From: a bacterium | GTDB lineage: Bacteria; Electryoneota; RPQS01; DYHQ01 | Direction: 5' to 3' | DNA: 64,000 bases | Assembly (NCBI GenBank): GCA_030622545.1 | Contig: JAUXGA010000005.1 | Location: forward strand, 62,001 to 126,000 | In this document: positions 1 to 64,000 of the stretch, in pieces | Layout of the letters: the number at the start of each line of letters is the position of its first letter | Position numbering within the stretch: the stretch's first letter is position 1 | Position numbers and translations under genes: made by a program | The notes under the pieces: model-generated | Seen by the model: only the letters and a program-made list of their open reading frames with translations | The model's database searches: none | Told to the model about the DNA's origin: nothing

Positions 1-2
1 CT

Positions 3-1511
3 CATTGGGGGGATGCGAATCTAGGCTCGACATATTTGCCAGTTCGCTATCCGAACTACATCTATGGAATGGCGGCGAATTCTTCTGTTCCCAATCAAAT
101 GCGAATGGACTTGGTGTATTTAGCTTGTATGAATACGTCAGTGGGTTGGGGTTATATCAGGATAGCCCGATTTCAGAATCCGTATTATAGTTCCGTCGAT
201 ACAAACCCGTACAAGATAGCAGGTTACTGGCTCGGACATATTGTGTTACCGGATACAGCGCACCTTACCGCTTTTGGCAGTTGGGACGGGTATGACCTTC
301 ATTGGGAAGCATGGTTCGACACTGTTGATTCCATGGTCCATTCGGATTGGACCGAGACGCAAATTGATCCCGGCGGATGGGTGACGGGTCCTATGGCTTG
401 TGTTGGCGGCTTTCTCTATGCGGTTGGCGCGCGCCAATGGGTGAGTCACGATACAGGCCGCACATGGGAAATTCGTCCCAGCGCCGACGGAGTTTTCGAC
501 GGCGGCGTTGCTTTTGTGGACACGCTTTACGGTTGGACGGGAGGAGGACGGATTCAGCCATCTCAAGGATGGGTTCATCGAACAACTGACGGAGGGTTGA
601 CCTGGAGCGGACGCATCCTCGTGACGGACTATCCTATTCGAACAGTGCATTTTCTCACGCGGGATATTGGCTTTGCAGCGGGAGGAAATTACCAAGATAC
701 GACAGGAGGTATCTGGGATTCGATTGGGGGCATCTGGAGTACGAGAGACGGTGGAGAAACTTGGCAGCAGGATGTCGCTCTGTCAGCTGAGGTGACGGTC
801 TTAGGTTCACGGCGCGACAGCCCGGCGTATATGAGTATATTTGCGGCGGGATTTTATCCTGATTTTATCGGCGGTGTTTGGAGGACAAGCCTTTTTCTCC
901 CGGATACCGGCGCGGTTCTCGTTGCATGGCCCGATACAATCGATTTTGGCAGCATTCTTCCGGGCGAAACGGACACCCTTTCTTTCTGGGCGGCTAATTT
1001 CGGTTCGCGTGCAATCACGATTACCGATTTAACGAACGTCGATCCGGTGTTCAATTCGTTGCCGGATGTGCTTCCTTTCGATGTTGTTCCGGGAGATTCG
1101 GTGGAAGTTCCTGTGACATTTCAGCCGGGTGTTGTGGGAATTTTCAGCGACGCAATTTCCATTCTGAACAGCGAGAGTCAGGATGTCCGGGTGATTTGTC
1201 GCGGAGAAGGCCGAGATGTGGCAACGGATTTCTCAAGCTCGGTGCTCCCTGAAGAACCGGCTCTCTCGATTTATCCCAATCCGGGAAATCCAAGTTTTCA
1301 CATCACGTTTTCTTTACCGTTACAGACACATATTCAGCTCGTTGTGTACAACCTTCTCGGCCGCCGGATAGCGCAACCTGCGAGTGGCTCCTATAAAGCG
1401 GGGATTCATCATGTGATTTGGTCGGCGAAGGATTTACCCAGCGGGATTTATTTTGTGCGACTCGAAGGAATTCCATCACCGCAAACGCGGAAGCTTTTCC
1501 TGATGAGATAA
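3..1511 (+). CDS. Secreted Ycf48/BNR-like protein with type IX sorting tail, 5' end missing
   Basis: The frame is open to the window edge, so the true start and any signal peptide lie upstream; about 500 residues are visible. The first half carries beta-propeller-like blades of the Ycf48/BNR kind (HDTGRTW, TTDGGLTW, TRDGGETW, each with a YGW- or IGF-type turn nearby). An Ig-like stretch follows (DFGSILPGETDTLSFW, like choice-of-anchor/ASH-type domains). The last 80 residues contain YPNPGNPSF, LLGRR and GIYFVRLEG, the pattern of type A sorting domains cleaved by the type IX machinery. Inference: an exported surface protein; its ligand or activity cannot be told. Confidence 0.85.
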   Translation, partial: HWGDANLGSTYLPVRYPNYIYGMAANSSVPNQMRMDLVYLACMNTSVGWGYIRIARFQNPYYSSVDTNPYKIAGYWLGHIVLPDTAHLTAFGSWDGYDLHWEAWFDTVDSMVHSDWTETQIDPGGWVTGPMACVGGFLYAVGARQWVSHDTGRTWEIRPSADGVFDGGVAFVDTLYGWTGGGRIQPSQGWVHRTTDGGLTWSGRILVTDYPIRTVHFLTRDIGFAAGGNYQDTTGGIWDSIGGIWSTRDGGETWQQDVALSAEVTVLGSRRDSPAYMSIFAAGFYPDFIGGVWRTSLFLPDTGAVLVAWPDTIDFGSILPGETDTLSFWAANFGSRAITITDLTNVDPVFNSLPDVLPFDVVPGDSVEVPVTFQPGVVGIFSDAISILNSESQDVRVICRGEGRDVATDFSSSVLPEEPALSIYPNPGNPSFHITFSLPLQTHIQLVVYNLLGRRIAQPASGSYKAGIHHVIWSAKDLPSGIYFVRLEGIPSPQTRKLFLMR

Positions 1512-1627
1512 GCTTTCGAGCGGCGCAACTTCTTCCGGAATAACATGCTCCAATAGAATAGAGTTCAAATGACTGCTCACATCTGTTGGAAATTGTTTGC
1601 CGCACCCTTAAATTCAAGAGGTTTGAC

Positions 1628-2503
1628 ATGTCACGCATAACTTTTTTACTCATGCTCGCTGTGGGAATTCTGGTCTGTTTTCCTCTCGCGGGTTTTGCTC
1701 AGTGGGATGATGAAACTTGGGACGACGAGTATTGGGAAACGGAAACGTTCGTGAAACGTCCCGGATTTGTCTTTGAAGGAGCGTTGCCTGTCCCGCGTGC
1801 TCATATCGAAGACGCTTACGAGGGAGATTTCGGTTATGGAGTCTCCGTCGTGCTCACTCAGCTCGATTTCGGTCACTGGCGACCTGTGCGCGATAAAATT
1901 CGTCTGCGCTACACCGAAGATCGGATCATCCTTAAGGATGATTTTACGACGTCGCTGAATCTGACGGATTCGCAAAAACGCGCGCGTTTGTGGGGAGTCA
2001 CGATTGGTTCGGGAAGTGCGGGCAAGTTTTTCGGGGGGAACAAATGGGTTGTGTCAGGTTATCATGGTACGTTTTTGGGAATCTACGGCTTGGAGCTCAA
2101 ACCCGCAGCGTTTTCGGCTCTCGGCGGTTCGACAGCATCGCCGCTCAAAGACGAGAACAATCAAGGACAGTTCGGTTTGAGCAACGAGTTGGCGCTTCGG
2201 TTCACCACTCGGCATGTAGGCATGCAGGTGGGCTATGAATTTGTCGAGGTGAAGCGCGCGCTGGTGTTCTGGCCTGCAGCGATTCATGCGCTGGCTCAGG
2301 GCTTCGCGATGGAAGCGATGCCGGAATTCCTTTCGAAATATGCCGGGCACAACTGGGCGGTGCAGGTCTGTTCGTTTGCCTGGCGCATCGCCGTGTCCGC
2401 GGGAGCGCATCATCTTCAATCCTATCACACCGACTGGCCTTACGACCGCGAACGCCCGCTTCTGATACAGCGCTGGAAAGCCGGGCTGATGTTTTATTTG
2501 TAG
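1628..2503 (+). CDS. Uncharacterised exported protein, possibly outer membrane
   Basis: The ATG at 1628 is chosen over an in-frame start at 1586 because AAGAGG (1616-1621) sits 6 nt upstream and because it puts a clean signal peptide first (hydrophobic LLMLAVGILVCF, then GFAQ). The mature protein is about 267 residues, acidic and Trp-rich at its N-terminus (DDETWDDEYW), then alternating aromatic and hydrophobic residues with no further membrane helix, consistent with a beta-barrel or beta-sandwich. It lies between two type IX cargo genes on the same strand, 116 bp after the first and 22 bp before the next. No family is recognised; no sorting tail is present. Confidence 0.7.
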   Translation: MSRITFLLMLAVGILVCFPLAGFAQWDDETWDDEYWETETFVKRPGFVFEGALPVPRAHIEDAYEGDFGYGVSVVLTQLDFGHWRPVRDKIRLRYTEDRIILKDDFTTSLNLTDSQKRARLWGVTIGSGSAGKFFGGNKWVVSGYHGTFLGIYGLELKPAAFSALGGSTASPLKDENNQGQFGLSNELALRFTTRHVGMQVGYEFVEVKRALVFWPAAIHALAQGFAMEAMPEFLSKYAGHNWAVQVCSFAWRIAVSAGAHHLQSYHTDWPYDRERPLLIQRWKAGLMFYL

Positions 2504-2525
2504 CGGCTAAGATAACGAGGTTGTT

Positions 2526-4010
2526 ATGAGGGGTATCATCTACGGAATTTTGCTGATACTGATTGGCAATGCCTATGCTCAATGGGAGCCGGAGGTGTTG
2601 CTGCATCGGCAGGGGGACAGGCTGGGGTGGTTTTACGAGAAAGTGGAAGGCTTAGGCGACTGGACCGGAGATGGGATTGATGATTTTGCGGTTTTGACGA
2701 ATGCTTCTGTGGTTGATTTTTGGTGGGGAGGGGTAACTCTATCCGCAGATCCAGATACAAGCCTATATCACCCAGATTCTTCGTACTTCTATAACATTAA
2801 AGTGGTTGGTGACTTGACTGGTGATGGGATTTCGGAATTAGTCTTTGCATGCTGGGATCACATATTAGTCTATCGGGGAGGGCGTGGACAAGTAGAAATC
2901 TTACAGAATTTACAAACGCCGCTAATGGGATTCACAGACATGGCTATTCCGGGAGATATTAGTGGGGATGGACTACCAGATTTGGTATTAGGTAGCTCTA
3001 ACAACTCTCGCTTGGAAGTCTATTTAGGCACACCGACTGGATTTGAAGGGCCGGTGGAGACGTTAGATAATGTGGGCTATAATCTTGGGAGGGGACTGGT
3101 TGCTGGTGCGGATATGGATGGCGATGGCTGGGGAGATTTTGCCTGCCTTTATAACAATGCGCCGACCTTCGTTCTTTTTCATCCACAACCGGGTAACTAC
3201 CTATCGAACCACGAGCTCTTCGCGAATGGGAATTTCGGGACGTTAATCCCTCAAGCCTATCACGCTGGCAGACCGGCACTGGCGCTGACTCATAAAAGGG
3301 GTTATTTAATCCCCCCCGACGTCCACATCCATCTCGGGGGTCAAGAACTGGATACAATTCCGGACGGAACGTTTACATTAGATGAGCTTCTCTGGGCGAG
3401 TGAACCGGCGTATGCAGGGGATGTCAATAATGACGGCTGGGGAGACTGGTTGGCCGGAAGTGAGCGGAATTTTGGAGATTTAGGAGCCTTTATGCTCTTC
3501 TTGGGCGGTCCGTGGATCAGTAATTATACATACGGACATGGGGGATTTACAGGCTACTGGGCAGAGGGAAAGAACATGAATGGCGTTGGGGATGTCAATG
3601 GGGATGGGATAGATGACTTTGCTATGATTTGCGCGAGTGATACGACGGGTCACAGTGGAAGCCAAATAGTGGCCTTCGCGGGGAATGAGGAGTGGCAACT
3701 AACCGCAGATGATCGACCGGTTTCACCTCTGAAATCGGTTGTGCAAATTGAAGCATATCCAAACCCAGCGCGAGAGTCAGTACAAATTGAAGTATTGGAT
3801 TTATCACCGGGGAGTACCGTGGTGGAAATCTATAATGTACTGGGCCAAAGCGTTTGGAAAAAGGAGGTGCAAGCTTCAGGAGGGCAAATAAGCACGGTCT
3901 GGCGAATGCGGGATGCAAAGGATCAACAAGTGGCCGCAGGAGTTTATTTTGTTCAGGTACTACAACAAGGAGTTTCTCTGGCGATGCAGAAGATATTAGT
4001 AACAGGGTGA
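2526..4010 (+). CDS. Secreted FG-GAP/VCBS repeat protein with type IX sorting tail
   Basis: Protein of 494 residues. A signal peptide (GIIYGILLILIGNAYA) is followed by at least six calcium-loop repeats of integrin alpha/FG-GAP type: GDWTGDGIDDF, GDLTGDGISEL, GDISGDGLPDL, ADMDGDGWGDF, GDVNNDGWGDW and GDVNGDGIDDF, spaced 45-110 residues apart as blades of a beta-propeller. The C-terminus has AYPNPARESVQIEV, IYNVLGQ and AAGVYFVQVL, a standard type A sorting domain. It starts 22 bp after the preceding exported protein, so the two may be cotranscribed. Established for the fold: Ca-binding propeller, often adhesive. The substrate is unknown. Confidence 0.88.
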   Translation: MRGIIYGILLILIGNAYAQWEPEVLLHRQGDRLGWFYEKVEGLGDWTGDGIDDFAVLTNASVVDFWWGGVTLSADPDTSLYHPDSSYFYNIKVVGDLTGDGISELVFACWDHILVYRGGRGQVEILQNLQTPLMGFTDMAIPGDISGDGLPDLVLGSSNNSRLEVYLGTPTGFEGPVETLDNVGYNLGRGLVAGADMDGDGWGDFACLYNNAPTFVLFHPQPGNYLSNHELFANGNFGTLIPQAYHAGRPALALTHKRGYLIPPDVHIHLGGQELDTIPDGTFTLDELLWASEPAYAGDVNNDGWGDWLAGSERNFGDLGAFMLFLGGPWISNYTYGHGGFTGYWAEGKNMNGVGDVNGDGIDDFAMICASDTTGHSGSQIVAFAGNEEWQLTADDRPVSPLKSVVQIEAYPNPARESVQIEVLDLSPGSTVVEIYNVLGQSVWKKEVQASGGQISTVWRMRDAKDQQVAAGVYFVQVLQQGVSLAMQKILVTG

Positions 4011-4070
4011 GGTTGTGCAGGATAACGGAATCCTGATTAGCGAGACAAAATAAGGATACCCCCCTTTCAT

Positions 4071-4088
4071 CCCCCCGCAGGCGGGGGG
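4071..4088. repeat. GC-rich hairpin upstream of gyrA
   Basis: CCCCCCGC AG GCGGGGGG is a perfect inverted repeat; CTTT (from 4064) and AAAG (from 4089) can extend the stem past a small bulge. No T-run follows on the plus strand, so it is not a classic terminator. It lies 24 bp before gyrA and probably sits in its leader. Confidence 0.5.
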
Positions 4089-4112
4089 AAAGTAAAGTGA
4101 GACATATAAATT

Positions 4113-6644
4113 ATGACTGAACCTCCGGGAAAGCAGACGAATTTATTGCCGGAAAATGGCAACGGCAACGGTAATGAAACCGGCGAGCGCGTCGTTCCGA
4201 TTAATGTCGAAGATGAGATGAAGAATTCTTATCTCGACTATTCCATGTCGGTGATTGTGTCGCGGGCGCTGCCGGATGTGCGCGATGGCTTGAAGCCTGT
4301 GCACCGGCGTATTCTCTACGGTATGCATGAGCTGGGTCTCGGCGCCGGGCGGGCGTTCAAGAAGAGCGCGCGCATCGTCGGGGATGTCATGGGAAAATAC
4401 CATCCGCACGGCGATATGGCGATTTACGATACGCTCGTGCGACTCGTACAGAGCTTTTCCATGCGCTACCCGCTTATCGAAGGGCAGGGCAATTTCGGTT
4501 CCATCGACGGTGATAGAGCCGCCGCGATGCGATACACCGAAGCGCGCTTGAAGCGTTTGGCTGAGGAAATTCTCAATGATTTCGACAAGGACACGGTTGA
4601 CTTCGTTCTGAATTACGATGAGACATTGAAAGTTCCGGCTGTTCTTCCGTCAAAATTGCCGAATTTACTGGTCAATGGTTCGGATGGGATTGCGGTCGGG
4701 ATGGCGACACGGATTCCGCCGCATAACCTGCGCGAGGTCGTGGACGGTCTTTGTGCGATGATTGATAAGCCTGAGATTACCACTGAACAGCTCATGGAAT
4801 ATGTCACCGCTCCGGATTTTCCGACCGGCGGGATTATCTTTGGCCGCGAAGGAATTCGTGAAGCTTACACGACTGGTCGGGGACGGCTTATCGTACGCGC
4901 CAAGGCGAACATCGAAGAAGCCACCAAGCCCGGAGCCCGCGACCGCATCGTGGTCACGGAAATTCCTTATCAGGTCAATAAATCGCGGCTTATCGAAAAG
5001 ATTGTCTTCTTGCTCGGACAGAAAAAAGTCGAAGGCATCGCTGATATTCGGGATGAATCTGATCGCGACGGTATGCGGCTTGTGATTGAATTGAAGAGAG
5101 AAGCTATTCCGGATATTGTGCTGTCGCAGCTCTTCAAGCACAGTCCACTGCAGGAGACGTTCGGAGTGATTCTGCTGGCATTAGTCGGAGGGATTCCGAA
5201 AATTCTGACCCTTCGCGACATCTTCGAACATTTTCTGGAGCATCGGCACGAAGTCGTACTTCGGCGCACGCAGTTCGAACTGAAGCAAGCCAAAGACCGG
5301 ATGCATATCTTAGAGGGATTGCAAACGGCTTTGGATCATATCGACGAAGTGATTGAAGTCATTCGCGCCGCGACATCACCTGACGTGGCTCAGCGAGAAT
5401 TGATGGCGACGTTTGGACTTTCGGAACGTCAGGCCAAGGCGATTCTTGAGATGCGGCTTCAGAGGTTGACCGGTCTTGAACGGAAAAAACTCCATGATGA
5501 GATGGTCGAGCTGCGGGCGAAAATCGAGGAGTTTGAGCAGTTAATGGCATCCCGTGAAGCGCGGATGGTGCTCGTTAAAGATGAGCTGGTGGAGTTGGCG
5601 GAGAAATACGGCGATGATCGCCGGACGCTCGTTGTCGATGAGACGGCGGATGTGAATGTCGAGGATCTAATCGCACCTGAAGATATGGTGGTGACGATTT
5701 CCCGCGCGGACTATATCAAACGCTTCCCTGTATCGGGTTTCCGGCGGCAGGGGCGCGGCGGGCGAGGTTCGCAGGGCGCTCGACCGAAAGAAGAAGATGC
5801 GATTCAACATCTTTTTGTCGCGTCAACCCATGACTATATTCTTTTCTTCACAGACCGGGGCAAGTGTTATTGGCTGAAAGTCCATGAAATCCCTCAATTA
5901 GGACGCGGCTCCCGCGGGAAAGCGCTGGTCAATTTTATTGAACCCCTTATCGAGGAACGCGTGCGCGCGCTGGTAACCGTCTCTGATTTCGAAGAGGGAC
6001 GTTATGTTATGATGGTGACGCGCAAGGGAACGGTAAAGAAAACCAGCCTTGCGGATTTCAAGCATCCGCGCAAGTCAGGGATTATCGCCATCAAAATCGA
6101 TTCGGATGATGAGCTTCTGGATGCGGTGATGACTGAGGGAGACAGCGAAATCGTGATTGGAACGTCTCAGGGGAAAGCGGTTCGTTTTCATGAATCGGAA
6201 GCTCGCCCGATGGGACGCGCAGCGCAGGGCGTTCGGGGAGTTCGTCTGCCGGAAGGAGCTCAAGCGGTCGGTATGGTGGTTGCGAGTGAAGGCAGTACGA
6301 TTCTAATAGCAACAGAGCGCGGCTACGGCAAACGTTCGCTAAGTTCGGCGTATCGGTTGACAAAGCGCGGCGCTCAAGGCGTACTTGCGTTGAAAACGAC
6401 GTCTAAAACCGGACCAATGGTTTCTATGATGAATGTTACCGATGAAGACGATCTTATCATTATCACGGGAGCGGGAGTTGTCATTCGGCAGTCTGTGAAA
6501 GATATTCGGAAGATGGGACGCGTGACGCAGGGTGTTCGTCTGATTCGACTGGATCCGGGAGACAAAATCGCCGATATCGCCCGTGTGTTGCCGGAGAATG
6601 GGGACGTTAACGGCCCCAATAACAAGCAAGAGTCCCACGAATAA
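4113..6644 (+). CDS. gyrA: DNA gyrase subunit A
   Basis: GyrA, 843 residues, makes the transient double-strand break in DNA during supercoiling, in an A2B2 complex with GyrB in the cytoplasm. The winged-helix breakage domain is complete: catalytic Tyr141 in [23 protein letters not shown]-type loop, and HPHGD at residues 97-101. The GyrA box is present near residue 545 (RQGRGGRG), and the C-terminal beta-pinwheel blades follow, which favours GyrA over ParC. A Gly/Asn-rich N-terminal extension (residues 15-22) is low complexity. The residue equivalent to E. coli Ser83 is Met102, while the Asp87 equivalent is kept. gyrB is not adjacent. Short gap (17 bp) to the methyltransferase downstream. Confidence 0.97.
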
Positions 6645-6661
6645 CAATGGATTAATTCAGG

Positions 6662-7414
6662 ATGAACTCTATGGAAGAAACGAAGCCACTGTCAGATTTT
6701 GTTGCGCAATGTCCGCGGATCTTTCAGAACTATGGCAAAGTCCTTGAAGATCGGAACAACTACTTCAATAAACGTTTTGCCTTGGAGTGGGCGGATGACC
6801 TGACGGATAAATGGGTCGTGGAAGCGGGTTGTGGTGACGACAGCATGCTCAACCGATGCCAACCTCCTCTTCAGCACGTTCTTGGTCTAGACCCTCTCCT
6901 TGAGTCTTTGCATCTTGGCCCTCATATGGGCTGGAAAGTGCAGGGAGTTGTGGAAGAAATCCCGTTTCGCGCGGAGACGTTCGACGCCATCTACTGTGAT
7001 TCGGTTTTCGAACATATTCAGGACCCGAAGGCAACCTGCCGTGAGTTCTATCGCGTGTTGAAACCAGGCGGAAAGGTGCTGATTAATACAAACAGTATTT
7101 TTAATCCCTTTATGTTTCCCAACAAGTTTCTTTCGATGAAGTTTCGGAAGTGGGTTAAAAAGAACATTCTGCACATGAACGAATGGGAGATTAAGGGAAC
7201 CTATCCTGCACCGTATCGAGCGAATACAAAGGCGCGTCTCAAGCGTTATTTATTACGAGCCGGGTTCCGCAATATTCAGTTTTATCGCTGGGGATTGCCG
7301 GGAATGAGGCGACCGAAATGGGTGTTTGCTCTGTTGCTTTGCATGGAACTGCTTTCGGAAATCCCGCTTTTCTGTGGTCTCAAACATCGTTTAATGGTCA
7401 CTTGCGAAAAATAG
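6662..7414 (+). CDS. SAM-dependent methyltransferase (Methyltransf_11 type)
   Basis: 250 residues, class I Rossmann methyltransferase. Motif I reads VVEAGCGDDSM (residues about 43-53), the acidic ribose-binding residue is in GLDPLLES, and the post-I region DAIYCDSVFEHIQDP and RVLKPGGKVLINTN match the ubiE/Methyltransf_11 family closely. The last 90 residues are basic with a hydrophobic patch (ALLLCMELLSEIPLF), often seen in enzymes acting on lipids or glycan-lipids. It sits between gyrA and a sugar-transferase-type membrane protein, so a polysaccharide or lipid-linked substrate is possible, but this is inference from context only. Confidence 0.85.
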   Translation: MNSMEETKPLSDFVAQCPRIFQNYGKVLEDRNNYFNKRFALEWADDLTDKWVVEAGCGDDSMLNRCQPPLQHVLGLDPLLESLHLGPHMGWKVQGVVEEIPFRAETFDAIYCDSVFEHIQDPKATCREFYRVLKPGGKVLINTNSIFNPFMFPNKFLSMKFRKWVKKNILHMNEWEIKGTYPAPYRANTKARLKRYLLRAGFRNIQFYRWGLPGMRRPKWVFALLLCMELLSEIPLFCGLKHRLMVTCEK

Positions 7415-7478
7415 TAAAAGTTGTTGCTACCAGGCCAACCGAGGTCTGAAAATTTGTTAAAAGAGAAGTCTTCTCGAT

Positions 7479-8333
7479 ATGAGTAGTTCCCAATCTAAGA
7501 CATCCCCACAAGTGCGCCCTCAGAGTCGATCAGGGTGGTTCTGGATGCCGCTTTTAGCGGTGCTCCTCGACATATCGGCGGTCTTTCTGGCGGCGGTTAT
7601 CACGTACACTTTGCGTTATTCCGAGCCGTTTGTCTCGGTGCGAGCTCCCCGAGCGTTTCCCGAGCTGGGCGAGTATATGCTCTTCGGATTTGTCTTGGGG
7701 CTGGTGTATGTGCTGATTGCTCGCTCGTATCGATATGATTTGTGTCGAGCGCGAGTACCGCTTGAGCGGGAGGTTGGCCGAATTCTGACCGGAGCCGTAC
7801 TTTCGATGGGTCTGGTGCTGGCGGCGATTTTTTTCTATCGGGAATTTAACTATTCCCGTGCGATTTTCCTCGGGACGCTTATCCTGATGATCCTTCTACT
7901 CGTTTTGGTGCGGGCGGTTTTCTTTCGTATTCAGAAAGCTCTTTTTCGCCGGGGATTGGGATTGCAGCGTGTGGCTCTCTGGGGTTGGGGAACCGCAGCT
8001 CAAGCGCTCTATGATGAGTTTACCCGCGCGCGTGCGCAGGGTTTTGACCTTATCGGAATCGTCGGGCAACCACTGAATCCGAACCAGCAGAGTCTGGGGT
8101 CGCTCGAAGAGCTTTCCGAAATTGCTGCGAAACACAAGATTGATTTTCTGGTGATTTCTTTGCCGCCGGGAGAAGAAGAGCGGATGGTGGAAGGAATGAA
8201 AGCGGCCGAGGGAGTACCGGTGGAGTTGCTTTACGCGCCCGGCATACTTGAAGTGATGCCTTCACGCATGCAATTCGGCGACGTGGGAGGCAAACCACTT
8301 CTCCGGCTCAAAGGAGCGCCGCGCGGCAATTAA
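7479..8333 (+). CDS. Polyprenyl glycosylphosphotransferase N-terminal half (no catalytic domain)
   Basis: 284 residues. An N-terminal block of about four membrane helices (PLLAVLLDISAVFLAAVITY, then MLFGFVLGLVYVLIA, LSMGLVLAAIFFY and LILMILLLVLVRAVFF) is followed by a Rossmann-like CoA-binding-type domain (VALWGWGTAAQALYDEF). This is the N-terminal half of WbaP/ExoY-like initiating sugar transferases. The protein stops after KPLLRLKGAPRGN, exactly where the phosphosugar-transferase domain normally begins (usually some 180-200 more residues). No catalytic segment is visible downstream in any frame before rex. It may be a stand-alone regulator or a truncated gene. Confidence 0.75.
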   Translation: MSSSQSKTSPQVRPQSRSGWFWMPLLAVLLDISAVFLAAVITYTLRYSEPFVSVRAPRAFPELGEYMLFGFVLGLVYVLIARSYRYDLCRARVPLEREVGRILTGAVLSMGLVLAAIFFYREFNYSRAIFLGTLILMILLLVLVRAVFFRIQKALFRRGLGLQRVALWGWGTAAQALYDEFTRARAQGFDLIGIVGQPLNPNQQSLGSLEELSEIAAKHKIDFLVISLPPGEEERMVEGMKAAEGVPVELLYAPGILEVMPSRMQFGDVGGKPLLRLKGAPRGN

Positions 8334-8484
8334 GTTTTCGTGTTTGTTCATCAATAGTTGGATTTTCAGTATAGGACAATACTCAAAGGGATGGGCGGTG
8401 CCTGAGAAGTCACCGAGAGCGGTGTCTAATCAGAGAACTCAACATTGAAATCAGATTATACATCATGTTTTCGGAGTGATGCAC

Positions 8485-9153
8485 ATGAATTCCCGCACAC
8501 AGAACAAAACGCGCAGTTCGGAAGCCGCTAAGATTTCCGATGCAACCGTCAAGCGGCTTTCCAAGTATTATCGAACGCTTCAAAGCGCGATTGGAAGCAA
8601 CAAAGTCACGATTTCGTCCGAAGAAATCGCGCGCATTAACGGCCTGACAGCGGCGCAGGTGCGAAAAGATTTGTCGTTCTTCGGCGCATTTGGCAGGCGA
8701 GGTTTGGGCTATAATGTCGCGGACCTGCATCGCAACATCTCCCGGATTCTCGGCCTGCATCGCACTTGGAATGTTTGCATCGTTGGTGTGGGAAACATCG
8801 GTCGGGCGCTTGTACGGTTCAAACAGTTTCAGGAGCAGGGTTTTTATATCAAGCTCATTATGGACAGCGATTCGGCGAAATGGGGGCAGACCGTTGGAGA
8901 TTTAACGATAGAAAACAGTGAAGACTGCAAAGAACTGGTGCGGCGCGAAAAAATAAGAATCGCGATTGTAGCCGTGCCGGCATCTGCGGCTCAGCGCGTG
9001 GTGGATAGACTTGTTGATGCGGGAATCAAGGCGATTTTGAACTTCGCGCCGGTTTCGATTTTTGCTCCCCCCGGCGTTTATGTGCGCAACGAGAACATGG
9101 CGATTGAAATCGAATCGCTGTCTTTTGCTTTGACGAATAAATCGAGGAAGTAG
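8485..9153 (+). CDS. rex: Redox-sensing transcriptional repressor Rex
   Basis: Rex senses the NADH/NAD+ ratio and represses respiratory and fermentative genes when NADH is low. The N-terminal winged helix (KRLSKYYRTLQ; SSEEIARINGLTAAQVRKDL) is followed by the NAD-binding Rossmann domain with GVGNIGRAL and the family signature DLSFFGAFGRRGLGYNV. Length (222 residues) is usual. The ATG at 8485 is preferred over GTG 8476 and ATG 8479 because GGAG at 8473-8476 lies 8 nt upstream of it. It is followed by a strong terminator and is probably monocistronic. No clear Rex operator (TTGTGAAN6TTCACAA-like) is visible just upstream. Confidence 0.95.
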   Translation: MNSRTQNKTRSSEAAKISDATVKRLSKYYRTLQSAIGSNKVTISSEEIARINGLTAAQVRKDLSFFGAFGRRGLGYNVADLHRNISRILGLHRTWNVCIVGVGNIGRALVRFKQFQEQGFYIKLIMDSDSAKWGQTVGDLTIENSEDCKELVRREKIRIAIVAVPASAAQRVVDRLVDAGIKAILNFAPVSIFAPPGVYVRNENMAIEIESLSFALTNKSRK

Positions 9154-9183
9154 CAGGGAATTCTGCGTCTTTTTATTTCAAGG

Positions 9184-9219
9184 AAAAATGCCCGCGGCGA
9201 TTGCCGAGGGCATTTTTTT
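9184..9219. terminator. Intrinsic terminator after rex, bidirectional
   Basis: AAAAATGCCC (9184-9193) pairs with GGGCATTTTT (9208-9217), with an inner CGGC/GCCG stem and a T-run to 9219. The A-run on the left arm makes it also work for the converging minus-strand tatD operon. Confidence 0.93.
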
Positions 9220-9234
9220 ATCATCGTTCACTAT

Positions 9235-9294
9235 GCAATACGCTCCCGCGTATTGCATACGTGTCCTCACGATGCGCATGAATTCGAACTCTCC
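9235..9294. repeat. 60-bp dispersed intergenic repeat, copy 1
   Basis: Starts with the palindrome GCAATACGCTCCCGCGTATTGC and ends GAACTCTCC. A second copy at 20063-20122 differs at about 5 of 60 positions. Both lie just after the end of a gene. The next 40 bp also hold a GGTCTGGAGACC-like inverted repeat. Confidence 0.85.
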
Positions 9295-9352
9295 AGAGTC
9301 GCAATGACGCCATTGCCGGTCTGGAGACCGACAACGGCGAGTGAGGGCTTTA

Positions 9353-10108
9353 CTATAAAGAGAAAAGTTCTATTGCAGTTTCCGTCGTGACTCGAGCTAC
9401 GGTATTGAAATTCACGTTTTTGATTTCTGCGATTTTCTCGGCGATTTCCCGTACCATTGCCGGTTCGCAGCGTTTGCCGCGATGAGGCGCGGGCGCCATG
9501 AAGGGTGCGTCTGTTTCCAGCATCAGCCGCTCTAAAGGAATGAACGCGACAACTTCCGGCAGACTCGATTTCTTGTAGGTGATATTGCCGGTGAAAGAAA
9601 TATGAAATCCCAAATTCAGCACCTCGCGAGCGAATTCAATCCCTTCGGAAAAGCAATGGAAAACGCCGCATGAAACGCCGCTTTGCCGGACAATTTCCAG
9701 CGTGCGCTTGCCTGCTTTTCGGTGATGGATGATGGCGGGAAGCGCCAATTGCCGCGCCAATTCCAGCGTGCGTTCGAGGAGAGTTTCCTGCTCGGATTGA
9801 TTTGTCTCGCCTCGATAATAGTCCAAACCGATTTCGCCGATAGCGATGATTCGCGGGTCGCCCGCTTGCGCTTCAATCCAAAGCAAATCATCTTCGGTGA
9901 CGTTCGACGCTTCGGAAGGATGAACGCCCATCGTCGCTGCAACCATATCGGAATGCGCGTCCGCGATTTCCAGACATCTTTGACCGGTTTCGCGGTCGAG
10001 CGCAACGGTAATCACGCGCGAAACACCGGCGTCTTTGGCTCGCTGAAGAACTTCAGGCAAATCCTTTTCGAAATCATTCCAAAACAAATGTGCGTGAGTG
10101 TCAATCAT
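9353..10108 (-). CDS. tatD: TatD family metal-dependent hydrolase/DNase
   Basis: 251 residues, the usual size of TatD/YcfH/YabD proteins: cytoplasmic TIM-barrel hydrolases, some shown to be 3'-5' exonucleases. The metal ligands are all visible: THAHLF at the N-terminus, GEIGLDYYR, IIHHRKA, VFHCFSEG and LETDAPFMAP. The start is the ATG complementary to 10106-10108, 8 bp after the stop of the SpoIID-domain gene, so it is the last gene of a minus-strand operon with spmA, spmB and the SpoIID protein. A bidirectional terminator lies at 9184-9219. The symbol is a family name; ycfH-type function is equally possible. Confidence 0.92.
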   Translation of the reverse strand: MIDTHAHLFWNDFEKDLPEVLQRAKDAGVSRVITVALDRETGQRCLEIADAHSDMVAATMGVHPSEASNVTEDDLLWIEAQAGDPRIIAIGEIGLDYYRGETNQSEQETLLERTLELARQLALPAIIHHRKAGKRTLEIVRQSGVSCGVFHCFSEGIEFAREVLNLGFHISFTGNITYKKSSLPEVVAFIPLERLMLETDAPFMAPAPHRGKRCEPAMVREIAEKIAEIKNVNFNTVARVTTETAIELFSL

Positions 10109-10116
10109 TTAGCTCT

Positions 10117-11646
10117 CTACGTCTGCGTGAAAAGAGATGTGTGTGGGTAATAATGGTCCAAGATTTTTTCAGTACTCATGTTTTGGTTTGCCATCGCGAC
10201 AGCGCCGAGTTGACACAGGCCGACGCCATGACCCCAGCCGCCGCCAATGATAGTGAATCTGTCCGGCCCTTTGCCCTGCAGTTCGATGATGAAACAGGAT
10301 GACGGCAAATGCGATGATGATAACGCGCGGCGAATTTCGAGCTCGCGGTAGAGTTTTAATGTTCGTTTGCTTCCGATGATTTCTAAAATGAGAATGCGAC
10401 CGGACGCGCCGCGAACAAGCGGTCGAAGTTCTCGAAGTCTCCCGATTTCAACTCCTGTTTTATTTTGAATGATATTTTCGAGTTCCTTTGCGCTGTAATC
10501 GCGCTGCCAGCGGAAATGTCTTTCTTCGTTCCAGCGTTCCGGGTACGGATAGAAGTCGTCATTACAAAAAGCGGCGGGTTTTTGATGAAGGAAGTCGCTC
10601 GCCGCTTTCTCGTCTTTCAAATTCCCGATAGTTAATTCGCCGCAAGGGCGCGACATCAAATACGCCGGGCCTTCTCCTCCCCAGACAGCTTCGTAGGTTT
10701 CACTCACGCCGCCGCAGCTTTTCGCGTAACGCGCATCGGCGGGTTTATTTTCATGTGTCAGAATTTGACCGGCCGTTTCGCCAATCGCAGGATGGATGTC
10801 ATTCGGTTCGCGGCTGACTCCTTGGTAGCATTGGCAATGGTCGTCATTGCACAGATGGAATCCATCGCCGCGGTGATGCCGTCCGGTGGTCGCTAAAACT
10901 GTCGAACGCGCCGCGATAGCTTGCGCCGCAAGGAACGCATCCGGAAGGTCAGCGCCCATTTCGGAAAAGACCGTGCTATGCAGATAAGTTTCAAGGGGCA
11001 ACCGATTCGCTGCTGTCAGACCTTGCTTGGGAGATGCAAACAAATGAAGCTGGCCGCGATAGCTTAGTTTTTCTTTCCGTTCCCAGTGAAAGCCGCGCCC
11101 GATGGGAATCTTGTCAAGATGAAAAATAGTCTTCGCGCGCGGAATGCAGGCAACGCGCGCTGCTTCAAATTTCATTTCACCGATGGTGAAATGAAAGGGT
11201 GCTTCACGCGTATCTTCCATCGGGACGATGGACAGAGCAAGCGGCTCCAGATTTGTCTTGTCGCGCAGGTCATGCAGAAGCTCTTCGGCGTCGCTCAAGG
11301 AACCCGCCGCAAGCACCGGCCACCAGATGCGCCCATCCAAGTTTTCACTCCAGCGAACTCCCGCCTCGATAACATCTCCTTTGAAACTCCCGGAGACACG
11401 TAGCGCGCGCGCCAAAATTTCCTGTGCGCGTTCTTCGGAAAGGCTCTCATCCAAACGAATGCCGAACGCTCTTTTTTTATGCGTCAGAGGAGCGCGAGCG
11501 CGGAAGTTGCGGCTCTCTGCGGTGAAGCGCTCGAGCTTACCTGATAGCGTTGTTACATCGACATCAAATTCACCCGCAAGTTCACCGGTGATTTCGGCTT
11601 CGTTCCAAAGCAGCCCGATGTCTATTTGAATGTTGGAGATTCGCAT
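10117..11646 (-). CDS. SpoIID/LytB domain protein
   Basis: 509 residues. The SpoIID domain (about 210-509) contains the catalytic-Glu region PLETYLHSTVFSEMG, AAQAIAARSTVLA, the CQCYQGV and AIGETAGQIL blocks, SCGGVSETYEAVW, and the C-terminal GGGWGHGVGLCQLGAVAMA. In Firmicutes SpoIID is a lytic transglycosylase trimming glycan strands during engulfment; homologues in non-sporulating diderms are common but less understood. The first 200 residues are an SPOR-free beta-rich region of unknown role. No N-terminal signal peptide or membrane helix is visible (MRISNIQIDIGLLWNEAE), which is odd for a cell-wall enzyme. It begins 9 bp after spmB in the same operon. Confidence 0.88.
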   Translation of the reverse strand: MRISNIQIDIGLLWNEAEITGELAGEFDVDVTTLSGKLERFTAESRNFRARAPLTHKKRAFGIRLDESLSEERAQEILARALRVSGSFKGDVIEAGVRWSENLDGRIWWPVLAAGSLSDAEELLHDLRDKTNLEPLALSIVPMEDTREAPFHFTIGEMKFEAARVACIPRAKTIFHLDKIPIGRGFHWERKEKLSYRGQLHLFASPKQGLTAANRLPLETYLHSTVFSEMGADLPDAFLAAQAIAARSTVLATTGRHHRGDGFHLCNDDHCQCYQGVSREPNDIHPAIGETAGQILTHENKPADARYAKSCGGVSETYEAVWGGEGPAYLMSRPCGELTIGNLKDEKAASDFLHQKPAAFCNDDFYPYPERWNEERHFRWQRDYSAKELENIIQNKTGVEIGRLRELRPLVRGASGRILILEIIGSKRTLKLYRELEIRRALSSSHLPSSCFIIELQGKGPDRFTIIGGGWGHGVGLCQLGAVAMANQNMSTEKILDHYYPHTSLFTQT

Positions 11647-11655
11647 TATTGAATT

Positions 11656-12201
11656 CTAACCAAAAACAAGGTTGCAGATGGTGATGGCGATGGTGATGCC
11701 GACGGCGTCGCCGATGAGGCACGCGGGAACAGCATGGCGCGAGCGGCGGACAGCGACCGAACCGAAATAGACCGCCAAGACGTAAAAGGTGGTTTCGGTC
11801 GAGCCCATCATGGTCGAAAGCATGTTGCCGATGAGACTGTCCGCTCCATAGGTATTGAGTCCTTCCGTCATCACACCCAGAGCACCGCTGCCGGAAAGAG
11901 GCCGGATGACCGCCATCGGTAAAACTTCCGGCGGGACACCTAATGGAGACAAAATTGGCCGAAGCGCCGCGACAACCCAGTCCATCGCTCCCGATGCGCG
12001 GAAGACCGCAATCGCAACTAAAATCGCTACCAAATAGGGGATAATCCTCACGCCGACATTGAAGCCTTCCTTCGCTCCCTCCACGAAGACCTCATAGATT
12101 TTCACACGCCGAATCGCTCCTACGACGACGATGATTAGAAAGATAATCGGTATCGCCCAGACGGACGCTTCCTGAAAAATCATCGAAATATTCTCAGACA
12201 T
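11656..12201 (-). CDS. spmB: SpmB-like membrane protein
   Basis: 181 residues from the ATG at 12199-12201, which overlaps the end of spmA by 8 bp; a longer frame to 12264 would bury the start inside spmA and is rejected. Several membrane helices (SVWAIPIIFLIIVVVGAI, IIPYLVAILVAIAVF, GDAVGITIAITICNLVFG) and the Gate/nucleoside-recognition signature RPLSGSGALGVM and MLSTMMGSTETTFYVLAVYFG identify SpmB. In Bacillus SpmA and SpmB affect spore core dehydration; elsewhere they are inferred to form a transporter pair of unknown substrate. Adjacent spmA supports the call. Confidence 0.9.
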   Translation of the reverse strand: MSENISMIFQEASVWAIPIIFLIIVVVGAIRRVKIYEVFVEGAKEGFNVGVRIIPYLVAILVAIAVFRASGAMDWVVAALRPILSPLGVPPEVLPMAVIRPLSGSGALGVMTEGLNTYGADSLIGNMLSTMMGSTETTFYVLAVYFGSVAVRRSRHAVPACLIGDAVGITIAITICNLVFG

Positions 12202-12808
12202 TTTGCGCCTCCATCCGGTAGCCTTTCGCGCGCTGCAGCAGTTTCGCGCTGATAACGCCCACAACCGTGGAGCAGATGGTAGCGATAATGGTGGTGCCGA
12301 TGATGGAGGTGGGATTCATGGAGCCTGCCGAAGCACGCAATGCGATGACGGTCGCGGGAATGACGGTCACGGAAGTGGTGTTGATGACTAAGAAAGTCAC
12401 CATAGCGTTGCTTGCAGTCGCGCTGCCTTTATTCAGGCTTTGCAAGTCCTGCATGGCTTTCAACCCAAGAGCGGTAGCGCTGTTGCCCAGCCCGAGCATG
12501 TTGGCGGCGATATTGGCTAGCATCGAACCCATCGCCGGATGTTCTGCTGGTACGTCGGGAAACAGCCTCGTCATCACCGGACGAAGCAATCGGGCAATGA
12601 AGCGCACCGCGCCGCCTTCTTCGGCGATTTTCATCAGCCCCAGCCAGAGCGCCATGATGCCAATCAGACCGATGGAGAGAGTTACCGCCGTTTTCGCCGC
12701 GTCGAAAGCGGCATTGGTGACTTCCGCCATCCGACCTGTGAAGGCCGCGACGATGACTCCTGAAACAATCAATCCCAACCAGATCCAATTTATCATGGGA
12801 AGCCTCAT
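12194..12808 (-). CDS. spmA: SpmA-like membrane protein
   Basis: 204 residues; first gene of the minus-strand operon. On the coding strand AGGA lies about 5 nt before the ATG at 12808, supporting that start over an internal Met four codons later. Hydrophobic helices (MINWIWLGLIVSGVIVAAF, LSIGLIGIMALWLGLMKI) and the Gate-domain block ANMLGLGNSATALGLKAMQDLQ match SpmA, as does FLVINTTSVTVIPATVIALR. Its start is divergent from the genes to the right, and the 8-bp overlap with spmB implies coupled translation. Substrate unknown; in this non-Firmicute context a role in sporulation is unlikely. Confidence 0.9.
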   Translation of the reverse strand: MRLPMINWIWLGLIVSGVIVAAFTGRMAEVTNAAFDAAKTAVTLSIGLIGIMALWLGLMKIAEEGGAVRFIARLLRPVMTRLFPDVPAEHPAMGSMLANIAANMLGLGNSATALGLKAMQDLQSLNKGSATASNAMVTFLVINTTSVTVIPATVIALRASAGSMNPTSIIGTTIIATICSTVVGVISAKLLQRAKGYRMEAQNV

Positions 12809-12869
12809 AAATTCCTGCTGACCCTCTTAAGATAAGGCATCTTGCTTAGATTTACAATCCGGGATTCAG

Positions 12870-13214
12870 GTGATCGCGGCACAGGGGTTGCCTATCCTAC
12901 GTATCAGGAAAGCGGCGCGAAGAAAATCTGCGGTTGCCGAAAACTCCGGACTGTCTGCCGATACATTCTTTTCGGTTGTGCTGCCGCAGGCGATATTTTC
13001 ACAGGGACAGGTGTCCGAAGTCGGTTGTCAGGAGTTACTGATTCATCCGCCGGAGAGCAGTTTCCATCTGCTGCGAGAGCCGCCGTTCTTCACGCGAACC
13101 GAACTCGATATTGACGACTCCGATGGGGATACCTTATCCGCTTATGGATTTGATTATATTCGATACGAAGCGGTCGCGACGGTCAGGTATCGTTTGTCGG
13201 CGGGAGGTGAATGA
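12870..13214 (+). CDS. Hypothetical protein
   Basis: Open frame of 114 residues from a GTG, with no good ribosome-binding site seen. The sequence is soluble, moderately acidic toward the C-terminus (FTRTELDIDDSDGDTLSAYG) and has no recognisable motif. It overlaps the next start by ATGA (13211-13214), as in translationally coupled pairs, and that downstream reading frame is broken. The pair may be the remains of a two-gene exported-protein unit. Low confidence that it is expressed. Confidence 0.35.
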   Translation: MIAAQGLPILRIRKAARRKSAVAENSGLSADTFFSVVLPQAIFSQGQVSEVGCQELLIHPPESSFHLLREPPFFTRTELDIDDSDGDTLSAYGFDYIRYEAVATVRYRLSAGGE

Positions 13215-13464
13215 TGAAGAGATACGTTGGTGGAATACTATTGCTGCTTCTATCATCGGCGGCATTTGCAGTCGGGCTTCGCTTTGATGATCGCGGCCCG
13301 CGAGCGGCTCTACTCAATCCGGCTTGCATGATGCTCTGTTTTCCTGCGGAACAGGTTTGAGGCTTGGTCATTACGAACTGGATATTTCTATCGCGGCCAT
13401 CGGCGGGCTGTTCGAATCGGCTCAGGGCGCAGGATTGGAGATTTCACAGAGGATATTCTTCTAA
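13211..13464 (+). pseudogene. Remnant of an exported outer-membrane protein (signal peptide plus C-terminal strands)
   Basis: The first frame gives a good signal peptide (RYVGGILLLLLSSAAFA) and AALLNPACM, then stops at 13360 after 49 residues. A second frame entering near 13326 continues with GTGLRLGHYELDISIA and ends SQRIFF just before TAA at 13464, the aromatic end expected of a beta-barrel protein. Such a protein normally has hundreds of residues between these parts, so the gene seems to have lost its middle and the frame. A terminator follows at once. A very short functional peptide is the alternative. Confidence 0.55.
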
Positions 13465-13484
13465 GAAAAGAGGTAAACGCCAGT

Positions 13485-13518
13485 AAAACAGGAGCGTGGC
13501 AACCGCGCTCCTGTTTTT
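13485..13518 (+). terminator. Intrinsic terminator after the OMP remnant
   Basis: AAAACAGGAGCG (13485-13496) pairs perfectly with CGCTCCTGTTTT (13506-13517), 9-nt loop, T-run included. The intact terminator shows that the broken gene before it was once a transcription unit. Confidence 0.9.
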
Positions 13519-13727
13519 CTATTGAAGAAGTTGCGCTGCTTTCGGAGGCGCAAGGTCTATAGGGCTAAAAGAAGAGGCGTGAGCGCTCAGCGAGGAGATT
13601 TCTCTTTGTTTTTAAGTGGTAGAGACCCTTGCAAAAGCAGCATTCCAGTTGAGAATCACGTGTTATCACCATATTAAACAACATATTAGGGAAACATGAA
13701 TTTTTTTTGTAAAATTCTAAAACTCTC

Positions 13728-13756
13728 TTGACAATGCCTTGTATTATTAGTATAAT
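13728..13756 (+). promoter_or_regulatory. Consensus sigma-70 promoter
   Basis: TTGACA (13728-13733), 17-bp spacer, TATAAT (13751-13756): both boxes are perfect. Transcription would begin near 13764, leaving a leader of about 290 nt before the gene at 14053. The upstream 13519-13727 stretch is AT-rich and shows no gene. Confidence 0.85.
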
Positions 13757-13959
13757 TAATATTGCAGGAGTTGTGTCATTTCGGCGCTATCCTTAGTGCT
13801 AAGGTGAGTTGAGAAACACACCGGTTTCCTGTTATCTAAATACACACCACGACCTGACTTAGATTGCAAAAAAAAGATAAATATCCGCAAGGATCAATTC
13901 CCATCTTTCAATGCATTCGTGTACAAAACTGGGGATCATTAGGTTTTACAAGGAATTAG

Positions 13960-14006
13960 GCGAAGAACGGCCTTGTTATGGCCATTTGTTCGCTTTGCAT
14001 TTTTTT
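13960..14006 (+). terminator. Terminator-like hairpin in the leader of the 14053 gene
   Basis: GCGAA (13960-13964) pairs with TTCGC (13989-13993) around an inner GGCC/GGCC stem, then TTTGCATTTTTTT. It is imperfect (internal loop) but lies between a consensus promoter and the start codon, so it could end a leader RNA or act as an attenuator. Confidence 0.45.
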
Positions 14007-14052
14007 CGTTGAAAGTCAAAGGAACCCATATAAATAACTTGGGAGATTGCTC

Positions 14053-16629
14053 ATGAGGAGAGACATTGTGTTTTTAGTGGTGCTCGCGCTTGTCGCGGCA
14101 GGAGCCGTTTTTGCCGCAACATTGCCGGCGCCTCAGGTTGGACCTGTAAAGGTATCCAATGACCCGGTGACACCGGTTCAGACGACTCCGGTACCTGCTT
14201 ACAATGACGGGTGGTATGATGTTTTCCCCGTCCAGATGGGAGCCGATTTGAAGGATGGTGGTCGCCATTTAGACTACATCGACAGTACGGCTATGTTCGA
14301 CTCATTGGAAGGCGATTGCACGGCCTGGGCTGGCGCGGATCTGGATGCCGGATGGTTCTGGCGTCGTGATGATACGCTTCACCTTCCCCATCTCAACGAC
14401 ACATCATGGTGGTGCGCTGATTTATGCTTGAACGCCCCAGGATTCAAAGGTGGTTATAACGATCACTGGCTTCAATTCCTGGTTTCAGACACCTTCGATT
14501 TGACCGCTACGACAACACCCACACTGAAGTTCAAGGCGCGCTGGAAGATCGAGGTTGTAGCCGGCACTGACCCACCGTGGGATATGTGGGATGGTTGGAA
14601 TTGCTGGGGTTCCACTAATGCTGGAGAGACATGGAGTGTTTTAGGCAGTGTTACTCCGAGATATTCAGATTTTGGAGGTACTAGTTCCTGGGCCTTCGGT
14701 CATGATGGACAGGGGTGGGGTTATGGCCCCGGTATCCCCGCTTTTGGTGATACTAATAGTCAGGAATGGCAAGAAATTAGCTATGATCTCTACGCCGGCG
14801 GCACTGGTTTTATGGCAGGCAAAGACAGTTGTATGGTGCGCTGGGCTTTCGCCTCAGATCAAGGCTGGTGCTCCATAGATGATCCGTCTTTCTTCTGCTT
14901 GATTGTTGACAGTATCCGTGTTAATACTGATCAGGGCATCAAGCTTTCGAATGATGGTGAACAAGGTGAGTTCACGTTTGACAGAGGTCCGGGTGCATTG
15001 GGTACTTGGGTGTATGACAATACGGAGTCCCACTCTCCTACACATTGCTGGAGTATTGCGAATGACACTAGTATTACCCTTGGGCTTGTTTCCTATCCTA
15101 TAACACTTCCAGCGGGTTACGACTTTCTCACTATGCGTTATTGGGTGTGGTGCGACTGGCCGGATTTCAGCCTTCCTGGAAGTAATTCACTTTTAGACTA
15201 TTACCAAATCGTGATATCTGACGCTGCGTGCCCGGCATATGAACAGGTTGTCTATGACTACGCGTATGACAACGGTGAGCCTCCTCCGGGCGGCAACTCT
15301 CTAACGGGATGGGTTCAACGCGCTGAAGGTCTCGGTGTGATAAACGAGGTCGTGACTGGAGTTCCAATTGATCTCATGCCTTGGGCCGGACAGACCGTTC
15401 GCATCGCCTTCGGTGTCACAACTGATGACACTCTCATAACGGGAACAGGTTTGCATATTGACGACGTGGAAATCATCGCTTCGCGGCGTTATGCTCATGA
15501 CCTTGCCTTACGAGATCTCGTTGTTCCTTTCCCCACGACTTATGGCTTGCAGGCTGACCTTCAGTACAACGTATATAACGACGGCGCGAATGGAGAAAAA
15601 CCGATCAACACCGATTATTGGATTGAGGATCCCAATGCTTCGATATCCTCAGGCAGCGTGAATATTGCGGATTCGTTCTATACTGGGGACGATTCCACGA
15701 TTACCATTCTCTGGACTCCGGATGTTTGCGGCTCTTGGCGTCTTGGTGCAGCATGCATTTTGGCAGGTGACGTCGATCCATCCAATGACACCCTTGAAAC
15801 ACCGATTAATTCACCCGAGACTGATCCGAACGAGAACCTCGCTGTCTCCGTGCTGCCCGAGGGACTCTATGAACTGGCGTATCATGCGCGCAGCGCAGGG
15901 AACTACTTCTTCTATCCACGGTACACTCGCTTTACCCCGGTGGATGATGGAGTCCCGTCGCCTGACGTGGACAACTATGACATGCTTCGGCTGAAGGTGA
16001 TGTGGATGTACCACCCGGCTCTCTCCGATACGGGCGGAACCGTCTGGATTGAGTTCTGGGAGGACAGCACGGCGGAAAATCCGAGCACCACGCTCATCCA
16101 TCGAATTGTGACCAAGATTGATACGACCGAAACGGTTGGCAGCTCTCTCTCCGACCACTGGTGGATATTCGACTTAGACACTATTCCCGTGCTGCAGAAC
16201 CGCTCGGGTGACTTCTGGGTTTCTATCGCAGGCCAGGATTCCGCCCTCCATGACGGCGATTTGCGAGAGGTGCCAAATGTGCTGGGCCTGGGCACTGATG
16301 AAACTGTCTCTGACGGCCACAGTTTTATTCTTCTCGACGACGGATTAACGTTCTCAACCGGACGCTTTCTGATTCAAGTGACGATTGGAGAAGTGAAACC
16401 GGTGGACAATCTGACAGTATTCCGAGATGGAGCAACGGACGACGTTACTCTAAGATGGTCATCACCGACATCATGTCCTTCTGCGAATGTCTATCGTCTG
16501 ACCGACCCGATGCAGGACTACACGACAGGAACGTTGCTGACACCGACACCGATAACAGACACGTTTTACAAAGATGTCAACGCTGTTGCAAGCGTCAAAT
16601 ACTTCTACGTCGTTACCGTAGCCTACTAA
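14053..16629 (+). CDS. Large secreted multidomain beta-rich protein
   Basis: 858 residues. GGGAG at 14042-14046 lies 6 nt upstream of ATG 14053, which supports this start. A signal peptide (FLVVLALVAAGAVFA) leads into a Trp/Asp-rich region with jelly-roll features like those of MAM or immune-inhibitor-A accessory domains (SCMVRWAFASDQGWC; SFFCLIVDSIRVN; VRIAFGVTTDDT; GLHIDDVEII). Around residue 480 comes a CARDB-like domain (HDLALRDLVVPFPTTY...), and the end resembles a fibronectin type III fold (DDVTLRWSSP...KYFYVVTVAY). No type IX tail and no catalytic motif were found. Own promoter, long leader and strong terminator make it a single-gene unit. Confidence 0.8.
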   Translation: MRRDIVFLVVLALVAAGAVFAATLPAPQVGPVKVSNDPVTPVQTTPVPAYNDGWYDVFPVQMGADLKDGGRHLDYIDSTAMFDSLEGDCTAWAGADLDAGWFWRRDDTLHLPHLNDTSWWCADLCLNAPGFKGGYNDHWLQFLVSDTFDLTATTTPTLKFKARWKIEVVAGTDPPWDMWDGWNCWGSTNAGETWSVLGSVTPRYSDFGGTSSWAFGHDGQGWGYGPGIPAFGDTNSQEWQEISYDLYAGGTGFMAGKDSCMVRWAFASDQGWCSIDDPSFFCLIVDSIRVNTDQGIKLSNDGEQGEFTFDRGPGALGTWVYDNTESHSPTHCWSIANDTSITLGLVSYPITLPAGYDFLTMRYWVWCDWPDFSLPGSNSLLDYYQIVISDAACPAYEQVVYDYAYDNGEPPPGGNSLTGWVQRAEGLGVINEVVTGVPIDLMPWAGQTVRIAFGVTTDDTLITGTGLHIDDVEIIASRRYAHDLALRDLVVPFPTTYGLQADLQYNVYNDGANGEKPINTDYWIEDPNASISSGSVNIADSFYTGDDSTITILWTPDVCGSWRLGAACILAGDVDPSNDTLETPINSPETDPNENLAVSVLPEGLYELAYHARSAGNYFFYPRYTRFTPVDDGVPSPDVDNYDMLRLKVMWMYHPALSDTGGTVWIEFWEDSTAENPSTTLIHRIVTKIDTTETVGSSLSDHWWIFDLDTIPVLQNRSGDFWVSIAGQDSALHDGDLREVPNVLGLGTDETVSDGHSFILLDDGLTFSTGRFLIQVTIGEVKPVDNLTVFRDGATDDVTLRWSSPTSCPSANVYRLTDPMQDYTTGTLLTPTPITDTFYKDVNAVASVKYFYVVTVAY

Positions 16630-16678
16630 TTCTTCTCTGTATGAGAAGTTATCGCGAAGCTTAAGAAGCACAAACAAT

Positions 16679-16715
16679 GCGGCTCTCGGGATTTTCCCGA
16701 GGGCCGCGTTTTTTT
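16679..16715 (+). terminator. Strong intrinsic terminator
   Basis: GCGGCTCTCGGG (16679-16690) pairs with CCCGAGGGCCGC over 12 bp (one G-U), ATTTT loop, then seven T (16709-16715). Confidence 0.95.
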
Positions 16716-16741
16716 GTAGGGGCTGACCTATGTGTCAGCCC
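16716..16741. repeat. Intergenic palindrome (GTAGGGGCTGAC...GTCAGCCC)
   Basis: GGGCTGAC and GTCAGCCC form an 8-bp stem. It shares the GTAGGGGC opening with the GTAGGGGCGCAC family found at 16765, 28645, 35286 and 35331. Confidence 0.6.
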
Positions 16742-16764
16742 GCGAACGAATAAACGAAGGCAAA

Positions 16765-16794
16765 GACGGGCGCACACGCGGGTGCGCCCCTGCC
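16765..16794. repeat. GACGGGCGCACACG-type palindrome, copy 1
   Basis: GACGGGCGCACACGCGGGTG then CGCCCCTGCC; GGGCGCAC pairs with GTGCGCCC. Same family as 28645-28673 and the two copies at 35286-35358. Confidence 0.75.
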
Positions 16795-16910
16795 ACAAAT
16801 AATAGGACAATTTTTATAAAAAAGTGAATCTTTTAGGGAAGTGTTTCGTCTAACTACATAGCATCTTGTGCTTGCGAAAGTGAAAGTTTACAAGTTTTAG
16901 GAGAAGAGCG

Positions 16911-19208
16911 TTGTCCATTTATGCGTCGAAACCGCGTGTAAAATCGGCTGAATCCGGAATGCCATTTTTACAATTCACCGCGCTTATCATGGTATTTCTG
17001 TTTTTGTTGACAGGCTTTGCAGGCAATGCCTTCAGTCTGGTGACTGTTTCCGGAAAAGTCCGCGACAAGAAGACGGGAGAATCCATTCCGGGGGTCTCGG
17101 TCTGGGTGAAGGGAACCACTCGTGGAGCCTCGGCCAATGTCGAGGGATTTTTTTCGATTCCTGATTTGGAACCTGAATCCATAAAACTCGTTTTTACGTC
17201 GATGGGATACGAGAGTTTTGAACAGCTGCTTGATTTGGTCGAGGGGGATCATCTTAACTTGGCCATCCATTTAAATCCAACGGTTCTGAAGATGGAAGCG
17301 GTTGTGGTGGAGGCGGAATCGGAAGAATTGAAATACACACCGCAAGTCGCTCATGTCGAAATCGAAACACGCGAGCTTGCGAAACTGCCGCAGTTGGCCG
17401 AGCCTGATTTGTTTCGCTCGCTCCAGATTCTGCCCGGTGTGCTGTCCTCATCCGATTTCTCGTCGGAATTGAATATCTGGGGAGGTTCGAGTGATCAGAA
17501 CCTGATTCTACTCAACGGTATCGAAGTGTACAAACCGACGCATTTGGGAGGCATTTTCTCCGTTTTCAATATGGACGCGGTGAAGGATGTGAAGCTGATT
17601 AAAGGCGGATTCGGGGCGGAATACGGCGGACGGTTATCTGCGGTGGTGGATATCGCCGATCGTGAAGGCAATCGTAATGATTTTCAGGGGAAACTCGGAT
17701 TGTCGCTTCTGTCGTCAAATGCGACCTTTGAAGGACCGTTTCCGAAGGGCTCCTGGCTCGTCGCGGGTCGCAGGACGTATGTTGATGCCGCGACGAAACT
17801 GCTAAATGACGGTGGCGTCATCGACGGTGAATTCCCTTACTATTTCTATGATTTTAATGCGAAAATCACGCGTGACTTCGCCAATGGAGACCGTCTGTCG
17901 CCATCGGTCTATACCGGCCGTGATATTTTGAAGCTGACCTCTTCCACCGATGATCAGATTCGTATGAATTGGGGGAATACGACGTACAGCCTGCCTTTCG
18001 TTCACATTTTTTCGCACAAACTGTACTCGCAAACGACGTTGGCGGGAAGTTACTTCGATTCCAAACACCGGTTTGACAGTGGAGATCTCTTCTTCGCATT
18101 TGAAAACGAAGTACAGGACTTGACCCTAAAATCCGACTTAACCTTTTTTGCGACCCCGCGTCATACATTTCTCTTTGGCGCGATGGCAAAACACCTGAGA
18201 ACGGATCTGGGTATCTATACGGATACGCGAGTCTTTGTGGATGATCGCGATGAAGGGACACTGATGGCGGCGTATCTTTCGGATAACATCCGCTTGACGT
18301 CTTCCATCGCCATTACTCCCGGCGTGCGTCTCGAGCATTTCACGTTGTCTGAGCAAACGGAACTGATGCCGCGTCTGGGGATTCGCAAGGATCTGAGCGA
18401 TTATTCGCATCTGAGTGCGGCGTGGGGAATGTACACGCAATACCTGCAATTGGTCAGGTTTGGAGATGGGTTCGCGTCTATCTTCGATTCATGGGTATCG
18501 CTGGATGAAGCGTTCGAACCGAATCGCGGGCAGCAGTTTGCGCTGACCTACAAAAACGATGAATTCGGCCCCTTCGAACTGACGACGGACATCTACTACA
18601 AGCGGTTCGACAACATCATCGAGTTCGATATGAACACGACAGACGACGCCGATACCGAGCTGAAAGATATGTTTCGCGAAGGTGACGGCTACGCTTATGG
18701 ATGGGATGTGCTGCTGCAGGGCGATTGGAAGTCGTATGATTTCATGATTGGTTATGGTCTGGGAAGTTCGAGGCGTTCCTTTGAGGCCTATGACGATGGA
18801 CTGGTTTATCCGGCTCCTTTCGACCGGTTGCACAACACGAACCTGTTTTTCTCTCGAAAGGTTCGAAAACGCGGCAGCCTGGAAGTCCGATTCAATTACG
18901 GTTCCGGCCAGCCGATTACCTCGACGGTCGGCGTTTACAGTCCCGGCTTGGATTTGCCGCCGCAGTTTTTCGTTCCGGGCAGGAAGAACAATTTCCGAAT
19001 CCCGAATTATTACCGCCTCGATGTGGCGTATCGCTTGAGATACGAGTACTCGAAATGGACGTTTTCGCCGTTTATCGAAATTCTCAATGTGACCAATCAC
19101 AAAAATGTTCTAACGGTGGATTATGATTTAACCACCAATCCGGCGACCCGGGAAGAAATGGGTCAGCTTCCGATTCTACCCACGATTGGATTTACCGCGG
19201 AGTTCTAA
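16911..19208 (+). CDS. TonB-dependent receptor with carboxypeptidase-like regulatory domain
   Basis: 765 residues, outer membrane. The start is TTG at 16911: AGGAGA (16899-16904) lies 6 nt upstream, whereas the later ATG at 16959 has no such site. After a signal/anchor segment comes a CarboxypepD_reg-like beta-sandwich (about 40-110; VSGKVRDKKTGESIPGVSVW, FTSMGYESFEQ), then the plug (about 145-250; LQILPGVLSSSDFSSELNI, NLILLNGIEVY, GFGAEYGGRLSAVVDI) and a beta-barrel ending TIGFTAEF with a terminal Phe. Family knowledge: TonB-driven uptake of large or scarce nutrients. The DUF4249-like lipoprotein starts 1 bp after the stop, so the two form a receptor/lipoprotein pair. Confidence 0.92.
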   Translation: MSIYASKPRVKSAESGMPFLQFTALIMVFLFLLTGFAGNAFSLVTVSGKVRDKKTGESIPGVSVWVKGTTRGASANVEGFFSIPDLEPESIKLVFTSMGYESFEQLLDLVEGDHLNLAIHLNPTVLKMEAVVVEAESEELKYTPQVAHVEIETRELAKLPQLAEPDLFRSLQILPGVLSSSDFSSELNIWGGSSDQNLILLNGIEVYKPTHLGGIFSVFNMDAVKDVKLIKGGFGAEYGGRLSAVVDIADREGNRNDFQGKLGLSLLSSNATFEGPFPKGSWLVAGRRTYVDAATKLLNDGGVIDGEFPYYFYDFNAKITRDFANGDRLSPSVYTGRDILKLTSSTDDQIRMNWGNTTYSLPFVHIFSHKLYSQTTLAGSYFDSKHRFDSGDLFFAFENEVQDLTLKSDLTFFATPRHTFLFGAMAKHLRTDLGIYTDTRVFVDDRDEGTLMAAYLSDNIRLTSSIAITPGVRLEHFTLSEQTELMPRLGIRKDLSDYSHLSAAWGMYTQYLQLVRFGDGFASIFDSWVSLDEAFEPNRGQQFALTYKNDEFGPFELTTDIYYKRFDNIIEFDMNTTDDADTELKDMFREGDGYAYGWDVLLQGDWKSYDFMIGYGLGSSRRSFEAYDDGLVYPAPFDRLHNTNLFFSRKVRKRGSLEVRFNYGSGQPITSTVGVYSPGLDLPPQFFVPGRKNNFRIPNYYRLDVAYRLRYEYSKWTFSPFIEILNVTNHKNVLTVDYDLTTNPATREEMGQLPILPTIGFTAEF

Positions 19209-19209
19209 A

Positions 19210-20037
19210 ATGAAGCATACAAAATATGTCTTGTGGTTTTTGTTTATCGCACTGGCGTTGGTCGGGTGCGACAGTAGTGAAGATGATCTGTTCGTCGAAG
19301 AAATCGTCGTGGATGGTTTTCTCTATGTCAATCGCCCGCTGTCAATCAATCTGACTCATACCATGCCGATAACGCAGTATTATGATCCGGCTGAAGTTCG
19401 AGTTTCCGGAGCCGATGTTCGCATCACAGTAGATGGCCATGAGTTCCATTTGATAGAACAATTGCCGGACAAGCCCGGCACCTACGCTTTGCCCGCCGAT
19501 TCGCACATCGTCACGACGGGAAAACGTTATGATTTATGGCTGAAAAAGAACGGCACGGTTATCACGGCGACCACTGTCGCGGCGGCGGCGCTTGAGATTG
19601 ATTCCACGAATCTCGCAAATTCCGGCCCTGTTAATCCGGATACCATTGAATATGGAGACACGGAGTTCTATTTTCACTGGAACGACGATCCGGCGAATTT
19701 CGGTTATTTCATAATCATGGAGAATTTGGAATCGGATTGGTTTGACGAAGATCGGGAAGTCGGTAATGACAACGGTTCCATCGAGAACAATTTATCCGCG
19801 ATTCCACTGAGGGATACCGATGAGTTTACGATTCCATGGGTTTTCTATGGATCTACGGGGACCCACAGCGTACGCGTATTATCCTGCGGTCAGGCTCTGT
19901 GGGATTATGTGAATACGACGATGCTCGGTCAAGCAGAAAATTATCCGGTGACGAATCTGAGTCAGGGACATGGAGTATTCTGTGCCGCCGGCGTGGACAC
20001 GGTTTATTTTGAACTCGTTGACTTGATCGAAGATTAG
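19210..20037 (+). CDS. DUF4249-like lipoprotein paired with TonB receptor
   Basis: 275 residues. ATG 19210 follows GGAG (19199-19202) by 7 nt and comes 1 bp after the receptor stop. The N-terminus is a lipoprotein signal with lipobox ALVGC (Cys20). The mature part starts EEIVVDGFLYVNRPLSINLT and has paired beta-sandwich-like segments (VRVSGADVRITVDGHEF; GTYALPADSHIVTTGKRYDL) as in DUF4249 proteins that accompany CarboxypepD_reg TonB receptors in Bacteroidota. Role inferred: periplasmic or surface partner of the receptor. Family assignment rests on pattern and gene order, so it is moderately sure. Confidence 0.75.
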   Translation: MKHTKYVLWFLFIALALVGCDSSEDDLFVEEIVVDGFLYVNRPLSINLTHTMPITQYYDPAEVRVSGADVRITVDGHEFHLIEQLPDKPGTYALPADSHIVTTGKRYDLWLKKNGTVITATTVAAAALEIDSTNLANSGPVNPDTIEYGDTEFYFHWNDDPANFGYFIIMENLESDWFDEDREVGNDNGSIENNLSAIPLRDTDEFTIPWVFYGSTGTHSVRVLSCGQALWDYVNTTMLGQAENYPVTNLSQGHGVFCAAGVDTVYFELVDLIED

Positions 20038-20062
20038 GATTCTTATTTGTAAAGCCCACTAG

Positions 20063-20122
20063 GCAATACGCTCCCGCGTATTGCACGCGAGTCCCCACGA
20101 TGCGCATGAATTAGAACTCTCC
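20063..20122. repeat. 60-bp dispersed intergenic repeat, copy 2
   Basis: About 55 of 60 positions match the copy at 9235-9294, including the palindrome GCAATACGCTCCCGCGTATTGC. The following 80 bp (CTCCAGAGCCGCAATGGTGC) also resemble sequence after copy 1 (CTCCAGAGTCGCAATGACGC). Confidence 0.85.
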
Positions 20123-20241
20123 AACGCGCGGGAGCGTGTTGGCTAGTGCCGTCGAACATAAGGTTTGCGTGTTGCGCCGTTGTGGCTCTCCAGAGCCGCA
20201 ATGGTGCAACGAATCCGCGATGAATATGTGAATAATTTCTC

Positions 20242-20270
20242 TTGACAAAGTCTTTTTTTCTTATTATATT
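20242..20270 (+). promoter_or_regulatory. Sigma-70 type promoter of the lipoprotein/TonB receptor unit
   Basis: TTGACA (20242-20247), 17-bp spacer, TATATT (20265-20270). Start near 20278 gives a leader of about 345 nt before ATG 20624. Confidence 0.75.
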
Positions 20271-20291
20271 AATTTCGCCTGTTTGCGGTAT

Positions 20292-20361
20292 AAAAGGTCT
20301 TGAAAGTCTGTAGTAGCCCGATGATATTTACATTCACGCAGAGGCCGATAGAGACCTTTTT
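20292..20361 (+). promoter_or_regulatory. Leader stem-loop, possible attenuator
   Basis: AAAAGGTCT (20292-20300) can pair with AGACCTTTT (20352-20360), ending in T5: a terminator-like outer stem closing about 50 nt. The rest of the leader to 20610 holds no gene; GAGACC recurs at about 20351, 20424 and 20483. No known riboswitch consensus was recognised. Confidence 0.35.
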
Positions 20362-20623
20362 GCTGTAAACACAAGGCACGAAAACATAATATCTCCGAGT
20401 CTTTATCTCTACGGGGCCACCTATGAGACGAGACCGACAGGGTTTGATTGGAAACGATCAAGCCTCCACATTTTGGAAAGGAGATGAGACCTTGAAATTC
20501 CCCACGTTATCCTCCCGGGTGATTCAAGCCCCTCGCACAGAACATCCTCCTTGTTCTTGTCTCCTTTTCATTTCTACAGAACCTATTTAATTTAACGGAA
20601 CGACACTCATAAAGGAGACTGAA

Positions 20624-21403
20624 ATGCGTTTCTTCAATCGCATGATGCTGCTTTCCGTTCTTTGCCTTGCGTTTATGCTCGGCTGCAGTAAGGACAACAA
20701 TCCCGCGGATTCGTCAGAGCCCGGTGCTCTTTGGATACACATGGATGGAGATTCCATCGAGGTTCTCTTTTCGGAGCCGCCTAAAATAGACGTGGATGGT
20801 GAAGAAGCCATTCAGCTCAACGAATTTATCGATACCACGCTTATCCCCATGTTCGATGATGGAGATACCCTGTGGGACGCACGGTCTTTGTATGGGTATC
20901 AAGTTATGGGTGAAGATGGTTTTTCGGCGTCCGGCTCCAGGGGCTATCTGGATAACAGATGGGAAGCGATGGCGCTGGGGCATATCGTTCTTTCTACCGG
21001 GCGCGCGATTTTTCCTGATGAGCTGATTGATTTGGCCGGGGCTTACAACGTCAGTGATGTCGCGAGCATCTATATTCATCGCAAGTTCGACGTCAATACG
21101 CCCGACACGCTTTCCTTCGTGGAGTTCAAAGACGTTGCTTCTGTGGAAGTGACCAATCATGACGGGGAACCTGAAGACGCGCTCCCGCTGAAGGATTTCG
21201 TGGAGCCGCTGGTTTCCAATCCAGGAGATTACCAGTACAATATCTGGTCGCTCGATGATTTCGGCCCCGACGAAGAGATGACATGGGGGGAATTTCAAAC
21301 CGGATATTGGCTGATGACCAGTCAGAGAACGATTTTTACGGACACGAGTCTCACGGGCGGCAGCTATAAACTCAAAGTACTAAAAAAGATCATCGTTCAA
21401 TGA
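20624..21403 (+). CDS. Lipoprotein with internally duplicated domain, partner of TonB receptor
   Basis: 259 residues; AGGAG lies just upstream of the ATG. The lipobox is FMLGC (Cys21). The mature protein seems to hold two copies of one fold of about 100 residues: EAIQLNEFIDTTLIP...RSLYGYQVMGEDGFSAS...GHIVLSTGRAIFPDE in the first, DALPLKDFVEPLVSNP...IWSLDDFGPDEEMTW...GYWLMTSQRTIFTDT in the second. The pattern faintly recalls the molybdopterin-binding SUOX fold, without the cofactor cysteine. It overlaps the next TonB receptor by ATGA, so translation is coupled. Function inferred only as a receptor accessory. Confidence 0.75.
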   Translation: MRFFNRMMLLSVLCLAFMLGCSKDNNPADSSEPGALWIHMDGDSIEVLFSEPPKIDVDGEEAIQLNEFIDTTLIPMFDDGDTLWDARSLYGYQVMGEDGFSASGSRGYLDNRWEAMALGHIVLSTGRAIFPDELIDLAGAYNVSDVASIYIHRKFDVNTPDTLSFVEFKDVASVEVTNHDGEPEDALPLKDFVEPLVSNPGDYQYNIWSLDDFGPDEEMTWGEFQTGYWLMTSQRTIFTDTSLTGGSYKLKVLKKIIVQ

Positions 21404-23340
21404 AGCGGATGTTGATAATAATATTTGTGGCTTTAACTGCCTGTACGTTTTTGGCGGTGCCGGTTTTTGCGGCTTCCTTTGTGAATGCGGAAGACGACAC
21501 GAGCGCGCTTGTTTATACGCTGGAAGAAGTGGTTGTTTACGGAATTCGCACTATCGGCAGCACGTCAATGATCACTGAAATCACGGCAGAGGAGATTCAG
21601 GAGAGAAATGCCGTCACGGTGGCAGATATTCTGCGCTCTGACCCCGGATTGGCGGTGACTGCGGGCCCGAAAGCGGAAACCGAAACAAAAATCCGCGGCT
21701 TTCCCGCGCGGGATGTGCTGGTGCTCGTGGACGGTCGGCCGATTAATTCCGGCTATTACGGGGAAGTGGATCTGTCCATGCTCCCGCTGGATAATATCGC
21801 CAAGATCAAAATCATCAAGGGACCGGCTTCGGTCGCGTACGGTGCGAACAGCATGGGCGGCGTGATTAACATCGTAACGAAGAACGGACTGGAAACGCCT
21901 CGGACGGTCGTTGAAAGCGAGTTCGGCGACTATAAATTCCGCAAGCTCAGCATCAATCACAGCCGGCAAGTCGGTCGGTTCAACTACTGGCTCTCCGGCT
22001 ATGAAAACTATTCCGATGGCTTTGCTATGAGCGGGGATTTCGCGGCAACGTCATTAGAAGACGGCGGCCTGCGAGGAAACAGCTTCTATCATAAGACCGG
22101 GATGAACGGCAAAATAGGATTTCAACCGTCTCCGGTGAGTTTGTATGCGCTGTCGTTGGGTTATCATTGGGCGAAGAAGGACGTGCCGTACACGATTTAT
22201 CGTTCTATTGAATCTCCACAATTCCGAGCTTTTCCGGAATGGCAGCGACTGAGCAGCGCACTCTCCGGCAACTGGCTGCTGAGTGACGATGTGAACCTCA
22301 AGGCTATTATCTTCGCGGATGCACAGAATGATCGCTTTATTGATTACACTGGACGTGAGATGCGTGATGACCAGATTAATTGGGATTCAAAGCTGGAGAA
22401 CTGGACTTTCGGAGGTTCGGTGGATGGTCGGCTTAACACTTGGAAAAATCACCGAGTGCAAACAGGAATGAATTTCAAACGCGATTTGATGAATAAAAAA
22501 TCCGACGTTGATGAGCCGTTGGTGTCACATACCATTTATACCGGGACAGTATTTGCGCAGGACAACTACCGCCCTTGGAAACGCACGGAAATAACAGCAG
22601 GCGCAAGTTATAACGTTTTCGGGATAGAGGAGAAGAATTCTTCGACGCAGAAGCTTTGTCCGATGGTGAGCATTCGGCAGGGGCTGCCCTTAGAGTTTAC
22701 GTTTCGCGCCAGCTATGCGAACGCCATTCGTTTTCCGACGCTGCATCATTTATACAGCGAGAGTTCCGGTAATTCTGACTTGAATGCGGAACAAGCGGAT
22801 AAATTTGAAATCGGTCTGGAACGGAGTTTCGAATTCAACAACGCTCACCGGTATTTTTCGATAGAAGCCGCATTTTTTCATAATGAGTTGACGGATTTGA
22901 TTTATCGAGCGTCGAGGTCTTACCGCTTCCAGAATATCGGCGATGCGACGCTGCAGGGTTGGGAACTGCGAACCCGATTCGAACTTTCCCGCTATGTATC
23001 CGGTGATGTGAGTTATGGTTTTATCAATCCTGAAGAATCTTCCGAGGTTCTTTTGGAAGAGGTGTCGCCCCATCGGATTCGAGCATCACTCACCGGCAAA
23101 TCAGATTTCGGAATGGAAATGCTCTATGAATTGAATGCTTTCGACAAGCGAACCACTTACATTGCAACCCGGGATCTGTCCGCGTATAGAATTCACAATC
23201 TGACGATTTCTCAGAGGATTGCTCCGTATCTAAAAGTGTATTTAAAAGCCTATAATTTCACAGACGAATACTACGAGGAAGAGTTGGGTTATCCGGGAGC
23301 GGGACGACAGTTCTTTGCCGGGATGACCTGGACGATTTAG
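21400..23340 (+). CDS. TonB-dependent outer-membrane receptor (CirA/BtuB-like)
   Basis: 646 residues. Signal peptide (IIFVALTACTFLAVPVFA), TonB-box-like EEVVVYG, plug with IRGFPARDVLVLVDGRPINS and GPASVAYGANSMGGVINIVT, then a 22-strand-type barrel with FRASYANAIRFPTLHHLY and a terminal QFFAGMTWTI. This is the classical siderophore/vitamin B12 receptor architecture, without the CarboxypepD_reg domain seen in the 16911 receptor. It overlaps the upstream lipoprotein gene by 4 bp and is followed by a terminator, giving a two-gene operon from promoter 20242. The ligand is unknown. Confidence 0.92.
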   Translation: MKRMLIIIFVALTACTFLAVPVFAASFVNAEDDTSALVYTLEEVVVYGIRTIGSTSMITEITAEEIQERNAVTVADILRSDPGLAVTAGPKAETETKIRGFPARDVLVLVDGRPINSGYYGEVDLSMLPLDNIAKIKIIKGPASVAYGANSMGGVINIVTKNGLETPRTVVESEFGDYKFRKLSINHSRQVGRFNYWLSGYENYSDGFAMSGDFAATSLEDGGLRGNSFYHKTGMNGKIGFQPSPVSLYALSLGYHWAKKDVPYTIYRSIESPQFRAFPEWQRLSSALSGNWLLSDDVNLKAIIFADAQNDRFIDYTGREMRDDQINWDSKLENWTFGGSVDGRLNTWKNHRVQTGMNFKRDLMNKKSDVDEPLVSHTIYTGTVFAQDNYRPWKRTEITAGASYNVFGIEEKNSSTQKLCPMVSIRQGLPLEFTFRASYANAIRFPTLHHLYSESSGNSDLNAEQADKFEIGLERSFEFNNAHRYFSIEAAFFHNELTDLIYRASRSYRFQNIGDATLQGWELRTRFELSRYVSGDVSYGFINPEESSEVLLEEVSPHRIRASLTGKSDFGMEMLYELNAFDKRTTYIATRDLSAYRIHNLTISQRIAPYLKVYLKAYNFTDEYYEEELGYPGAGRQFFAGMTWTI

Positions 23341-23365
23341 GCGGGTGTGCTGTTTTTAAATGGAA

Positions 23366-23398
23366 GAAGGGTCCGGCAAAAGCCGGACCCTCTTTCTA
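23366..23398 (+). terminator. Intrinsic terminator after TonB receptor
   Basis: GGGTCCGGC (23369-23377), AAAA loop, GCCGGACCC (23382-23390), then TCTTTCT; AGA before the stem pairs with TCT to extend it. It separates converging units. Confidence 0.9.
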
Positions 23399-23461
23399 TT
23401 ATTCGCCAAGCCGGGTCGCCTATGATATTTTTGGGATATGCTCTAGTGAGGGTCTCTTACG

Positions 23462-25588
23462 TTAAATTAAAAGCAATCCAAGCAGAGCGAGGAGTCCCAT
23501 CCAAAGCGCGGATGTGTCTAAGCCCAGCGAGGGAAGCAGGAGCAAGCTTGCCATGAGAGCTCCAAAGCTGCCGCCGAGAAGGTCTGCCGCATAGAGCGCC
23601 CCGCCCTTGTCCGGTGTTTTTTCGGTGGCATAACAAAAGAAGGAACCCACTACCGCGCCCGCAAAGAAAAGCCAGACTATTCCGACAATCGTGTAGCGCA
23701 TTCCTTCCCAGTGAAAGATGAGCATGGACGCGCCGCAAAGCAAAACGAGCGACAACGCAAGCACATACCCGCGTGTTCTTGTTCTTGCTGCCCATTTTCC
23801 CGGCAGCGGACTGACAGCTAATCCCGCCATGAAACCCGCTAAGAGTAATCCGATGTCTTGAAACAGAACACCGCTCGCTGTTTGGAAACGCAGCAAGACA
23901 GCGAATTCGATAACCATGCCTGCAAAACCGGCGAGGATAACTAAAAGAAGTTTTGCTGCGGCGACAGCGCGCCGTCTTACTATCCAGAAAAGTGCGAGCA
24001 GTGGAAGCAGAAGCCACCAGAGCCAACTCCCCGCGCTGGTTTGAAAATCGGACAGTTCATAGTAGAATTTTGACAACCACAGCAGCAGTGTCAGTTGATA
24101 ACAGACCGGCTTCAAATCCGAATTGACTGGAGCGATAGTCTGGTTCAGGATTTGTTCTATTTCGGTGAAGCGGTCGTTCGTGTAGAGGTAGTTAATGTAG
24201 GGCGGAAGGATGAGGCGTGTTTTGATTTGTCGCGCAAGTAAACGCTCGACGCTGACAATCGGCTCTCGGCTGAGCGATGTATTTGATGCGAGAAACGTGT
24301 TGACGCCGCCGGGGAGGACGATGATGTCGCTGAAGATGGATTTCGCTGCGCGGTAGATACTCGTGTTGCGGCGCGCGAGGCCCGGTGTCCAGTATTGCTC
24401 GGAAGACGGTAGTCGAAACGCTATTAGACCGTCTTCTATGAGGACGCGAGCGCACGCTGCAAAGAACTCACGCGTATAATAGCGGTTTGTTCCTCCCGAC
24501 GTGGGTTCGGGCATATCCACGATGATAACATCGTAGCGATTCGTTGTGCTGCGCAGGAATTTGCGTCCGTCGGAAATAATCAGGTTTACGGGAGGGGCTT
24601 GTAGCGAATTTCTGATTTCGTTGGGGAGATGCGCTTGCGCCAGTTCGATGAGAAACGGATCCAGTTCGATATAGTCAATTTTCTCTGGGCGATGCTTCAG
24701 GATTTCGCGCACGGTTCCGGAAACGCCTCCGCCGAGCAGTAGAATGCGGCGCGGGTTTTCGTGCGCCAAGAGTGCGAGGTGTGCGATTTCTTCGGGTTCT
24801 GTGCCTTGTGTTTCGAAAGAGAGTGCGCCGTTTTCAAACACGGCGAGTTGGCCGCCGCGTTCTGTCATTGTCAGGCGGCCATAGGGGGAATCGCGACTGT
24901 CCAACAGTCCGGGGAATTGCCAGCGGAGAGTGGCTCGGTCAACTGCATTGCCTGCAAAAAAGAGAAAGCTTAAAGATGCTAATGTTGTCAGAGCAAAAAG
25001 AAAACGCGCAGAACGTGCATCGTGCGTGAGAAGAGAGCCGATGAAAAACGTGAGCGCGCTGCACAGAATAATCGTGGGAAATGTCGCCAGATGACCGGCT
25101 AAGAGAAAAGTGGACGCCAGCCCGCCAATGACTCCTCCCAGCGATTCCAGTCCATAAGCGGTAGCGAAACTGCCACCGCGAGTCACATGCCTGCGGGCGG
25201 CCTGCACGAAGAGATATCCGAGCAGAAGTCCCGCCGGTGCGAGCGTCGCGGCCATCGCGATGAGTTGCTGTTCGAACGGCATAAAAGCGCCGGGAGTCGC
25301 TCCGAAAATCAGACGGACGCCCCGCGCGAAGACAACTTCAAGCGGCAGTGCGAATCCCAGAGCGGCGACGCACGCCAGCAGTCCTTTGTTCGTTCCGATT
25401 CTGCGACTGAGAAGCGCGCCTAAACCTGTCCAAACGAGCCAGAAAGCGATGGCCAGCAAATAAATTAATTCACTGCCGAAAAAAGCAACGGCCAGTTCAC
25501 GCAGCAGCGCGACCTGACCGAGAATCGAGATGAATCCAATAAAGAGAAGAATCAAGCCGGACAATGGTTTATTTTTCACCGGCTGCAT
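23462..25588 (-). CDS. Membrane spermidine-synthase-like protein
   Basis: 708 residues. An N-terminal set of membrane helices (LILLFIGFISILGQVALLR and others to about residue 225) is followed by a spermidine-synthase/methyltransferase-like Rossmann domain (about 230-430: ILLLGGGVSGTVREIL, YIELDPFLIELAQAHLP, NLIISDGRKFLR, DVIIVDMPEPTSGG) and another set of helices to the end. Such fused-MFS/spermidine synthase proteins are widespread; whether they make polyamines is unproven. It begins 3 bp after the MEMO-AMMECR1 gene in the AmmeMemoRadiSam operon, which suggests a shared pathway. Confidence 0.85.
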   Translation of the reverse strand: MQPVKNKPLSGLILLFIGFISILGQVALLRELAVAFFGSELIYLLAIAFWLVWTGLGALLSRRIGTNKGLLACVAALGFALPLEVVFARGVRLIFGATPGAFMPFEQQLIAMAATLAPAGLLLGYLFVQAARRHVTRGGSFATAYGLESLGGVIGGLASTFLLAGHLATFPTIILCSALTFFIGSLLTHDARSARFLFALTTLASLSFLFFAGNAVDRATLRWQFPGLLDSRDSPYGRLTMTERGGQLAVFENGALSFETQGTEPEEIAHLALLAHENPRRILLLGGGVSGTVREILKHRPEKIDYIELDPFLIELAQAHLPNEIRNSLQAPPVNLIISDGRKFLRSTTNRYDVIIVDMPEPTSGGTNRYYTREFFAACARVLIEDGLIAFRLPSSEQYWTPGLARRNTSIYRAAKSIFSDIIVLPGGVNTFLASNTSLSREPIVSVERLLARQIKTRLILPPYINYLYTNDRFTEIEQILNQTIAPVNSDLKPVCYQLTLLLWLSKFYYELSDFQTSAGSWLWWLLLPLLALFWIVRRRAVAAAKLLLVILAGFAGMVIEFAVLLRFQTASGVLFQDIGLLLAGFMAGLAVSPLPGKWAARTRTRGYVLALSLVLLCGASMLIFHWEGMRYTIVGIVWLFFAGAVVGSFFCYATEKTPDKGGALYAADLLGGSFGALMASLLLLPSLGLDTSALWMGLLALLGLLLI

Positions 25589-25591
25589 ATG

Positions 25592-27139
25592 TCAGTGCTT
25601 TTCTTCGCTGAAAACTTCCGCCTGAAAAACAAAAAGCTCGGCGTCATCCTTCCAGCAATCGCTGCCGAGACCGGCTTTGGCGCAAAGATGTTCGAGCAGG
25701 TCGTTCAAATTCCATCCTTGCTCCGGAGCGACCTGCGGGAGGAACACTGCGCTGTGACCTCGCTTGCGAAGCAAAACTCCGTCGCGACCGATGACAATTT
25801 CGTCAACACTGCTTATTTTCTTATAAGGAGTCAGAGCGGAGATTTCGATGGACAGATTTTTCCATTCATCGAGAGTGACGGGACTAAAGCGTCGGTCATT
25901 GAACGCCGCCTGCAAAGCCATCGCGCCGACAACCTGACAAAGCGGGCGGTCTTCGGCCATGTGACCGATGCAGCCTCGCAAACGCCCGCGGTCTTTGAGC
26001 GTCACGAAAGCTCCGCGCTTTTGATAGAGCTTCGGAGTGTCGGGACGCGCTAAAGGTGCCATGCCGGTTCGCAGATAGTGATCGATGGATTTGCGGGCTA
26101 AGGTGAGCAATTGCTGCTGCTCGTCTTCGGACAAGGGAGTTTCCGTCTCTTCGAGTTCTGCTATTTCCAACGCTGAGACATCGCTTTCCTTGGAGCCTCG
26201 CGCCAGCACGACCGCTCCATAGCCGACCACGCGATCCATATCTCCTAAAGGTGTATCGCCGGAATTTGCGTAGCTGATAACGGTTGCGCGCGTGGCGTTC
26301 AGTTTTTTAGCCGCGAACAACGCTGTTAATATGGGGCCTTCTCCGCAGGCGCAGGTCGATAAGCCGGGAACGCCGCGTTTCATTTCTTCCGCAATAACAT
26401 TTTTAACTTTCCGGGGTTCCATCGTCGCAATCGCTTTTAAGGTTCGCCGGTCTGTGACAGCGGCATCATCATAATCGGGATAGTGCGAAAGATCAGAGCT
26501 GGCGACAATCAACACAGATTTATCGCGGATGAGCTCCGCAATCGCATTGCCTAAATCCCGGCAAAGTTCGAAATCGGATGAGCCTACGATAATGGGAACA
26601 ATCTGCGCGCCCGGCAAAACCGTTTGAATGAACGGGATTTCCACTTCGATTGAGTGCTCCTGTGCATGCACTTCCGCACGATACGTGAAACGTTCGTCGG
26701 CCGATGCGATTTCTTGAGCCAATTCTTCGTCAATAGGAACGTCGCCGAGCGGGGTGCGATACGCGCCGCGCTGCCAGATGGATGCTCCCCGAAAGGCGGA
26801 TGCGGTGTGATTCGTTCCCAGGATGATGACGGTGGAGAACGATTTGCCTTCGACTTGTTTGAAAGCGTCGGCGGCGATTTGCCCGGAAAAAACGTAGCCT
26901 GCATGCGGAACGATAATGGCGACAGGCTCTTCTTCGGGAGTTCCCGCGGCATCTTCGAGAAAGAAGTTGACGGCTTGCCGGAGCTGCTCGGCGTCATCGG
27001 AGTAGAATTGTCCCGCTACGGCTGGTGGCCGGACGTCGGCTCCGGGCGAACCGGCTGAGTTTGCCGTCTTGCGTCGTGCAATCATGATAATCACCAATAA
27101 TGCAAAGAGAATAAGGATGAGGATATGAACGAACTTCAT
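25592..27139 (-). CDS. Membrane-anchored MEMO1-AMMECR1 fusion (AmrB-AmrA)
   Basis: 515 residues. Residues about 4-21 form one hydrophobic helix (HILILILFALLVIIMIA), then a MEMO domain (about 36-325) with its metal/active-site-type residues in IIVPHAGYVFSG, ILGTNHTA, SSDLSHYPDYDDA and CACGEGPI, and an AMMECR1 domain (about 345-510) with GRLRGCIGH and NDRRFSPVTLDEW. MEMO resembles extradiol dioxygenases and human MEMO1 binds metal; AMMECR1 has no known activity. In prokaryotes the two occur with an AmrS radical SAM enzyme, here the gene 64 bp upstream. The N-terminal anchor implies a membrane-bound, probably extracytoplasmic, protein, which is unusual for the family. Confidence 0.9.
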   Translation of the reverse strand: MKFVHILILILFALLVIIMIARRKTANSAGSPGADVRPPAVAGQFYSDDAEQLRQAVNFFLEDAAGTPEEEPVAIIVPHAGYVFSGQIAADAFKQVEGKSFSTVIILGTNHTASAFRGASIWQRGAYRTPLGDVPIDEELAQEIASADERFTYRAEVHAQEHSIEVEIPFIQTVLPGAQIVPIIVGSSDFELCRDLGNAIAELIRDKSVLIVASSDLSHYPDYDDAAVTDRRTLKAIATMEPRKVKNVIAEEMKRGVPGLSTCACGEGPILTALFAAKKLNATRATVISYANSGDTPLGDMDRVVGYGAVVLARGSKESDVSALEIAELEETETPLSEDEQQQLLTLARKSIDHYLRTGMAPLARPDTPKLYQKRGAFVTLKDRGRLRGCIGHMAEDRPLCQVVGAMALQAAFNDRRFSPVTLDEWKNLSIEISALTPYKKISSVDEIVIGRDGVLLRKRGHSAVFLPQVAPEQGWNLNDLLEHLCAKAGLGSDCWKDDAELFVFQAEVFSEEKH

Positions 27140-27203
27140 GATGTTTTAAAGCCTGTGTTCACCCACTGCTTGCGGGGGGACGAAGGGGGCGACCTTAAGA
27201 AAT

Positions 27204-28442
27204 TTAATGCCAGACGCCGTAGATAGGCGTAGAACAGAATTCGCATGTCCCATCTTTCAGGTGAATCGCGGTGACATGGAATCCCATGCGTTCGATAATT
27301 TTCTCGCCGCAGCCGGGGCAGTAGGTATGGTTGCCCGGATGACCGGGGACATTGCCGACGAAGGGATAGTGCAAACCACTTGTTAGCGCGATTTCGCGGG
27401 CGCGTTCCAGCGTCGAAACGGGAGTCGGTGGAAGATTCAGCAGCCGATAGTCGGGATGAAAACGCGTGAAATGAATCGGAATATCAGGACCGACTTCACC
27501 CGCCACCCACTCACAAAGCCCGCGTAAATCCTCTTCGGAATCGTTCAGCGTCGGGACAACGAGGTTGACGATTTCGAGATGCGTGCCGCTTTTCGCCACC
27601 GCTTTAATGTTTCTCAGAACCGGTTTCAGCTCCGCGCCGCAGACGTCACGGTAAAACTTTTCGCTAAAGCCTTTGAGGTCGATTTTAATCGCGTCGAGTG
27701 TCTGGCAGAGTTCCTGGAGCGGTTCGGGATTCATGAAGCCGCAACTGATGAGCACATGCCGCAGGTTCTGAGTCGAGCCGTGCTTGGCAATATCCATCAT
27801 GTATTCGAAGAAGACAGTGGGTTCATTATACGTAAACGCGATAATCGGCGCTTGGCGGGTTCGCGCGGAACGAACGATTTGCTCCGGCGTAGAACTCGGC
27901 AGATCAAAATCTTCGGGACTCGCCTGTGAGATTTCCCAATTCTGGCAGAACTTGCAGCTTAGCGGGCATCCGGCTGTCGCGAGAGAATAGGCGTTTGCGC
28001 CCGGCAAGAAATGGTAAAGGGGCTTCTTCTCGATGGGATCAACATGAATGGCGACCGGGCGACCGTAAACAAGAGAGCGCAATTGGCCGTCCACATTTTC
28101 ACGCGCACGGCACATGCCGCGTTTGCCGACTGGGATGGCGCATTCCTGAGCACAAAGCAGGCACTGCACAAGCCCTTCGGGGTGTTTGAAATCCGGATCT
28201 AATGCTGTTTCATCATGGCAAAGGTCGCATCGCCCGGCGGCTGTCGCAAGCGATACCCAGAAGCGGGCTTCGGGAGCGGTTTGCGCGAGAGCACTTGCCG
28301 CAAACGCCTCTTGAGGGCTGACTTCAAAAAGGAATTTAAGCCACGACGGAGAGGATGCCGTTAGAGTGAGGCTGCCTCCGAGAAGCCCTAATCGCCCGGC
28401 AAACGTAAGAAAATCACGCCTTGTCAGCATGCGGGTTGGCAT
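27204..28442 (-). CDS. amrS: AmmeMemoRadiSam-system radical SAM enzyme with Tat-like signal
   Basis: 412 residues. The radical SAM cluster motif is CPLSCKFC (residues about 159-166), followed by QNWEISQ; the domain runs to about 350 and a C-terminal zinc-type motif is present (CPGCGEKI...CEFCSTPIYG). Two extra cysteine pairs (CDLC, CLLCAQEC) lie before it. The N-terminus TRRDFLTFAGRLGLLGGSL is a twin-arginine signal followed by a hydrophobic stretch. It heads a three-gene minus-strand operon with the MEMO-AMMECR1 fusion. Closest characterised relatives are pyruvate-formate-lyase activases; the reaction is unknown. A Tat-exported radical SAM enzyme would be surprising, since reductant and SAM are cytoplasmic. 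No Shine-Dalgarno site was seen. Confidence 0.9.
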   Translation of the reverse strand: MPTRMLTRRDFLTFAGRLGLLGGSLTLTASSPSWLKFLFEVSPQEAFAASALAQTAPEARFWVSLATAAGRCDLCHDETALDPDFKHPEGLVQCLLCAQECAIPVGKRGMCRARENVDGQLRSLVYGRPVAIHVDPIEKKPLYHFLPGANAYSLATAGCPLSCKFCQNWEISQASPEDFDLPSSTPEQIVRSARTRQAPIIAFTYNEPTVFFEYMMDIAKHGSTQNLRHVLISCGFMNPEPLQELCQTLDAIKIDLKGFSEKFYRDVCGAELKPVLRNIKAVAKSGTHLEIVNLVVPTLNDSEEDLRGLCEWVAGEVGPDIPIHFTRFHPDYRLLNLPPTPVSTLERAREIALTSGLHYPFVGNVPGHPGNHTYCPGCGEKIIERMGFHVTAIHLKDGTCEFCSTPIYGVWH

Positions 28443-28562
28443 AGGAAAATTCCACTTCTACGCTCGAGGAAGGATACCCTCATAATTTAGCACACAAGGT
28501 CGCAGAAAGCAAGTCGGGATTCGTTCTCCCGGCGTTCTTGCGTGATTTTAATGGGAAAAGGC

Positions 28563-28591
28563 TTGACTTTGTCCTTAACTTCTTGTATTGT
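28563..28591 (+). promoter_or_regulatory. Sigma-70 type promoter of OPT transporter
   Basis: TTGACT (28563-28568), 17-bp spacer, TATTGT (28586-28591). The leader of about 190 nt contains the repeats at 28621-28673. The rest of 28443-28562 is featureless. Confidence 0.6.
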
Positions 28592-28620
28592 AAAGGCTAT
28601 CGTTTGACGTATAGGAATCT

Positions 28621-28640
28621 GCGCTGAACCCGACTCGGCG
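28621..28640. repeat. Partial copy of the 71-bp repeat end
   Basis: GCGCTGAACCCGACTCGGCG differs at one base from the end of the repeat at 32485-32555 (GCGCTGAACCCGGCTCGGCG), so the 71-bp element has modular ends reused elsewhere. Confidence 0.65.
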
Positions 28641-28644
28641 TAAA

Positions 28645-28673
28645 GACGGGCGCACACGTGGGAACGCCCCTAC
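28645..28673. repeat. GACGGGCGCACACG-type palindrome, copy 2
   Basis: GACGGGCGCACACGTGGGAA then CGCCCCTAC, directly after the partial 71-bp repeat; one mismatch pair in the stem. Confidence 0.7.
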
Positions 28674-28787
28674 GTCTCACCCGCACGCGGGGAAAATCTA
28701 AGGGTCGGCTGCAAGCAGCCAACACCGCAGAATCGCAGCGGAGAAAGCGATGACTATAAATTCTTACCTTTGGAGAGATATCTAAAA

Positions 28788-31334
28788 ATGGCAGAAGCAC
28801 CTGAAAAGAAAATGACACCTGCGGAGATTGAGCGGGAATGGTACGATAACGTTTATCGCGGTGATGACATGCGCCAGCTTACGTTGCGTGCGGTTATCAT
28901 GGGCTCTTTTTTGGGTTCGTTTATGTCCCTATCGAATCTCTATATCGGTTTGAAGACTGGCTGGGGATTGGGAGTGGCGATTACATCCTGTATTTTATCA
29001 TTTGCCATCTGGAAAACACTGCGCAAAATCGCGCCACGCCTTTTCAAGACAGACATGTCCATTTTAGAAAACAACGCGATGCAGTCCACAGCATCATCGG
29101 CGGGTTATTCCACCGGCGGCACGATGGTCTCGGCGATTGCCGCGTATATGCTGCTCTATGGACACCATATCAGCTACGGCATCCTCACCTTCTGGATATT
29201 CTTCCTGGCGGTGCTCGGAGTGACGATGGCGATACCGATGAAGCGGCAGATGATTAATGTCGAGAAGTTGAAATTCCCGTCGGGAATCGCCGCCGCCGAA
29301 ACTTTAAAGAGCCTTCACGGAGACGGTAAAGAAGGAAAAGCGGAAGGGATGGGAGCGGCGCGGACTCTCTTTGCGTCCGGAGCAATCGGCATCGTTACCG
29401 CGACGATTCGTGATGGTTTCGGGTGGCTGCCGATGCTCTACGGTTGGTTTGGCGCTCGGCTGGCCAGCTATACGATTTCGTTTGAAGCCAGTTTTATCTT
29501 AGTCGCCGCCGGAGCGATTATGGGTCTGCGCGTTGCCACAAGCCTTCTTATCGGTGGAGTTTTAAACTGGGGTTTACTCGCGCCTCCGCTGATTAAAAAT
29601 GGCGTCATCACCCACCCCGCGCCAACTATTCGCACCACAGAAAAACCAAGTTTTCCTCTGCACATTCCAGCCGGGCACTCTTTGGAGCTGACATTTATCG
29701 AGGCGTCTAACGGGTCGTTCTTCTCGTCGGGTTCAGACACGGTTCGTTTGGCTTATACGTGGTGGGAAGCGGCGACCTATCAGGATATGGAATCTCTGGT
29801 AGCTTCTCTCAATGATTCGCTGCTGAGTGACGGGCGAAGCAGTAATCCTCTCTACGGCCATATCGATTTTGGCGAGCCGGAAGCAGCTTACGAGGAAGGT
29901 TATCTCGAAGCGCGCGCTTCGGGTGCGATTAGCCGGGAATCGAAGCTTTCAGCGCCCGAAGGTGAGTTTGCAAAGGTCGCTATTTTCGGAACCATAGCAA
30001 AATCGCTAGGTTTTGACGAAACGAAAGGCACACGCCTGGCGGGAGCGCCGCAGTTTCCGGTAACGATAGACGCCGGAACACGCGTTGTACTTGTTTTACA
30101 GGAAGGGCAGAAGTACACGCCGTTTTCCCATGTCTGGCCGATGAAAGTCAGCTATGGGTCGATGACAGCTCTGATTCGAGATTTGAATTTATCCCGAAAT
30201 TCGCAGGATGGGCAGGCTTCTTTGGCCGATGTTTTTCAGATTACCGCAGGCAAGGATTCGCTCTTTATCACCGCTCCTGCTGTTTCGCATCTGCTGGGTT
30301 TTGAATCCGGTATCATGGATCATCAGGAGCCGGGCGGCTACCGCAATATCGTCGCTTGGAGTCTCTGGGCGGGAGCGGCTTGCATGGTCACGTCGGGACT
30401 CTTAGCGTTTGCCTTCGAATGGAAAACGGCTTTGCGCGCTTTTTCGGGCGTGACTCGGATTTTCAGACGGAGACGCCGTAATGGCGAGCAGGAAGAAGAT
30501 CCGCTGGAGCGCGTTGAAGTGCCGGGATCATGGTTTGCCGGAGGGATGACCGTGGGGACGATTGGAGTCGTGGCGATTGTCTCTATCTATTTTGCTGTTC
30601 CGGTATGGATGGCGCTTTTGGCAGTTTTCCTGTCGTTTTTCCTTGCGCTCGTGGCCTGCCGGGCGACCGGAGAAACCGATACCACTCCGGTTGGAGCGAT
30701 GGGCAAAATTACGCAACTCATTTATGGGGCTATCGCGCCGCGTCAGATGAATACGAATCTCATGACGGCTTGCATCACAGCGGGTGTCGCAGATTCTGCG
30801 GCTGATCTTTTGATTGATTTGAAAAGCGGCTACTGTTTGGGCGCGAATGCCCGGCGGCAGTTCTTGGCGCAATTCGCCGGGATTTTCGTTGGCACAGCCG
30901 TCGTCGTACCCGCGTTCTATCTGATTGTGCCGGATGTCAGCGTTTTGGGTTCGGATAAATTCCCGGCTCCGGCAGCACAGGTGTGGGCGTCTGTGGCGAG
31001 GCTTCTTTCCGGCGGATTCGAGTCGCTTCATCCGACGGCGCGTCTTGCGCTGGCTATCGGAGGAGTTGTTGGCTTGATGATTCCGATGCTCGAGAGACTC
31101 TTTCCGAAAGCGCGGCCTTTTATTCCATCGGCGATGGGACTTGGGCTTGCTTTTTGCATTCCCTTTTGGAACTGCCTGTCTATGTTTATCGGCGGGTTGA
31201 TTGCTTATATTCTGATGAAAATCCGACCCGCTTTGGCGGAGAAATATACCATCCCAGCGGCATCCGGACTCATCGCCGGAGAAAGCCTGACGGGTATTTT
31301 TATCACGCTGGCGTTTGCGTTAGGTTGGATATAG
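28788..31334 (+). CDS. OPT family oligopeptide/metal-chelate transporter with large insertion
   Basis: 848 residues from ATG 28788 (GGAGAG at 28771-28776 is 11 nt upstream). Integral membrane OPT protein: the first block (VIMGSFLGSFMSLSNLYIG, FPSGIAAAETLKSLHGDGK, a signature of bacterial OPTs) and the last block (TTPVGAMGKITQLIYG, NTNLMTACITAGVADSAADLL, PAASGLIAGESLTGI) fit the family, which imports peptides or metal chelates. Between about residues 275 and 510 lies a hydrophilic insertion of some 230 residues (HIPAGHSLELTFIEASNG... VRLAYTWWEAATYQDMESL) with two similar beta-rich halves. Bacterial OPTs are usually 600-680 residues, so the insertion explains the excess. It stands alone behind its own promoter. 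Confidence 0.9.
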   Translation: MAEAPEKKMTPAEIEREWYDNVYRGDDMRQLTLRAVIMGSFLGSFMSLSNLYIGLKTGWGLGVAITSCILSFAIWKTLRKIAPRLFKTDMSILENNAMQSTASSAGYSTGGTMVSAIAAYMLLYGHHISYGILTFWIFFLAVLGVTMAIPMKRQMINVEKLKFPSGIAAAETLKSLHGDGKEGKAEGMGAARTLFASGAIGIVTATIRDGFGWLPMLYGWFGARLASYTISFEASFILVAAGAIMGLRVATSLLIGGVLNWGLLAPPLIKNGVITHPAPTIRTTEKPSFPLHIPAGHSLELTFIEASNGSFFSSGSDTVRLAYTWWEAATYQDMESLVASLNDSLLSDGRSSNPLYGHIDFGEPEAAYEEGYLEARASGAISRESKLSAPEGEFAKVAIFGTIAKSLGFDETKGTRLAGAPQFPVTIDAGTRVVLVLQEGQKYTPFSHVWPMKVSYGSMTALIRDLNLSRNSQDGQASLADVFQITAGKDSLFITAPAVSHLLGFESGIMDHQEPGGYRNIVAWSLWAGAACMVTSGLLAFAFEWKTALRAFSGVTRIFRRRRRNGEQEEDPLERVEVPGSWFAGGMTVGTIGVVAIVSIYFAVPVWMALLAVFLSFFLALVACRATGETDTTPVGAMGKITQLIYGAIAPRQMNTNLMTACITAGVADSAADLLIDLKSGYCLGANARRQFLAQFAGIFVGTAVVVPAFYLIVPDVSVLGSDKFPAPAAQVWASVARLLSGGFESLHPTARLALAIGGVVGLMIPMLERLFPKARPFIPSAMGLGLAFCIPFWNCLSMFIGGLIAYILMKIRPALAEKYTIPAASGLIAGESLTGIFITLAFALGWI

Positions 31335-31366
31335 AAGCACATTCCGGGCGGGTGACACACCACAAA

Positions 31367-31391
31367 CGGACAAGGCAGGCCTTATCCCTAC
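31367..31391. repeat. CGGACAAGGCAGGCC-type palindrome, copy 1
   Basis: CGGACAAGGCAGGCCTTATC then CCTAC. Near-identical copies occur at 39875-39899 and 46700-46724, all just after the end of a gene. Confidence 0.8.
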
Positions 31392-31426
31392 GACTCGCCG
31401 CCGGGACGCATGCCGCGGCGGAAATT

Positions 31427-31497
31427 CGCCGAGCCGGGTTCAGCGCAAGTTCCCGTCTGTCAACCGATAACCTTATCGCGCGTAACCCGGCCGGAAC
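31427..31497. repeat. 71-bp inverted repeat, left copy
   Basis: CGCCGAGCCGGGTTCAGCGC at one end and CCCGGCCGGAAC at the other. Its reverse complement recurs at 32485-32555 with the same length and about 61 of 71 matches; the two copies flank the patatin gene. Confidence 0.88.
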
Positions 31498-31518
31498 GGA
31501 ATCAATAAAGGTGAAGGA

Positions 31519-32457
31519 TTGAAGAAGCGTTTCACAAAATTCACACTTGTTTTCGGTGGCGGTGGCGTGCGAGCGCTGGCTCATATCGGAGTTTTAGAGG
31601 TACTCGAAAAGGCCGCCGTTCCCATAGGCCGCATTGTCGCAACGAGCGCAGGAGCAATTATCGGAGCGATGTACGCCTGTAATCCTGACGCTTCTGACGT
31701 ACGTCGCAAAGCGGGCGCGTTTCTGGATGGCGAAACGTTCAAAGATATCGAAAATCTTTTTCAGGACAGGCTACGGGGAACCGGAGGCGATATTCATTCC
31801 TTACCACGACTTCTGCTGCGCGTAAAGCGATTCCTTTTAGCGACCAAAGCCGCCGCCAGTCCGGGAATTTTTGAAACCGAAGTTCTCCATACGATTGTGG
31901 ATTCCCTGTTGCCGGACGTGCAGATGTCTGAGTGTCAAATTCCTTTTGCTGCGGTCGCTGTTGATTTGAAATCGGGGCGACCGACGGTTCTCGATTTGGG
32001 AAGTTTGCACGACGCTGTTGTCGCCAGTTGCGCCATTCCGGGTTTCTTTCCACCACAGCTTTTTAATGGAAATCTCTACATAGACGGGGGATCGGTTAGC
32101 CCTGTGCCGGTATTAGAAGCGCGCAGCCTGAGCGATTCCGGGTATCCGATTATTGCCGTTGATGTCGGTCGTGATCTCGAAAGCGATGTCGAAGTTTCCA
32201 ACGCCCTTGATGTCGTCTTGCGCAATGAATCCATCGCAGGTTTTTGGCTGAAGAAACCTCACCTTGAAAAAGCGGCGGTCATTATTGATCCGGATGTAGG
32301 TCAGTACACGTGGTCTCACGCCAAGGAGAAAGACGCCTTAATCGAAACGGGAGCGAAAGCGGCGCGTGAAGCTCTGCCAGTGATTTCGAGATACCGAGAG
32401 GAAAGCTCGGCGGGTATCTTGAGTAGGATTTTCAAGAAGATAAGAAATCCTTCATAA
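31519..32457 (+). CDS. Patatin-like phospholipase inside inverted repeats
   Basis: 312 residues from TTG 31519, with GAAGGA just upstream. The oxyanion-hole motif is FGGGGVRALAHIG, the nucleophile elbow is VATSAGAIIG (Ser at about residue 44), and the catalytic Asp is in IDGGSVSPVPV. In most patatins the elbow is GxSxG; here the first Gly is Ala, a small change also tolerated in some bacterial members. Family: serine-aspartate dyad lipid acyl hydrolases (RssA/NTE-like). No signal peptide, so likely cytoplasmic or membrane-peripheral. The gene lies precisely between two 71-bp inverted repeats, 21 bp from the left copy and 27 bp from the right. Confidence 0.9.
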   Translation: MKKRFTKFTLVFGGGGVRALAHIGVLEVLEKAAVPIGRIVATSAGAIIGAMYACNPDASDVRRKAGAFLDGETFKDIENLFQDRLRGTGGDIHSLPRLLLRVKRFLLATKAAASPGIFETEVLHTIVDSLLPDVQMSECQIPFAAVAVDLKSGRPTVLDLGSLHDAVVASCAIPGFFPPQLFNGNLYIDGGSVSPVPVLEARSLSDSGYPIIAVDVGRDLESDVEVSNALDVVLRNESIAGFWLKKPHLEKAAVIIDPDVGQYTWSHAKEKDALIETGAKAAREALPVISRYREESSAGILSRIFKKIRNPS

Positions 32458-32484
32458 TGACGAAGCGTATTACCCGGTAAAACA

Positions 32485-32555
32485 GTTCCGGCCGGGTTAC
32501 GCGCGATGAAGTCCTCGGTTGGCAGACGGGAACCAGCGCTGAACCCGGCTCGGCG
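32485..32555. repeat. 71-bp inverted repeat, right copy
   Basis: Starts GTTCCGGCCGGGTTACGCGC and ends GCTGAACCCGGCTCGGCG; reverse-complement partner of 31427-31497. It lies 27 bp after the patatin stop. Confidence 0.88.
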
Positions 32556-32604
32556 GGTTTCCTGTCCGATGTTTGGATTTATTTAAAAATTTGTCGTTTT
32601 TCGC

Positions 32605-32633
32605 TTGACTTCGCTTAGAAGATGTTGTATATT
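32605..32633 (+). promoter_or_regulatory. Sigma-70 type promoter of a short structured RNA/leader
   Basis: TTGACT (32605-32610), 17-bp spacer, TATATT (32628-32633). Predicted start near 32640. Confidence 0.7.
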
Positions 32634-32639
32634 TCTAAG

Positions 32640-32778
32640 TGAGAGCCCTTAGCCTGTCAGAACGGATTTAATCGTTTTTTCAATTACAGGCGGGTCTATG
32701 TTTTATAAAACTGATTATACTAAACTTACAGCCACTTAGGTTCTTTATATGCGCAACGAATTCGTTGCGTTTTTTTCT
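32640..32778 (+). ncRNA. Candidate structured small RNA or attenuator leader
   Basis: A promoter-like sequence precedes and a perfect terminator ends this stretch of about 139 nt. Inside, CCC-TTA-GCCTGT (32646-32657) pairs with ACAGGCGGG (32686-32694), with an inner AACGG/TCGTT hairpin. No frame of useful length is present. It matches no RNA family I can name. It may be an independent sRNA or a leader whose terminator controls the gene at 32852. Confidence 0.45.
32752..32778 (+). terminator. Perfect intrinsic terminator upstream of the 32852 gene
   Basis: CGCAACGAATTCGTTGCG (32752-32769) is an exact palindrome giving a 7-bp stem with AATT loop, followed by seven T. It lies before, not after, a gene on this strand. 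Confidence 0.9.
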
Positions 32779-32851
32779 TTATATTGATCGATTCAGGTAA
32801 GAACAAGTTTTCGAGGGCCGACTAAAGCCAATAGGATCAGGAGGTAGCATC

Positions 32852-35284
32852 ATGTTTCGTACAACAACATTCCGGCTTTGTGGGGTTCTCGCGCTGATAC
32901 TCGGTATCTGGACAACTGCCGGAGCGCGAGGGAAAATCGCTATTGATGGCCTTCATGGGCAACCCATCTTGGAGGCGGTATTCGAGGTTATTGATTTGGA
33001 AGCTCTCTATCCGGACATTGACTTCATCACCTTTGACGCCAAGCGCATGCCCCTCACGGATATGCTTGCGGAGGGTTTGACTCAGGGAGAATGGGTGGAC
33101 TCGATTGTGGTGGATGTTCCGGCCGGAGCGCAGGCTCTTTATGTCGCGTTGGATGTGGATTATTCCGCGAGTCAACAAGTGGAACAACTTCCGATGCTTC
33201 ATGTGGCAGGCCCTGACCAGAGCGTAACCACAGGAGCATATGGTATGTGTCATATCGATTCCCCGGTTCCGGGGGAATATACTATCGTTATCGGCTGGTA
33301 TCTTGACCCGGTTTACTACAAGATTGGCACCGGTCCGCATATTTGGGACGTGTATCCTCTGGAAGATTACGATGCGGTGATGCGCTTTCTCGGTTTCACG
33401 TGGATGCTTTTCCGTGGAACTCCGCCGCCGTATTCAAGCGATGATTTCACGCAGCTGCAACAAATGTTGGATGCGAGCGGGGGCTTGTGTCTTTTCTATG
33501 ATGGAGCGGATCCAATTGCCATGAAGCCCATCATACATGTCCAGAATTTTGCTTCTGAAGGAGCGACCATTCAGGTCAATATTCCCGGTAAATTAACCTA
33601 TGCGCTTCCGCAGCCGCAGGCGAGAGCGCCGCTTATCTGGCAGGTGGCTCCGGGAAACGCAGAGGCGGAATTATACTATGAGGGGGCGTTTCGCAGGCCG
33701 CTTAATTTTATTGCCCGTGAATCCACCGGTAAGCTCGTCAATCGTTCGTGGGCGACGGTTCGTGATTTGAAACTTATCGAATTCGTACCCGGCAGGGGTT
33801 ATCGGATTCGTGAAATCGGAACACTTTTACCCGGAGAAGAAAGCTCGTCGCAGGGTGGAGTCGTTTTGCCGTATCTCGCGGCTTGCCAGAGACTCGACGA
33901 CATCTTTCGGCGGGAGGCCATCGAAGCCGGGATGACCGCAGACGAAGTGCGGTCTTTCTTCACGAAATATACTTGGGCGTATCGTGTCATTGCGGATGTG
34001 TCCGCGGCGGACACTCCGGTGTGTCTCTATCGTATTGAAGGCGATGACTACGATGCTCTTTTGCCAATGACGTCAGAGCCTGTCCCGGCAGAAGTGCGCC
34101 GGATACTCTGGGTTTATTCGATGCTTCCGGAAATTGCAGGTTCGAACCATGCGGTGCATCCGCGTGCAACCATTCCACAAGTTTCGCAGGCGGCGCAACG
34201 AGTTGGTATGCTGCATGAGTATGGTTTCTTGCGCGAGACCTATGGAGGGGATGCGCTCGATGATTTGGACGAGTGGGGCTGGTATTTTTATGACCTGTCG
34301 CTCTATGATACATCAGATTGTGTAGAGTGGCCGGAAGAAATTATTTTCCACACTCAGGGAGCCAGTCCGCTTGCGCCGCGACTGATGCAAAATGTCAGTC
34401 AGGTTATCGGCATGTTCAGTTGCGGGATTCAGCCCGCGGCAGGTGAAGCGGAGGTGGTGCTGTCAGGTGATGATGATACCGCCAGCGACTATCCGGGTTC
34501 GCCGTTCCCTCCCGGCAGCTACCCGCCGGTGGTTGTGGCGAGACAGGAAGCAACAGGGGGACGGCTTGTGGGTCTGGCTGACCTGTATTTCCCGGCGGAT
34601 GAAGGCGACAATGTGCAATTCATGAACAACCTTTTCGAATGGATCGGTGAAGGTTCGACCGGCGAAGGCGCGGATATTGATATGCCTGTAGCGGTTGCCG
34701 AAACGACGCTGTTCGAAAATACGTCGGGAGAGACACATTTCCGCGTCATGAATATAGGCGATGCACCGCTCGTGCTTCAAACGGATTTGCCCGCACTCTC
34801 GTGGGTGAGCGCAACCGGCCCTTCGGATATTATTTTAGGGGGCGGCGAAGAAGCCGAGTATATTTTAAGCTGGTCCAGTGAATCGCTTGCGCCGGGCTAT
34901 TACGAAACTCAGTGGAATTTTACCAGCAACGACGCAAACGAGCCATCGCTTACTTGGCCGGTGCGGCTAAGGGTTGTCAGTCAATCTGCAATAGAGCCGC
35001 GTAGTCAGAATCCGGTTGTTTCGGCATTTAGGCTGTCGGCTCCTTATCCGAATCCATTTAACGCGAGCGTGGAAATTCCGTTTGCGTTGGCTCACGGCGG
35101 CACTGTTTTCTTTGATCTCTACAACGTGTTGGGACAGCATGTGGAGCGTCTTCCGGTAAAGGAATGGTCGGCGGGCACGCATCATCTTCAATTGGATTTT
35201 TCCGGCAGACCGGCGGGTGTCTATTTCCTTCGAGCTGAATTCACCGGCAAGGTTCTTTTACAGAAGCTGATGTTGATTAAATAG
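32852..35284 (+). CDS. Large secreted protein with type IX sorting tail
   Basis: 810 residues with a strong AGGAGGT site before the ATG. Signal peptide (CGVLALILGIWTTAGA), then a long region of no recognised family. It includes a block with SGLI/aspartic features (HVAGPDQSVTTGAYG, TWMLFRGTPPPYSS) and one resembling glycoside-associated or peptidase pre-domains (LPYLAACQRLDDIFRREAIE). About residues 615-705 form an Ig-like domain (TSGETHFRVMNIGDAPLVL). The end has PYPNPFNASVEIPF, LYNVLGQ and PAGVYFLRAE, a type A sorting domain. Inference: surface-attached or released by the type IX machinery; substrate unknown. Confidence 0.85.
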   Translation: MFRTTTFRLCGVLALILGIWTTAGARGKIAIDGLHGQPILEAVFEVIDLEALYPDIDFITFDAKRMPLTDMLAEGLTQGEWVDSIVVDVPAGAQALYVALDVDYSASQQVEQLPMLHVAGPDQSVTTGAYGMCHIDSPVPGEYTIVIGWYLDPVYYKIGTGPHIWDVYPLEDYDAVMRFLGFTWMLFRGTPPPYSSDDFTQLQQMLDASGGLCLFYDGADPIAMKPIIHVQNFASEGATIQVNIPGKLTYALPQPQARAPLIWQVAPGNAEAELYYEGAFRRPLNFIARESTGKLVNRSWATVRDLKLIEFVPGRGYRIREIGTLLPGEESSSQGGVVLPYLAACQRLDDIFRREAIEAGMTADEVRSFFTKYTWAYRVIADVSAADTPVCLYRIEGDDYDALLPMTSEPVPAEVRRILWVYSMLPEIAGSNHAVHPRATIPQVSQAAQRVGMLHEYGFLRETYGGDALDDLDEWGWYFYDLSLYDTSDCVEWPEEIIFHTQGASPLAPRLMQNVSQVIGMFSCGIQPAAGEAEVVLSGDDDTASDYPGSPFPPGSYPPVVVARQEATGGRLVGLADLYFPADEGDNVQFMNNLFEWIGEGSTGEGADIDMPVAVAETTLFENTSGETHFRVMNIGDAPLVLQTDLPALSWVSATGPSDIILGGGEEAEYILSWSSESLAPGYYETQWNFTSNDANEPSLTWPVRLRVVSQSAIEPRSQNPVVSAFRLSAPYPNPFNASVEIPFALAHGGTVFFDLYNVLGQHVERLPVKEWSAGTHHLQLDFSGRPAGVYFLRAEFTGKVLLQKLMLIK

Positions 35285-35285
35285 C

Positions 35286-35358
35286 GTAGGGGCGCACCCA
35301 CGTGTGCGCCCGTCTTTGCTGTGAGTAGTTCGCGGGCGTACACGTGGGTGCGCCCCTA
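35286..35358. repeat. Two GTAGGGGCGCAC-type palindromes, copies 3 and 4
   Basis: GTAGGGGCGCACCCACGTGT...CGCCCGTCTTTGC (35286-35319) and the reverse-oriented GGGCGTACACGTGGGTGCGC...CCCTAC (35333-35358) face each other across a short spacer and together can form one long cruciform after the 32852 gene. Confidence 0.75.
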
Positions 35359-35384
35359 CCACTTATCTATTTCGAAGGATTTTT

Positions 35385-36350
35385 TTGGCGAAACTTTCCT
35401 CCCTCCAAAACCACTCTATGCCCACTGGATTTTTCACACATCCCGCCTTCATCGAGCACAACCCCGGTTCCATGCATCCCGAAAGGCCTGAGCGTCTCGT
35501 CGCTATTGAAGATGCTGTAAGAAAAATCTCTCTTCAAGAGAAGCTTGTATTCCGTCAAGCGCCAAAGGCATCTCGCGCCGACCTCCTGCGAGTCCACGAC
35601 GAGAGATTTATAGAGGAAATCTCTTCCTTTTGCCGCAACCAAGCTTATCTTCCGAGCATGGAGGCGGAAGTAAATGAAGCGACTCTTGAAGCTGCTTATC
35701 TTGCGGCTGGAGCCGGAATCGCTGCGACACGGGCCGTGATGGACGGCGAACTCAACAACGCCTTTTGTGCTGTTCGGCCTCCGGGACATCATGCGACGGC
35801 ATCGCAGTCCATGGGATTCTGTCTCTTTAATAACATTGCTATTGCCGCAGCCTATCTGCTTGAAGAAACCAAAATCTCTCGAATTCTGATTGCCGACTGG
35901 GATTTGCATCATGGGAACGGGACGCAGGATATTTTCTACAACTCGCGTCGCGTTTTCTATTTCAGCACACACCAATGGGGAATCTATCCCGGCTCGGGAG
36001 CAGCTTCGGAAACAGGAACGGGTGAGGCACGAGGTTTTACACTGAACCGGCCACTCATGATGGGTGATGGCGACAAAGAAATCATTGCGGCCTTTGAAGA
36101 AGAATTGTTGCCCGCGATGGAAGAATTTCGTCCGGAGTTCGTGTTGATTTCAGCCGGTTTCGATGCTCATGAAGCGGATCCTCTTGGGAGCTTGCGTGTG
36201 ACGGATGCCGGTTTCAGACGACTTTCTGAAATCGTTTACGGAATAGCCGACCATCATGCCGGAGGGCGACTCGTCGCTTTCCTCGAAGGAGGATATAATC
36301 TGGGTGTTCTTGGACGTTGCGTTTGTGATATTTTAGATGTATTTTCATAA
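35385..36350 (+). CDS. Histone deacetylase family protein (acetoin utilisation/APAH-like)
   Basis: 321 residues. TTG 35385 has AAGGA (35375-35379) 5 nt upstream; a shorter start at ATG 35418 has none, though homology begins there (TGFFTHPAFIEHNPGSMHPE). Zinc-dependent deacetylase signature: RPPGHHA, DWDLHHGNGTQDIF (Asp and His ligands), STHQWGIYPGSG and SAGFDAHEADPLG (Asp ligand). Bacterial members deacetylate acetylpolyamines, acetylated lysines or small amides. It is followed 36 bp later by a patatin gene and then an AmrS-like radical SAM gene on the same strand. Substrate unknown; acetylpolyamine is conceivable given the spermidine-synthase-like gene at 23462, but that is speculation. Confidence 0.93.
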   Translation: MAKLSSLQNHSMPTGFFTHPAFIEHNPGSMHPERPERLVAIEDAVRKISLQEKLVFRQAPKASRADLLRVHDERFIEEISSFCRNQAYLPSMEAEVNEATLEAAYLAAGAGIAATRAVMDGELNNAFCAVRPPGHHATASQSMGFCLFNNIAIAAAYLLEETKISRILIADWDLHHGNGTQDIFYNSRRVFYFSTHQWGIYPGSGAASETGTGEARGFTLNRPLMMGDGDKEIIAAFEEELLPAMEEFRPEFVLISAGFDAHEADPLGSLRVTDAGFRRLSEIVYGIADHHAGGRLVAFLEGGYNLGVLGRCVCDILDVFS

Positions 36351-36386
36351 GCGTGTCCTTGATGGTTCTTTTTGTGGAGGGAAATA

Positions 36387-37433
36387 ATGGGTAAGATTCG
36401 ACGAGTTGCCGTTCTTTCGGGGGGAGGTTCTCGCGGTTGTTTTCAGGTTGGGTTTCTCCACGGTCTCTTCCATCAGCGACCGGAAGCCCATGATTTCCAT
36501 TTTCATGGCTGGGTGGGAGTCTCGACAGGCGCGTTACAGGCGTCGTGGATGGGACATTGGCTGCCGGGAACTCCCGATAACTTCTCGCTCCAGCAGAAAA
36601 TAAGCGCTCAAAGTCTGAAAGCGATCTGGCTCAGCCTTGAAGGAAACTCCAGCATCTTCGAGTCTTGGCGCAACAACTTCTGGAGTTGGACGCTCCGAAA
36701 GATTGTCCCGAAACTTTCGCCGGACATGAAGGATTTGGCGATGGCGGTTCTTCGGAGAAAATCGGCGGTTTATGACAATTCTCCGCTTCTCGAGCTGCTG
36801 AAAGAACATCTGCAGAACGCCCGCTGGCATCCCGGTACGACCTTTGTCGGCGTGACGGATTATCGCACTGGGGACTATCAAGATATCGAACTAAAGGCGG
36901 GGGAAGCGATTACGAATATCCTTGCCAGTACAGCGATTCCCATTGTCTTTCCGGGAGTCAATGGTTTATTCGACGGCGGCGTGCGGAACATGACTCCGCT
37001 CAAAAAAGGTGTTAAGCTCCTCTTATCGGAAGGACAGGCCCCGGATGAGGACTATGAGCTGTACGTAATTCTTACCGGCCCGCGAGGAGTTGTCGCCACG
37101 GAAGAAAAATATGAGCATATCGTTGATATCGCCAAACGGACGTACGGCATTATCATGGATGAGATGTTAGTCGAAGATTTAAAGGAAGCCGCCAGAGTAA
37201 ACCGGCTGGTTGACTTTTTAGATTCGATGCAGAAGATGAATCCTCATCTGGATGTCCCTGAAGAATATGCGAAGTATGTTAAATTGAAAATCTACCTGAT
37301 TGAACCGCAGTTGGATATGGTGCCGAAAGAGTCGACGAAATTTCATCCTGATGAAATGCGTCATGGTATCGAATGCGGAGAGCGAATAGCGAAGGATTTC
37401 ATTCAGGAGCCCGGCAGATTTCTTTTCACGTAA
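36387..37433 (+). CDS. Patatin-like phospholipase, second copy
   Basis: 348 residues from ATG 36387, with GGAGGG (36375-36380) 6 nt upstream. LSGGGSRGCFQVGFLHGL is the oxyanion loop, GVSTGAL the nucleophile elbow (a complete GxSxG) and GLFDGGVRNMTPL the Asp motif. The C-terminal half is longer than in the 31519 patatin and has no membrane helix. Cytoplasmic lipid acyl hydrolase by family. It lies 36 bp after the HDAC-like gene and 19 bp before the radical SAM gene, so the three probably form one transcript. Confidence 0.92.
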   Translation: MGKIRRVAVLSGGGSRGCFQVGFLHGLFHQRPEAHDFHFHGWVGVSTGALQASWMGHWLPGTPDNFSLQQKISAQSLKAIWLSLEGNSSIFESWRNNFWSWTLRKIVPKLSPDMKDLAMAVLRRKSAVYDNSPLLELLKEHLQNARWHPGTTFVGVTDYRTGDYQDIELKAGEAITNILASTAIPIVFPGVNGLFDGGVRNMTPLKKGVKLLLSEGQAPDEDYELYVILTGPRGVVATEEKYEHIVDIAKRTYGIIMDEMLVEDLKEAARVNRLVDFLDSMQKMNPHLDVPEEYAKYVKLKIYLIEPQLDMVPKESTKFHPDEMRHGIECGERIAKDFIQEPGRFLFT

Positions 37434-37452
37434 GGAAGCATGAAGGTGACTC

Positions 37453-38442
37453 ATGAAACGGATAAAAGCGGCGTATGCGGTAAAAGAGGGTGACCGGATC
37501 TTGTGCGAACTCTGTCCGCGATTTTGCAGGCTCGCCGAAGGACAGGAAGGTTTTTGCCGGGGACGGGAAGTTTCAGGCGGCGAACTCTATGTGACGAACT
37601 ATGGGCAGGCCGTTTCAATGGGTGTGGATCCGATCGAAAAAAAACCGCTGTTTCATTTTCATCCAGGGAAGCCGATACTTTCGCTGGGACCGAATAGCTG
37701 CAATCTCTCCTGCAAGTTCTGCCAGAATGCGGACATCTCGCAGGGGCGTGTCTCGACACACTACGTATCGCCGGATGATTTGACGAGATTGGTTGAGAAC
37801 TACGATTCTATCGGCGTCGCTTTCACCTACAGCGAGCCTCTGATGTGGTATGAATACATCCGCGACAGCGCTCCTTTGGTACGCGAGAAAGGCGGAGTTG
37901 TCGTGTTGGTGACAAACGGTTATCTTTGTGAAGAGCCTTTACGAGAACTTCTACCGCACATTGACGCACTGAATGTGGATTTGAAATCTTCGCAGGAAGA
38001 TTTCTACCACCGTCTTTGCGGAGGACATCTGGAAGATGTTTTGCGGACGATACGTATCGGCGTCGAATTGGGACTCCATATCGAGGTGACGCATCTCGTT
38101 GTCACAGGTGAAAACGACAACGAAGAGAATATTCGCGCCATCCGGGATATTATCGCGGCTATCAGCCCTCGGATTCCGCTGCACCTGTCTCGCTATTTTC
38201 CTCACTATAAATATAACGAGCCCGCCACGTCGGGAGAATTCCTTTTAAAGGCGCGGCGGATTTGTCAGGAGAAGCTTCCCTTTGTTTATCTGGGGAATAT
38301 CGCGCCCAACGGTGGAGAAGATACGCGCTGCCCGGTTTGTGACGAACTTATTATTTCGCGGCGTGGCTATGCTACAGAGATTCATGCACTTTTAGATGGT
38401 CATTGCGTGAAATGTGGGGCGGATTTGGGAGTGGTTCAATAG
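37453..38442 (+). CDS. AmrS-like radical SAM protein, second copy
   Basis: 329 residues, no signal sequence. CNLSCKFC (about residue 80) then QNADISQ is the AmrS/PFL-activase-type cluster motif. CELCPRFC and a glycine-rich loop precede it, and the C-terminal CPVCDELI...CVKCGADLG zinc-type motif matches the paralogue at 27204. The shared block DPIEKKPLFHFHPG (DPIEKKPLYHFLPG in the other copy) shows they are close relatives. Here the partner MEMO and AMMECR1 genes are absent and neighbours are HDAC, patatin and an alanine symporter. Reaction unknown; likely generates a glycyl-type radical or a peptide modification by family analogy. Confidence 0.9.
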   Translation: MKRIKAAYAVKEGDRILCELCPRFCRLAEGQEGFCRGREVSGGELYVTNYGQAVSMGVDPIEKKPLFHFHPGKPILSLGPNSCNLSCKFCQNADISQGRVSTHYVSPDDLTRLVENYDSIGVAFTYSEPLMWYEYIRDSAPLVREKGGVVVLVTNGYLCEEPLRELLPHIDALNVDLKSSQEDFYHRLCGGHLEDVLRTIRIGVELGLHIEVTHLVVTGENDNEENIRAIRDIIAAISPRIPLHLSRYFPHYKYNEPATSGEFLLKARRICQEKLPFVYLGNIAPNGGEDTRCPVCDELIISRRGYATEIHALLDGHCVKCGADLGVVQ

Positions 38443-38457
38443 CGAAAGGAATACGAC

Positions 38458-39867
38458 TTGAGTTTTGCAGAATGGGTTGAGGTCATTGACGGTTGGGTGT
38501 GGGGGTATTTTCTTATCTTCTTACTCGTGGGAACCGGCCTTTTTCTCTCCTTTCGATTTCGACTGGTGCAACTACGGCAGTTTTTTCATGGCTGGGGATT
38601 GATTTCAGGTAAGTGGGACAATCCCAAGGATGCCGGTGAGATTACGCACTTTCAAGCGCTGTCAACCGCGCTGTCCGCTACGATTGGCACCGGAAATATT
38701 GCAGGCGTCGCGACAGCGATTACGTTGGGCGGAGCCGGCGCGGTTTTCTGGATGTGGGTAACCGCGGCGGTAGGTATGTGCACGAAGTTCACCTGCTGCC
38801 TGCTCGCTCAACTCTACCGCGAAATTGATGAGAACGGCGTCGTGGCGGGCGGCCCCATGTATTATCTCAAGAATGGACTAAAGCTTCCGTGGTTGGGATG
38901 GTTGTTTGCTCTCTTTGCCGCGATTGCCACTTTTGGTTGTGGGAATACGGTTCAGGCGAATTCCGTCGCGGCTCCGCTCTATGATTATCTCGGCGTGCCT
39001 AAGCTTCTCATCGGAATTGTCTTGGCAATTCTTGTGGCATTTGTGATTATCGGCGGTGTCCGACGAATTGCTCAGGTGGCCGAACGCGTTGTTCCGCTGA
39101 TGTGCCTGATTTACGTCGTATGCGCTGTCGCAATCATTATTACAAATTTGAGCGCCGTGCCGGGAGCATTCGCTGAGATTTTCCGGGGCGCTTTCGGAAT
39201 CAAATCCGCCGCAGGCGGCGTGGTGGGCTACACGGTTGTTCAATCAATGAGATGGGGGATTGCGCGCGGACTTTTTTCAAACGAATCGGGTTTGGGCTCA
39301 GCGGCGATTGCGCATGCTCCTGCAAAAACGAAGGAACCTGTGCGCGAAGGATTCGTCGCGATGCTGGGGCCTTTCATCGATACGCTGATGATCTGTACGA
39401 TGACCGCGCTTGTGATTATCATCAGCGGCCTTCACAAAACGACGGATTATACCGGAGCGTCGTTATCGGCTTCGGCATTCGAAAAAGCCCTGCCCGGTTT
39501 TGGAGCGCACGTCGTTGCTTTCGGACTTATCTTTTTCGCGTTTACAACCATTGTCGCTTGGAGCTATTATGGGGATCGAGCGGTGCTCTTTCTCTTCGGG
39601 CGTTACGGCAAACAAGCGACTCACGTTTACCGATGGCTCTATGTGCTGGCGATTCCAGTCGGAGCGACAATTTCGCTTCCTCTAGTCTGGAATCTTTCGG
39701 ACATCGGCAACGGGCTGATGGCGTTTCCCAATCTCGTCGCTCTCATCGGGCTATCGAGTGTCGTCGCGGTTCGTTTACGCGACTATGAATCGCGGCGTCC
39801 CACAATGACGCCCTACCGAAAGACTTTTGGAGGATCGTTTATCAAACGAGAGCCTCGTGATCGTTAG
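38458..39867 (+). CDS. Sodium:alanine/glycine symporter (AGCS family)
   Basis: 469 residues from TTG 38458, AAGGA about 8 nt upstream. Ten or so membrane helices (GYFLIFLLVGTGLFLSF, WLFALFAAIATFGCGNTV, LLIGIVLAILVAFVIIGG and others). The family signature THFQALSTALSATIGTGNIAG and GPMYYLKNGLKLP are clear, and the helix with AIAHAPAKTKEPVREGFV matches AGCS. Function by family: Na+- or H+-coupled uptake of alanine or glycine. It begins 15 bp after the radical SAM gene, suggesting cotranscription with the HDAC-patatin-AmrS group. Confidence 0.95.
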   Translation: MSFAEWVEVIDGWVWGYFLIFLLVGTGLFLSFRFRLVQLRQFFHGWGLISGKWDNPKDAGEITHFQALSTALSATIGTGNIAGVATAITLGGAGAVFWMWVTAAVGMCTKFTCCLLAQLYREIDENGVVAGGPMYYLKNGLKLPWLGWLFALFAAIATFGCGNTVQANSVAAPLYDYLGVPKLLIGIVLAILVAFVIIGGVRRIAQVAERVVPLMCLIYVVCAVAIIITNLSAVPGAFAEIFRGAFGIKSAAGGVVGYTVVQSMRWGIARGLFSNESGLGSAAIAHAPAKTKEPVREGFVAMLGPFIDTLMICTMTALVIIISGLHKTTDYTGASLSASAFEKALPGFGAHVVAFGLIFFAFTTIVAWSYYGDRAVLFLFGRYGKQATHVYRWLYVLAIPVGATISLPLVWNLSDIGNGLMAFPNLVALIGLSSVVAVRLRDYESRRPTMTPYRKTFGGSFIKREPRDR

Positions 39868-39874
39868 CAGCAAA

Positions 39875-39899
39875 CGGACATGACAGGTCATGTCCCTAC
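39875..39899. repeat. CGGACATGACAGGTC-type palindrome, copy 2
   Basis: CGGACATGACAGGTCATGTC then CCTAC: the arms covary relative to the copies at 31367 and 46700 (GGACATGAC/GTCATGTCC against GGACAAGGC/GCCTTGTCC), so the stem is conserved. Confidence 0.8.
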
Positions 39900-39924
39900 A
39901 ACTCGCTTTTAGTATGAGGATTGT

Positions 39925-40209
39925 ATGCGCATAAGCCAGCGGACAATTGGCACACTCAAACAAGTCCGACGTTATGTCAGGCTTGTTATCGGATTCACTG
40001 TGCTTGTCATCGGACTTGCGCTGCTAATTCTACCGGGCCCGGCGTTTATTGTCATCCCGGTGGGTTTGGCCATCCTCGCCACCGAACTTGTCTGGGCGAA
40101 GAAACTGCTGGACCGAGTCAAAAACGGAGTCGAGACCGTAGGGCAACTCTTTGGCCGAAAGAAGCATTCGGATAGTCAGGATTTCGATAAGAAAAACAGC
40201 GCGTTATAA
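39925..40209 (+). CDS. Small PGPGW-type membrane protein
   Basis: 94 residues: N-terminal basic region, two membrane helices separated by the family core (VIGLALLILPGPAFIVIPVGLAILATEL), then a basic, polar tail. The PGPxF/PVGLAILATE pattern is typical of the PGPGW membrane protein family, whose function is not known. It lies between the alanine symporter and tRNA-Lys, after a palindromic repeat. Confidence 0.8.
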   Translation: MRISQRTIGTLKQVRRYVRLVIGFTVLVIGLALLILPGPAFIVIPVGLAILATELVWAKKLLDRVKNGVETVGQLFGRKKHSDSQDFDKKNSAL

Positions 40210-40220
40210 TGGAAGGAAAC

Positions 40221-40249
40221 TTGACAATTAGAAAGTGATTTGTTAAATT
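40221..40249 (+). promoter_or_regulatory. Promoter of tRNA-Lys
   Basis: TTGACA (40221-40226), 17-bp spacer, TAAATT (40244-40249); predicted start about 28 nt before the tRNA. Confidence 0.7.
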
Positions 40250-40284
40250 TACAGCTTGAATTCAAACGGAATTCAGATGCGTCA

Positions 40285-40357
40285 GCGCCTATAGCTCAAT
40301 TGGTAGAGCAACTGACTCTTAATCAGTAGGTTGTAGGTTCGATTCCTACTGGGCGCA
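40285..40357 (+). tRNA. tRNA-Lys(CTT)
   Basis: Full cloverleaf of 73 nt: acceptor GCGCCTA/TGGGCGC (one G-U), D-arm AGCTCAATTGGTAGAGC, anticodon stem ACTGA/TCAGT with loop CTCTTAA (anticodon CTT), T-arm GTAGG/CCTAC with TTCGATT loop, discriminator A. CCA is not encoded. Confidence 0.95.
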
Positions 40358-40366
40358 CTACTGTAA

Positions 40367-40402
40367 GGGCTTGTAAGTATGATGCTTACAAGCTCTTTTT
40401 TT
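40367..40402 (+). terminator. Terminator of tRNA-Lys
   Basis: GGGCTTGTAAG (40367-40377) pairs with CTTACAAGCTC (40384-40394), then eight T. It resembles the terminator at 46524-46560 that follows the tRNA fragment (CACTA-N2-GTAAG before both). Confidence 0.93.
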
Positions 40403-40873
40403 TGAAGCCGATATGAACAGGTGTTCAATAAAATTAGCACGTAAGTCCAATGTTTATAACAATTCACAGAGATTGATCCTCATATTCACCTTTTCACCTT
40501 GACTGATTCAACTTCCGGGAAGATCTGCCAATTTGCCTCGGTGGGAAAAAAGCACTTTGGAGGATTTTAAGAATAGCAATATCAACATGTTCTGTTGCAA
40601 AGAGCCATTTTCACAAATGCGTGCGCAGATGACATAGGCATCAGAGGGCAATTACATGAGTTTCTCTATTGCATTTATGAGTTAATTACTATAAATTGTA
40701 TTCATTCTGCCCATCATTTCCTTCGCGTATTACCTTCGACAGACGAACTTGGACACGAACGCATCCTGATACCATTAGCTACCGAAATCCAATCATCTGA
40801 TAAGAGAATATTGCATTTTCATCCAACCAAATTATATATCCCTGAAAAAACCAATAGACTATAGGGAGAATCG
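40403..40873. other. Gene-free AT-rich stretch after tRNA-Lys
   Basis: About 470 bp without a convincing gene, tRNA or repeat; AT-richer than its surroundings. It begins right behind the tRNA terminator and ends at the thiolase fragment, a typical place for integration or decay, but no integrase or direct repeat is visible. Confidence 0.5.
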
Positions 40874-41200
40874 ATGAGAGATAAGCGTCACATATTCCCC
40901 AAAGCCAGAATTCCCTATGGCACCTGGGGAAGCAGCTTTTTCCCGGCCTGGCAGATGTCTCCACTGGCGGAGGTTAATATCGGCCAGTTTGCCAGCGAGG
41001 CTATGAACAAGATTTTAGGAATCAGAAAGGTTCCCAAGAGTGAGCTGGACTACCTTATTCTTGGCTCCACAGTCCCTTGGCATTGGAAATTTTGGAACGC
41101 ACCACTCATAGCAAGCTGCCTTGGGCGCCGCGTGCCGGGTTATCATGTGGAACAGGCTTGTGCCACAGGCCTCCAGACGATTCTTTTGGGAGCAACTTGA
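40874..41200 (+). pseudogene. Thiolase 5' fragment
   Basis: 108 residues with a normal start (AGGGAG before the ATG) matching the N-terminus of acetyl-CoA acetyltransferase-type thiolases: KARIPYGTWGSSF, ASEAMNKILG, LDYLILGSTVP and the catalytic-Cys segment VEQACATGLQ. Thiolases are about 390-430 residues; this one stops just past the nucleophile, and sequence of an unrelated enzyme begins in another frame at the same point (about 41188). So the gene was cut and joined to a foreign 3' piece. It cannot be an active thiolase. Confidence 0.75.
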
Positions 41201-41831
41201 GATACGAGAGAATCGAATCTTTCGCAAAGAGAACGGCCACAAAGAACTCCCTTGGAATGAAGTGGCGGCACAGTGTTTCGCGCAGAATGGGCCCCTTACA
41301 GGTCGCGGGCATTATTCTCCGCCGGAGGGATTGGGAGGGAAGTTCAAAGGAGCAACCGTCGGAACATCTCCTGCGTATTCGTTTTCCGTTTGCGTCTGCG
41401 AGGTGGACGTGGATATTGAAACCGGACGCGTGAAGGTGACCGCTTTCACGGATGCGCACGATGTCGGAACGCCGGTCAATCCCGCGGCTGTCGAAGGGCA
41501 GGCGGAGGGAGCGATTGCGATGATGCTCGGTGAAACACTATTCGAGGACGTAGTCTTCGACGACAACGGAAAAAACCTCAATCCCAATCTTCATGATTAT
41601 CTTTTGGTAACTGCCAAAGACGTCCCACCGATTAACTGCAGCACGGTCGAGTCGTATGAACCGCGAGGCCCTTTCGGAGCGAAGGAAGTGGGTGAAGGCT
41701 CAACACTACCGGTCATCGGCGCCATCGCCAACGCCATTGAAGACGCGATAGGCGTCCGCATCAAATCCCTCCCCATCACCGCGGAAAAGGTCTTGAGAGC
41801 GCTGAAAGAAAAGAAGAACACGGAAGGCTGA
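41188..41831 (+). pseudogene. Xanthine dehydrogenase/aldehyde oxidase molybdopterin subunit, 3' fragment
   Basis: The C-terminal 210 or so residues of a molybdopterin-binding large subunit (xanthine dehydrogenase, 4-hydroxybenzoyl-CoA reductase alpha type, normally about 750 residues): LTGRGHYSPPE, GTSPAYSFSVCVCEVDVDIE, AHDVGTPVNPAAVEGQAEGA, RGPFGAKEVGEG (with the catalytic Glu region) and ITAEKVLRAL. Its own start is lost; the frame before about 41188 reads through the out-of-frame thiolase piece. The normal stop is kept. Gene remains after a deletion or rearrangement, or an assembly join. Confidence 0.78.
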
Positions 41832-41889
41832 ATTCCGGCAAGGTTTAGCAGACTGTATGATCATTGATTGCCAAGATAATAGGATGTCA

Positions 41890-42705
41890 ATGCGACAATC
41901 CATACCAAAGAGCATCCGATTCGAAGTCTTCAAACGTGACTCATTCACTTGCCAGTATTGTGGCCGCAAGTCTCCCGATGTGCTTCTGGAAATTGACCAT
42001 ATTGAACCGGTCTCCAAGGGTGGCACAAATGACATCCTGAATTTGATCACGGCATGCAAAGACTGCAATGCAGGTAAGTCTGATAGACGGCTTTCAGACA
42101 CGACTGTCCTCGACAAACAACGGCAACAATTGGAGGAACTCCAAGAGCGTAAGGACCAAATCGAGATGATGTTCCAGTGGCAGAAAGGCCTACATGATCT
42201 GGAAGATCAGGTAATCACCCAACTCTCGGATTGCTGGTCAGAACAAGTGCCCGGCTATAGCCTCAACGAGAACGGCCTCAAGGGGCTGAAACGTCTCAAG
42301 AAACGGTTTGAGATCGATGAAATCCTGGCTGCAATGAGGATCGCGGTCGATCAGTATGTTGACTTCGAAGATGGGGAACCTACCAAAGAGTCCGTGGAGT
42401 ATGCATGGAAAAAAGTCGGTGGAATCTGTAACATAAGACAACTTGAGAGAGAACGGCCGCATACTCAACGATTGTTCTACATTCGGGGCATTCTGAGAAA
42501 CCGTCTCGACTACCTTAATGAGAGCATTGCTCTCGAGCTTCTGCAGGAAGCTTTAGACGCTAATGCAAGTGTTGAGAGCCTTGAAAGATATGCCAAATCG
42601 GTGCGGTCTTGGACGGAGTGGCGTAACGGCGTCGAGGATTTCATTGTGCAACAACGAGAAGGTCACAACGAAGGTGAGCCAGAAATGGAAGAAGACGAAC
42701 CATGA
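41890..42705 (+). CDS. HNH endonuclease domain protein
   Basis: 271 residues from ATG 41890, with AGGA (41881-41884) 5 nt upstream; an ATG at 41857 is possible but lacks a site. The N-terminal HNH domain (about 5-65) has CQYCGRKSPD, EIDHIEPVSKGGTND and LITACKDCNAGK, that is a CxxC...H...CxxC zinc frame with the DH catalytic pair. The remaining 200 residues are charged and helical with no known domain (a coiled-coil-like QRQQLEELQERKDQIEMMFQ is visible). Such free-standing HNH proteins occur in mobile and defence regions. It lies next to the truncated genes, consistent with an accessory island. A 40-residue frame overlaps its stop. Confidence 0.85.
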   Translation: MRQSIPKSIRFEVFKRDSFTCQYCGRKSPDVLLEIDHIEPVSKGGTNDILNLITACKDCNAGKSDRRLSDTTVLDKQRQQLEELQERKDQIEMMFQWQKGLHDLEDQVITQLSDCWSEQVPGYSLNENGLKGLKRLKKRFEIDEILAAMRIAVDQYVDFEDGEPTKESVEYAWKKVGGICNIRQLERERPHTQRLFYIRGILRNRLDYLNESIALELLQEALDANASVESLERYAKSVRSWTEWRNGVEDFIVQQREGHNEGEPEMEEDEP

Positions 42706-42821
42706 GGTGCGCAATCCAGCGGACAAGCTGTGAGTTGATAGAGGTTGTGTTATGCGGAGGCCAGATAGAATATGACCGGAATGGAAAACCAGAGGCAATT
42801 CATAAAATTCTAATTACTTAG
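42702..42821 (+). CDS. Small ORF overlapping the HNH gene by ATGA
   Basis: 39 residues starting RCAIQRTSCELIEV; overlaps the HNH stop by 4 bp (ATGA), the hallmark of coupled translation. The C-terminal part (IEYDRNGKPEAIHKI) looks like a real beta-strand-rich tail rather than random sequence. No family recognised; it could equally be the tail of an eroded gene. Confidence 0.3.
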   Translation: MRCAIQRTSCELIEVVLCGGQIEYDRNGKPEAIHKILIT

Positions 42822-42982
42822 GTCTCGATATTTGCAGAAATTTCTTTTTCCCAATAACGACTGAAGAATTCTTATGCAGAAATCATCCAATCAATGTTTA
42901 GCTGGCCGCAACGCATAAGTACGCACTCCCATGGAGGCGTTTGACCCTCGTTTCCGCTGGGGATACGAAAAAGGAGGCTATA

Positions 42983-43972
42983 ATGTCTTGGAACAGGTTG
43001 TCAATTACCGCCCTCATCGTCGCAGTGGTTCTCGCTACATCTTCAATCTTCACGATCTATCGTATACAACATCGCCCTCGTATGCGCTTCGATCTGGAAA
43101 GATTCATACAAGAACAAGAAGAAAGAGATATGATAGATCAACGGCTTCTGTTCCTTAGGCGAGAGATCGCGACTGCTATGGGTGTGGAATCAAAGACAAT
43201 AGAGATGATTATTCTCGATAAGAAAGAACGCTTCTCGAAAGTGAGTGGAGTCTCCTTCCATTATGTTGACAAAGATGAAGTAAAGGGCTTTTACAACGAC
43301 ACATTCCGGGAGCCGACCTTCGAAAGTCTGATATCTGAGATCACGGGCGAGGTTTCTGCAGAGATCAAAGGAGGTCTACCAAAGATTCTGGAGTCGAAGA
43401 TAGGTGGTCGCGATATCAACAAATGGATCTCAACAATTAAATTGCCAGAGACTTCTCTATCTGGGATGTTTGTGAAGTACCAGAAAGAGATGATTCAGCG
43501 GGATGAAATTACTTTGGGACTTGAGGAGCTTGATATTGAGCTCAAAGATCTTCACGAATTCAATACTTCGGTTGAGAAGCTCGATGAAGCTTTCGCCTTT
43601 GTTGTACCCAGTGAACTTGTGGAGGAACACAGAACTAAGCTCCGAGAGAAAGCCGCCGAGAAAACTCTGGCCAAACTTGAGGCAGCATCGGGTTGGGTTT
43701 TAATGGAGGGCAAATTTGCGATTGCGAGGAGTGAGAATCTCTATATATGCACATTGCATCATCCAGTTAATGAATTTCTATCGGAGGAGGCTGCACCGCT
43801 AACAATTTCTATCTTTTTACCCAAAGACGGCATCGAACAACGGTACGCAAGTAACTACGCACGGTCGGTAGGGAAGGTAATTCCGTTGCGAGTGTTTGGA
43901 AAGGTATGGCAGCCAGTGAACCGTGCTGCTAGTGTGTGGGAACTTCAGATTACGCCGCTTGCTGTCTACTAG
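42983..43972 (+). CDS. Membrane-anchored protein of unknown function
   Basis: 329 residues from ATG 42983, with AGGAGG about 6 nt upstream. One membrane helix (LSITALIVAVVLATSSIFTI) near the N-terminus, then a charged, largely helical region (LERFIQEQEERDMIDQRLLF; ELVEEHRTKLREKAAEKTLA), partly coiled coil. No enzyme motif is visible. Topology suggests a periplasmic body. Neighbours are an HNH nuclease and a small membrane protein, so it belongs to the accessory stretch between tRNA-Lys and typA. Confidence 0.7.
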   Translation: MSWNRLSITALIVAVVLATSSIFTIYRIQHRPRMRFDLERFIQEQEERDMIDQRLLFLRREIATAMGVESKTIEMIILDKKERFSKVSGVSFHYVDKDEVKGFYNDTFREPTFESLISEITGEVSAEIKGGLPKILESKIGGRDINKWISTIKLPETSLSGMFVKYQKEMIQRDEITLGLEELDIELKDLHEFNTSVEKLDEAFAFVVPSELVEEHRTKLREKAAEKTLAKLEAASGWVLMEGKFAIARSENLYICTLHHPVNEFLSEEAAPLTISIFLPKDGIEQRYASNYARSVGKVIPLRVFGKVWQPVNRAASVWELQITPLAVY

Positions 43973-44162
43973 CCTAAGGGCAGGAGACGACCGATGAGCG
44001 ACCTGTGTTTCAGAGAGATTCATGCGCTCGTGACAGATTTGTTTTTCGTCTGCGAATTCGGCAAAGATGACTCCATATTGTTGATGTGTCATCGGGTGAT
44101 GTGAGGGTTGGTTGACTGCCGGTGAACACTCGTGGGAGAATCCTTTCAGATAGGAGTTTAAC

Positions 44163-44591
44163 ATGGGAGCGGATAGTGCTCAGCCGCCCGCAAAGCGGAG
44201 GCTCTTTCCAACGGCCCTTCATGTGTTGCTTACGATTTACGGGATACTGTATCTTGTGTTTGTCATTATCGGCTTCGTACCATCTCAAGAAGGGTCCCCA
44301 GTCAGCCCCAGCGTTCCGTATCATCCGTTCGCTCTCGAAGGGAGCCTCGTCAAAGTCCTGTTCGTGTTCTTCCTCTTCGGATTTTTCACGGCGTGGAAGA
44401 ATCGACTGGCAGCAGGCGTGCTTTTCATACTCTGGTGGGCGGCGATGTGGGGCTTGGAGACGTTGATGGTCGCAAGAGGGGGCAGCGGCGGAGCCATCGT
44501 GATGGGATTTCCGCTGTTCGTGCTGGGAGTGTTGTTTGTCGTTTCGGGATACCGGCAAAGACGCTTACGCTCGGTGCCGTCTCAGCCATAA
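44163..44591 (+). CDS. Small four-helix membrane protein
   Basis: 142 residues; AGGAG lies just before the ATG. Four membrane helices can be read (ALHVLLTIYGILYLVFVII, VKVLFVFFLFGFFTAW, LAAGVLFILWWAAMWGLETL, FPLFVLGVLFVVSGY) with short loops and basic ends. No known family was recognised. It lies 57 bp before typA. Confidence 0.7.
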   Translation: MGADSAQPPAKRRLFPTALHVLLTIYGILYLVFVIIGFVPSQEGSPVSPSVPYHPFALEGSLVKVLFVFFLFGFFTAWKNRLAAGVLFILWWAAMWGLETLMVARGGSGGAIVMGFPLFVLGVLFVVSGYRQRRLRSVPSQP

Positions 44592-44647
44592 TGCGAACAT
44601 CGTAGAAGAAATCCACATGGGAATCAACAAGAGACAATGAAAAGAGA

Positions 44648-46480
44648 ATGATGAAGCGTCGCGAAGACTTGAGGAATGTCGCCATTATCGCCCACGTGGA
44701 TCATGGAAAGACAACGTTGGTGGATGCGCTGCTGCATCAATCGGGGGTGTTTGGTCTTCATTCGCAGGTGGAAGAGCGCGTCATGGACACGCTCGATCTC
44801 GAGCGGGAGAAGGGCATCACGATTTTGTCCAAGAACACGGCCATTGTCTGGCAGGGCCGAACCATCAACATCGTTGACACGCCAGGCCATGCCGATTTCG
44901 GCGGACAGGTGCAGCGCGTGCTCAAGATGGTTGACGGCTGTCTGCTGTTAGTGGATGCGTCCGAAGGACCGTTGCCGCAAACGCGTTACGTGCTCTCGAA
45001 TGCACTCGACAACGGACTCTCTCCCATCGTTGTGATCAACAAGATAGACCGTTCCGATGCTCGGATCAGCGCGGTGGTTGATGAAGTACTGGAGTTGTTC
45101 CTCGACCTTGACGCCAGCGAGGAACAATGCCACTTTCCGCTGATCTACACCAACGCGCGAACGGGAACGGCCACTCTCGATTTAGAGATTCCGGGCCAGG
45201 ATCTGCGGCCGCTGGTTGACCTCATCTTTGAGAAAATTCCAGCGCCTGAATATGATCCGGAGTGCGGTCTGCAAATGCAGATTACAACCCTCGACTACAG
45301 CGACTATGTGGGTCGGATCGGCATCGGAAGAATTGCTCATGGAGAGATCAAGGTCGGCGATCAGGTGCGACACGTCAAATCGGCGAACGAGCAGTATTCG
45401 GTCAAAATATCGCAGCTCTACGGCTTCGAGGGTTTGAACCGGATCGCGATTCAGGAAGCGCGTGCGGGAGACATTGTCGCCCTTGCCGGGATTGAGAATC
45501 TGTATATCGGAGATACGGTGGCCGATCCCGATGACCCACGCCCGTTACCGTCGCTCAAGATTGACGAGCCTACGCTTGAGATGGTATTCAGCGTTAATAC
45601 ATCGCCGTTCGCGGGGCGTGAAGGCAGATATGTGACGTCGCGGCAGATTCGCGACCGGCTGCACAAAGAGCTGCGAGGCAATCCCGCGTTGCGCGTGGAC
45701 GATGCCAGCGGAACCGACAAATTTCGCGTTTTCGGGCGTGGTGAATTGCAGTTTGCGATCCTGATCGAGATGATGCGCCGCGAAGGATTCGAGATGTGCA
45801 TTGGCAAGCCTCAGGTCTTGTTTGAAAAAGAGGGCAACCAGATTCTCGAACCGTATGAGGCGCTGCTCGTGGATTGTCCCGAAGATTATGTGGGCGTGAT
45901 TACGGGCATATTTGGGATGCGGCGCGGGCGGATGACACGGATGAACAATCATCAGACGGGTTGGGTACGCATGAATTTCGATATTCCAATGCGCGGACTG
46001 ATCGGCGTTCGTCCACTTCTGCTCACGGCGACGCGCGGTACGGTGATTTTGCACAGTCAATCGGCAGGCTACCGGCCGCTCGAAGGCGAAGTGAGTTCTC
46101 GACCTACCGGCGTTATCGTAGCCGACCGCCAAGGTAAAGTCACGGGCTACGCGCTCAATAACCTGCGGGATCGCGGCGATATGTTCGTGGGAGCTGGCAC
46201 ACCCGTTTACGAAGGTATGATCGTGGGCGAGAACTCGCGCGATGTTGATCTTGTCGTCAACATTGTTCGCGAGAAAAAGCTGACAAACATACGCGCGGCA
46301 GGTTCGGATGAACACTATCAGATCGCGCCGCCCAGAATACTATCGCTGGAAGAAGCGATTGCGTTCATCGATGACGATGAATTGGTCGAGGTTACGCCGA
46401 AATCGCTTCGGTTACGGAAGGTGTTCTTGAACGCAGAGGAGCGCAAGACGGCGGAGAAGCGGGCGACCACAGCATCGTGA
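44648..46480 (+). CDS. typA: GTP-binding ribosome-associated protein TypA/BipA
   Basis: 610 residues, complete. Translational GTPase of the EF-G-like group that binds the ribosome, with roles in 50S assembly and stress growth. G-motifs: AHVDHGKTT (G1), [12 protein letters not shown] (switch/G2), [12 protein letters not shown] (G3) and VINKIDR (G4). Domains II, III and V and the TypA-specific C-terminus follow ([30 protein letters not shown]). The ATG pair at 44648/44651 leaves the start uncertain by one codon. The stop codon is directly followed by the 3' part of a tRNA, so the gene now lacks its own downstream region. Confidence 0.96.
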
Positions 46481-46514
46481 CTGATTCGTCGGGGTTCGAG
46501 TCCCTGTAGGTGCA
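46481..46514 (+). pseudogene. tRNA 3' fragment abutting typA
   Basis: Begins right after the typA stop: canonical T-arm CGGGG/CCCTG with TTCGAGT loop (46490-46506), acceptor 3' strand TAGGTGC and discriminator A (46514). The 5' half of the tRNA is absent. The following ACTA-N2-GTAAG and hairpin resemble those after tRNA-Lys at 40285. Confidence 0.75.
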
Positions 46515-46523
46515 CTATCGTAA

Positions 46524-46560
46524 GAGCCTGCAAGCGAAGATGCTTGCAGGCTCTTTTTTT
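46524..46560 (+). terminator. Terminator after typA/tRNA fragment
   Basis: GAGCCTGCAAGC (46524-46535) pairs exactly with GCTTGCAGGCTC (46542-46553), then seven T. Originally the tRNA terminator; now it ends typA. Confidence 0.95.
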
Positions 46561-46699
46561 ATCTGCGAAGCATTACGACGTTCCGGGCATACGCGTTAGC
46601 GCCCGTTTTTCATTCGACGATAGACGCGTAAGGTCGGCGTCTGTGACCCGACCGCATACATTATTTCAGACGAGCAACCAACGGGCAAGACGGTTTTAA
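46561..46699. other. Intergenic stretch with a GGTCGG/CCGACC hairpin
   Basis: Gene-free; GGTCGGCG at about 46632 can pair with CCGACC at about 46658. Followed by the palindrome at 46700 and about 220 bp of further non-coding sequence before the lipoprotein at 46947. Confidence 0.4.
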
Positions 46700-46724
46700 C
46701 GGACAAGGCAGGCCTTGTCCCTAC
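46700..46724. repeat. CGGACAAGGCAGGCC-type palindrome, copy 3
   Basis: CGGACAAGGCAGGCCTTGTC then CCTAC; perfect palindrome, one base different from the copy at 31367. Confidence 0.85.
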
Positions 46725-46946
46725 ACTCATCCAAGTTGTGTGGTGAGATACGCGTCGTAGAGCCGGAATTCTTGAGGGTGATGTATGCAGAGCACGGACT
46801 GTGAGATTAATCATACAGTAAATCGAGAACCCATTCACCGTAACTTCAACAATAACAAAGGATTCATGGTGTGGCACCAATATTGATTTAGGTTAATGCA
46901 GAAATTGAATATGAATCGAAGCAAAACCTACCAATAGGAGCCAATC

Positions 46947-47336
46947 ATGAAACGCTTTCAAACAATCGGCACGCTGCTCGTCCTTACGGGTTTGTTGATT
47001 GGATGCAGCAATAACCTGACAGGGCCGGACCAGACGATTTCATCAAGCCAAGGCGCAGCTCAGGTTGTTATGAAGGGTGAACCGAGGCGAAGCGTTATCT
47101 ATGCATTTGGTTCTCCGAGTATTCTGTTGATGACGGGACACGTCGAAAATATCGGTGAAGCAGCAGCGTACTCTGTGCGCGTCAAATACACCCAAGGGTG
47201 CGTATTCGGCAACTGTGGTACGTCGCCGTTGACGGTCGAACCGGGAGAATCCGCATCATTCACCATGTACATTGATCTAAATTCATCCCCAGAGGGGACA
47301 AGAACCTATCATATCACTTGGTGTGATAATCCTTGA
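46947..47336 (+). CDS. Small lipoprotein with CARDB/FxLyD-like domain
   Basis: 129 residues; AGGAG precedes the ATG. Lipobox LLIGC (Cys20). The mature domain has the strand pattern of CARDB/FxLyD-type Ig folds: MTGHVENIGEAAAYSVRVKY ... LTVEPGESASFTMYID. Two cysteines (CVFGNC) may form a disulphide, as would a third near the end. Extracytoplasmic; function unknown. It begins a run of small exported proteins and envelope-related genes. Confidence 0.75.
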   Translation: MKRFQTIGTLLVLTGLLIGCSNNLTGPDQTISSSQGAAQVVMKGEPRRSVIYAFGSPSILLMTGHVENIGEAAAYSVRVKYTQGCVFGNCGTSPLTVEPGESASFTMYIDLNSSPEGTRTYHITWCDNP

Positions 47337-47476
47337 TAATTGGAAAACAGGGTATTAAATTGTGGTTCGCAGTCTGTCTATCGTTGTTTGCTGCAAGCTG
47401 CTAATGCCATAATTTAATATGCTTACGCAGGAAACCTTGGTCATTAGTCAGTAACCAAACAACGATTGGAGACATC

Positions 47477-48031
47477 ATGAAAACGAAATCTTACTTTACC
47501 CCAGTGCTGATCCTCTTGGCGTGCTTCACGTTTTTCGCCGGGGTTGTACCAGCACAAGCTGCGACGAAAGAAGAGCGGGTTCGATTTTCGAGACGAAATT
47601 TGGGCGGCCCGCGACTTGGTATCACAGTTATCGCCGGTGACAACGAACTATCGCGACGTCTGGATGCGGAGAATATCGGCAAACAGATCAGTCAGTTTGG
47701 ATGGCATTTTGAGCACCAGATCATTCCAGACGGCGGCGGACCGCAATTCGTGGTTCAGTTCACACCTCTCATTGGAGGTGTCGAATATGGCAAAGTCATT
47801 CCAGGGGCGACTCTGGCGATGGGTATTCGCTTTCCGAATGGCTACGAGTTTGGACTGGGACCCAACATTACACTTACTAAGGGTGATGGCCCCCCAACAG
47901 CGCTGGTTGTTGGAGTCGGGAAGACGTTCAATTATGGCGGCGTAAGCATCCCGCTCAATCTCGTCTATACCACAAATCCTGATGGCAACCGAGTGTCGTT
48001 CATCATCGGTTACGCGATTGCTCGCGATTAG
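47477..48031 (+). CDS. Exported protein, probably outer-membrane beta-strand rich
   Basis: 184 residues with signal peptide (VLILLACFTFFAGVVPAQAA). The mature part has alternating hydrophobic/Gly strands (GPRLGITVIAGDN, FVVQFTPLIGGVEYG, GATLAMGIRFPNGYEFGLGP, NRVSFIIGYAIARD), similar to small outer-membrane barrels or their soluble relatives. No family named. Starts about 140 bp after the lipoprotein. Confidence 0.7.
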   Translation: MKTKSYFTPVLILLACFTFFAGVVPAQAATKEERVRFSRRNLGGPRLGITVIAGDNELSRRLDAENIGKQISQFGWHFEHQIIPDGGGPQFVVQFTPLIGGVEYGKVIPGATLAMGIRFPNGYEFGLGPNITLTKGDGPPTALVVGVGKTFNYGGVSIPLNLVYTTNPDGNRVSFIIGYAIARD

Positions 48032-48097
48032 CATGATCGGTTATCGTTCATTGATGTCGACAGAACAGTCTTCCGAAACACCTAAGTGGTGAAAACC

Positions 48098-49891
48098 ATG
48101 TCAGCAGCTAATCTGTACAAAATGTTTGAAAGCGCCGCGTGTCGCTATCCGGATCATGCGGCGCTGAAGCACAAGAAGCACGGACAATTCGTTGAAATCC
48201 GTTACGACGAACTCCTGCAGTCGGTGAAAACCGCGGCGGATAATTTTATCAGACTTGGCTTCCGCCGGGGAGATGTTGTTAGAATCTTCTCCTGCAATCG
48301 TCCGGAATGGGCGATCTGTGACCTTGCCGCGCTCAAGTTGGGAGCCATTGTCGTCCCCATTTATCCTTCCACGCCTGCTTCAATGTTGAAATACATCATC
48401 AGCGATTCGCAGATGAAACTCATCGTGGTGGAAAATCATGCGCTGGCAGAGCTCGTGGCAGGTGTTCAATCACAAACGCCCACATTGAAGACCTGCATTG
48501 CCATCGAGAACAGCCTCGAGCCATCACCTGATACGCTGGATTTCTATTCGGAGCTTTGCCAGCCGTGTGATTCAATGGCGGAAAAACGCCCGGCATCTGA
48601 GCAGGATATTGCGACGATTGTTTACACTTCCGGGACGACCGGCAATCCGAGAGGAGTCGTGCTGACTCATGCCAATGTCGTTTCCAACGCTCAGGCCATC
48701 ATATCCCGTTTTCGTGTGACGTCCGCCGACGTAGTTGTTTCCTACCTTCCTCTGTGTCATATGTTCGAACGCACCTGCGGCTACTACGCGATTCTTTTCG
48801 GCGGCGGAACCATCGCTTATGCCGAGGCTCTCACCACAGTGGCCACCGATGTCGCCACCATCCGGCCTACGGTTTTAATCGCGGTGCCCCGAGTCATCGA
48901 GAGGGCTTTCGAGCAAGCGGTGATGGGTGTGCAGCGCAAATCGTTTCTCGGGCAATGGCTTGTCTCATCGGCGATGCGATGTCTGAACACGCAGGCTAAT
49001 CTGAATTATCAGAACAAACGTGTTCCGTATTCACTGCGAGCGAAGTGCGCAGTTCTGGACAAGTTCGTCGGTTCAACATTCCGACAATTGGCAGGTGGAA
49101 GGCTCAGACTTATCGCGTCGGGCGGAGCTCCGCTGGATAGGAAAATTGCCAAGGCTTTCCATATTTTGGGATTCAATATTGTGGAAGGCTACGGTTTGAC
49201 CGAAACATCTCCCGTGGTGTGCTGCAATGCACCCCACAATAACACTCTTGCAACGGTCGGGAAGCCGGTCGATGGAGTTCAGGTCCGCATTGGGGAGAAT
49301 GATGAGATTCACGTGAAAGGCCCGAATGTGATGCGCGGCTATTTAAATGATGCTTCAGCCACAGCCAGTACGTTGGACAGCGAGGGCTGGCTGCATACGG
49401 GGGATCAGGGACGGTTTGATGAAAAAGGCAATCTTGTGATTACCGGACGGATTAAGGACCTCATCATCACATCCTATGGAAAAAACATTCCGGCGGCAGT
49501 TATTGAAGGAAAAATCACACGGAGTTCATATATATCACAAGTTGTTGTTTTCGGCGACAAAAGGAAGTATATTACATCACTAATCGTTCCGGAGCGTGAT
49601 GCCATCGAAACTTGGGCGCGCAAGCGAGGGATTGCAGTCAAAGGGAACTCGGCGCTTGTGCAACATGAAGAAATTAGGAGACTTATCGCGCAGGAAATAG
49701 AGCGGGCGACACAGGACTGCGCACCTTTTGAAAAGATAAAAGCCTTTCAATTAATCGCTGAAGAATTCTCGGTTGATAACGGCCTGTTGACTCCAACATT
49801 GAAGGTGAGAAGAAATGCAATCGCTGAACAATATCATGATTTAATCGATTCCATGTACACGAAGGATGAAAATGGCGCACACAGACAATGA
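48098..49891 (+). CDS. Long-chain acyl-CoA ligase (AMP-binding)
   Basis: 597 residues from ATG 48098 (a GTG at 48086 is in frame; neither has a strong site). Acyl-adenylate-forming enzyme: P-loop-like IVYTSGTTGNPRGVVLTH, YGLTETSPVVCCNAP, GWLHTGDQGRFDEKG and the hinge GRIKDLIITSYGKNI. Family role: ATP-dependent activation of long-chain fatty acids to CoA thioesters. The next gene, an SDR of the acyl/thioester-reductase type, overlaps it by 20 bp, and a sigma-54 regulator and kinase follow, so a fatty-acid-derived product under two-component control is a fair inference. Confidence 0.94.
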   Translation: MSAANLYKMFESAACRYPDHAALKHKKHGQFVEIRYDELLQSVKTAADNFIRLGFRRGDVVRIFSCNRPEWAICDLAALKLGAIVVPIYPSTPASMLKYIISDSQMKLIVVENHALAELVAGVQSQTPTLKTCIAIENSLEPSPDTLDFYSELCQPCDSMAEKRPASEQDIATIVYTSGTTGNPRGVVLTHANVVSNAQAIISRFRVTSADVVVSYLPLCHMFERTCGYYAILFGGGTIAYAEALTTVATDVATIRPTVLIAVPRVIERAFEQAVMGVQRKSFLGQWLVSSAMRCLNTQANLNYQNKRVPYSLRAKCAVLDKFVGSTFRQLAGGRLRLIASGGAPLDRKIAKAFHILGFNIVEGYGLTETSPVVCCNAPHNNTLATVGKPVDGVQVRIGENDEIHVKGPNVMRGYLNDASATASTLDSEGWLHTGDQGRFDEKGNLVITGRIKDLIITSYGKNIPAAVIEGKITRSSYISQVVVFGDKRKYITSLIVPERDAIETWARKRGIAVKGNSALVQHEEIRRLIAQEIERATQDCAPFEKIKAFQLIAEEFSVDNGLLTPTLKVRRNAIAEQYHDLIDSMYTKDENGAHRQ

Positions 49892-50969
49892 AGTTCTCCT
49901 GACCGGGGCAACGGGATACATCGGTCAAAATTTGTTAGGCACGTGGCTTGAGAAAACCGACCAACGAATCAACTTGATTGTGCGAAGTCGTCACGGACTG
50001 CCTCCCGCATCACGGATTGAACAAAGCCTCCGTGATGCGTGCGGTTCTGATGCGTATGCGCGTTGGTCAGATCGGCTGCAGATTTTCAAAGGGGATGTAT
50101 CACAAGAACGATTGGGATTGGATGCCCAATCGTATCAATCGCTAACCGGAAAAGTTTCAAAGATTATCCACTGCGCCGCCGCCGCTCGTTTTGACCTTAG
50201 CTTGGAAGATGCTCGAGAGACCAATGTCGGCGGTGTTAAAAACATGCTTGCGTTCGCCAGCGAATGTTCGAATCTTCAGAAGCTGGATTATATCGGAACG
50301 GCGTACGTGGCTGGGGTGCGAAGTGGAACGGTTTCAGAAGATGAGCTAGACGTCGGGCAGGAGCACCGCAACACCTATGAGCGAAGCAAATTCGAAGCCG
50401 AGTTGCTGGTGCGGCAATGGATGGCTAAGCTGCCGATTTCGGTGATTCGTCCTAGTGTCGTCATTTGTGATTCGAGGACAGGCAAGGCGTCGGATCATAA
50501 CGGATTCTACCGCGCGCTTCGGATGTATCTTCTCGAAGATTTATCTTTGCTTCCCGGTGAACCGTCATCGCTGCTCGACCTTGTTCCGGTGGATTATGTG
50601 TGTGATGCGATTTTTCGAATCGCGCATCATCCGAACAGCGCGGGCGTGTGCTATAATCTGACAGCCGGGCCAGAACGCACGACAACACTCGGAGAGATTC
50701 AAGAATTAGCGAGCCATTACTCAGGTCGACCGAAATTCAAGATTGTTCCGCGCGATGAATACGCGGCGTTCCTTAAACATGCCGAGAAAAGTCTATCGGA
50801 TGACGAACAAGCGGTATTCGAGGAATTGTCGTATTATGTCCCTTATCTATTCTGCGATTTGCTGTTCGACAATTCGAATACAGTGAGGGACACCCAACTG
50901 CAAGCGCCGCCGATTCGAGATTATTTTCAATTATTCATAAAACGTATTCTATCCGATCACTCATCATGA
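49872..50969 (+). CDS. Extended SDR, thioester-reductase/male-sterility type
   Basis: 365 residues from ATG 49872; AAGG at 49862-49865 is 6 nt upstream, favouring it over ATG 49866. NAD(P)-binding LLTGATGYIGQNL, IIHCAAAARFD, ETNVGGVKNML, and the catalytic YERSKFEAE (YxxxK). The C-terminal part matches NAD_binding_4 proteins, which reduce fatty-acyl or carrier-bound thioesters to aldehydes or alcohols. Overlap with the acyl-CoA ligase gene suggests they act in series: activation, then reduction. Exact substrate unknown; a sugar epimerase is the main alternative but less likely beside the ligase. Confidence 0.85.
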   Translation: MAHTDNEVLLTGATGYIGQNLLGTWLEKTDQRINLIVRSRHGLPPASRIEQSLRDACGSDAYARWSDRLQIFKGDVSQERLGLDAQSYQSLTGKVSKIIHCAAAARFDLSLEDARETNVGGVKNMLAFASECSNLQKLDYIGTAYVAGVRSGTVSEDELDVGQEHRNTYERSKFEAELLVRQWMAKLPISVIRPSVVICDSRTGKASDHNGFYRALRMYLLEDLSLLPGEPSSLLDLVPVDYVCDAIFRIAHHPNSAGVCYNLTAGPERTTTLGEIQELASHYSGRPKFKIVPRDEYAAFLKHAEKSLSDDEQAVFEELSYYVPYLFCDLLFDNSNTVRDTQLQAPPIRDYFQLFIKRILSDHSS

Positions 50970-50978
50970 GGCACACTT

Positions 50979-52328
50979 ATGGGTGCAGATATTTTAATCG
51001 TAGATGATGATCCGCAGATTTCTGCGACACTGACTGAGCAGCTAAAAGCCTTTGGATATAATCCTGAGCATGCCGGCGACGGTGCGACCGCTCTCCAGAA
51101 ACTCAAGGCAAAAGATTATAGTCTTATTCTGCTGGACCTCATGCTTCCCGACACGAACGGCCTGCAGCTCTTGGAGAAATGGAAAGAGGAGGGCTTGGCG
51201 GCTCCGGTGATTGTTATCAGCGGAACGGCGACGATTCCCGATGCTGTCACCGCCATGAAGCAAGGCGCGGCTGATTTTCTTGTCAAGCCGATTGATATGC
51301 AGATATTGGAAGCCGTCGTGCAGCGGACGCTGACATCGCACCTGCTGCGCACAGAGAATCTGCGGCTGCGACAATTGACCGGCGGGAAAGCTGTGGAATT
51401 TCGCGGAGACAGCGCTCTTGTAAAAGCGTTGCTGCGCGACGCAAAAAAGATCGCGATTGGCGACCATCCGGTCTTGCTTGAAGGAGAAACCGGAACCGGC
51501 AAGCAAGTACTGGCGCACTACATTCACGCGCATTCCGATCTCGCTGATGAGCCGTTTGTAATCGTCAATTGCGCCGCCATTACCGAGACCTTGTTTGAAT
51601 CAGAGCTATTCGGACACGAAAAGGGCGCGTTTACGGGAGCGATCAGCCGTAAGCCGGGCAAATTTGAATTGGTCGGCAGAGGAACACTCTTCCTTGACGA
51701 AATCGGTGAGCTGCCGGTTCGGTGTCAAGCGAAGCTGTTGACCGCCGTCGAAGATCGCCTGTACGAGAGAGTGGGCGGCGTTCGAACGTTGAGGTTTGAC
51801 GGCCGACTGATTACCGCAACGAATCGAGACCTCGATGCGGAGATTAAAAAAGAACACTTTCGGAGCGATCTGTTCTACCGGCTCGGGATGTTCCGTCTTA
51901 AACTTCCACCGTTGCGTACTCGTCCGGAAGACGTGTCCGTTTACGTTTCGTGGGCAATGGAACAATGCGGACGTCGATACGGACGAGACTACCGGATGCC
52001 CGATGATGATACCATGGAGAAGCTCGCCCGCTATCCATGGCCGGGCAATGTCCGGGAACTTCTTCATCATGTGGAGCGTGCGGCGCTTCTAACGGATGAT
52101 CCGGTTATTAAAAAATCATTATGGCTGTCTTTTCCTTCCTCTCACGGTGAGTCGAACGAAGCATCGGATGATGATTTGCGAGCGGCTCTGAATTCATATA
52201 AGAAGAATCATATTTTGCGCGTCGTCTCAAGCTGTGGTGGAAACCAAACGGAAGCTTCACGACGTTTGGGAATCGAGCGCACACACTTAAATCGTCTGCT
52301 GGCGGAATTCGAAGGACGGCGACGATGA
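50979..52328 (+). CDS. NtrC-family sigma-54-dependent response regulator
   Basis: 449 residues. Receiver domain (1-120) with phospho-Asp53 in LILLDLMLPD and Lys in FLVKPID; AAA+ domain (about 135-365) with Walker A EGETGTGKQVLA, sigma-54 contact loop GAFTGA in HEKGAFTGAISR, Walker B GTLFLDEIGE; and a Fis-type helix-turn-helix at the end (GGNQTEASRRLGIERTHLN). Activates RpoN promoters by ATP hydrolysis after phosphorylation. Partner kinase overlaps its stop by 4 bp. A sigma-54-like promoter with TGTATG inverted repeats lies 2.7 kb downstream (55019) and is a candidate target. Confidence 0.96.
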   Translation: MGADILIVDDDPQISATLTEQLKAFGYNPEHAGDGATALQKLKAKDYSLILLDLMLPDTNGLQLLEKWKEEGLAAPVIVISGTATIPDAVTAMKQGAADFLVKPIDMQILEAVVQRTLTSHLLRTENLRLRQLTGGKAVEFRGDSALVKALLRDAKKIAIGDHPVLLEGETGTGKQVLAHYIHAHSDLADEPFVIVNCAAITETLFESELFGHEKGAFTGAISRKPGKFELVGRGTLFLDEIGELPVRCQAKLLTAVEDRLYERVGGVRTLRFDGRLITATNRDLDAEIKKEHFRSDLFYRLGMFRLKLPPLRTRPEDVSVYVSWAMEQCGRRYGRDYRMPDDDTMEKLARYPWPGNVRELLHHVERAALLTDDPVIKKSLWLSFPSSHGESNEASDDDLRAALNSYKKNHILRVVSSCGGNQTEASRRLGIERTHLNRLLAEFEGRRR

Positions 52329-54781
52329 CACAACGTGTCAAACAGCTTCTGCTTGTCGGTCTCTGCATCCTTGCCGTTGTCGTCAGCATGATTAATATCA
52401 TCCGGGTGCGGACGTTACCCGTTGATCTTGCGGAAAGCGACGGCAAGGTCATCGTTGAACGCGTTCACACGGGCGGTCCTCTGAAAGAATCGGCGATGCG
52501 GCAAGGGGACATTATCTACCGTATTAATGGCAGCGAGCTGCATTCGCTCGCTGAGGCTCGATGGGTATTGGATCACATTCGACCCTATGAAACACTGAGG
52601 TTTATGTGCCTGCGGGGTGATTCGATTTTTACAGCCGCTTTGGTGAGCGATCGCCCGGTGTCTTTCGGTCATGGTATCTTGGTTGCTGTCGTAGGTTTGC
52701 TTTTTCTGGCGCTGGGGTTGTCTGTCTGGTGGCCGGTTATCGGAGATTCACTCGTCGCTGCATTTTTGCGTTTGAATATCATCACCGGGTTAGCCATCCT
52801 TCTTGAATCTCTCACCAATGCGTTCGAACCGGCGCTCCTTCATCATGCTTATTCTCTCGCGTGGATGGCCTGTTATTGTCTGATTCCGGGAGCTCTTCTT
52901 GATTTCATATTGCGATTCTCGAGGAGACAGTATCCGCGATTCAAATGGCACACGCTCATTCTGTACATTCCGCCTTTTCTGCTACTTATCACTCTCAGCA
53001 TCGTATTCATCTCAGCTTCCGTAACACAAAACCCGATTCTCATTTCTCTTTTTGATTTAGGCATGCGCACGGTTTTAGGTCTGCTGATGCTTACCTATTT
53101 TGTGATAACCTTCTTGGTTCTAACCTATGCTTGGCGCCGATCCTCCCGCCCCGAGGAAAGGAATTGCAACCGATGGCTTCTGCTGTGCACATTCGCCGGC
53201 GTCGCTCCGTTTATTTTGCTTCACAAACTTCCGACACTCTGGGGAGGATTGTCACTGGTTTCACTCGACCAAGCCCTGATTTTTCTCCCCGTCGCTCCTA
53301 TCGGCTGGGGGATGGCGGTCGCATCGTTCCGATTGCTTAGAATTGAGTGGACGCTATCGAGAACGATTGTTTATGTTGTGTCCGCCGGGATTGTCTTGTA
53401 TGCCATGATTATTCTGCTCAGCTTTGGCGCGGGTGAATATAAAGCCTACAATGCGGGAGCAGTTGCCGCGCTAATCGTGGTCGCAGCGTTTATCGCCTAT
53501 TTAGCGGGGCTCTCTCTTGCTAAAGGAATCCGGAGTGCCGTGGATCGGGTTTACTATGGAGATTGGTACAACTTCCGCGACGCCGTTCAGAATCTTTCAC
53601 ACAAACTCTCCGGTTCAATGCTGGAACAGGATATCGTTTCGATTTTGACGGAACAATTCCCGGATCTGCTACGCATCGAGAAAGCAATTCTGCTGATTCG
53701 CGGTGACGATGGCACATGGATTCCACCGCCTCAACGAAATGTGCCATTGGTTGCGGAATTTACAAACGCACTGACGCGTCTCGAAGAGCTGATTGCAAAC
53801 TCTGGAGATGGGACGCGCGCCGTATCCGTACCACGTCATCACCCATTAGCTGTCTGGGGAGTTACGGCCGTGTTGCCGCTTGAGCATGCGGGTCGCATCA
53901 TGGGTTGTCTTCTTCTTGGCCGGAAAGAGTCTCAATCGCCCTATAGTGTGCGGGATTTTCAGCTTCTGGACGCGCTCTCGTCTTTTTCCGGAATGGCGCT
54001 TGCGAATCTCGAACTGCATAACGAATTGATTGCGCGTGAGTGTCGAGCTGTCGCGGCAGATTTAGCCGGGGGAATTGCGCATGAAATAAATAATGCTCTG
54101 TATCCGCTCAAAGGGCAAGCGCAGCTCATGGCGCGTAGCATCGAACAAGAATCCGCGCATAAGCCCGAAGAGAAATTTGCGAATGTCGCACATATCATCG
54201 TCGAAATGTCGGACAAAATTCAGCGTATCGCAGACAACTTGAATCGTCTATCTGAACCGGTTCGTCCCAATAAAACTCGCGTGAATCTGAACGACATCGC
54301 GGAAAACGCTATTCAAATCCTTTCCGAAACAGCCGGACGCATCAAGCGTTTCCAGAGCGATAATCCCGATGCGCCGTTCCAACTTAAGCAAAATTTTAGT
54401 GCGGACATTCCTTCCATTGAAGCGGACTCGGGACAAATCAATCAGGTGTTTATCAATCTTATTCTCAACGCGGCGGATGCGATGGAAACGTTTGATCACG
54501 GCGTATTGACTGTGGGAACAACCTTGAGTGCAGACAAAGATTTCGTGATTGGCTATGTTGAGGATACCGGCGTTGGCATCCGAAAAGAACATCTTGCGAA
54601 AATATTCCAGCCGTATTTCACGACCAAACCCAAAGGGAAAGGCACGGGTTTCGGCTTGGCTATTGTCCGTTCCATTATTAGAACCCATGGCGGCAAAGCG
54701 ATGATTACATCCAAAGAAGGCCACGGCACACGCGTGGAATTCACTCTTCCCATTTCTACTCCCTCTTCTCCCTCTGTTTAA
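52325..54781 (+). CDS. Membrane sensor histidine kinase with PDZ and GAF-like domains
   Basis: 818 residues; ATG 52325 overlaps the response-regulator stop (ATGA), so they are cotranslated partners. An N-terminal helix and PDZ-like domain (about 30-105; VERVHTGGPLKESAMRQGD) are followed by about seven to nine membrane helices (to about 400), a GAF-like domain (about 430-570), and HisKA plus HATPase_c: phospho-His in GGIAHEINNALYPLKG, N box QVFINLILNAADAM, G1 VEDTGVGIRKEH, G2 GKGTGFGLAIVR. PDZ plus polytopic membrane sensors suggest detection of a membrane or lipid signal; signal unknown. Confidence 0.93.
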   Translation: MTQRVKQLLLVGLCILAVVVSMINIIRVRTLPVDLAESDGKVIVERVHTGGPLKESAMRQGDIIYRINGSELHSLAEARWVLDHIRPYETLRFMCLRGDSIFTAALVSDRPVSFGHGILVAVVGLLFLALGLSVWWPVIGDSLVAAFLRLNIITGLAILLESLTNAFEPALLHHAYSLAWMACYCLIPGALLDFILRFSRRQYPRFKWHTLILYIPPFLLLITLSIVFISASVTQNPILISLFDLGMRTVLGLLMLTYFVITFLVLTYAWRRSSRPEERNCNRWLLLCTFAGVAPFILLHKLPTLWGGLSLVSLDQALIFLPVAPIGWGMAVASFRLLRIEWTLSRTIVYVVSAGIVLYAMIILLSFGAGEYKAYNAGAVAALIVVAAFIAYLAGLSLAKGIRSAVDRVYYGDWYNFRDAVQNLSHKLSGSMLEQDIVSILTEQFPDLLRIEKAILLIRGDDGTWIPPPQRNVPLVAEFTNALTRLEELIANSGDGTRAVSVPRHHPLAVWGVTAVLPLEHAGRIMGCLLLGRKESQSPYSVRDFQLLDALSSFSGMALANLELHNELIARECRAVAADLAGGIAHEINNALYPLKGQAQLMARSIEQESAHKPEEKFANVAHIIVEMSDKIQRIADNLNRLSEPVRPNKTRVNLNDIAENAIQILSETAGRIKRFQSDNPDAPFQLKQNFSADIPSIEADSGQINQVFINLILNAADAMETFDHGVLTVGTTLSADKDFVIGYVEDTGVGIRKEHLAKIFQPYFTTKPKGKGTGFGLAIVRSIIRTHGGKAMITSKEGHGTRVEFTLPISTPSSPSV

Positions 54782-54849
54782 TCTCTCTCCCTTTTCCCTC
54801 TTTTATTGTGTTTCTCGAAACAACGTCTGCTTGATTCTTAAATAGAGAC

Positions 54850-54917
54850 GACAGGCAGGAGCCAGCCGCTAGGGTTGTTTTTCATATCCCCGACCTATGG
54901 GCTGGCTCCTGCCTGTC
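54850..54917. repeat. 18-bp perfect inverted repeat
   Basis: GACAGGCAGGAGCCAGCC (54850-54867) and GGCTGGCTCCTGCCTGTC (54900-54917) are exact reverse complements separated by 32 bp. It lies between the kinase gene and the regulatory array. Confidence 0.88.
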
Positions 54918-54925
54918 CACCAACA

Positions 54926-54972
54926 GTGTATGCTCGAACATACAGGTGTATGTTTTGAGCATACACTTTTTT
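54926..54972 (+). terminator. Hairpin with T-run after the kinase gene
   Basis: GTGTATGCTC (54926-54935) pairs with GAGCATACAC (54957-54966); the inner AACATAC/GTATGTT extends the stem, and six T follow. It can terminate the two-component operon. The same bases form the TGTATG array listed separately, so the site may do both. Confidence 0.75.
54927..54965 (+). promoter_or_regulatory. TGTATG-N6/7-CATACA double site, candidate enhancer
   Basis: TGTATG-N6-CATACA (54927-54944) and TGTATG-N7-CATACA (54947-54965), with a half-site TGTATG at 54997. Centre about 87 bp upstream of the -12 element at 55033, the usual distance for NtrC-type activator sites. Confidence 0.55.
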
Positions 54973-55018
54973 ATGTCCGAATCCTCCATTAAGTACTGTA
55001 TGTGTTGAAGTTGAACCC

Positions 55019-55035
55019 TTGGCATGGGGATTGTT
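55019..55035 (+). promoter_or_regulatory. Sigma-54 (RpoN)-type promoter
   Basis: TTGGCATGGGGATTGTT: -24 GG at 55021-55022 and -12 TTG at 55031-55033, spacing as in TGGCAYG-N4-TTGCW. The final C of the -12 GC is T here, a weakening change. Transcription would start near 55045, before the gene at 55094. Confidence 0.6.
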
Positions 55036-55093
55036 TTATATAGAGTCAGAATGCGGTCTGTAAGCAAGCAAGAAATCAACTGAGGAGATTGTC

Positions 55094-55300
55094 GTGAAAA
55101 AGTATTTATCCTGTACCTATTCGAATCAAGAAAAAGAGAAGAAACACTTCTTGCGCTACGTCATCAGTTTGCTCTTGATCAGTCTGATGGTTGCCGGTTG
55201 TGAAATGGATATGGATTTTGGTGATGGAATCTTAGGAGGAGGCGGGGGCTATGGCGGTGGGGGGGGTCGGGCGGAAGTAACCTTAATTTCTGCAGCGTAG
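55094..55300 (+). CDS. Ycf48-type lipoprotein, 5' part before a G8-tract frameshift
   Basis: 68 residues from GTG 55094, with GAGGAG upstream. Basic N-terminus, hydrophobic segment and lipobox LMVAGC make a lipoprotein signal, then a Gly-rich linker (DGILGGGGGYGGGGG). The run of eight G at 55259-55266 lies in this linker. In this frame the protein ends at a TAG at 55298; shifted by one or two bases, it runs on into the Ycf48-like repeats that start at about 55279. So this is best read as the front of one gene, 55094-56163. The site looks like a slippage-prone switch or a sequencing error. Confidence 0.7.
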   Translation: MKKYLSCTYSNQEKEKKHFLRYVISLLLISLMVAGCEMDMDFGDGILGGGGGYGGGGGRAEVTLISAA

Positions 55301-55326
55301 CATTCCCAGACACTAATAACGGTTGG

Positions 55327-56163
55327 GTGGTGGGAGGGTATGGAAAGATTCTACACACGACAGATAGCGGCAATACTTGGTTTTTTCAGAACAGAACGAC
55401 GACCAGTGGACTCCGTGGCGTAGCTTTCGTGGATGCGAATAATGGTTGGGCTGTGGGGTATTCTGGGAGAATCGTGCACACCACGGACGGCGGCAGTAAT
55501 TGGACATCCCAGACCAGTTACACGAGCGATATGTGCTTCTGTAGCGTGGCTTTGACGAGCACTAACACCGCTTGGGCTGTAGGTTCGATCCAAAACAAAT
55601 ACAGAGGGCTCGTCATGCAGACTAGAGATGGCGGCACTAATTGGGATTCGCAGAGCAGCAGAACGGCCCATGGACTTGTTGATGTGACTTTCTCAGATGC
55701 GAACACTGGCTGGGCTGTAGGGTGGTATGGAACTATTACACATACCACAGATGGAGGAAATACTTGGACATCTCAGATCAGCGGGACAGGTAAAGACCTT
55801 TGTGGTGTGGCTTTCGCAGATGCATACAACGGTTGGGCCGTGGGGGAAGACGGAATGATTTTGAGCACAAGGAACTCCGGCAACAGTTGGAATTCTCAAG
55901 TTAGTGGAACGACCTCCAAACTCTATGACGTGGCGTTTACGGATAGAGCTAATGGCTGGGCAGTGGGATACGGGGGAGTGATTCTACACACGACGGATAG
56001 TGGAAATACTTGGATTTCACAGAATAGTGGCGCGACCAGCGAACTTCGTGGTGTTGCTTTCCCAGATGCGAATAATGGCTGGGCTGTGGGGCAAAGAAAA
56101 ATTTTGCACACTACTAATGATGGTAGTAGCTGGCATTCCCAGACCGAAGGGATAATCGAATGA
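55327..56163 (+). CDS. Ycf48/BNR repeat lipoprotein, 3' part
   Basis: The frame is open upstream of the first GTG (55327) to about 55279 and encodes NFCSVAFPDTNNGW before it, showing that the true start is in the other frame at 55094. Seven blades of about 42 residues follow, each of the form VAFxDxxNGWAVG...ILHTTDGGNTW, as in Ycf48/photosystem-assembly-type seven-bladed propellers: ILHTTDSGNTW, IVHTTDGGSNW, VMQTRDGGTNW, ITHTTDGGNTW, ILSTRNSGNSW, ILHTTDSGNTW and ILHTTNDGSSW. Surface-exposed lipoprotein by inference; ligand unknown. It is likely driven by the sigma-54 promoter at 55019. Confidence 0.85.
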   Translation: MVGGYGKILHTTDSGNTWFFQNRTTTSGLRGVAFVDANNGWAVGYSGRIVHTTDGGSNWTSQTSYTSDMCFCSVALTSTNTAWAVGSIQNKYRGLVMQTRDGGTNWDSQSSRTAHGLVDVTFSDANTGWAVGWYGTITHTTDGGNTWTSQISGTGKDLCGVAFADAYNGWAVGEDGMILSTRNSGNSWNSQVSGTTSKLYDVAFTDRANGWAVGYGGVILHTTDSGNTWISQNSGATSELRGVAFPDANNGWAVGQRKILHTTNDGSSWHSQTEGIIE

Positions 56164-56205
56164 CTCCGCTACCGTAATTCCTCAAAGTATTCCTAGGAGA
56201 TTGTC

Positions 56206-56784
56206 ATGAAAACGTATCTATTCAAAGTAAGCCTGCTAACGGCGCTCGTCAGCATCGGTTTGTTGTTTCCACATTCTACGGCACTCGCAAAATCACCGGT
56301 CTGGGTCACACTGGGTATAGGACCAGGCGGAGTTGCAAATGGAGGAAGCGGGCAAAGCTGGATAGGTTCGCGGCTGGCGGTGAGTTGGTGCCAAGGGCCG
56401 GGTCAATGGACGGTTGTATCTTCCTCCTGCACCGAATTCGCTCTTTTAAGTTCTATGGATCCTCTGGAATCGGTGGGTGATCTTGGTGTACTATACGGTA
56501 AGCGCTTGTCGGAACCGGGACTGGGATTCATGTCTGTCAGCGGCGGTGTCGCGCTTGTATATGGAAAACGCCGAGGAGAGTTCGTCAGGAGCAGTGGCAG
56601 TTGGTTCGGCACTTCATATTATGAAGAAGTACCGTTTACCACCGTGGGTTTGCCGGTAGACATGCAATTTTGCCTTGCACCCTTTAACGGTATTGGTCTG
56701 GCGCTGGATTTGTTCGGCAATTTGAATTCCGAGAGATCTTACGGTGCCGCCACTATATCTTTGATCATCGGCAAACTGTGGTAA
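56206..56784 (+). CDS. Small exported protein, outer-membrane type
   Basis: 192 residues; AGGAG before the ATG. Signal peptide (LLTALVSIGLLFPHSTALA), then Gly/Ser-rich amphipathic strands (WVTLGIGPGGVANGGSG, GFMSVSGGVALVYGKRRGE, AATISLIIGKLW). Ends in an aromatic residue like barrel proteins. Starts 42 bp after the propeller lipoprotein, possibly the same transcript. No family recognised. Confidence 0.7.
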   Translation: MKTYLFKVSLLTALVSIGLLFPHSTALAKSPVWVTLGIGPGGVANGGSGQSWIGSRLAVSWCQGPGQWTVVSSSCTEFALLSSMDPLESVGDLGVLYGKRLSEPGLGFMSVSGGVALVYGKRRGEFVRSSGSWFGTSYYEEVPFTTVGLPVDMQFCLAPFNGIGLALDLFGNLNSERSYGAATISLIIGKLW

Positions 56785-56852
56785 GTCTGTCATAAAATCG
56801 GTCGAATGGTGTGATTCACTTCTTCTTGACAATTTAAATCCGGAGTTACATC

Positions 56853-57560
56853 ATGCTGATAAGAAACTTTTTCGTTCGTTATTTGGGGATTGCTGCAATC
56901 GGCCTACTTGCATTGTTGCTCGGACTGGCGGATGTCGCGGAAGCCCAGAAGCTCGGATTTCATTTAATCTATATGGAACCGAACGGCCCGGACGCGGAAA
57001 ACTACAGCGACCCTGCTGGCGGCTTTGGCGCTCACTTAGTAGCGCCACTACCGCGTCCGGTACACATGTTTGCCTTTACGCTCGGGTTGGAAAACATCAT
57101 TATGGGAACGGATAGCCGTGAAGTCTACGACACACGCACTTACGAATTTGTCCAGGAAGATATCACTCAGCGATATACGCGGCTTTTTATCGGAGGCGAA
57201 TTTGGGGGGCACGGTTACGGTTTCTTCCGGCCGCACATCGGGATGAATTTCGCGATAGTCAATTATGGCTTCACGGTTGACCGCGTGCATTATGATGATT
57301 ACTCTGAGGAGTTCATCACACAGAACTTCAGGCGCGACAACCACTGGCTTTTCGGGCAGGATTTTACATTGGGTCTCGACCTGCGCGTCAGTCGAAAGAT
57401 TTACGTGGATATGGGAGTCCGTTATCTGAAGACTTACTCTGTGCCCGTGCAGTTGAATCAGGGGCTTGCCACGGTGTTTCCGGAGTACTTTCAGGTATAT
57501 CTTGCGGTGGGAGTTCATACGGATGTGTCTGAATTTTACGACGAGCCGGATAGGCGATAA
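56853..57560 (+). CDS. Outer-membrane beta-barrel protein, uncharacterised
   Basis: 235 residues with a signal peptide (YLGIAAIGLLALLLGLADVAEA). The mature sequence alternates hydrophobic and polar residues with frequent Tyr/Phe/Gly (FAFTLGLENIIMGTD, RLFIGGEFGGHGYGFFRPHI, FTLGLDLRVSRKIYVDMGVR), as in eight-stranded barrels. It ends in charged residues, so a soluble beta-protein is possible. Unknown function; third in a run of four exported proteins. Confidence 0.72.
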   Translation: MLIRNFFVRYLGIAAIGLLALLLGLADVAEAQKLGFHLIYMEPNGPDAENYSDPAGGFGAHLVAPLPRPVHMFAFTLGLENIIMGTDSREVYDTRTYEFVQEDITQRYTRLFIGGEFGGHGYGFFRPHIGMNFAIVNYGFTVDRVHYDDYSEEFITQNFRRDNHWLFGQDFTLGLDLRVSRKIYVDMGVRYLKTYSVPVQLNQGLATVFPEYFQVYLAVGVHTDVSEFYDEPDRR

Positions 57561-57596
57561 TTCGCCATCTGCAACTTAGAATAGGAGGATAGAATC

Positions 57597-58220
57597 ATGA
57601 CGGTATTCATTTGGCTTATTATTCTCGGGTGTACAATCACGGCACCCGCGTTGTCTGGCGATACTCTTGTAACGCCCGACAACGTTGAAGACATTCGCAT
57701 CGAAGGGAAACGATTCAGCTATGACTCCCTTACGTTTCAGCGGTCGGACCTTTGGCCGGGACGACGCGTGGATGTCACATTATTCGATGGAAGCGCCTAC
57801 CGAGGGCGACTTCTCTATGTTACCGACGACCATCTCTTTGCCGGATCTGAGGTGAGGTCTTCTTGCAGTGAGGCAGCTCCAGACTCATTCGAGTGGTCTT
57901 TTCGGTACGACCAGATTGAACGAGTGAAGGTTCTCGGCGGAGCGAATTTCTGGAAGGGTTTTGCCTATGCCTTCGTGCCCATTCTTATCCTTGGTGTTGC
58001 CAGCGGAATCGACGGTGGTGATAACGCGTGGATGGACGCTGCTGTCTTCACTGCAGCGGCAGGGATACCTCTTGGTCTCATCGGTGGAGCTTTGGGCGCT
58101 GGTGAGAATATCAAGAAGAATGGGCCTGTGAAGGGAATCCATGAATCCTTTCGGAACAGAATTCCCTATTGGCAGAAAAACGCTCGGTACAAGCGAAAAC
58201 CAGCCGATATAATTCACTAA
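57597..58220 (+). CDS. Exported protein with Gly-rich membrane segment
   Basis: 207 residues; AGGAGGATAG before the ATG. Signal peptide (VFIWLIILGCTITAPALSG). A small beta-barrel-like part (RRVDVTLFDGSAYRGRLLYV) resembles an SH3/LSm-like fold. A hydrophobic glycine-rich stretch (GFAYAFVPILILGVASGID ... AGIPLGLIGGALGAGE) could insert in a membrane. The end is basic. No known family. Confidence 0.7.
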   Translation: MTVFIWLIILGCTITAPALSGDTLVTPDNVEDIRIEGKRFSYDSLTFQRSDLWPGRRVDVTLFDGSAYRGRLLYVTDDHLFAGSEVRSSCSEAAPDSFEWSFRYDQIERVKVLGGANFWKGFAYAFVPILILGVASGIDGGDNAWMDAAVFTAAAGIPLGLIGGALGAGENIKKNGPVKGIHESFRNRIPYWQKNARYKRKPADIIH

Positions 58221-58237
58221 CTCAAGAGAGAGATAAC

Positions 58238-58427
58238 ATGAGATTGCCGTTGTGCAGGATTTTATCACTACTGGCCGCAATTATATGTCTGTCAAATTTC
58301 CTTCACATGGGAATGGAATCCGGCCGCTGGTCTGTACTATAACTTACGCACATTTGTCGTACGACTTGATGTTGGTTTCGGCAAAGATGAATTAGGCGTA
58401 TTTCTGAATTTCGGTCATATGTTCTAA
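58238..58427 (+). pseudogene. Remnant of an outer-membrane protein (signal peptide plus last strands)
   Basis: From ATG 58238 a signal-peptide-like run (CRILSLLAAIICLSNF) ends at TAA 58340 after 34 residues. In another frame from about 58317 the sequence NPAAGLYYNLRTFVVRLDVG ... LGVFLNFGHMF runs to TAA 58427; this is the end of a D15/Omp85- or barrel-type protein with terminal Phe. The body of the gene is missing. Same type of remnant as 13211-13464. Confidence 0.55.
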
Positions 58428-58449
58428 CGCAAATCTGAGAGGTGTTGCT

Positions 58450-60261
58450 ATGAAAATTCTAAAAAATCCTCGGTGGGATTTCTTCTGGTTGGGATTGATA
58501 ACACTTGTATTGGGTGTTGGCGGGGGACCTGTAGAATTCCATCAGGACTCGATTCTTGAGCCTGCATTGCATGCACTCGTAAATGACGGGAATCCTGAGT
58601 TCTTGTCGTATCCGGGAGGAGTACTGATTTATCCACTGGCGGCACTCTATGCCGTGATTTACTTCGTCTTATTATTACTGGGAATTATAAGCAACACCAG
58701 CGAATACGTCAACCTCCTGTTCTCCGGTAATCTTCTGACCTGGCCGGTGGAGATTCACACGCTGTGGCCTGCGACGATATTCATAGGACTGTTCGGAGTG
58801 CTCGGTGTCTTGTGTGTCTATGCATTTACACGGGATATCTTTTGCAAACGCTCTATCGCTTGGATAGCCGGATTGTTCGCTGCAACGGCTTTCATCTGGA
58901 CATCTCATTCGCACTATATCACCGTCGATGTTCCGTTAGCAGCTCTTGGGCTCGCTGCTGTTTATTTCACGTGGCGATTCACGCGAGAAGGAACGCCTTT
59001 AAGACTCGGGCGGCTAATCCTGATCGGAATTCTGGTTGGCTTGACAACCTCAGCCAAATACAACGGCGCTCTCGTTCTGCTCGGTATCGGCGCGGTGGTT
59101 TTTGTTCACTACAAATCAAATGTATGGCGTGCGATACGCGATAATGTTCTGGTCGGTTTGACATCATTCGCGGTCTTCTTACTGACGAATCCATTTCTGC
59201 TTATTGATTTCAATCGCTTCCGAAAGGAATTTGCAATTCAGATGGTTCACGCACAAGTGGGTCATTTCGGGTATTCAGCCGCGAATGGATGGCTGCATCA
59301 GATTGGAGTTTCACTAAACTACGGAGTGGGTGCACTTCTATTAGTCCTCGCGGGCATTGGAATTATTGCCATCGTTGTAAACAGAAGATTCGATATGAAG
59401 ACAAAAGTTGCTTTGTTGGTGTTCCCTTTATTGTTCTATCTATATATGGGACAGCATCGACTTGGCTTCTATCGCTACGTACTGCCACTCGTTCCGTTCA
59501 TTGCCATGTATGCTGCGGCAGCATTGCACGAGCTCCACGCGCGGATAACCCGGTTCAGGAAACTGCGCAAGGTATCTATAGCAGCATATGTGTTTATGAT
59601 CTTGCTTGTCCTGTTTCCCAATTTACGTCACACGTGGATTCATAATCGGCTGCTTGGAACAGCCGATACGCGAGTCGAATGTGCCTTCGCTCTGCGCGAT
59701 GCCGGGCTTTGGCAAATGAAACCGCGCATCTACTCGACACCTCTCATGATAGCTTTCGCCGGGCATTTCGGTCACGAAATCGAACCCTTTCAGAAAGCGC
59801 TAAACTGTGACTTGTCCAGAGATTCCATTGAGATGATTCTCTTTGACAGTTTTGTTCACGACAGGCTTCTATACGCGGATCTTTCCGTAGATACAACGAT
59901 GAGATTCGGCTTACATGATCCAAATCTGGAGCAGCCGTTAACCGGTTATGAGAACATGGTGGTCGTGCAGATTAGTCCCTTTGTCAACGACAAAGCAGAC
60001 GTGCCGTTTTCTCAGGAGTCATACTATTCGCCTTTCCTGCCGGATTTACATTATCGTACACAACGCGGTTCATTTATCGAAATCTATTTGCGCAATCATG
60101 ATTTCGCGAACGCAATTGCCGTTGCGTGCACGACACGCGGTCAGAGATGCTCGGTGACCACCGGAGATCGCGGCTACTATATTCCGCGCCTCTCGCGCTA
60201 TGCAGGGCTAAACCGTGGTTGTGAGTTCACCGGCTTTAGACATGTGAATTCCTATAGGTGA
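58450..60261 (+). CDS. ArnT/PMT-like polyprenol-dependent glycosyltransferase (GT39-type)
   Basis: 603 residues. About 11 membrane helices (YPLAALYAVIYFVLLLLGII, WPATIFIGLFGVLGVLCVYAF, LILIGILVGLTTSAKYNGAL and so on) with the GT-C features: an early periplasmic acidic pair (FHQDSILEPALHALVNDGNP) and SHYITVDVPLAALGLAAVYF plus TTSAKYNGALVLLG typical of PMT_2/dolichyl-phosphate-mannose transferases. Adds sugars from a polyprenyl carrier to lipid or protein on the outer face of the inner membrane. The last 170 residues are soluble and periplasmic. Acceptor unknown. Confidence 0.85.
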   Translation: MKILKNPRWDFFWLGLITLVLGVGGGPVEFHQDSILEPALHALVNDGNPEFLSYPGGVLIYPLAALYAVIYFVLLLLGIISNTSEYVNLLFSGNLLTWPVEIHTLWPATIFIGLFGVLGVLCVYAFTRDIFCKRSIAWIAGLFAATAFIWTSHSHYITVDVPLAALGLAAVYFTWRFTREGTPLRLGRLILIGILVGLTTSAKYNGALVLLGIGAVVFVHYKSNVWRAIRDNVLVGLTSFAVFLLTNPFLLIDFNRFRKEFAIQMVHAQVGHFGYSAANGWLHQIGVSLNYGVGALLLVLAGIGIIAIVVNRRFDMKTKVALLVFPLLFYLYMGQHRLGFYRYVLPLVPFIAMYAAAALHELHARITRFRKLRKVSIAAYVFMILLVLFPNLRHTWIHNRLLGTADTRVECAFALRDAGLWQMKPRIYSTPLMIAFAGHFGHEIEPFQKALNCDLSRDSIEMILFDSFVHDRLLYADLSVDTTMRFGLHDPNLEQPLTGYENMVVVQISPFVNDKADVPFSQESYYSPFLPDLHYRTQRGSFIEIYLRNHDFANAIAVACTTRGQRCSVTTGDRGYYIPRLSRYAGLNRGCEFTGFRHVNSYR

Positions 60262-60450
60262 CAATGTCATCTCAGTGATACACACTGTATGAAACAAGAG
60301 ACACCTTTTCACTTCGCTAGTCGCGTTAACTCACTAAGACTTCGCGCTTTAATCCTTGGGCATATCTATTGTGATAGGCTGATTCAGAATCTTTGAAGTG
60401 TTCTTCGTCTTTCATTCATTGATTTTCCTTCGCAAGGAGGGATAGGAACC

Positions 60451-61158
60451 ATGAGAACAGCCATTATCTTCATCACGTTGGTGGGAATACCCTTGTTGGC
60501 TCTTAGCAAGGGTACAAGCGTCCTTTCTCACTCCAGCCAAGACCTACTCCTTTCGCATGCCGCCGTCTTCCAGCGACCCGAAGTTTCTTTCGATGATACA
60601 AGCACTATCTTCGTTGAATCGATGAAATGCGCCGGCTCCAAAGCACGTATCGGCTGCGTGGCGGGACTTGTGAATGCTCCTATCGACAGAGTCTGGGAAA
60701 TCGTCACAGACTATCGCGAATACGCTCATTTAATTCCACGCTGTACCCATAGTGTGGTCGTCAACCCCGAAATTATCCCTACCATCAGCGGCTCTGATAA
60801 GTTTCCTTCATCAATGGGCATCGCAGATTATACCGTAGAATGCTTCATGCCGCGTGAGACAACGTTGATCTATTCCGAGATTGACATTATCTTCCCGGTC
60901 GGACGAGTTCGCTCCATCCTTGAAGTCACGTCTGATTCGAACGATTACACAATCTATTGGAGAAAGCTCGCCAGCGACATAAGGATTCACGAGGGTGCTT
61001 GGCGGTTCATCCCGAGCGGCGATCAAACCATCGTCATTTGCGTGATGCGGTATCGCCTCAACGCGTGGCTGCCTCCGTTCATAATTCATCGCGCGGTTCA
61101 TTATTATTTCCCGAGGATTATTATGACGTTGCGTCAACGTGTAAGCGAGGAACCGTAA
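60451..61158 (+). CDS. Exported SRPBCC (START/polyketide cyclase-like) protein
   Basis: 235 residues; AGGAGGG before the ATG. A signal peptide (AIIFITLVGIPLLALS) is followed by a START-like helix-grip domain (about 60-225): VNAPIDRVWEIVTDYREYAH, IPRCTHSVVVN and WRFIPSGDQTIVICVMRYRL. Such folds bind lipids or other hydrophobic molecules; an exported one could carry a lipid in the periplasm. It lies between the GT39 enzyme and a B12-type radical SAM enzyme, which points to envelope lipid chemistry, by inference. The 189 bp before it show no feature. Confidence 0.8.
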   Translation: MRTAIIFITLVGIPLLALSKGTSVLSHSSQDLLLSHAAVFQRPEVSFDDTSTIFVESMKCAGSKARIGCVAGLVNAPIDRVWEIVTDYREYAHLIPRCTHSVVVNPEIIPTISGSDKFPSSMGIADYTVECFMPRETTLIYSEIDIIFPVGRVRSILEVTSDSNDYTIYWRKLASDIRIHEGAWRFIPSGDQTIVICVMRYRLNAWLPPFIIHRAVHYYFPRIIMTLRQRVSEEP

Positions 61159-61293
61159 CGGCACACGTTTGACAAATCCAAATCACCCATCCCCGACCAG
61201 ATTGCATGTTTCTTTTCTCGGTATCCGTTATTTTCTCCAGTCTTCGAGCAATCGAGTTGGTCATCACGCACAACTTCGTCTTAGGAGCCTGTC

Positions 61294-62643
61294 ATGGAAG
61301 ACAAACTCAAATTCCTGCTGGTGAATCCAACCGCTCCGCAATGGCAAGTGAAGCCGGGTAGGAAGCCGCGCCGCAGCACGAAAACCTTCCGCTTCTCGAT
61401 GCTGCCAAGTTTGCACGTTGCGGCATCAATGCCGCCGGACGTGGAGACGCGCATTATTGACGAAGATATTGAGCCAATCGACTTCGATTCGGATGCGGAT
61501 ATCATCGGCATCTCTTTTATGACTTTCAACGCTCCCCGAGCTTATGAGATTGCTGACAAGTTCCGCAACGAGAAAGGCAAGACGGTTATCTTCGGTGGAT
61601 TTCATCCGACCTTCATGCCTGATGAGGCGGCGCCGCATGCGGATGCTATATGTATCGGTGAAGCGGAGCCGAACGTACCGCGAATTATTGAGGATTACAG
61701 GGCGGGTAAACTGCAGAAAACGTACTACAATGGGCTGGCGGATGTAAGTAACTTACCGATTTTGAATCGTGATTTAATCGACAAGTCACAGTATATCACT
61801 CCCTGGGCTTTGCAGGCGACGCGCGGGTGCCCGCATCGATGCACGTTTTGTTCGGTATCGACTTTCCACCAGCATAATCATCGCACTCGGCCGATTGAGG
61901 CTGTGCTTGAAGAACTGCGATGCATGGGGAAGCATGTACTGTTTATGGATGATAATCTGGTAGGAGAGCATGAATATGCCAAAGAGCTGTTCTCGCGCAT
62001 GATTCCGCTCAAGAAAACTTGGTTTGGTCAGGGTGGAATCAATATTGCGTATGACGATGAGCTTCGACAGTTAGCTGCCGCAAGCGGCTGTCATGGAATG
62101 TTCATCGGTTTCGAATCACTGTCTGAGGATAACCTTCGTGACAGCCACAAGCGATTCAACAAATCCAGTGAGTACAAGCAGGTCGTAAAAATTCTGCACG
62201 ATTCAGGGATTGGAGTCTTTGCGGGATTTGTGTTCGGCATGGACAACGATAGACCTGATGTATTTAAAACGACGCTGGAATTTCTTCATGAGTCAGGGAT
62301 AGATTTGCTGCAGGCGACCATTCAGACTCCATTTCCGGGTACAGAGCTGTTCGAACAAATGGACAAGGAAGGACGTATTTTCTGCAAGGATTGGAGTCGA
62401 TATGATTTTACGCAAGTGGTTTTTGAACCCAATCACATGAGCCGCCACACGCTGAAACACGGCTGCGACTGGGTTCGTTCGAATTTCTATTCGCATCCTG
62501 CCATATGGCGCAGAGTCAAGCGTGCATTCGGATATTTGTCACCCTTTCTGTCATTCGCCTGTATTGGGGTCATGAATTACAATTACCGAACGCGATGTAC
62601 AGTGAATCATATCATGGAGTCAGGGAAACATTTCAGGGTATAG
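61294..62643 (+). CDS. B12-binding-type radical SAM protein
   Basis: 449 residues. N-terminal Rossmann B12-binding-like domain (about 1-140: IIGISFMTFNAPRAYEIADK, FGGFHPTFMPDEAAPHADAI, IGEAEPNVPRIIEDYRAG); the usual base-off DxHxxG motif is not evident. The radical SAM domain has CPHRCTFC (about residue 183), then GGINIAYDDELRQLAAASG, GFESLSEDNLRDSHKRFN and the PFPGTELFEQM block common to hopanoid/lipid-modifying and methyl-transferring relatives. Reaction unknown. A basic C-terminal region may sit on the membrane. The stop is 23 bp before a tRNA 3' fragment. Confidence 0.9.
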   Translation: MEDKLKFLLVNPTAPQWQVKPGRKPRRSTKTFRFSMLPSLHVAASMPPDVETRIIDEDIEPIDFDSDADIIGISFMTFNAPRAYEIADKFRNEKGKTVIFGGFHPTFMPDEAAPHADAICIGEAEPNVPRIIEDYRAGKLQKTYYNGLADVSNLPILNRDLIDKSQYITPWALQATRGCPHRCTFCSVSTFHQHNHRTRPIEAVLEELRCMGKHVLFMDDNLVGEHEYAKELFSRMIPLKKTWFGQGGINIAYDDELRQLAAASGCHGMFIGFESLSEDNLRDSHKRFNKSSEYKQVVKILHDSGIGVFAGFVFGMDNDRPDVFKTTLEFLHESGIDLLQATIQTPFPGTELFEQMDKEGRIFCKDWSRYDFTQVVFEPNHMSRHTLKHGCDWVRSNFYSHPAIWRRVKRAFGYLSPFLSFACIGVMNYNYRTRCTVNHIMESGKHFRV

Positions 62644-62666
62644 ATATGCAGGAAGCGCGCGCTGCA

Positions 62667-62698
62667 GCAGGTTCGGGATTCGAGTCCTGTCGGCCCGC
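62667..62698 (+). pseudogene. Second tRNA 3' fragment, with a doubled T-loop
   Basis: GCAGG (62667-62671) pairs with CCTGT (62686-62690) as a T-stem, but the loop is 14 nt: TTCGGGA followed by TTCGAGT, like a tandem duplication of the 7-nt T-loop. An acceptor-like CGGCCCGC follows, and a terminator is downstream. The 5' half of the tRNA is missing. Confidence 0.55.
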
Positions 62699-62705
62699 TA
62701 AATTT

Positions 62706-62742
62706 CCCTTGTTAGGTTCATACTTGACAAGGGTTTTCTGTT
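62706..62742 (+). terminator. Terminator after the second tRNA fragment
   Basis: CCCTTGT (62706-62712) pairs with ACAAGGG (62727-62733), with TTTT and further T-rich sequence after. It probably now ends the radical SAM transcript. Confidence 0.8.
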
Positions 62743-62860
62743 TCTTCACTTTGGAAATCAGTATTGATTTGGAGTGGAATCCAGCGCATGCGGTTGTTCC
62801 TTGTTATTTTCACGGTTTTGTGGTAAATTGTTCCTGTTTTGGTGTGATGAGGTTTTCGTG

Positions 62861-64000
62861 GTGTTTTTCGGTAAAATCGGCTCACGTCTTTTGCGATGGT
62901 TTTTGATTGTCGCGTTAATTCCCCTTATCTTCATGGGCTATCAGGGGTATTATTTCGCGAAGCAGGCGGTCACGCAGGAAGTCTTCCTACATATGGAGAC
63001 CGTCGCGACACGCCAGATGAAGCAAATCAATCAATGGTTTGCCGAGCGGGTTTCTGATCTTGAAGTTTTGGCGGCCCATCCTTTTGTTGTTCGTAATTGC
63101 GTTCTCCTGTCGAAAGACGAAGATGCTTCGCTGGTGCATGAACTCGCGGAGATTTTGCGTTCGTATAAGGGAAGTTCCGCTGCCTATGAAGGCCTGTGTA
63201 TTCACGATATGAACGGTCGGCCGCTGGCGCATGCCGAACGATGCGGCCTCCCAGCGCCCGGATTTGGGCGAACGGAGATGTTCAAACGGGCTCTCTTGTC
63301 TGATGGGCCGGTGAAGGGTCCTATTCACGCGCACGAGAGCTTCGGGCCTGTCATGAACTGGGCGGTTCTGATTCGAAGCCCAGCAGGAGAACCCGTGGCG
63401 ATTATTGCAGTGCTTTTAGCGCTCTCCAACACGCTCAATCCCATTATTTTGGACACGACCGGACTTGGACTGACCGGGCAGGCTTACCTTGTGGATACGG
63501 CAAAGGTCATGCTCACACCTTCGCGATTCATGGAGCACCCTGCTCCGTTGACTCACAAGATGGATACCGAAGGAATTCGGCGGGCTTTGACGGGTGTGAA
63601 CGGAGCGGCTGTTTATCGGGGATTCGACGGGCAGCAGGTTATGGGAGCCTGGCTGTTTTCGCCGGAGCAGAACTGGGCTTTGATTGCCGAAATGGATGCC
63701 CGCGAAGCCTTTGCTCCTCTGACAAGGCTGCGGCGCAATGCGCTGATTGTCGCGATACTCGTCTTAGGTGTGATTTTGATTGTGGTGGCTCTGATTTCAC
63801 GGTCTATCAGTCTGCCGATTCGGCAATTGGCCGATGCGAGTCTCGACGTATCGAAGGGAAATCTGGAGCGAGCCGTGGTTGTTCGTCTTCACGACGAGTT
63901 AGGCGAATTGGCGGAGAGATTCAATCAGATGGTTCATTCGATGAAAGAATCGCGTGACTCTCTGCAAGACGCCTACGAAAAACTCGTCCGGACTCAGAAG
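62861..64000 (+). CDS. Membrane sensor with Cache-like and HAMP domains, probable histidine kinase, 3' end missing
   Basis: 380 codons are visible and the frame runs off the window. GTG 62861 is chosen because GAGG (62849-62852) is 8 nt upstream; GTG 62858 is the alternative. A membrane helix (FLIVALIPLIFMGYQGYYF) is followed by an extracytoplasmic dCache-like sensor of about 250 residues (TRQMKQINQWFAERVSDLEV; GPIHAHESFGPVMNWAVLI). A second helix comes next (NALIVAILVLGVILIVVALI), then HAMP (ISLPIRQLADASLDVSKGNL ... ELAERFNQMVHSM) and the start of a coiled coil (SLQDAYEKLVRTQK) typical just before HisKA. A chemoreceptor is less likely. Ligand unknown. Confidence 0.88.
   Translation, partial: MFFGKIGSRLLRWFLIVALIPLIFMGYQGYYFAKQAVTQEVFLHMETVATRQMKQINQWFAERVSDLEVLAAHPFVVRNCVLLSKDEDASLVHELAEILRSYKGSSAAYEGLCIHDMNGRPLAHAERCGLPAPGFGRTEMFKRALLSDGPVKGPIHAHESFGPVMNWAVLIRSPAGEPVAIIAVLLALSNTLNPIILDTTGLGLTGQAYLVDTAKVMLTPSRFMEHPAPLTHKMDTEGIRRALTGVNGAAVYRGFDGQQVMGAWLFSPEQNWALIAEMDAREAFAPLTRLRRNALIVAILVLGVILIVVALISRSISLPIRQLADASLDVSKGNLERAVVVRLHDELGELAERFNQMVHSMKESRDSLQDAYEKLVRTQK

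Follow-up and report, generated by a model that had tools for sequence, protein, structure and literature searches.

Export signals and conserved neighbors point to an envelope-located version of the AmmeMemoRadiSam system

RESULTS

Gene content of the locus

Three adjacent genes of the window (the whole 64,000-nucleotide stretch of DNA that was analyzed) encode the radical SAM enzyme AmrS, a fusion of MEMO and AMMECR1, and a membrane protein that resembles spermidine synthase (SpdSyn-like protein). All three lie on the minus strand where the initial annotation had placed them, with the fusion gene 64 bp downstream of amrS and separated from the SpdSyn-like gene by 3 bp (25589-25591). The features considered below are as follows.

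27204-28442, minus strand: AmrS, radical SAM enzyme with N-terminal Tat signal (AF2 model, pLDDT 90.8)
28407-28424, minus strand: twin-arginine motif TRRDFL (aa 7-12), read in the sequence and conserved in the clade, then a helix (aa 8-29) predicted in the model
28215-28229, minus strand: heme-c-like CxxCH (CDLCH, aa 72-76) with conserved His87 downstream
27945-27968, minus strand: radical SAM motif CxxxCxxC (C159, C163, C166), invariant in alignments A1 and A3
25592-27139, minus strand: MEMO-AMMECR1 fusion with N-terminal membrane anchor (TIGR04336, TIGR04335, PF01875, PF01871)
27080-27130, minus strand: anchor helix of the fusion (aa 4-20)
26207-27031, minus strand: MEMO domain; H79, H111, D216, and H219 invariant, C265 nearly invariant
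25610-26113, minus strand: AMMECR1 domain
23462-25588, minus strand: SpdSyn-like membrane protein (PF01564; AF2 model, pLDDT 91.4; fold match to SpeE, 1uir)
24716-24733, minus strand: GGGVSG, in which the Asp of GGGDGG that binds decarboxylated SAM (dcSAM) is lost

AmrS scored 372.7 bits against TIGR04337 (cut-off, 220), and the fusion, which clusters with it as expected of an AmmeMemoRadiSam partner, exceeded the cut-offs of both TIGR04336 (274.7 bits) and TIGR04335 (179.8 bits) and retains the His/His/Asp/His/Cys metal site of MEMO. This anchored fusion is the sole MEMO in the window's genome. The window holds a second AmrS that the initial annotation had not mentioned (37453-38442, plus strand; 298 bits against TIGR04337), which is 38% identical to the first, lacks any signal, and has no MEMO or AMMECR1 nearby; it is flanked by a patatin-like gene on one side and an alanine:sodium-symporter-like gene on the other.

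Other genes of the surroundings were recorded as well. An OPT-family transporter (28770-31334, plus strand) is divergent from amrS, and two patatin-like phospholipase genes (31519-32457 and 36372-37433, plus strand; the second recognized by eye only) lie within 5 kb. At 41121-41831 (plus strand), starting about 760 bp past a tRNA-Lys gene, the sequence looks, judged by eye, like a fragment from the C-terminal end of a xanthine dehydrogenase/CoxL-type subunit, with no intact N-terminal part alongside.

Export signals of AmrS and of the fusion

The initial annotation had read a twin-arginine signal at the AmrS N terminus and a membrane anchor on the fusion, and had held that the idea of an envelope-located set would fall if the RR motif was absent in close homologs or stemmed from a misassigned start and, in addition, the spermidine-synthase-like neighbor was not conserved. 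Starts are indeed uncertain in metagenome assemblies, and the whole pattern could in principle be an artifact of start calling or of chance RR motifs. However, a stop lies only five codons upstream of the ATG, and the only other ATG, at codon 5, likewise lies before TRRDFL; MPTRMLTRRDFLTF is therefore essentially forced as the N terminus, and a wrong start codon could be ruled out. Moreover, RRxF[LI] followed by a hydrophobic stretch is kept in relatives down to about 50% identity, which argues against a chance motif; the motif occurs in close and distant homologs alike, its conservation extends across many phyla, and its presence follows that of TatC (see below). An artifact is thus scarcely credible, and the twin-arginine signal stands. 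Since the genome (G000) also encodes TatC, the sequence criteria for a Tat substrate are met, although the evidence for Tat-dependent export is only indirect. In one relative (L173, genome G016), the AmrS N terminus, RRRTFLKKVGGTLLLAGC, resembles a Tat lipoprotein signal.

Radical SAM enzymes need S-adenosylmethionine (SAM) and a strong reductant, both normally available only inside cells. This difficulty would disappear if exported AmrS was a metal or redox protein that uses the scaffold without radical SAM chemistry. We consider this improbable, since CxxxCxxC and its neighboring motifs, which meet the cluster criterion for a radical SAM enzyme, do not vary between cytosolic and exported members, and since the AmrS model retains the fold of pyruvate formate-lyase (PFL) activase (3cb8/3c8f), its best PDB match.

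The membrane anchor of the fusion was likewise recovered, with ambiguous flanking charges in the window's protein (K2 before the helix; R22, R23, and K24 after it) and with lipoprotein or Sec signals in its place in relatives. Fusions adjoining an exported AmrS open mostly with lipoprotein signals (e.g., LTQGC, LSSGC, or FSTSC), otherwise with Sec signals, whereas next to a signal-less AmrS the domain begins directly. Both proteins carried a signal at 43 loci, the fusion alone at one, and neither at four, with no locus where only AmrS did (P = 2.6e-5); every AmrS with a signal was therefore matched by a fusion with one (43/43). Within the exported clade described below, neither protein has kept its signal at the Bacteroidales loci L089 and L090, and probably also at L098. 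The P values for co-variation ignore shared ancestry, and a test on independent pairs could draw on no more than one or two of them; because the exported loci largely form one clade, these values overstate independence.

Distribution of the exported type and the choice of export route

A protein search of 147 genomes, together with a scan of named genomes, recovered AmrS loci in, among others, Latescibacterota, Planctomycetota, Omnitrophota, Acidobacteriota, Chloroflexi, Desulfobacterales, Bacteroidales, KSB1, and one Altiarchaeota bin. Using regular expressions and hydropathy rather than a trained predictor, we sorted 110 AmrS into 56 with a Tat signal, 9 with a KR variant, 18 with a Sec signal or anchor, and 27 with none. 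This heuristic labels as Tat a few short RR n-regions (L044, L046, and L129) that resemble Sec signals with an RR n-region; by eye, we set L081 as Tat and L117 as a signal-bearing fusion and left L038, L073, and L098 unassigned. A tree built from 129 AmrS gathers the exported type into essentially one large clade of 92 rows spanning many phyla, with 80 signals in cis, 5 split anchors, 3 unassigned, and 4 without a signal. The more basal AmrS, including the window's second copy, lack export signals. Only three changes between export and nonexport are needed on this tree, and Tat and Sec/anchor signals swap repeatedly within the exported clade.

Should the RR motif function as a Tat signal, genomes without Tat would be expected to lack it. 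TatC was found in 29 of the 31 genomes with a Tat-type AmrS and in none of the six with a Sec/anchor type (P = 1.2e-5). Both exceptions among the former are incomplete genomes (G037, 86% complete; G021, 77% complete), and the latter (G041, G131, G104, G109, G106, and G055) belong to six different families. The test is partly out-of-sample: in 20 further genomes that were added, the sole Sec/anchor type (G055) again lacked TatC, and the Tat types had it except in G021. One genome, G106, had been moved by eye from Tat to Sec/anchor; kept as Tat, it gives P = 1.3e-4. That the route tracks TatC suggests that location is conserved while the route changes.

The SpdSyn-like membrane protein

PF01564 is the only Pfam family found on the third protein, and its model shows seven helices, a domain of spermidine synthase fold, and about seven further helices, in line with the polytopic, spermidine-synthase-like membrane protein of the initial annotation. 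For all 24 members in which seven helices precede the domain, Lys/Arg counts place the N terminus inside; by the positive-inside rule, the AdoMet-type domain is thus predicted to lie outside. All three parts, and not merely the two for which outward signals had been noted, are therefore predicted to point outward.

The Asp of GGGDGG binds the amino group of decarboxylated SAM. It was absent from all 19 relatives with a readable motif, as it is from the window's protein, so that the criterion for SpeE is not met, and scores fell far short of every cut-off of the curated spermidine synthase models (for instance, PRK03612, 147 versus 472 bits; PRK00811, 126 versus 260). In a plant spermidine synthase, the exchange D103I abolished that activity and brought a weak SAM-dependent methyltransferase activity (PMC3725402). 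Elsewhere, the window's genome encodes SpeD as well as a separate SpeE that has both GGGDGG and DTTDP. Judged by its sequence, the SpdSyn-like protein is no spermidine synthase; without binding data, we infer SAM or a product, rather than dcSAM, as its ligand. The initial annotation had hinted at a cofactor, polyamine, or protein modification at the envelope. The lost Asp and the ordinary SpeD/SpeE pair speak against polyamine synthesis and weaken that part of the idea.

The initial annotation had also made the envelope idea depend on whether this neighbor is conserved. Counting only AmrS with 3.5 kb available on both sides, a SpdSyn-like gene lies within 3.5 kb of 22 of the 40 exported AmrS but of none of the 27 cytosolic ones (P = 5e-7). 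The order of the genes varies, from AmrS-fusion-Spd in the window's clade to fusion-Spd-AmrS in Desulfobacterales and AmrS-DsbD-Spd in Omnitrophota and Elusimicrobia, with the opposite strand used elsewhere. This variation favors a functional link over the mere inheritance of one arrangement.

A CxxCH motif and electron carriers at related loci

Between the Tat signal and the first radical SAM Cys pair, each of the 16 complete AmrS sequences in the window's subclade carries a CxxCH motif, often CxxCHG and always with a second His downstream. The motif is new here, the initial annotation having missed it; it is confined to exported members, and no other AmrS of our set outside this subclade has CxxCH...H. 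The window's genome encodes ResB and a CcsA-like protein, so that the criterion for a c-type protein (CxxCH in a protein of the exported type plus maturation genes) is met, although such assembly genes occur in most genomes, with or without CxxCH in AmrS, and hence lend only weak support to heme. We lean slightly toward a heme c site for electron entry, with heme attachment inferred from the motif and its context. That the motif is instead a zinc or structural knuckle remains quite possible, if short of probable: it is a single motif in a family that already has other cysteine pairs, no cytochrome family matched, and Tat exports folded proteins whereas heme c attaches to the unfolded polypeptide. 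Such a knuckle does not readily account for the exact conservation of CxxCH, the frequent CxxCHG, the constant second His, the restriction to exported members, or the presence of cytochrome c maturation genes.

At related loci, other candidate electron carriers adjoin AmrS. Genes of the DsbD_2 family border AmrS at 12 loci, most of which have the Sec/anchor type, and in three cases (L047, 6099-7841; L054, 5585-7249; L055, 1744-3432) the DsbD_2 part is fused to FMN_bind and Fer4_5 domains in a membrane protein encoded directly upstream of AmrS. At L053, the FMN_bind and Fer4_5 protein directly upstream (6476-7798) ends in an AmrS-like N-terminal linker. FMN_bind proteins serve extracytosolic electron transfer (PMC8238504). 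Separately, a DUF362 gene lies directly upstream of several Tat-type AmrS (L071, 6973-7974; L060, 3924-4922; and similar cases), and the L071 copy also opens with an RR motif.

Loci that do not fit

At four loci, a small anchored peptide ends in the N-terminal motif of AmrS, and the catalytic AmrS has no signal (L027, 1483-2466; L065, 2375-3415; L066, 5379-6401; L138, 2770-3813). The two genes overlap or follow each other directly, and the oddity at L053 is related. A programmed frameshift was rejected as an explanation, since the required shift differs among the four loci, which also showed no slippery site in common. At a further locus, L087, a signal-less AmrS is paired with a signal-bearing fusion.

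These loci lend some weight to the possibility that AmrS chemistry takes place in the cytoplasm, which supplies SAM and reductant and in which, to our knowledge, all characterized radical SAM enzymes work; the N terminus would then only tether the enzyme, or export it after its work, and a substrate or product would cross to MEMO-AMMECR1 outside. Yet a mere tether needs no Tat signal, nor a switch to Sec exactly where TatC is missing, and a cytosolic enzyme would have little use for CxxCH or for electron carriers on the outside. We therefore regard this possibility as unlikely, without being able to dismiss it.

DISCUSSION

An envelope-located set is well supported by the sequences: the RR motif is kept in close and distant homologs, its start is not misassigned, and the neighbor is conserved beside exported AmrS and absent beside cytosolic AmrS. 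AmrS and the fusion are very probably exported, a conclusion drawn from signals and topology alone, with export itself inferred. That the three proteins form a single extracytoplasmic, SAM-using system is somewhat probable. In such a system, AmrS would receive its iron-sulfur cluster in the cytoplasm and then be exported folded via Tat or, in lineages without Tat, by means of a Sec signal or anchor. Outside, it would meet the membrane-tethered fusion and the extracytoplasmic AdoMet-type domain of the SpdSyn-like protein, and the three might together modify an envelope molecule, be it a lipid, an isoprenoid, or a protein. Electrons may reach the radical SAM cluster from a covalent heme c at the N-terminal CxxCH...H in the window's subclade, and from neighboring flavin/ferredoxin or DsbD-type membrane carriers in other lineages.

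We favor, with reasonable though limited confidence, an extracytoplasmic version of AmmeMemoRadiSam as the explanation of the whole. Homology, the signals and their co-variation, the tracking of TatC by the route, the conservation of the neighbor, and the intact catalytic motifs are observed; export, heme attachment, the electron path, the substrate, and the supply of SAM outside are inferred. Against an exported system counts that our analysis found no SAM source outside the cytoplasm, and we know of none. A search of the literature collection at hand for exported radical SAM enzymes or exported AmrS returned no such report. Whether this is the first radical SAM pathway outside the cytoplasm, with its own transmembrane electron supply and a membrane protein whose AdoMet-binding domain faces the same side, is in our judgment evenly balanced.

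If this large AmrS clade works outside, the envelopes of many uncultivated bacteria must contain SAM and low-potential electrons, and a class of envelope modification still awaits discovery. MEMO and AMMECR1 are conserved in humans and linked to disease, and their biochemical role is unsettled. The exported set offers a handle on it: it would confine the search for the substrate to the membrane and the space beyond it, and its genes are few enough to reconstitute.

Comparison with known systems

The intracellular AmmeMemoRadiSam system (TIGR04335, TIGR04336, and TIGR04337) shares with the window's locus the three families, their clustering, and the catalytic motifs; here, in contrast, AmrS adds a Tat signal and the CxxCH extension, the fusion is membrane anchored, and a SpdSyn-like membrane protein is added. 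The nearest solved fold to AmrS, that of the PFL activating enzyme (3c8f, 3cb8), has CxxxCxxC in common with it, but AmrS falls below the cut-off of TIGR02493, has extra Cys-rich N- and C-terminal parts, and is of the exported type. Similarly, the polyamine aminopropyltransferase SpeE shares its soluble-domain fold (1uir) with the SpdSyn-like protein, which however lacks the GGGDGG Asp and the DSTDP-type motif and has its domain between membrane helices, predicted outside. Flavinylated extracytosolic electron-transfer proteins (FMN_bind/Fer4_5, NapH-/DsbD-like) contain the domains that adjoin AmrS at L047, L053, L054, and L055, but radical SAM enzymes are not named there as a client (PMC8238504), and the module is missing from the window's locus. 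Finally, human MEMO1 has the same domain and the same metal ligands (His49, His81, Asp189, His192, and Cys244; PMC9477392) as the MEMO of the window, which differs in being fused to AMMECR1 and of the exported type.
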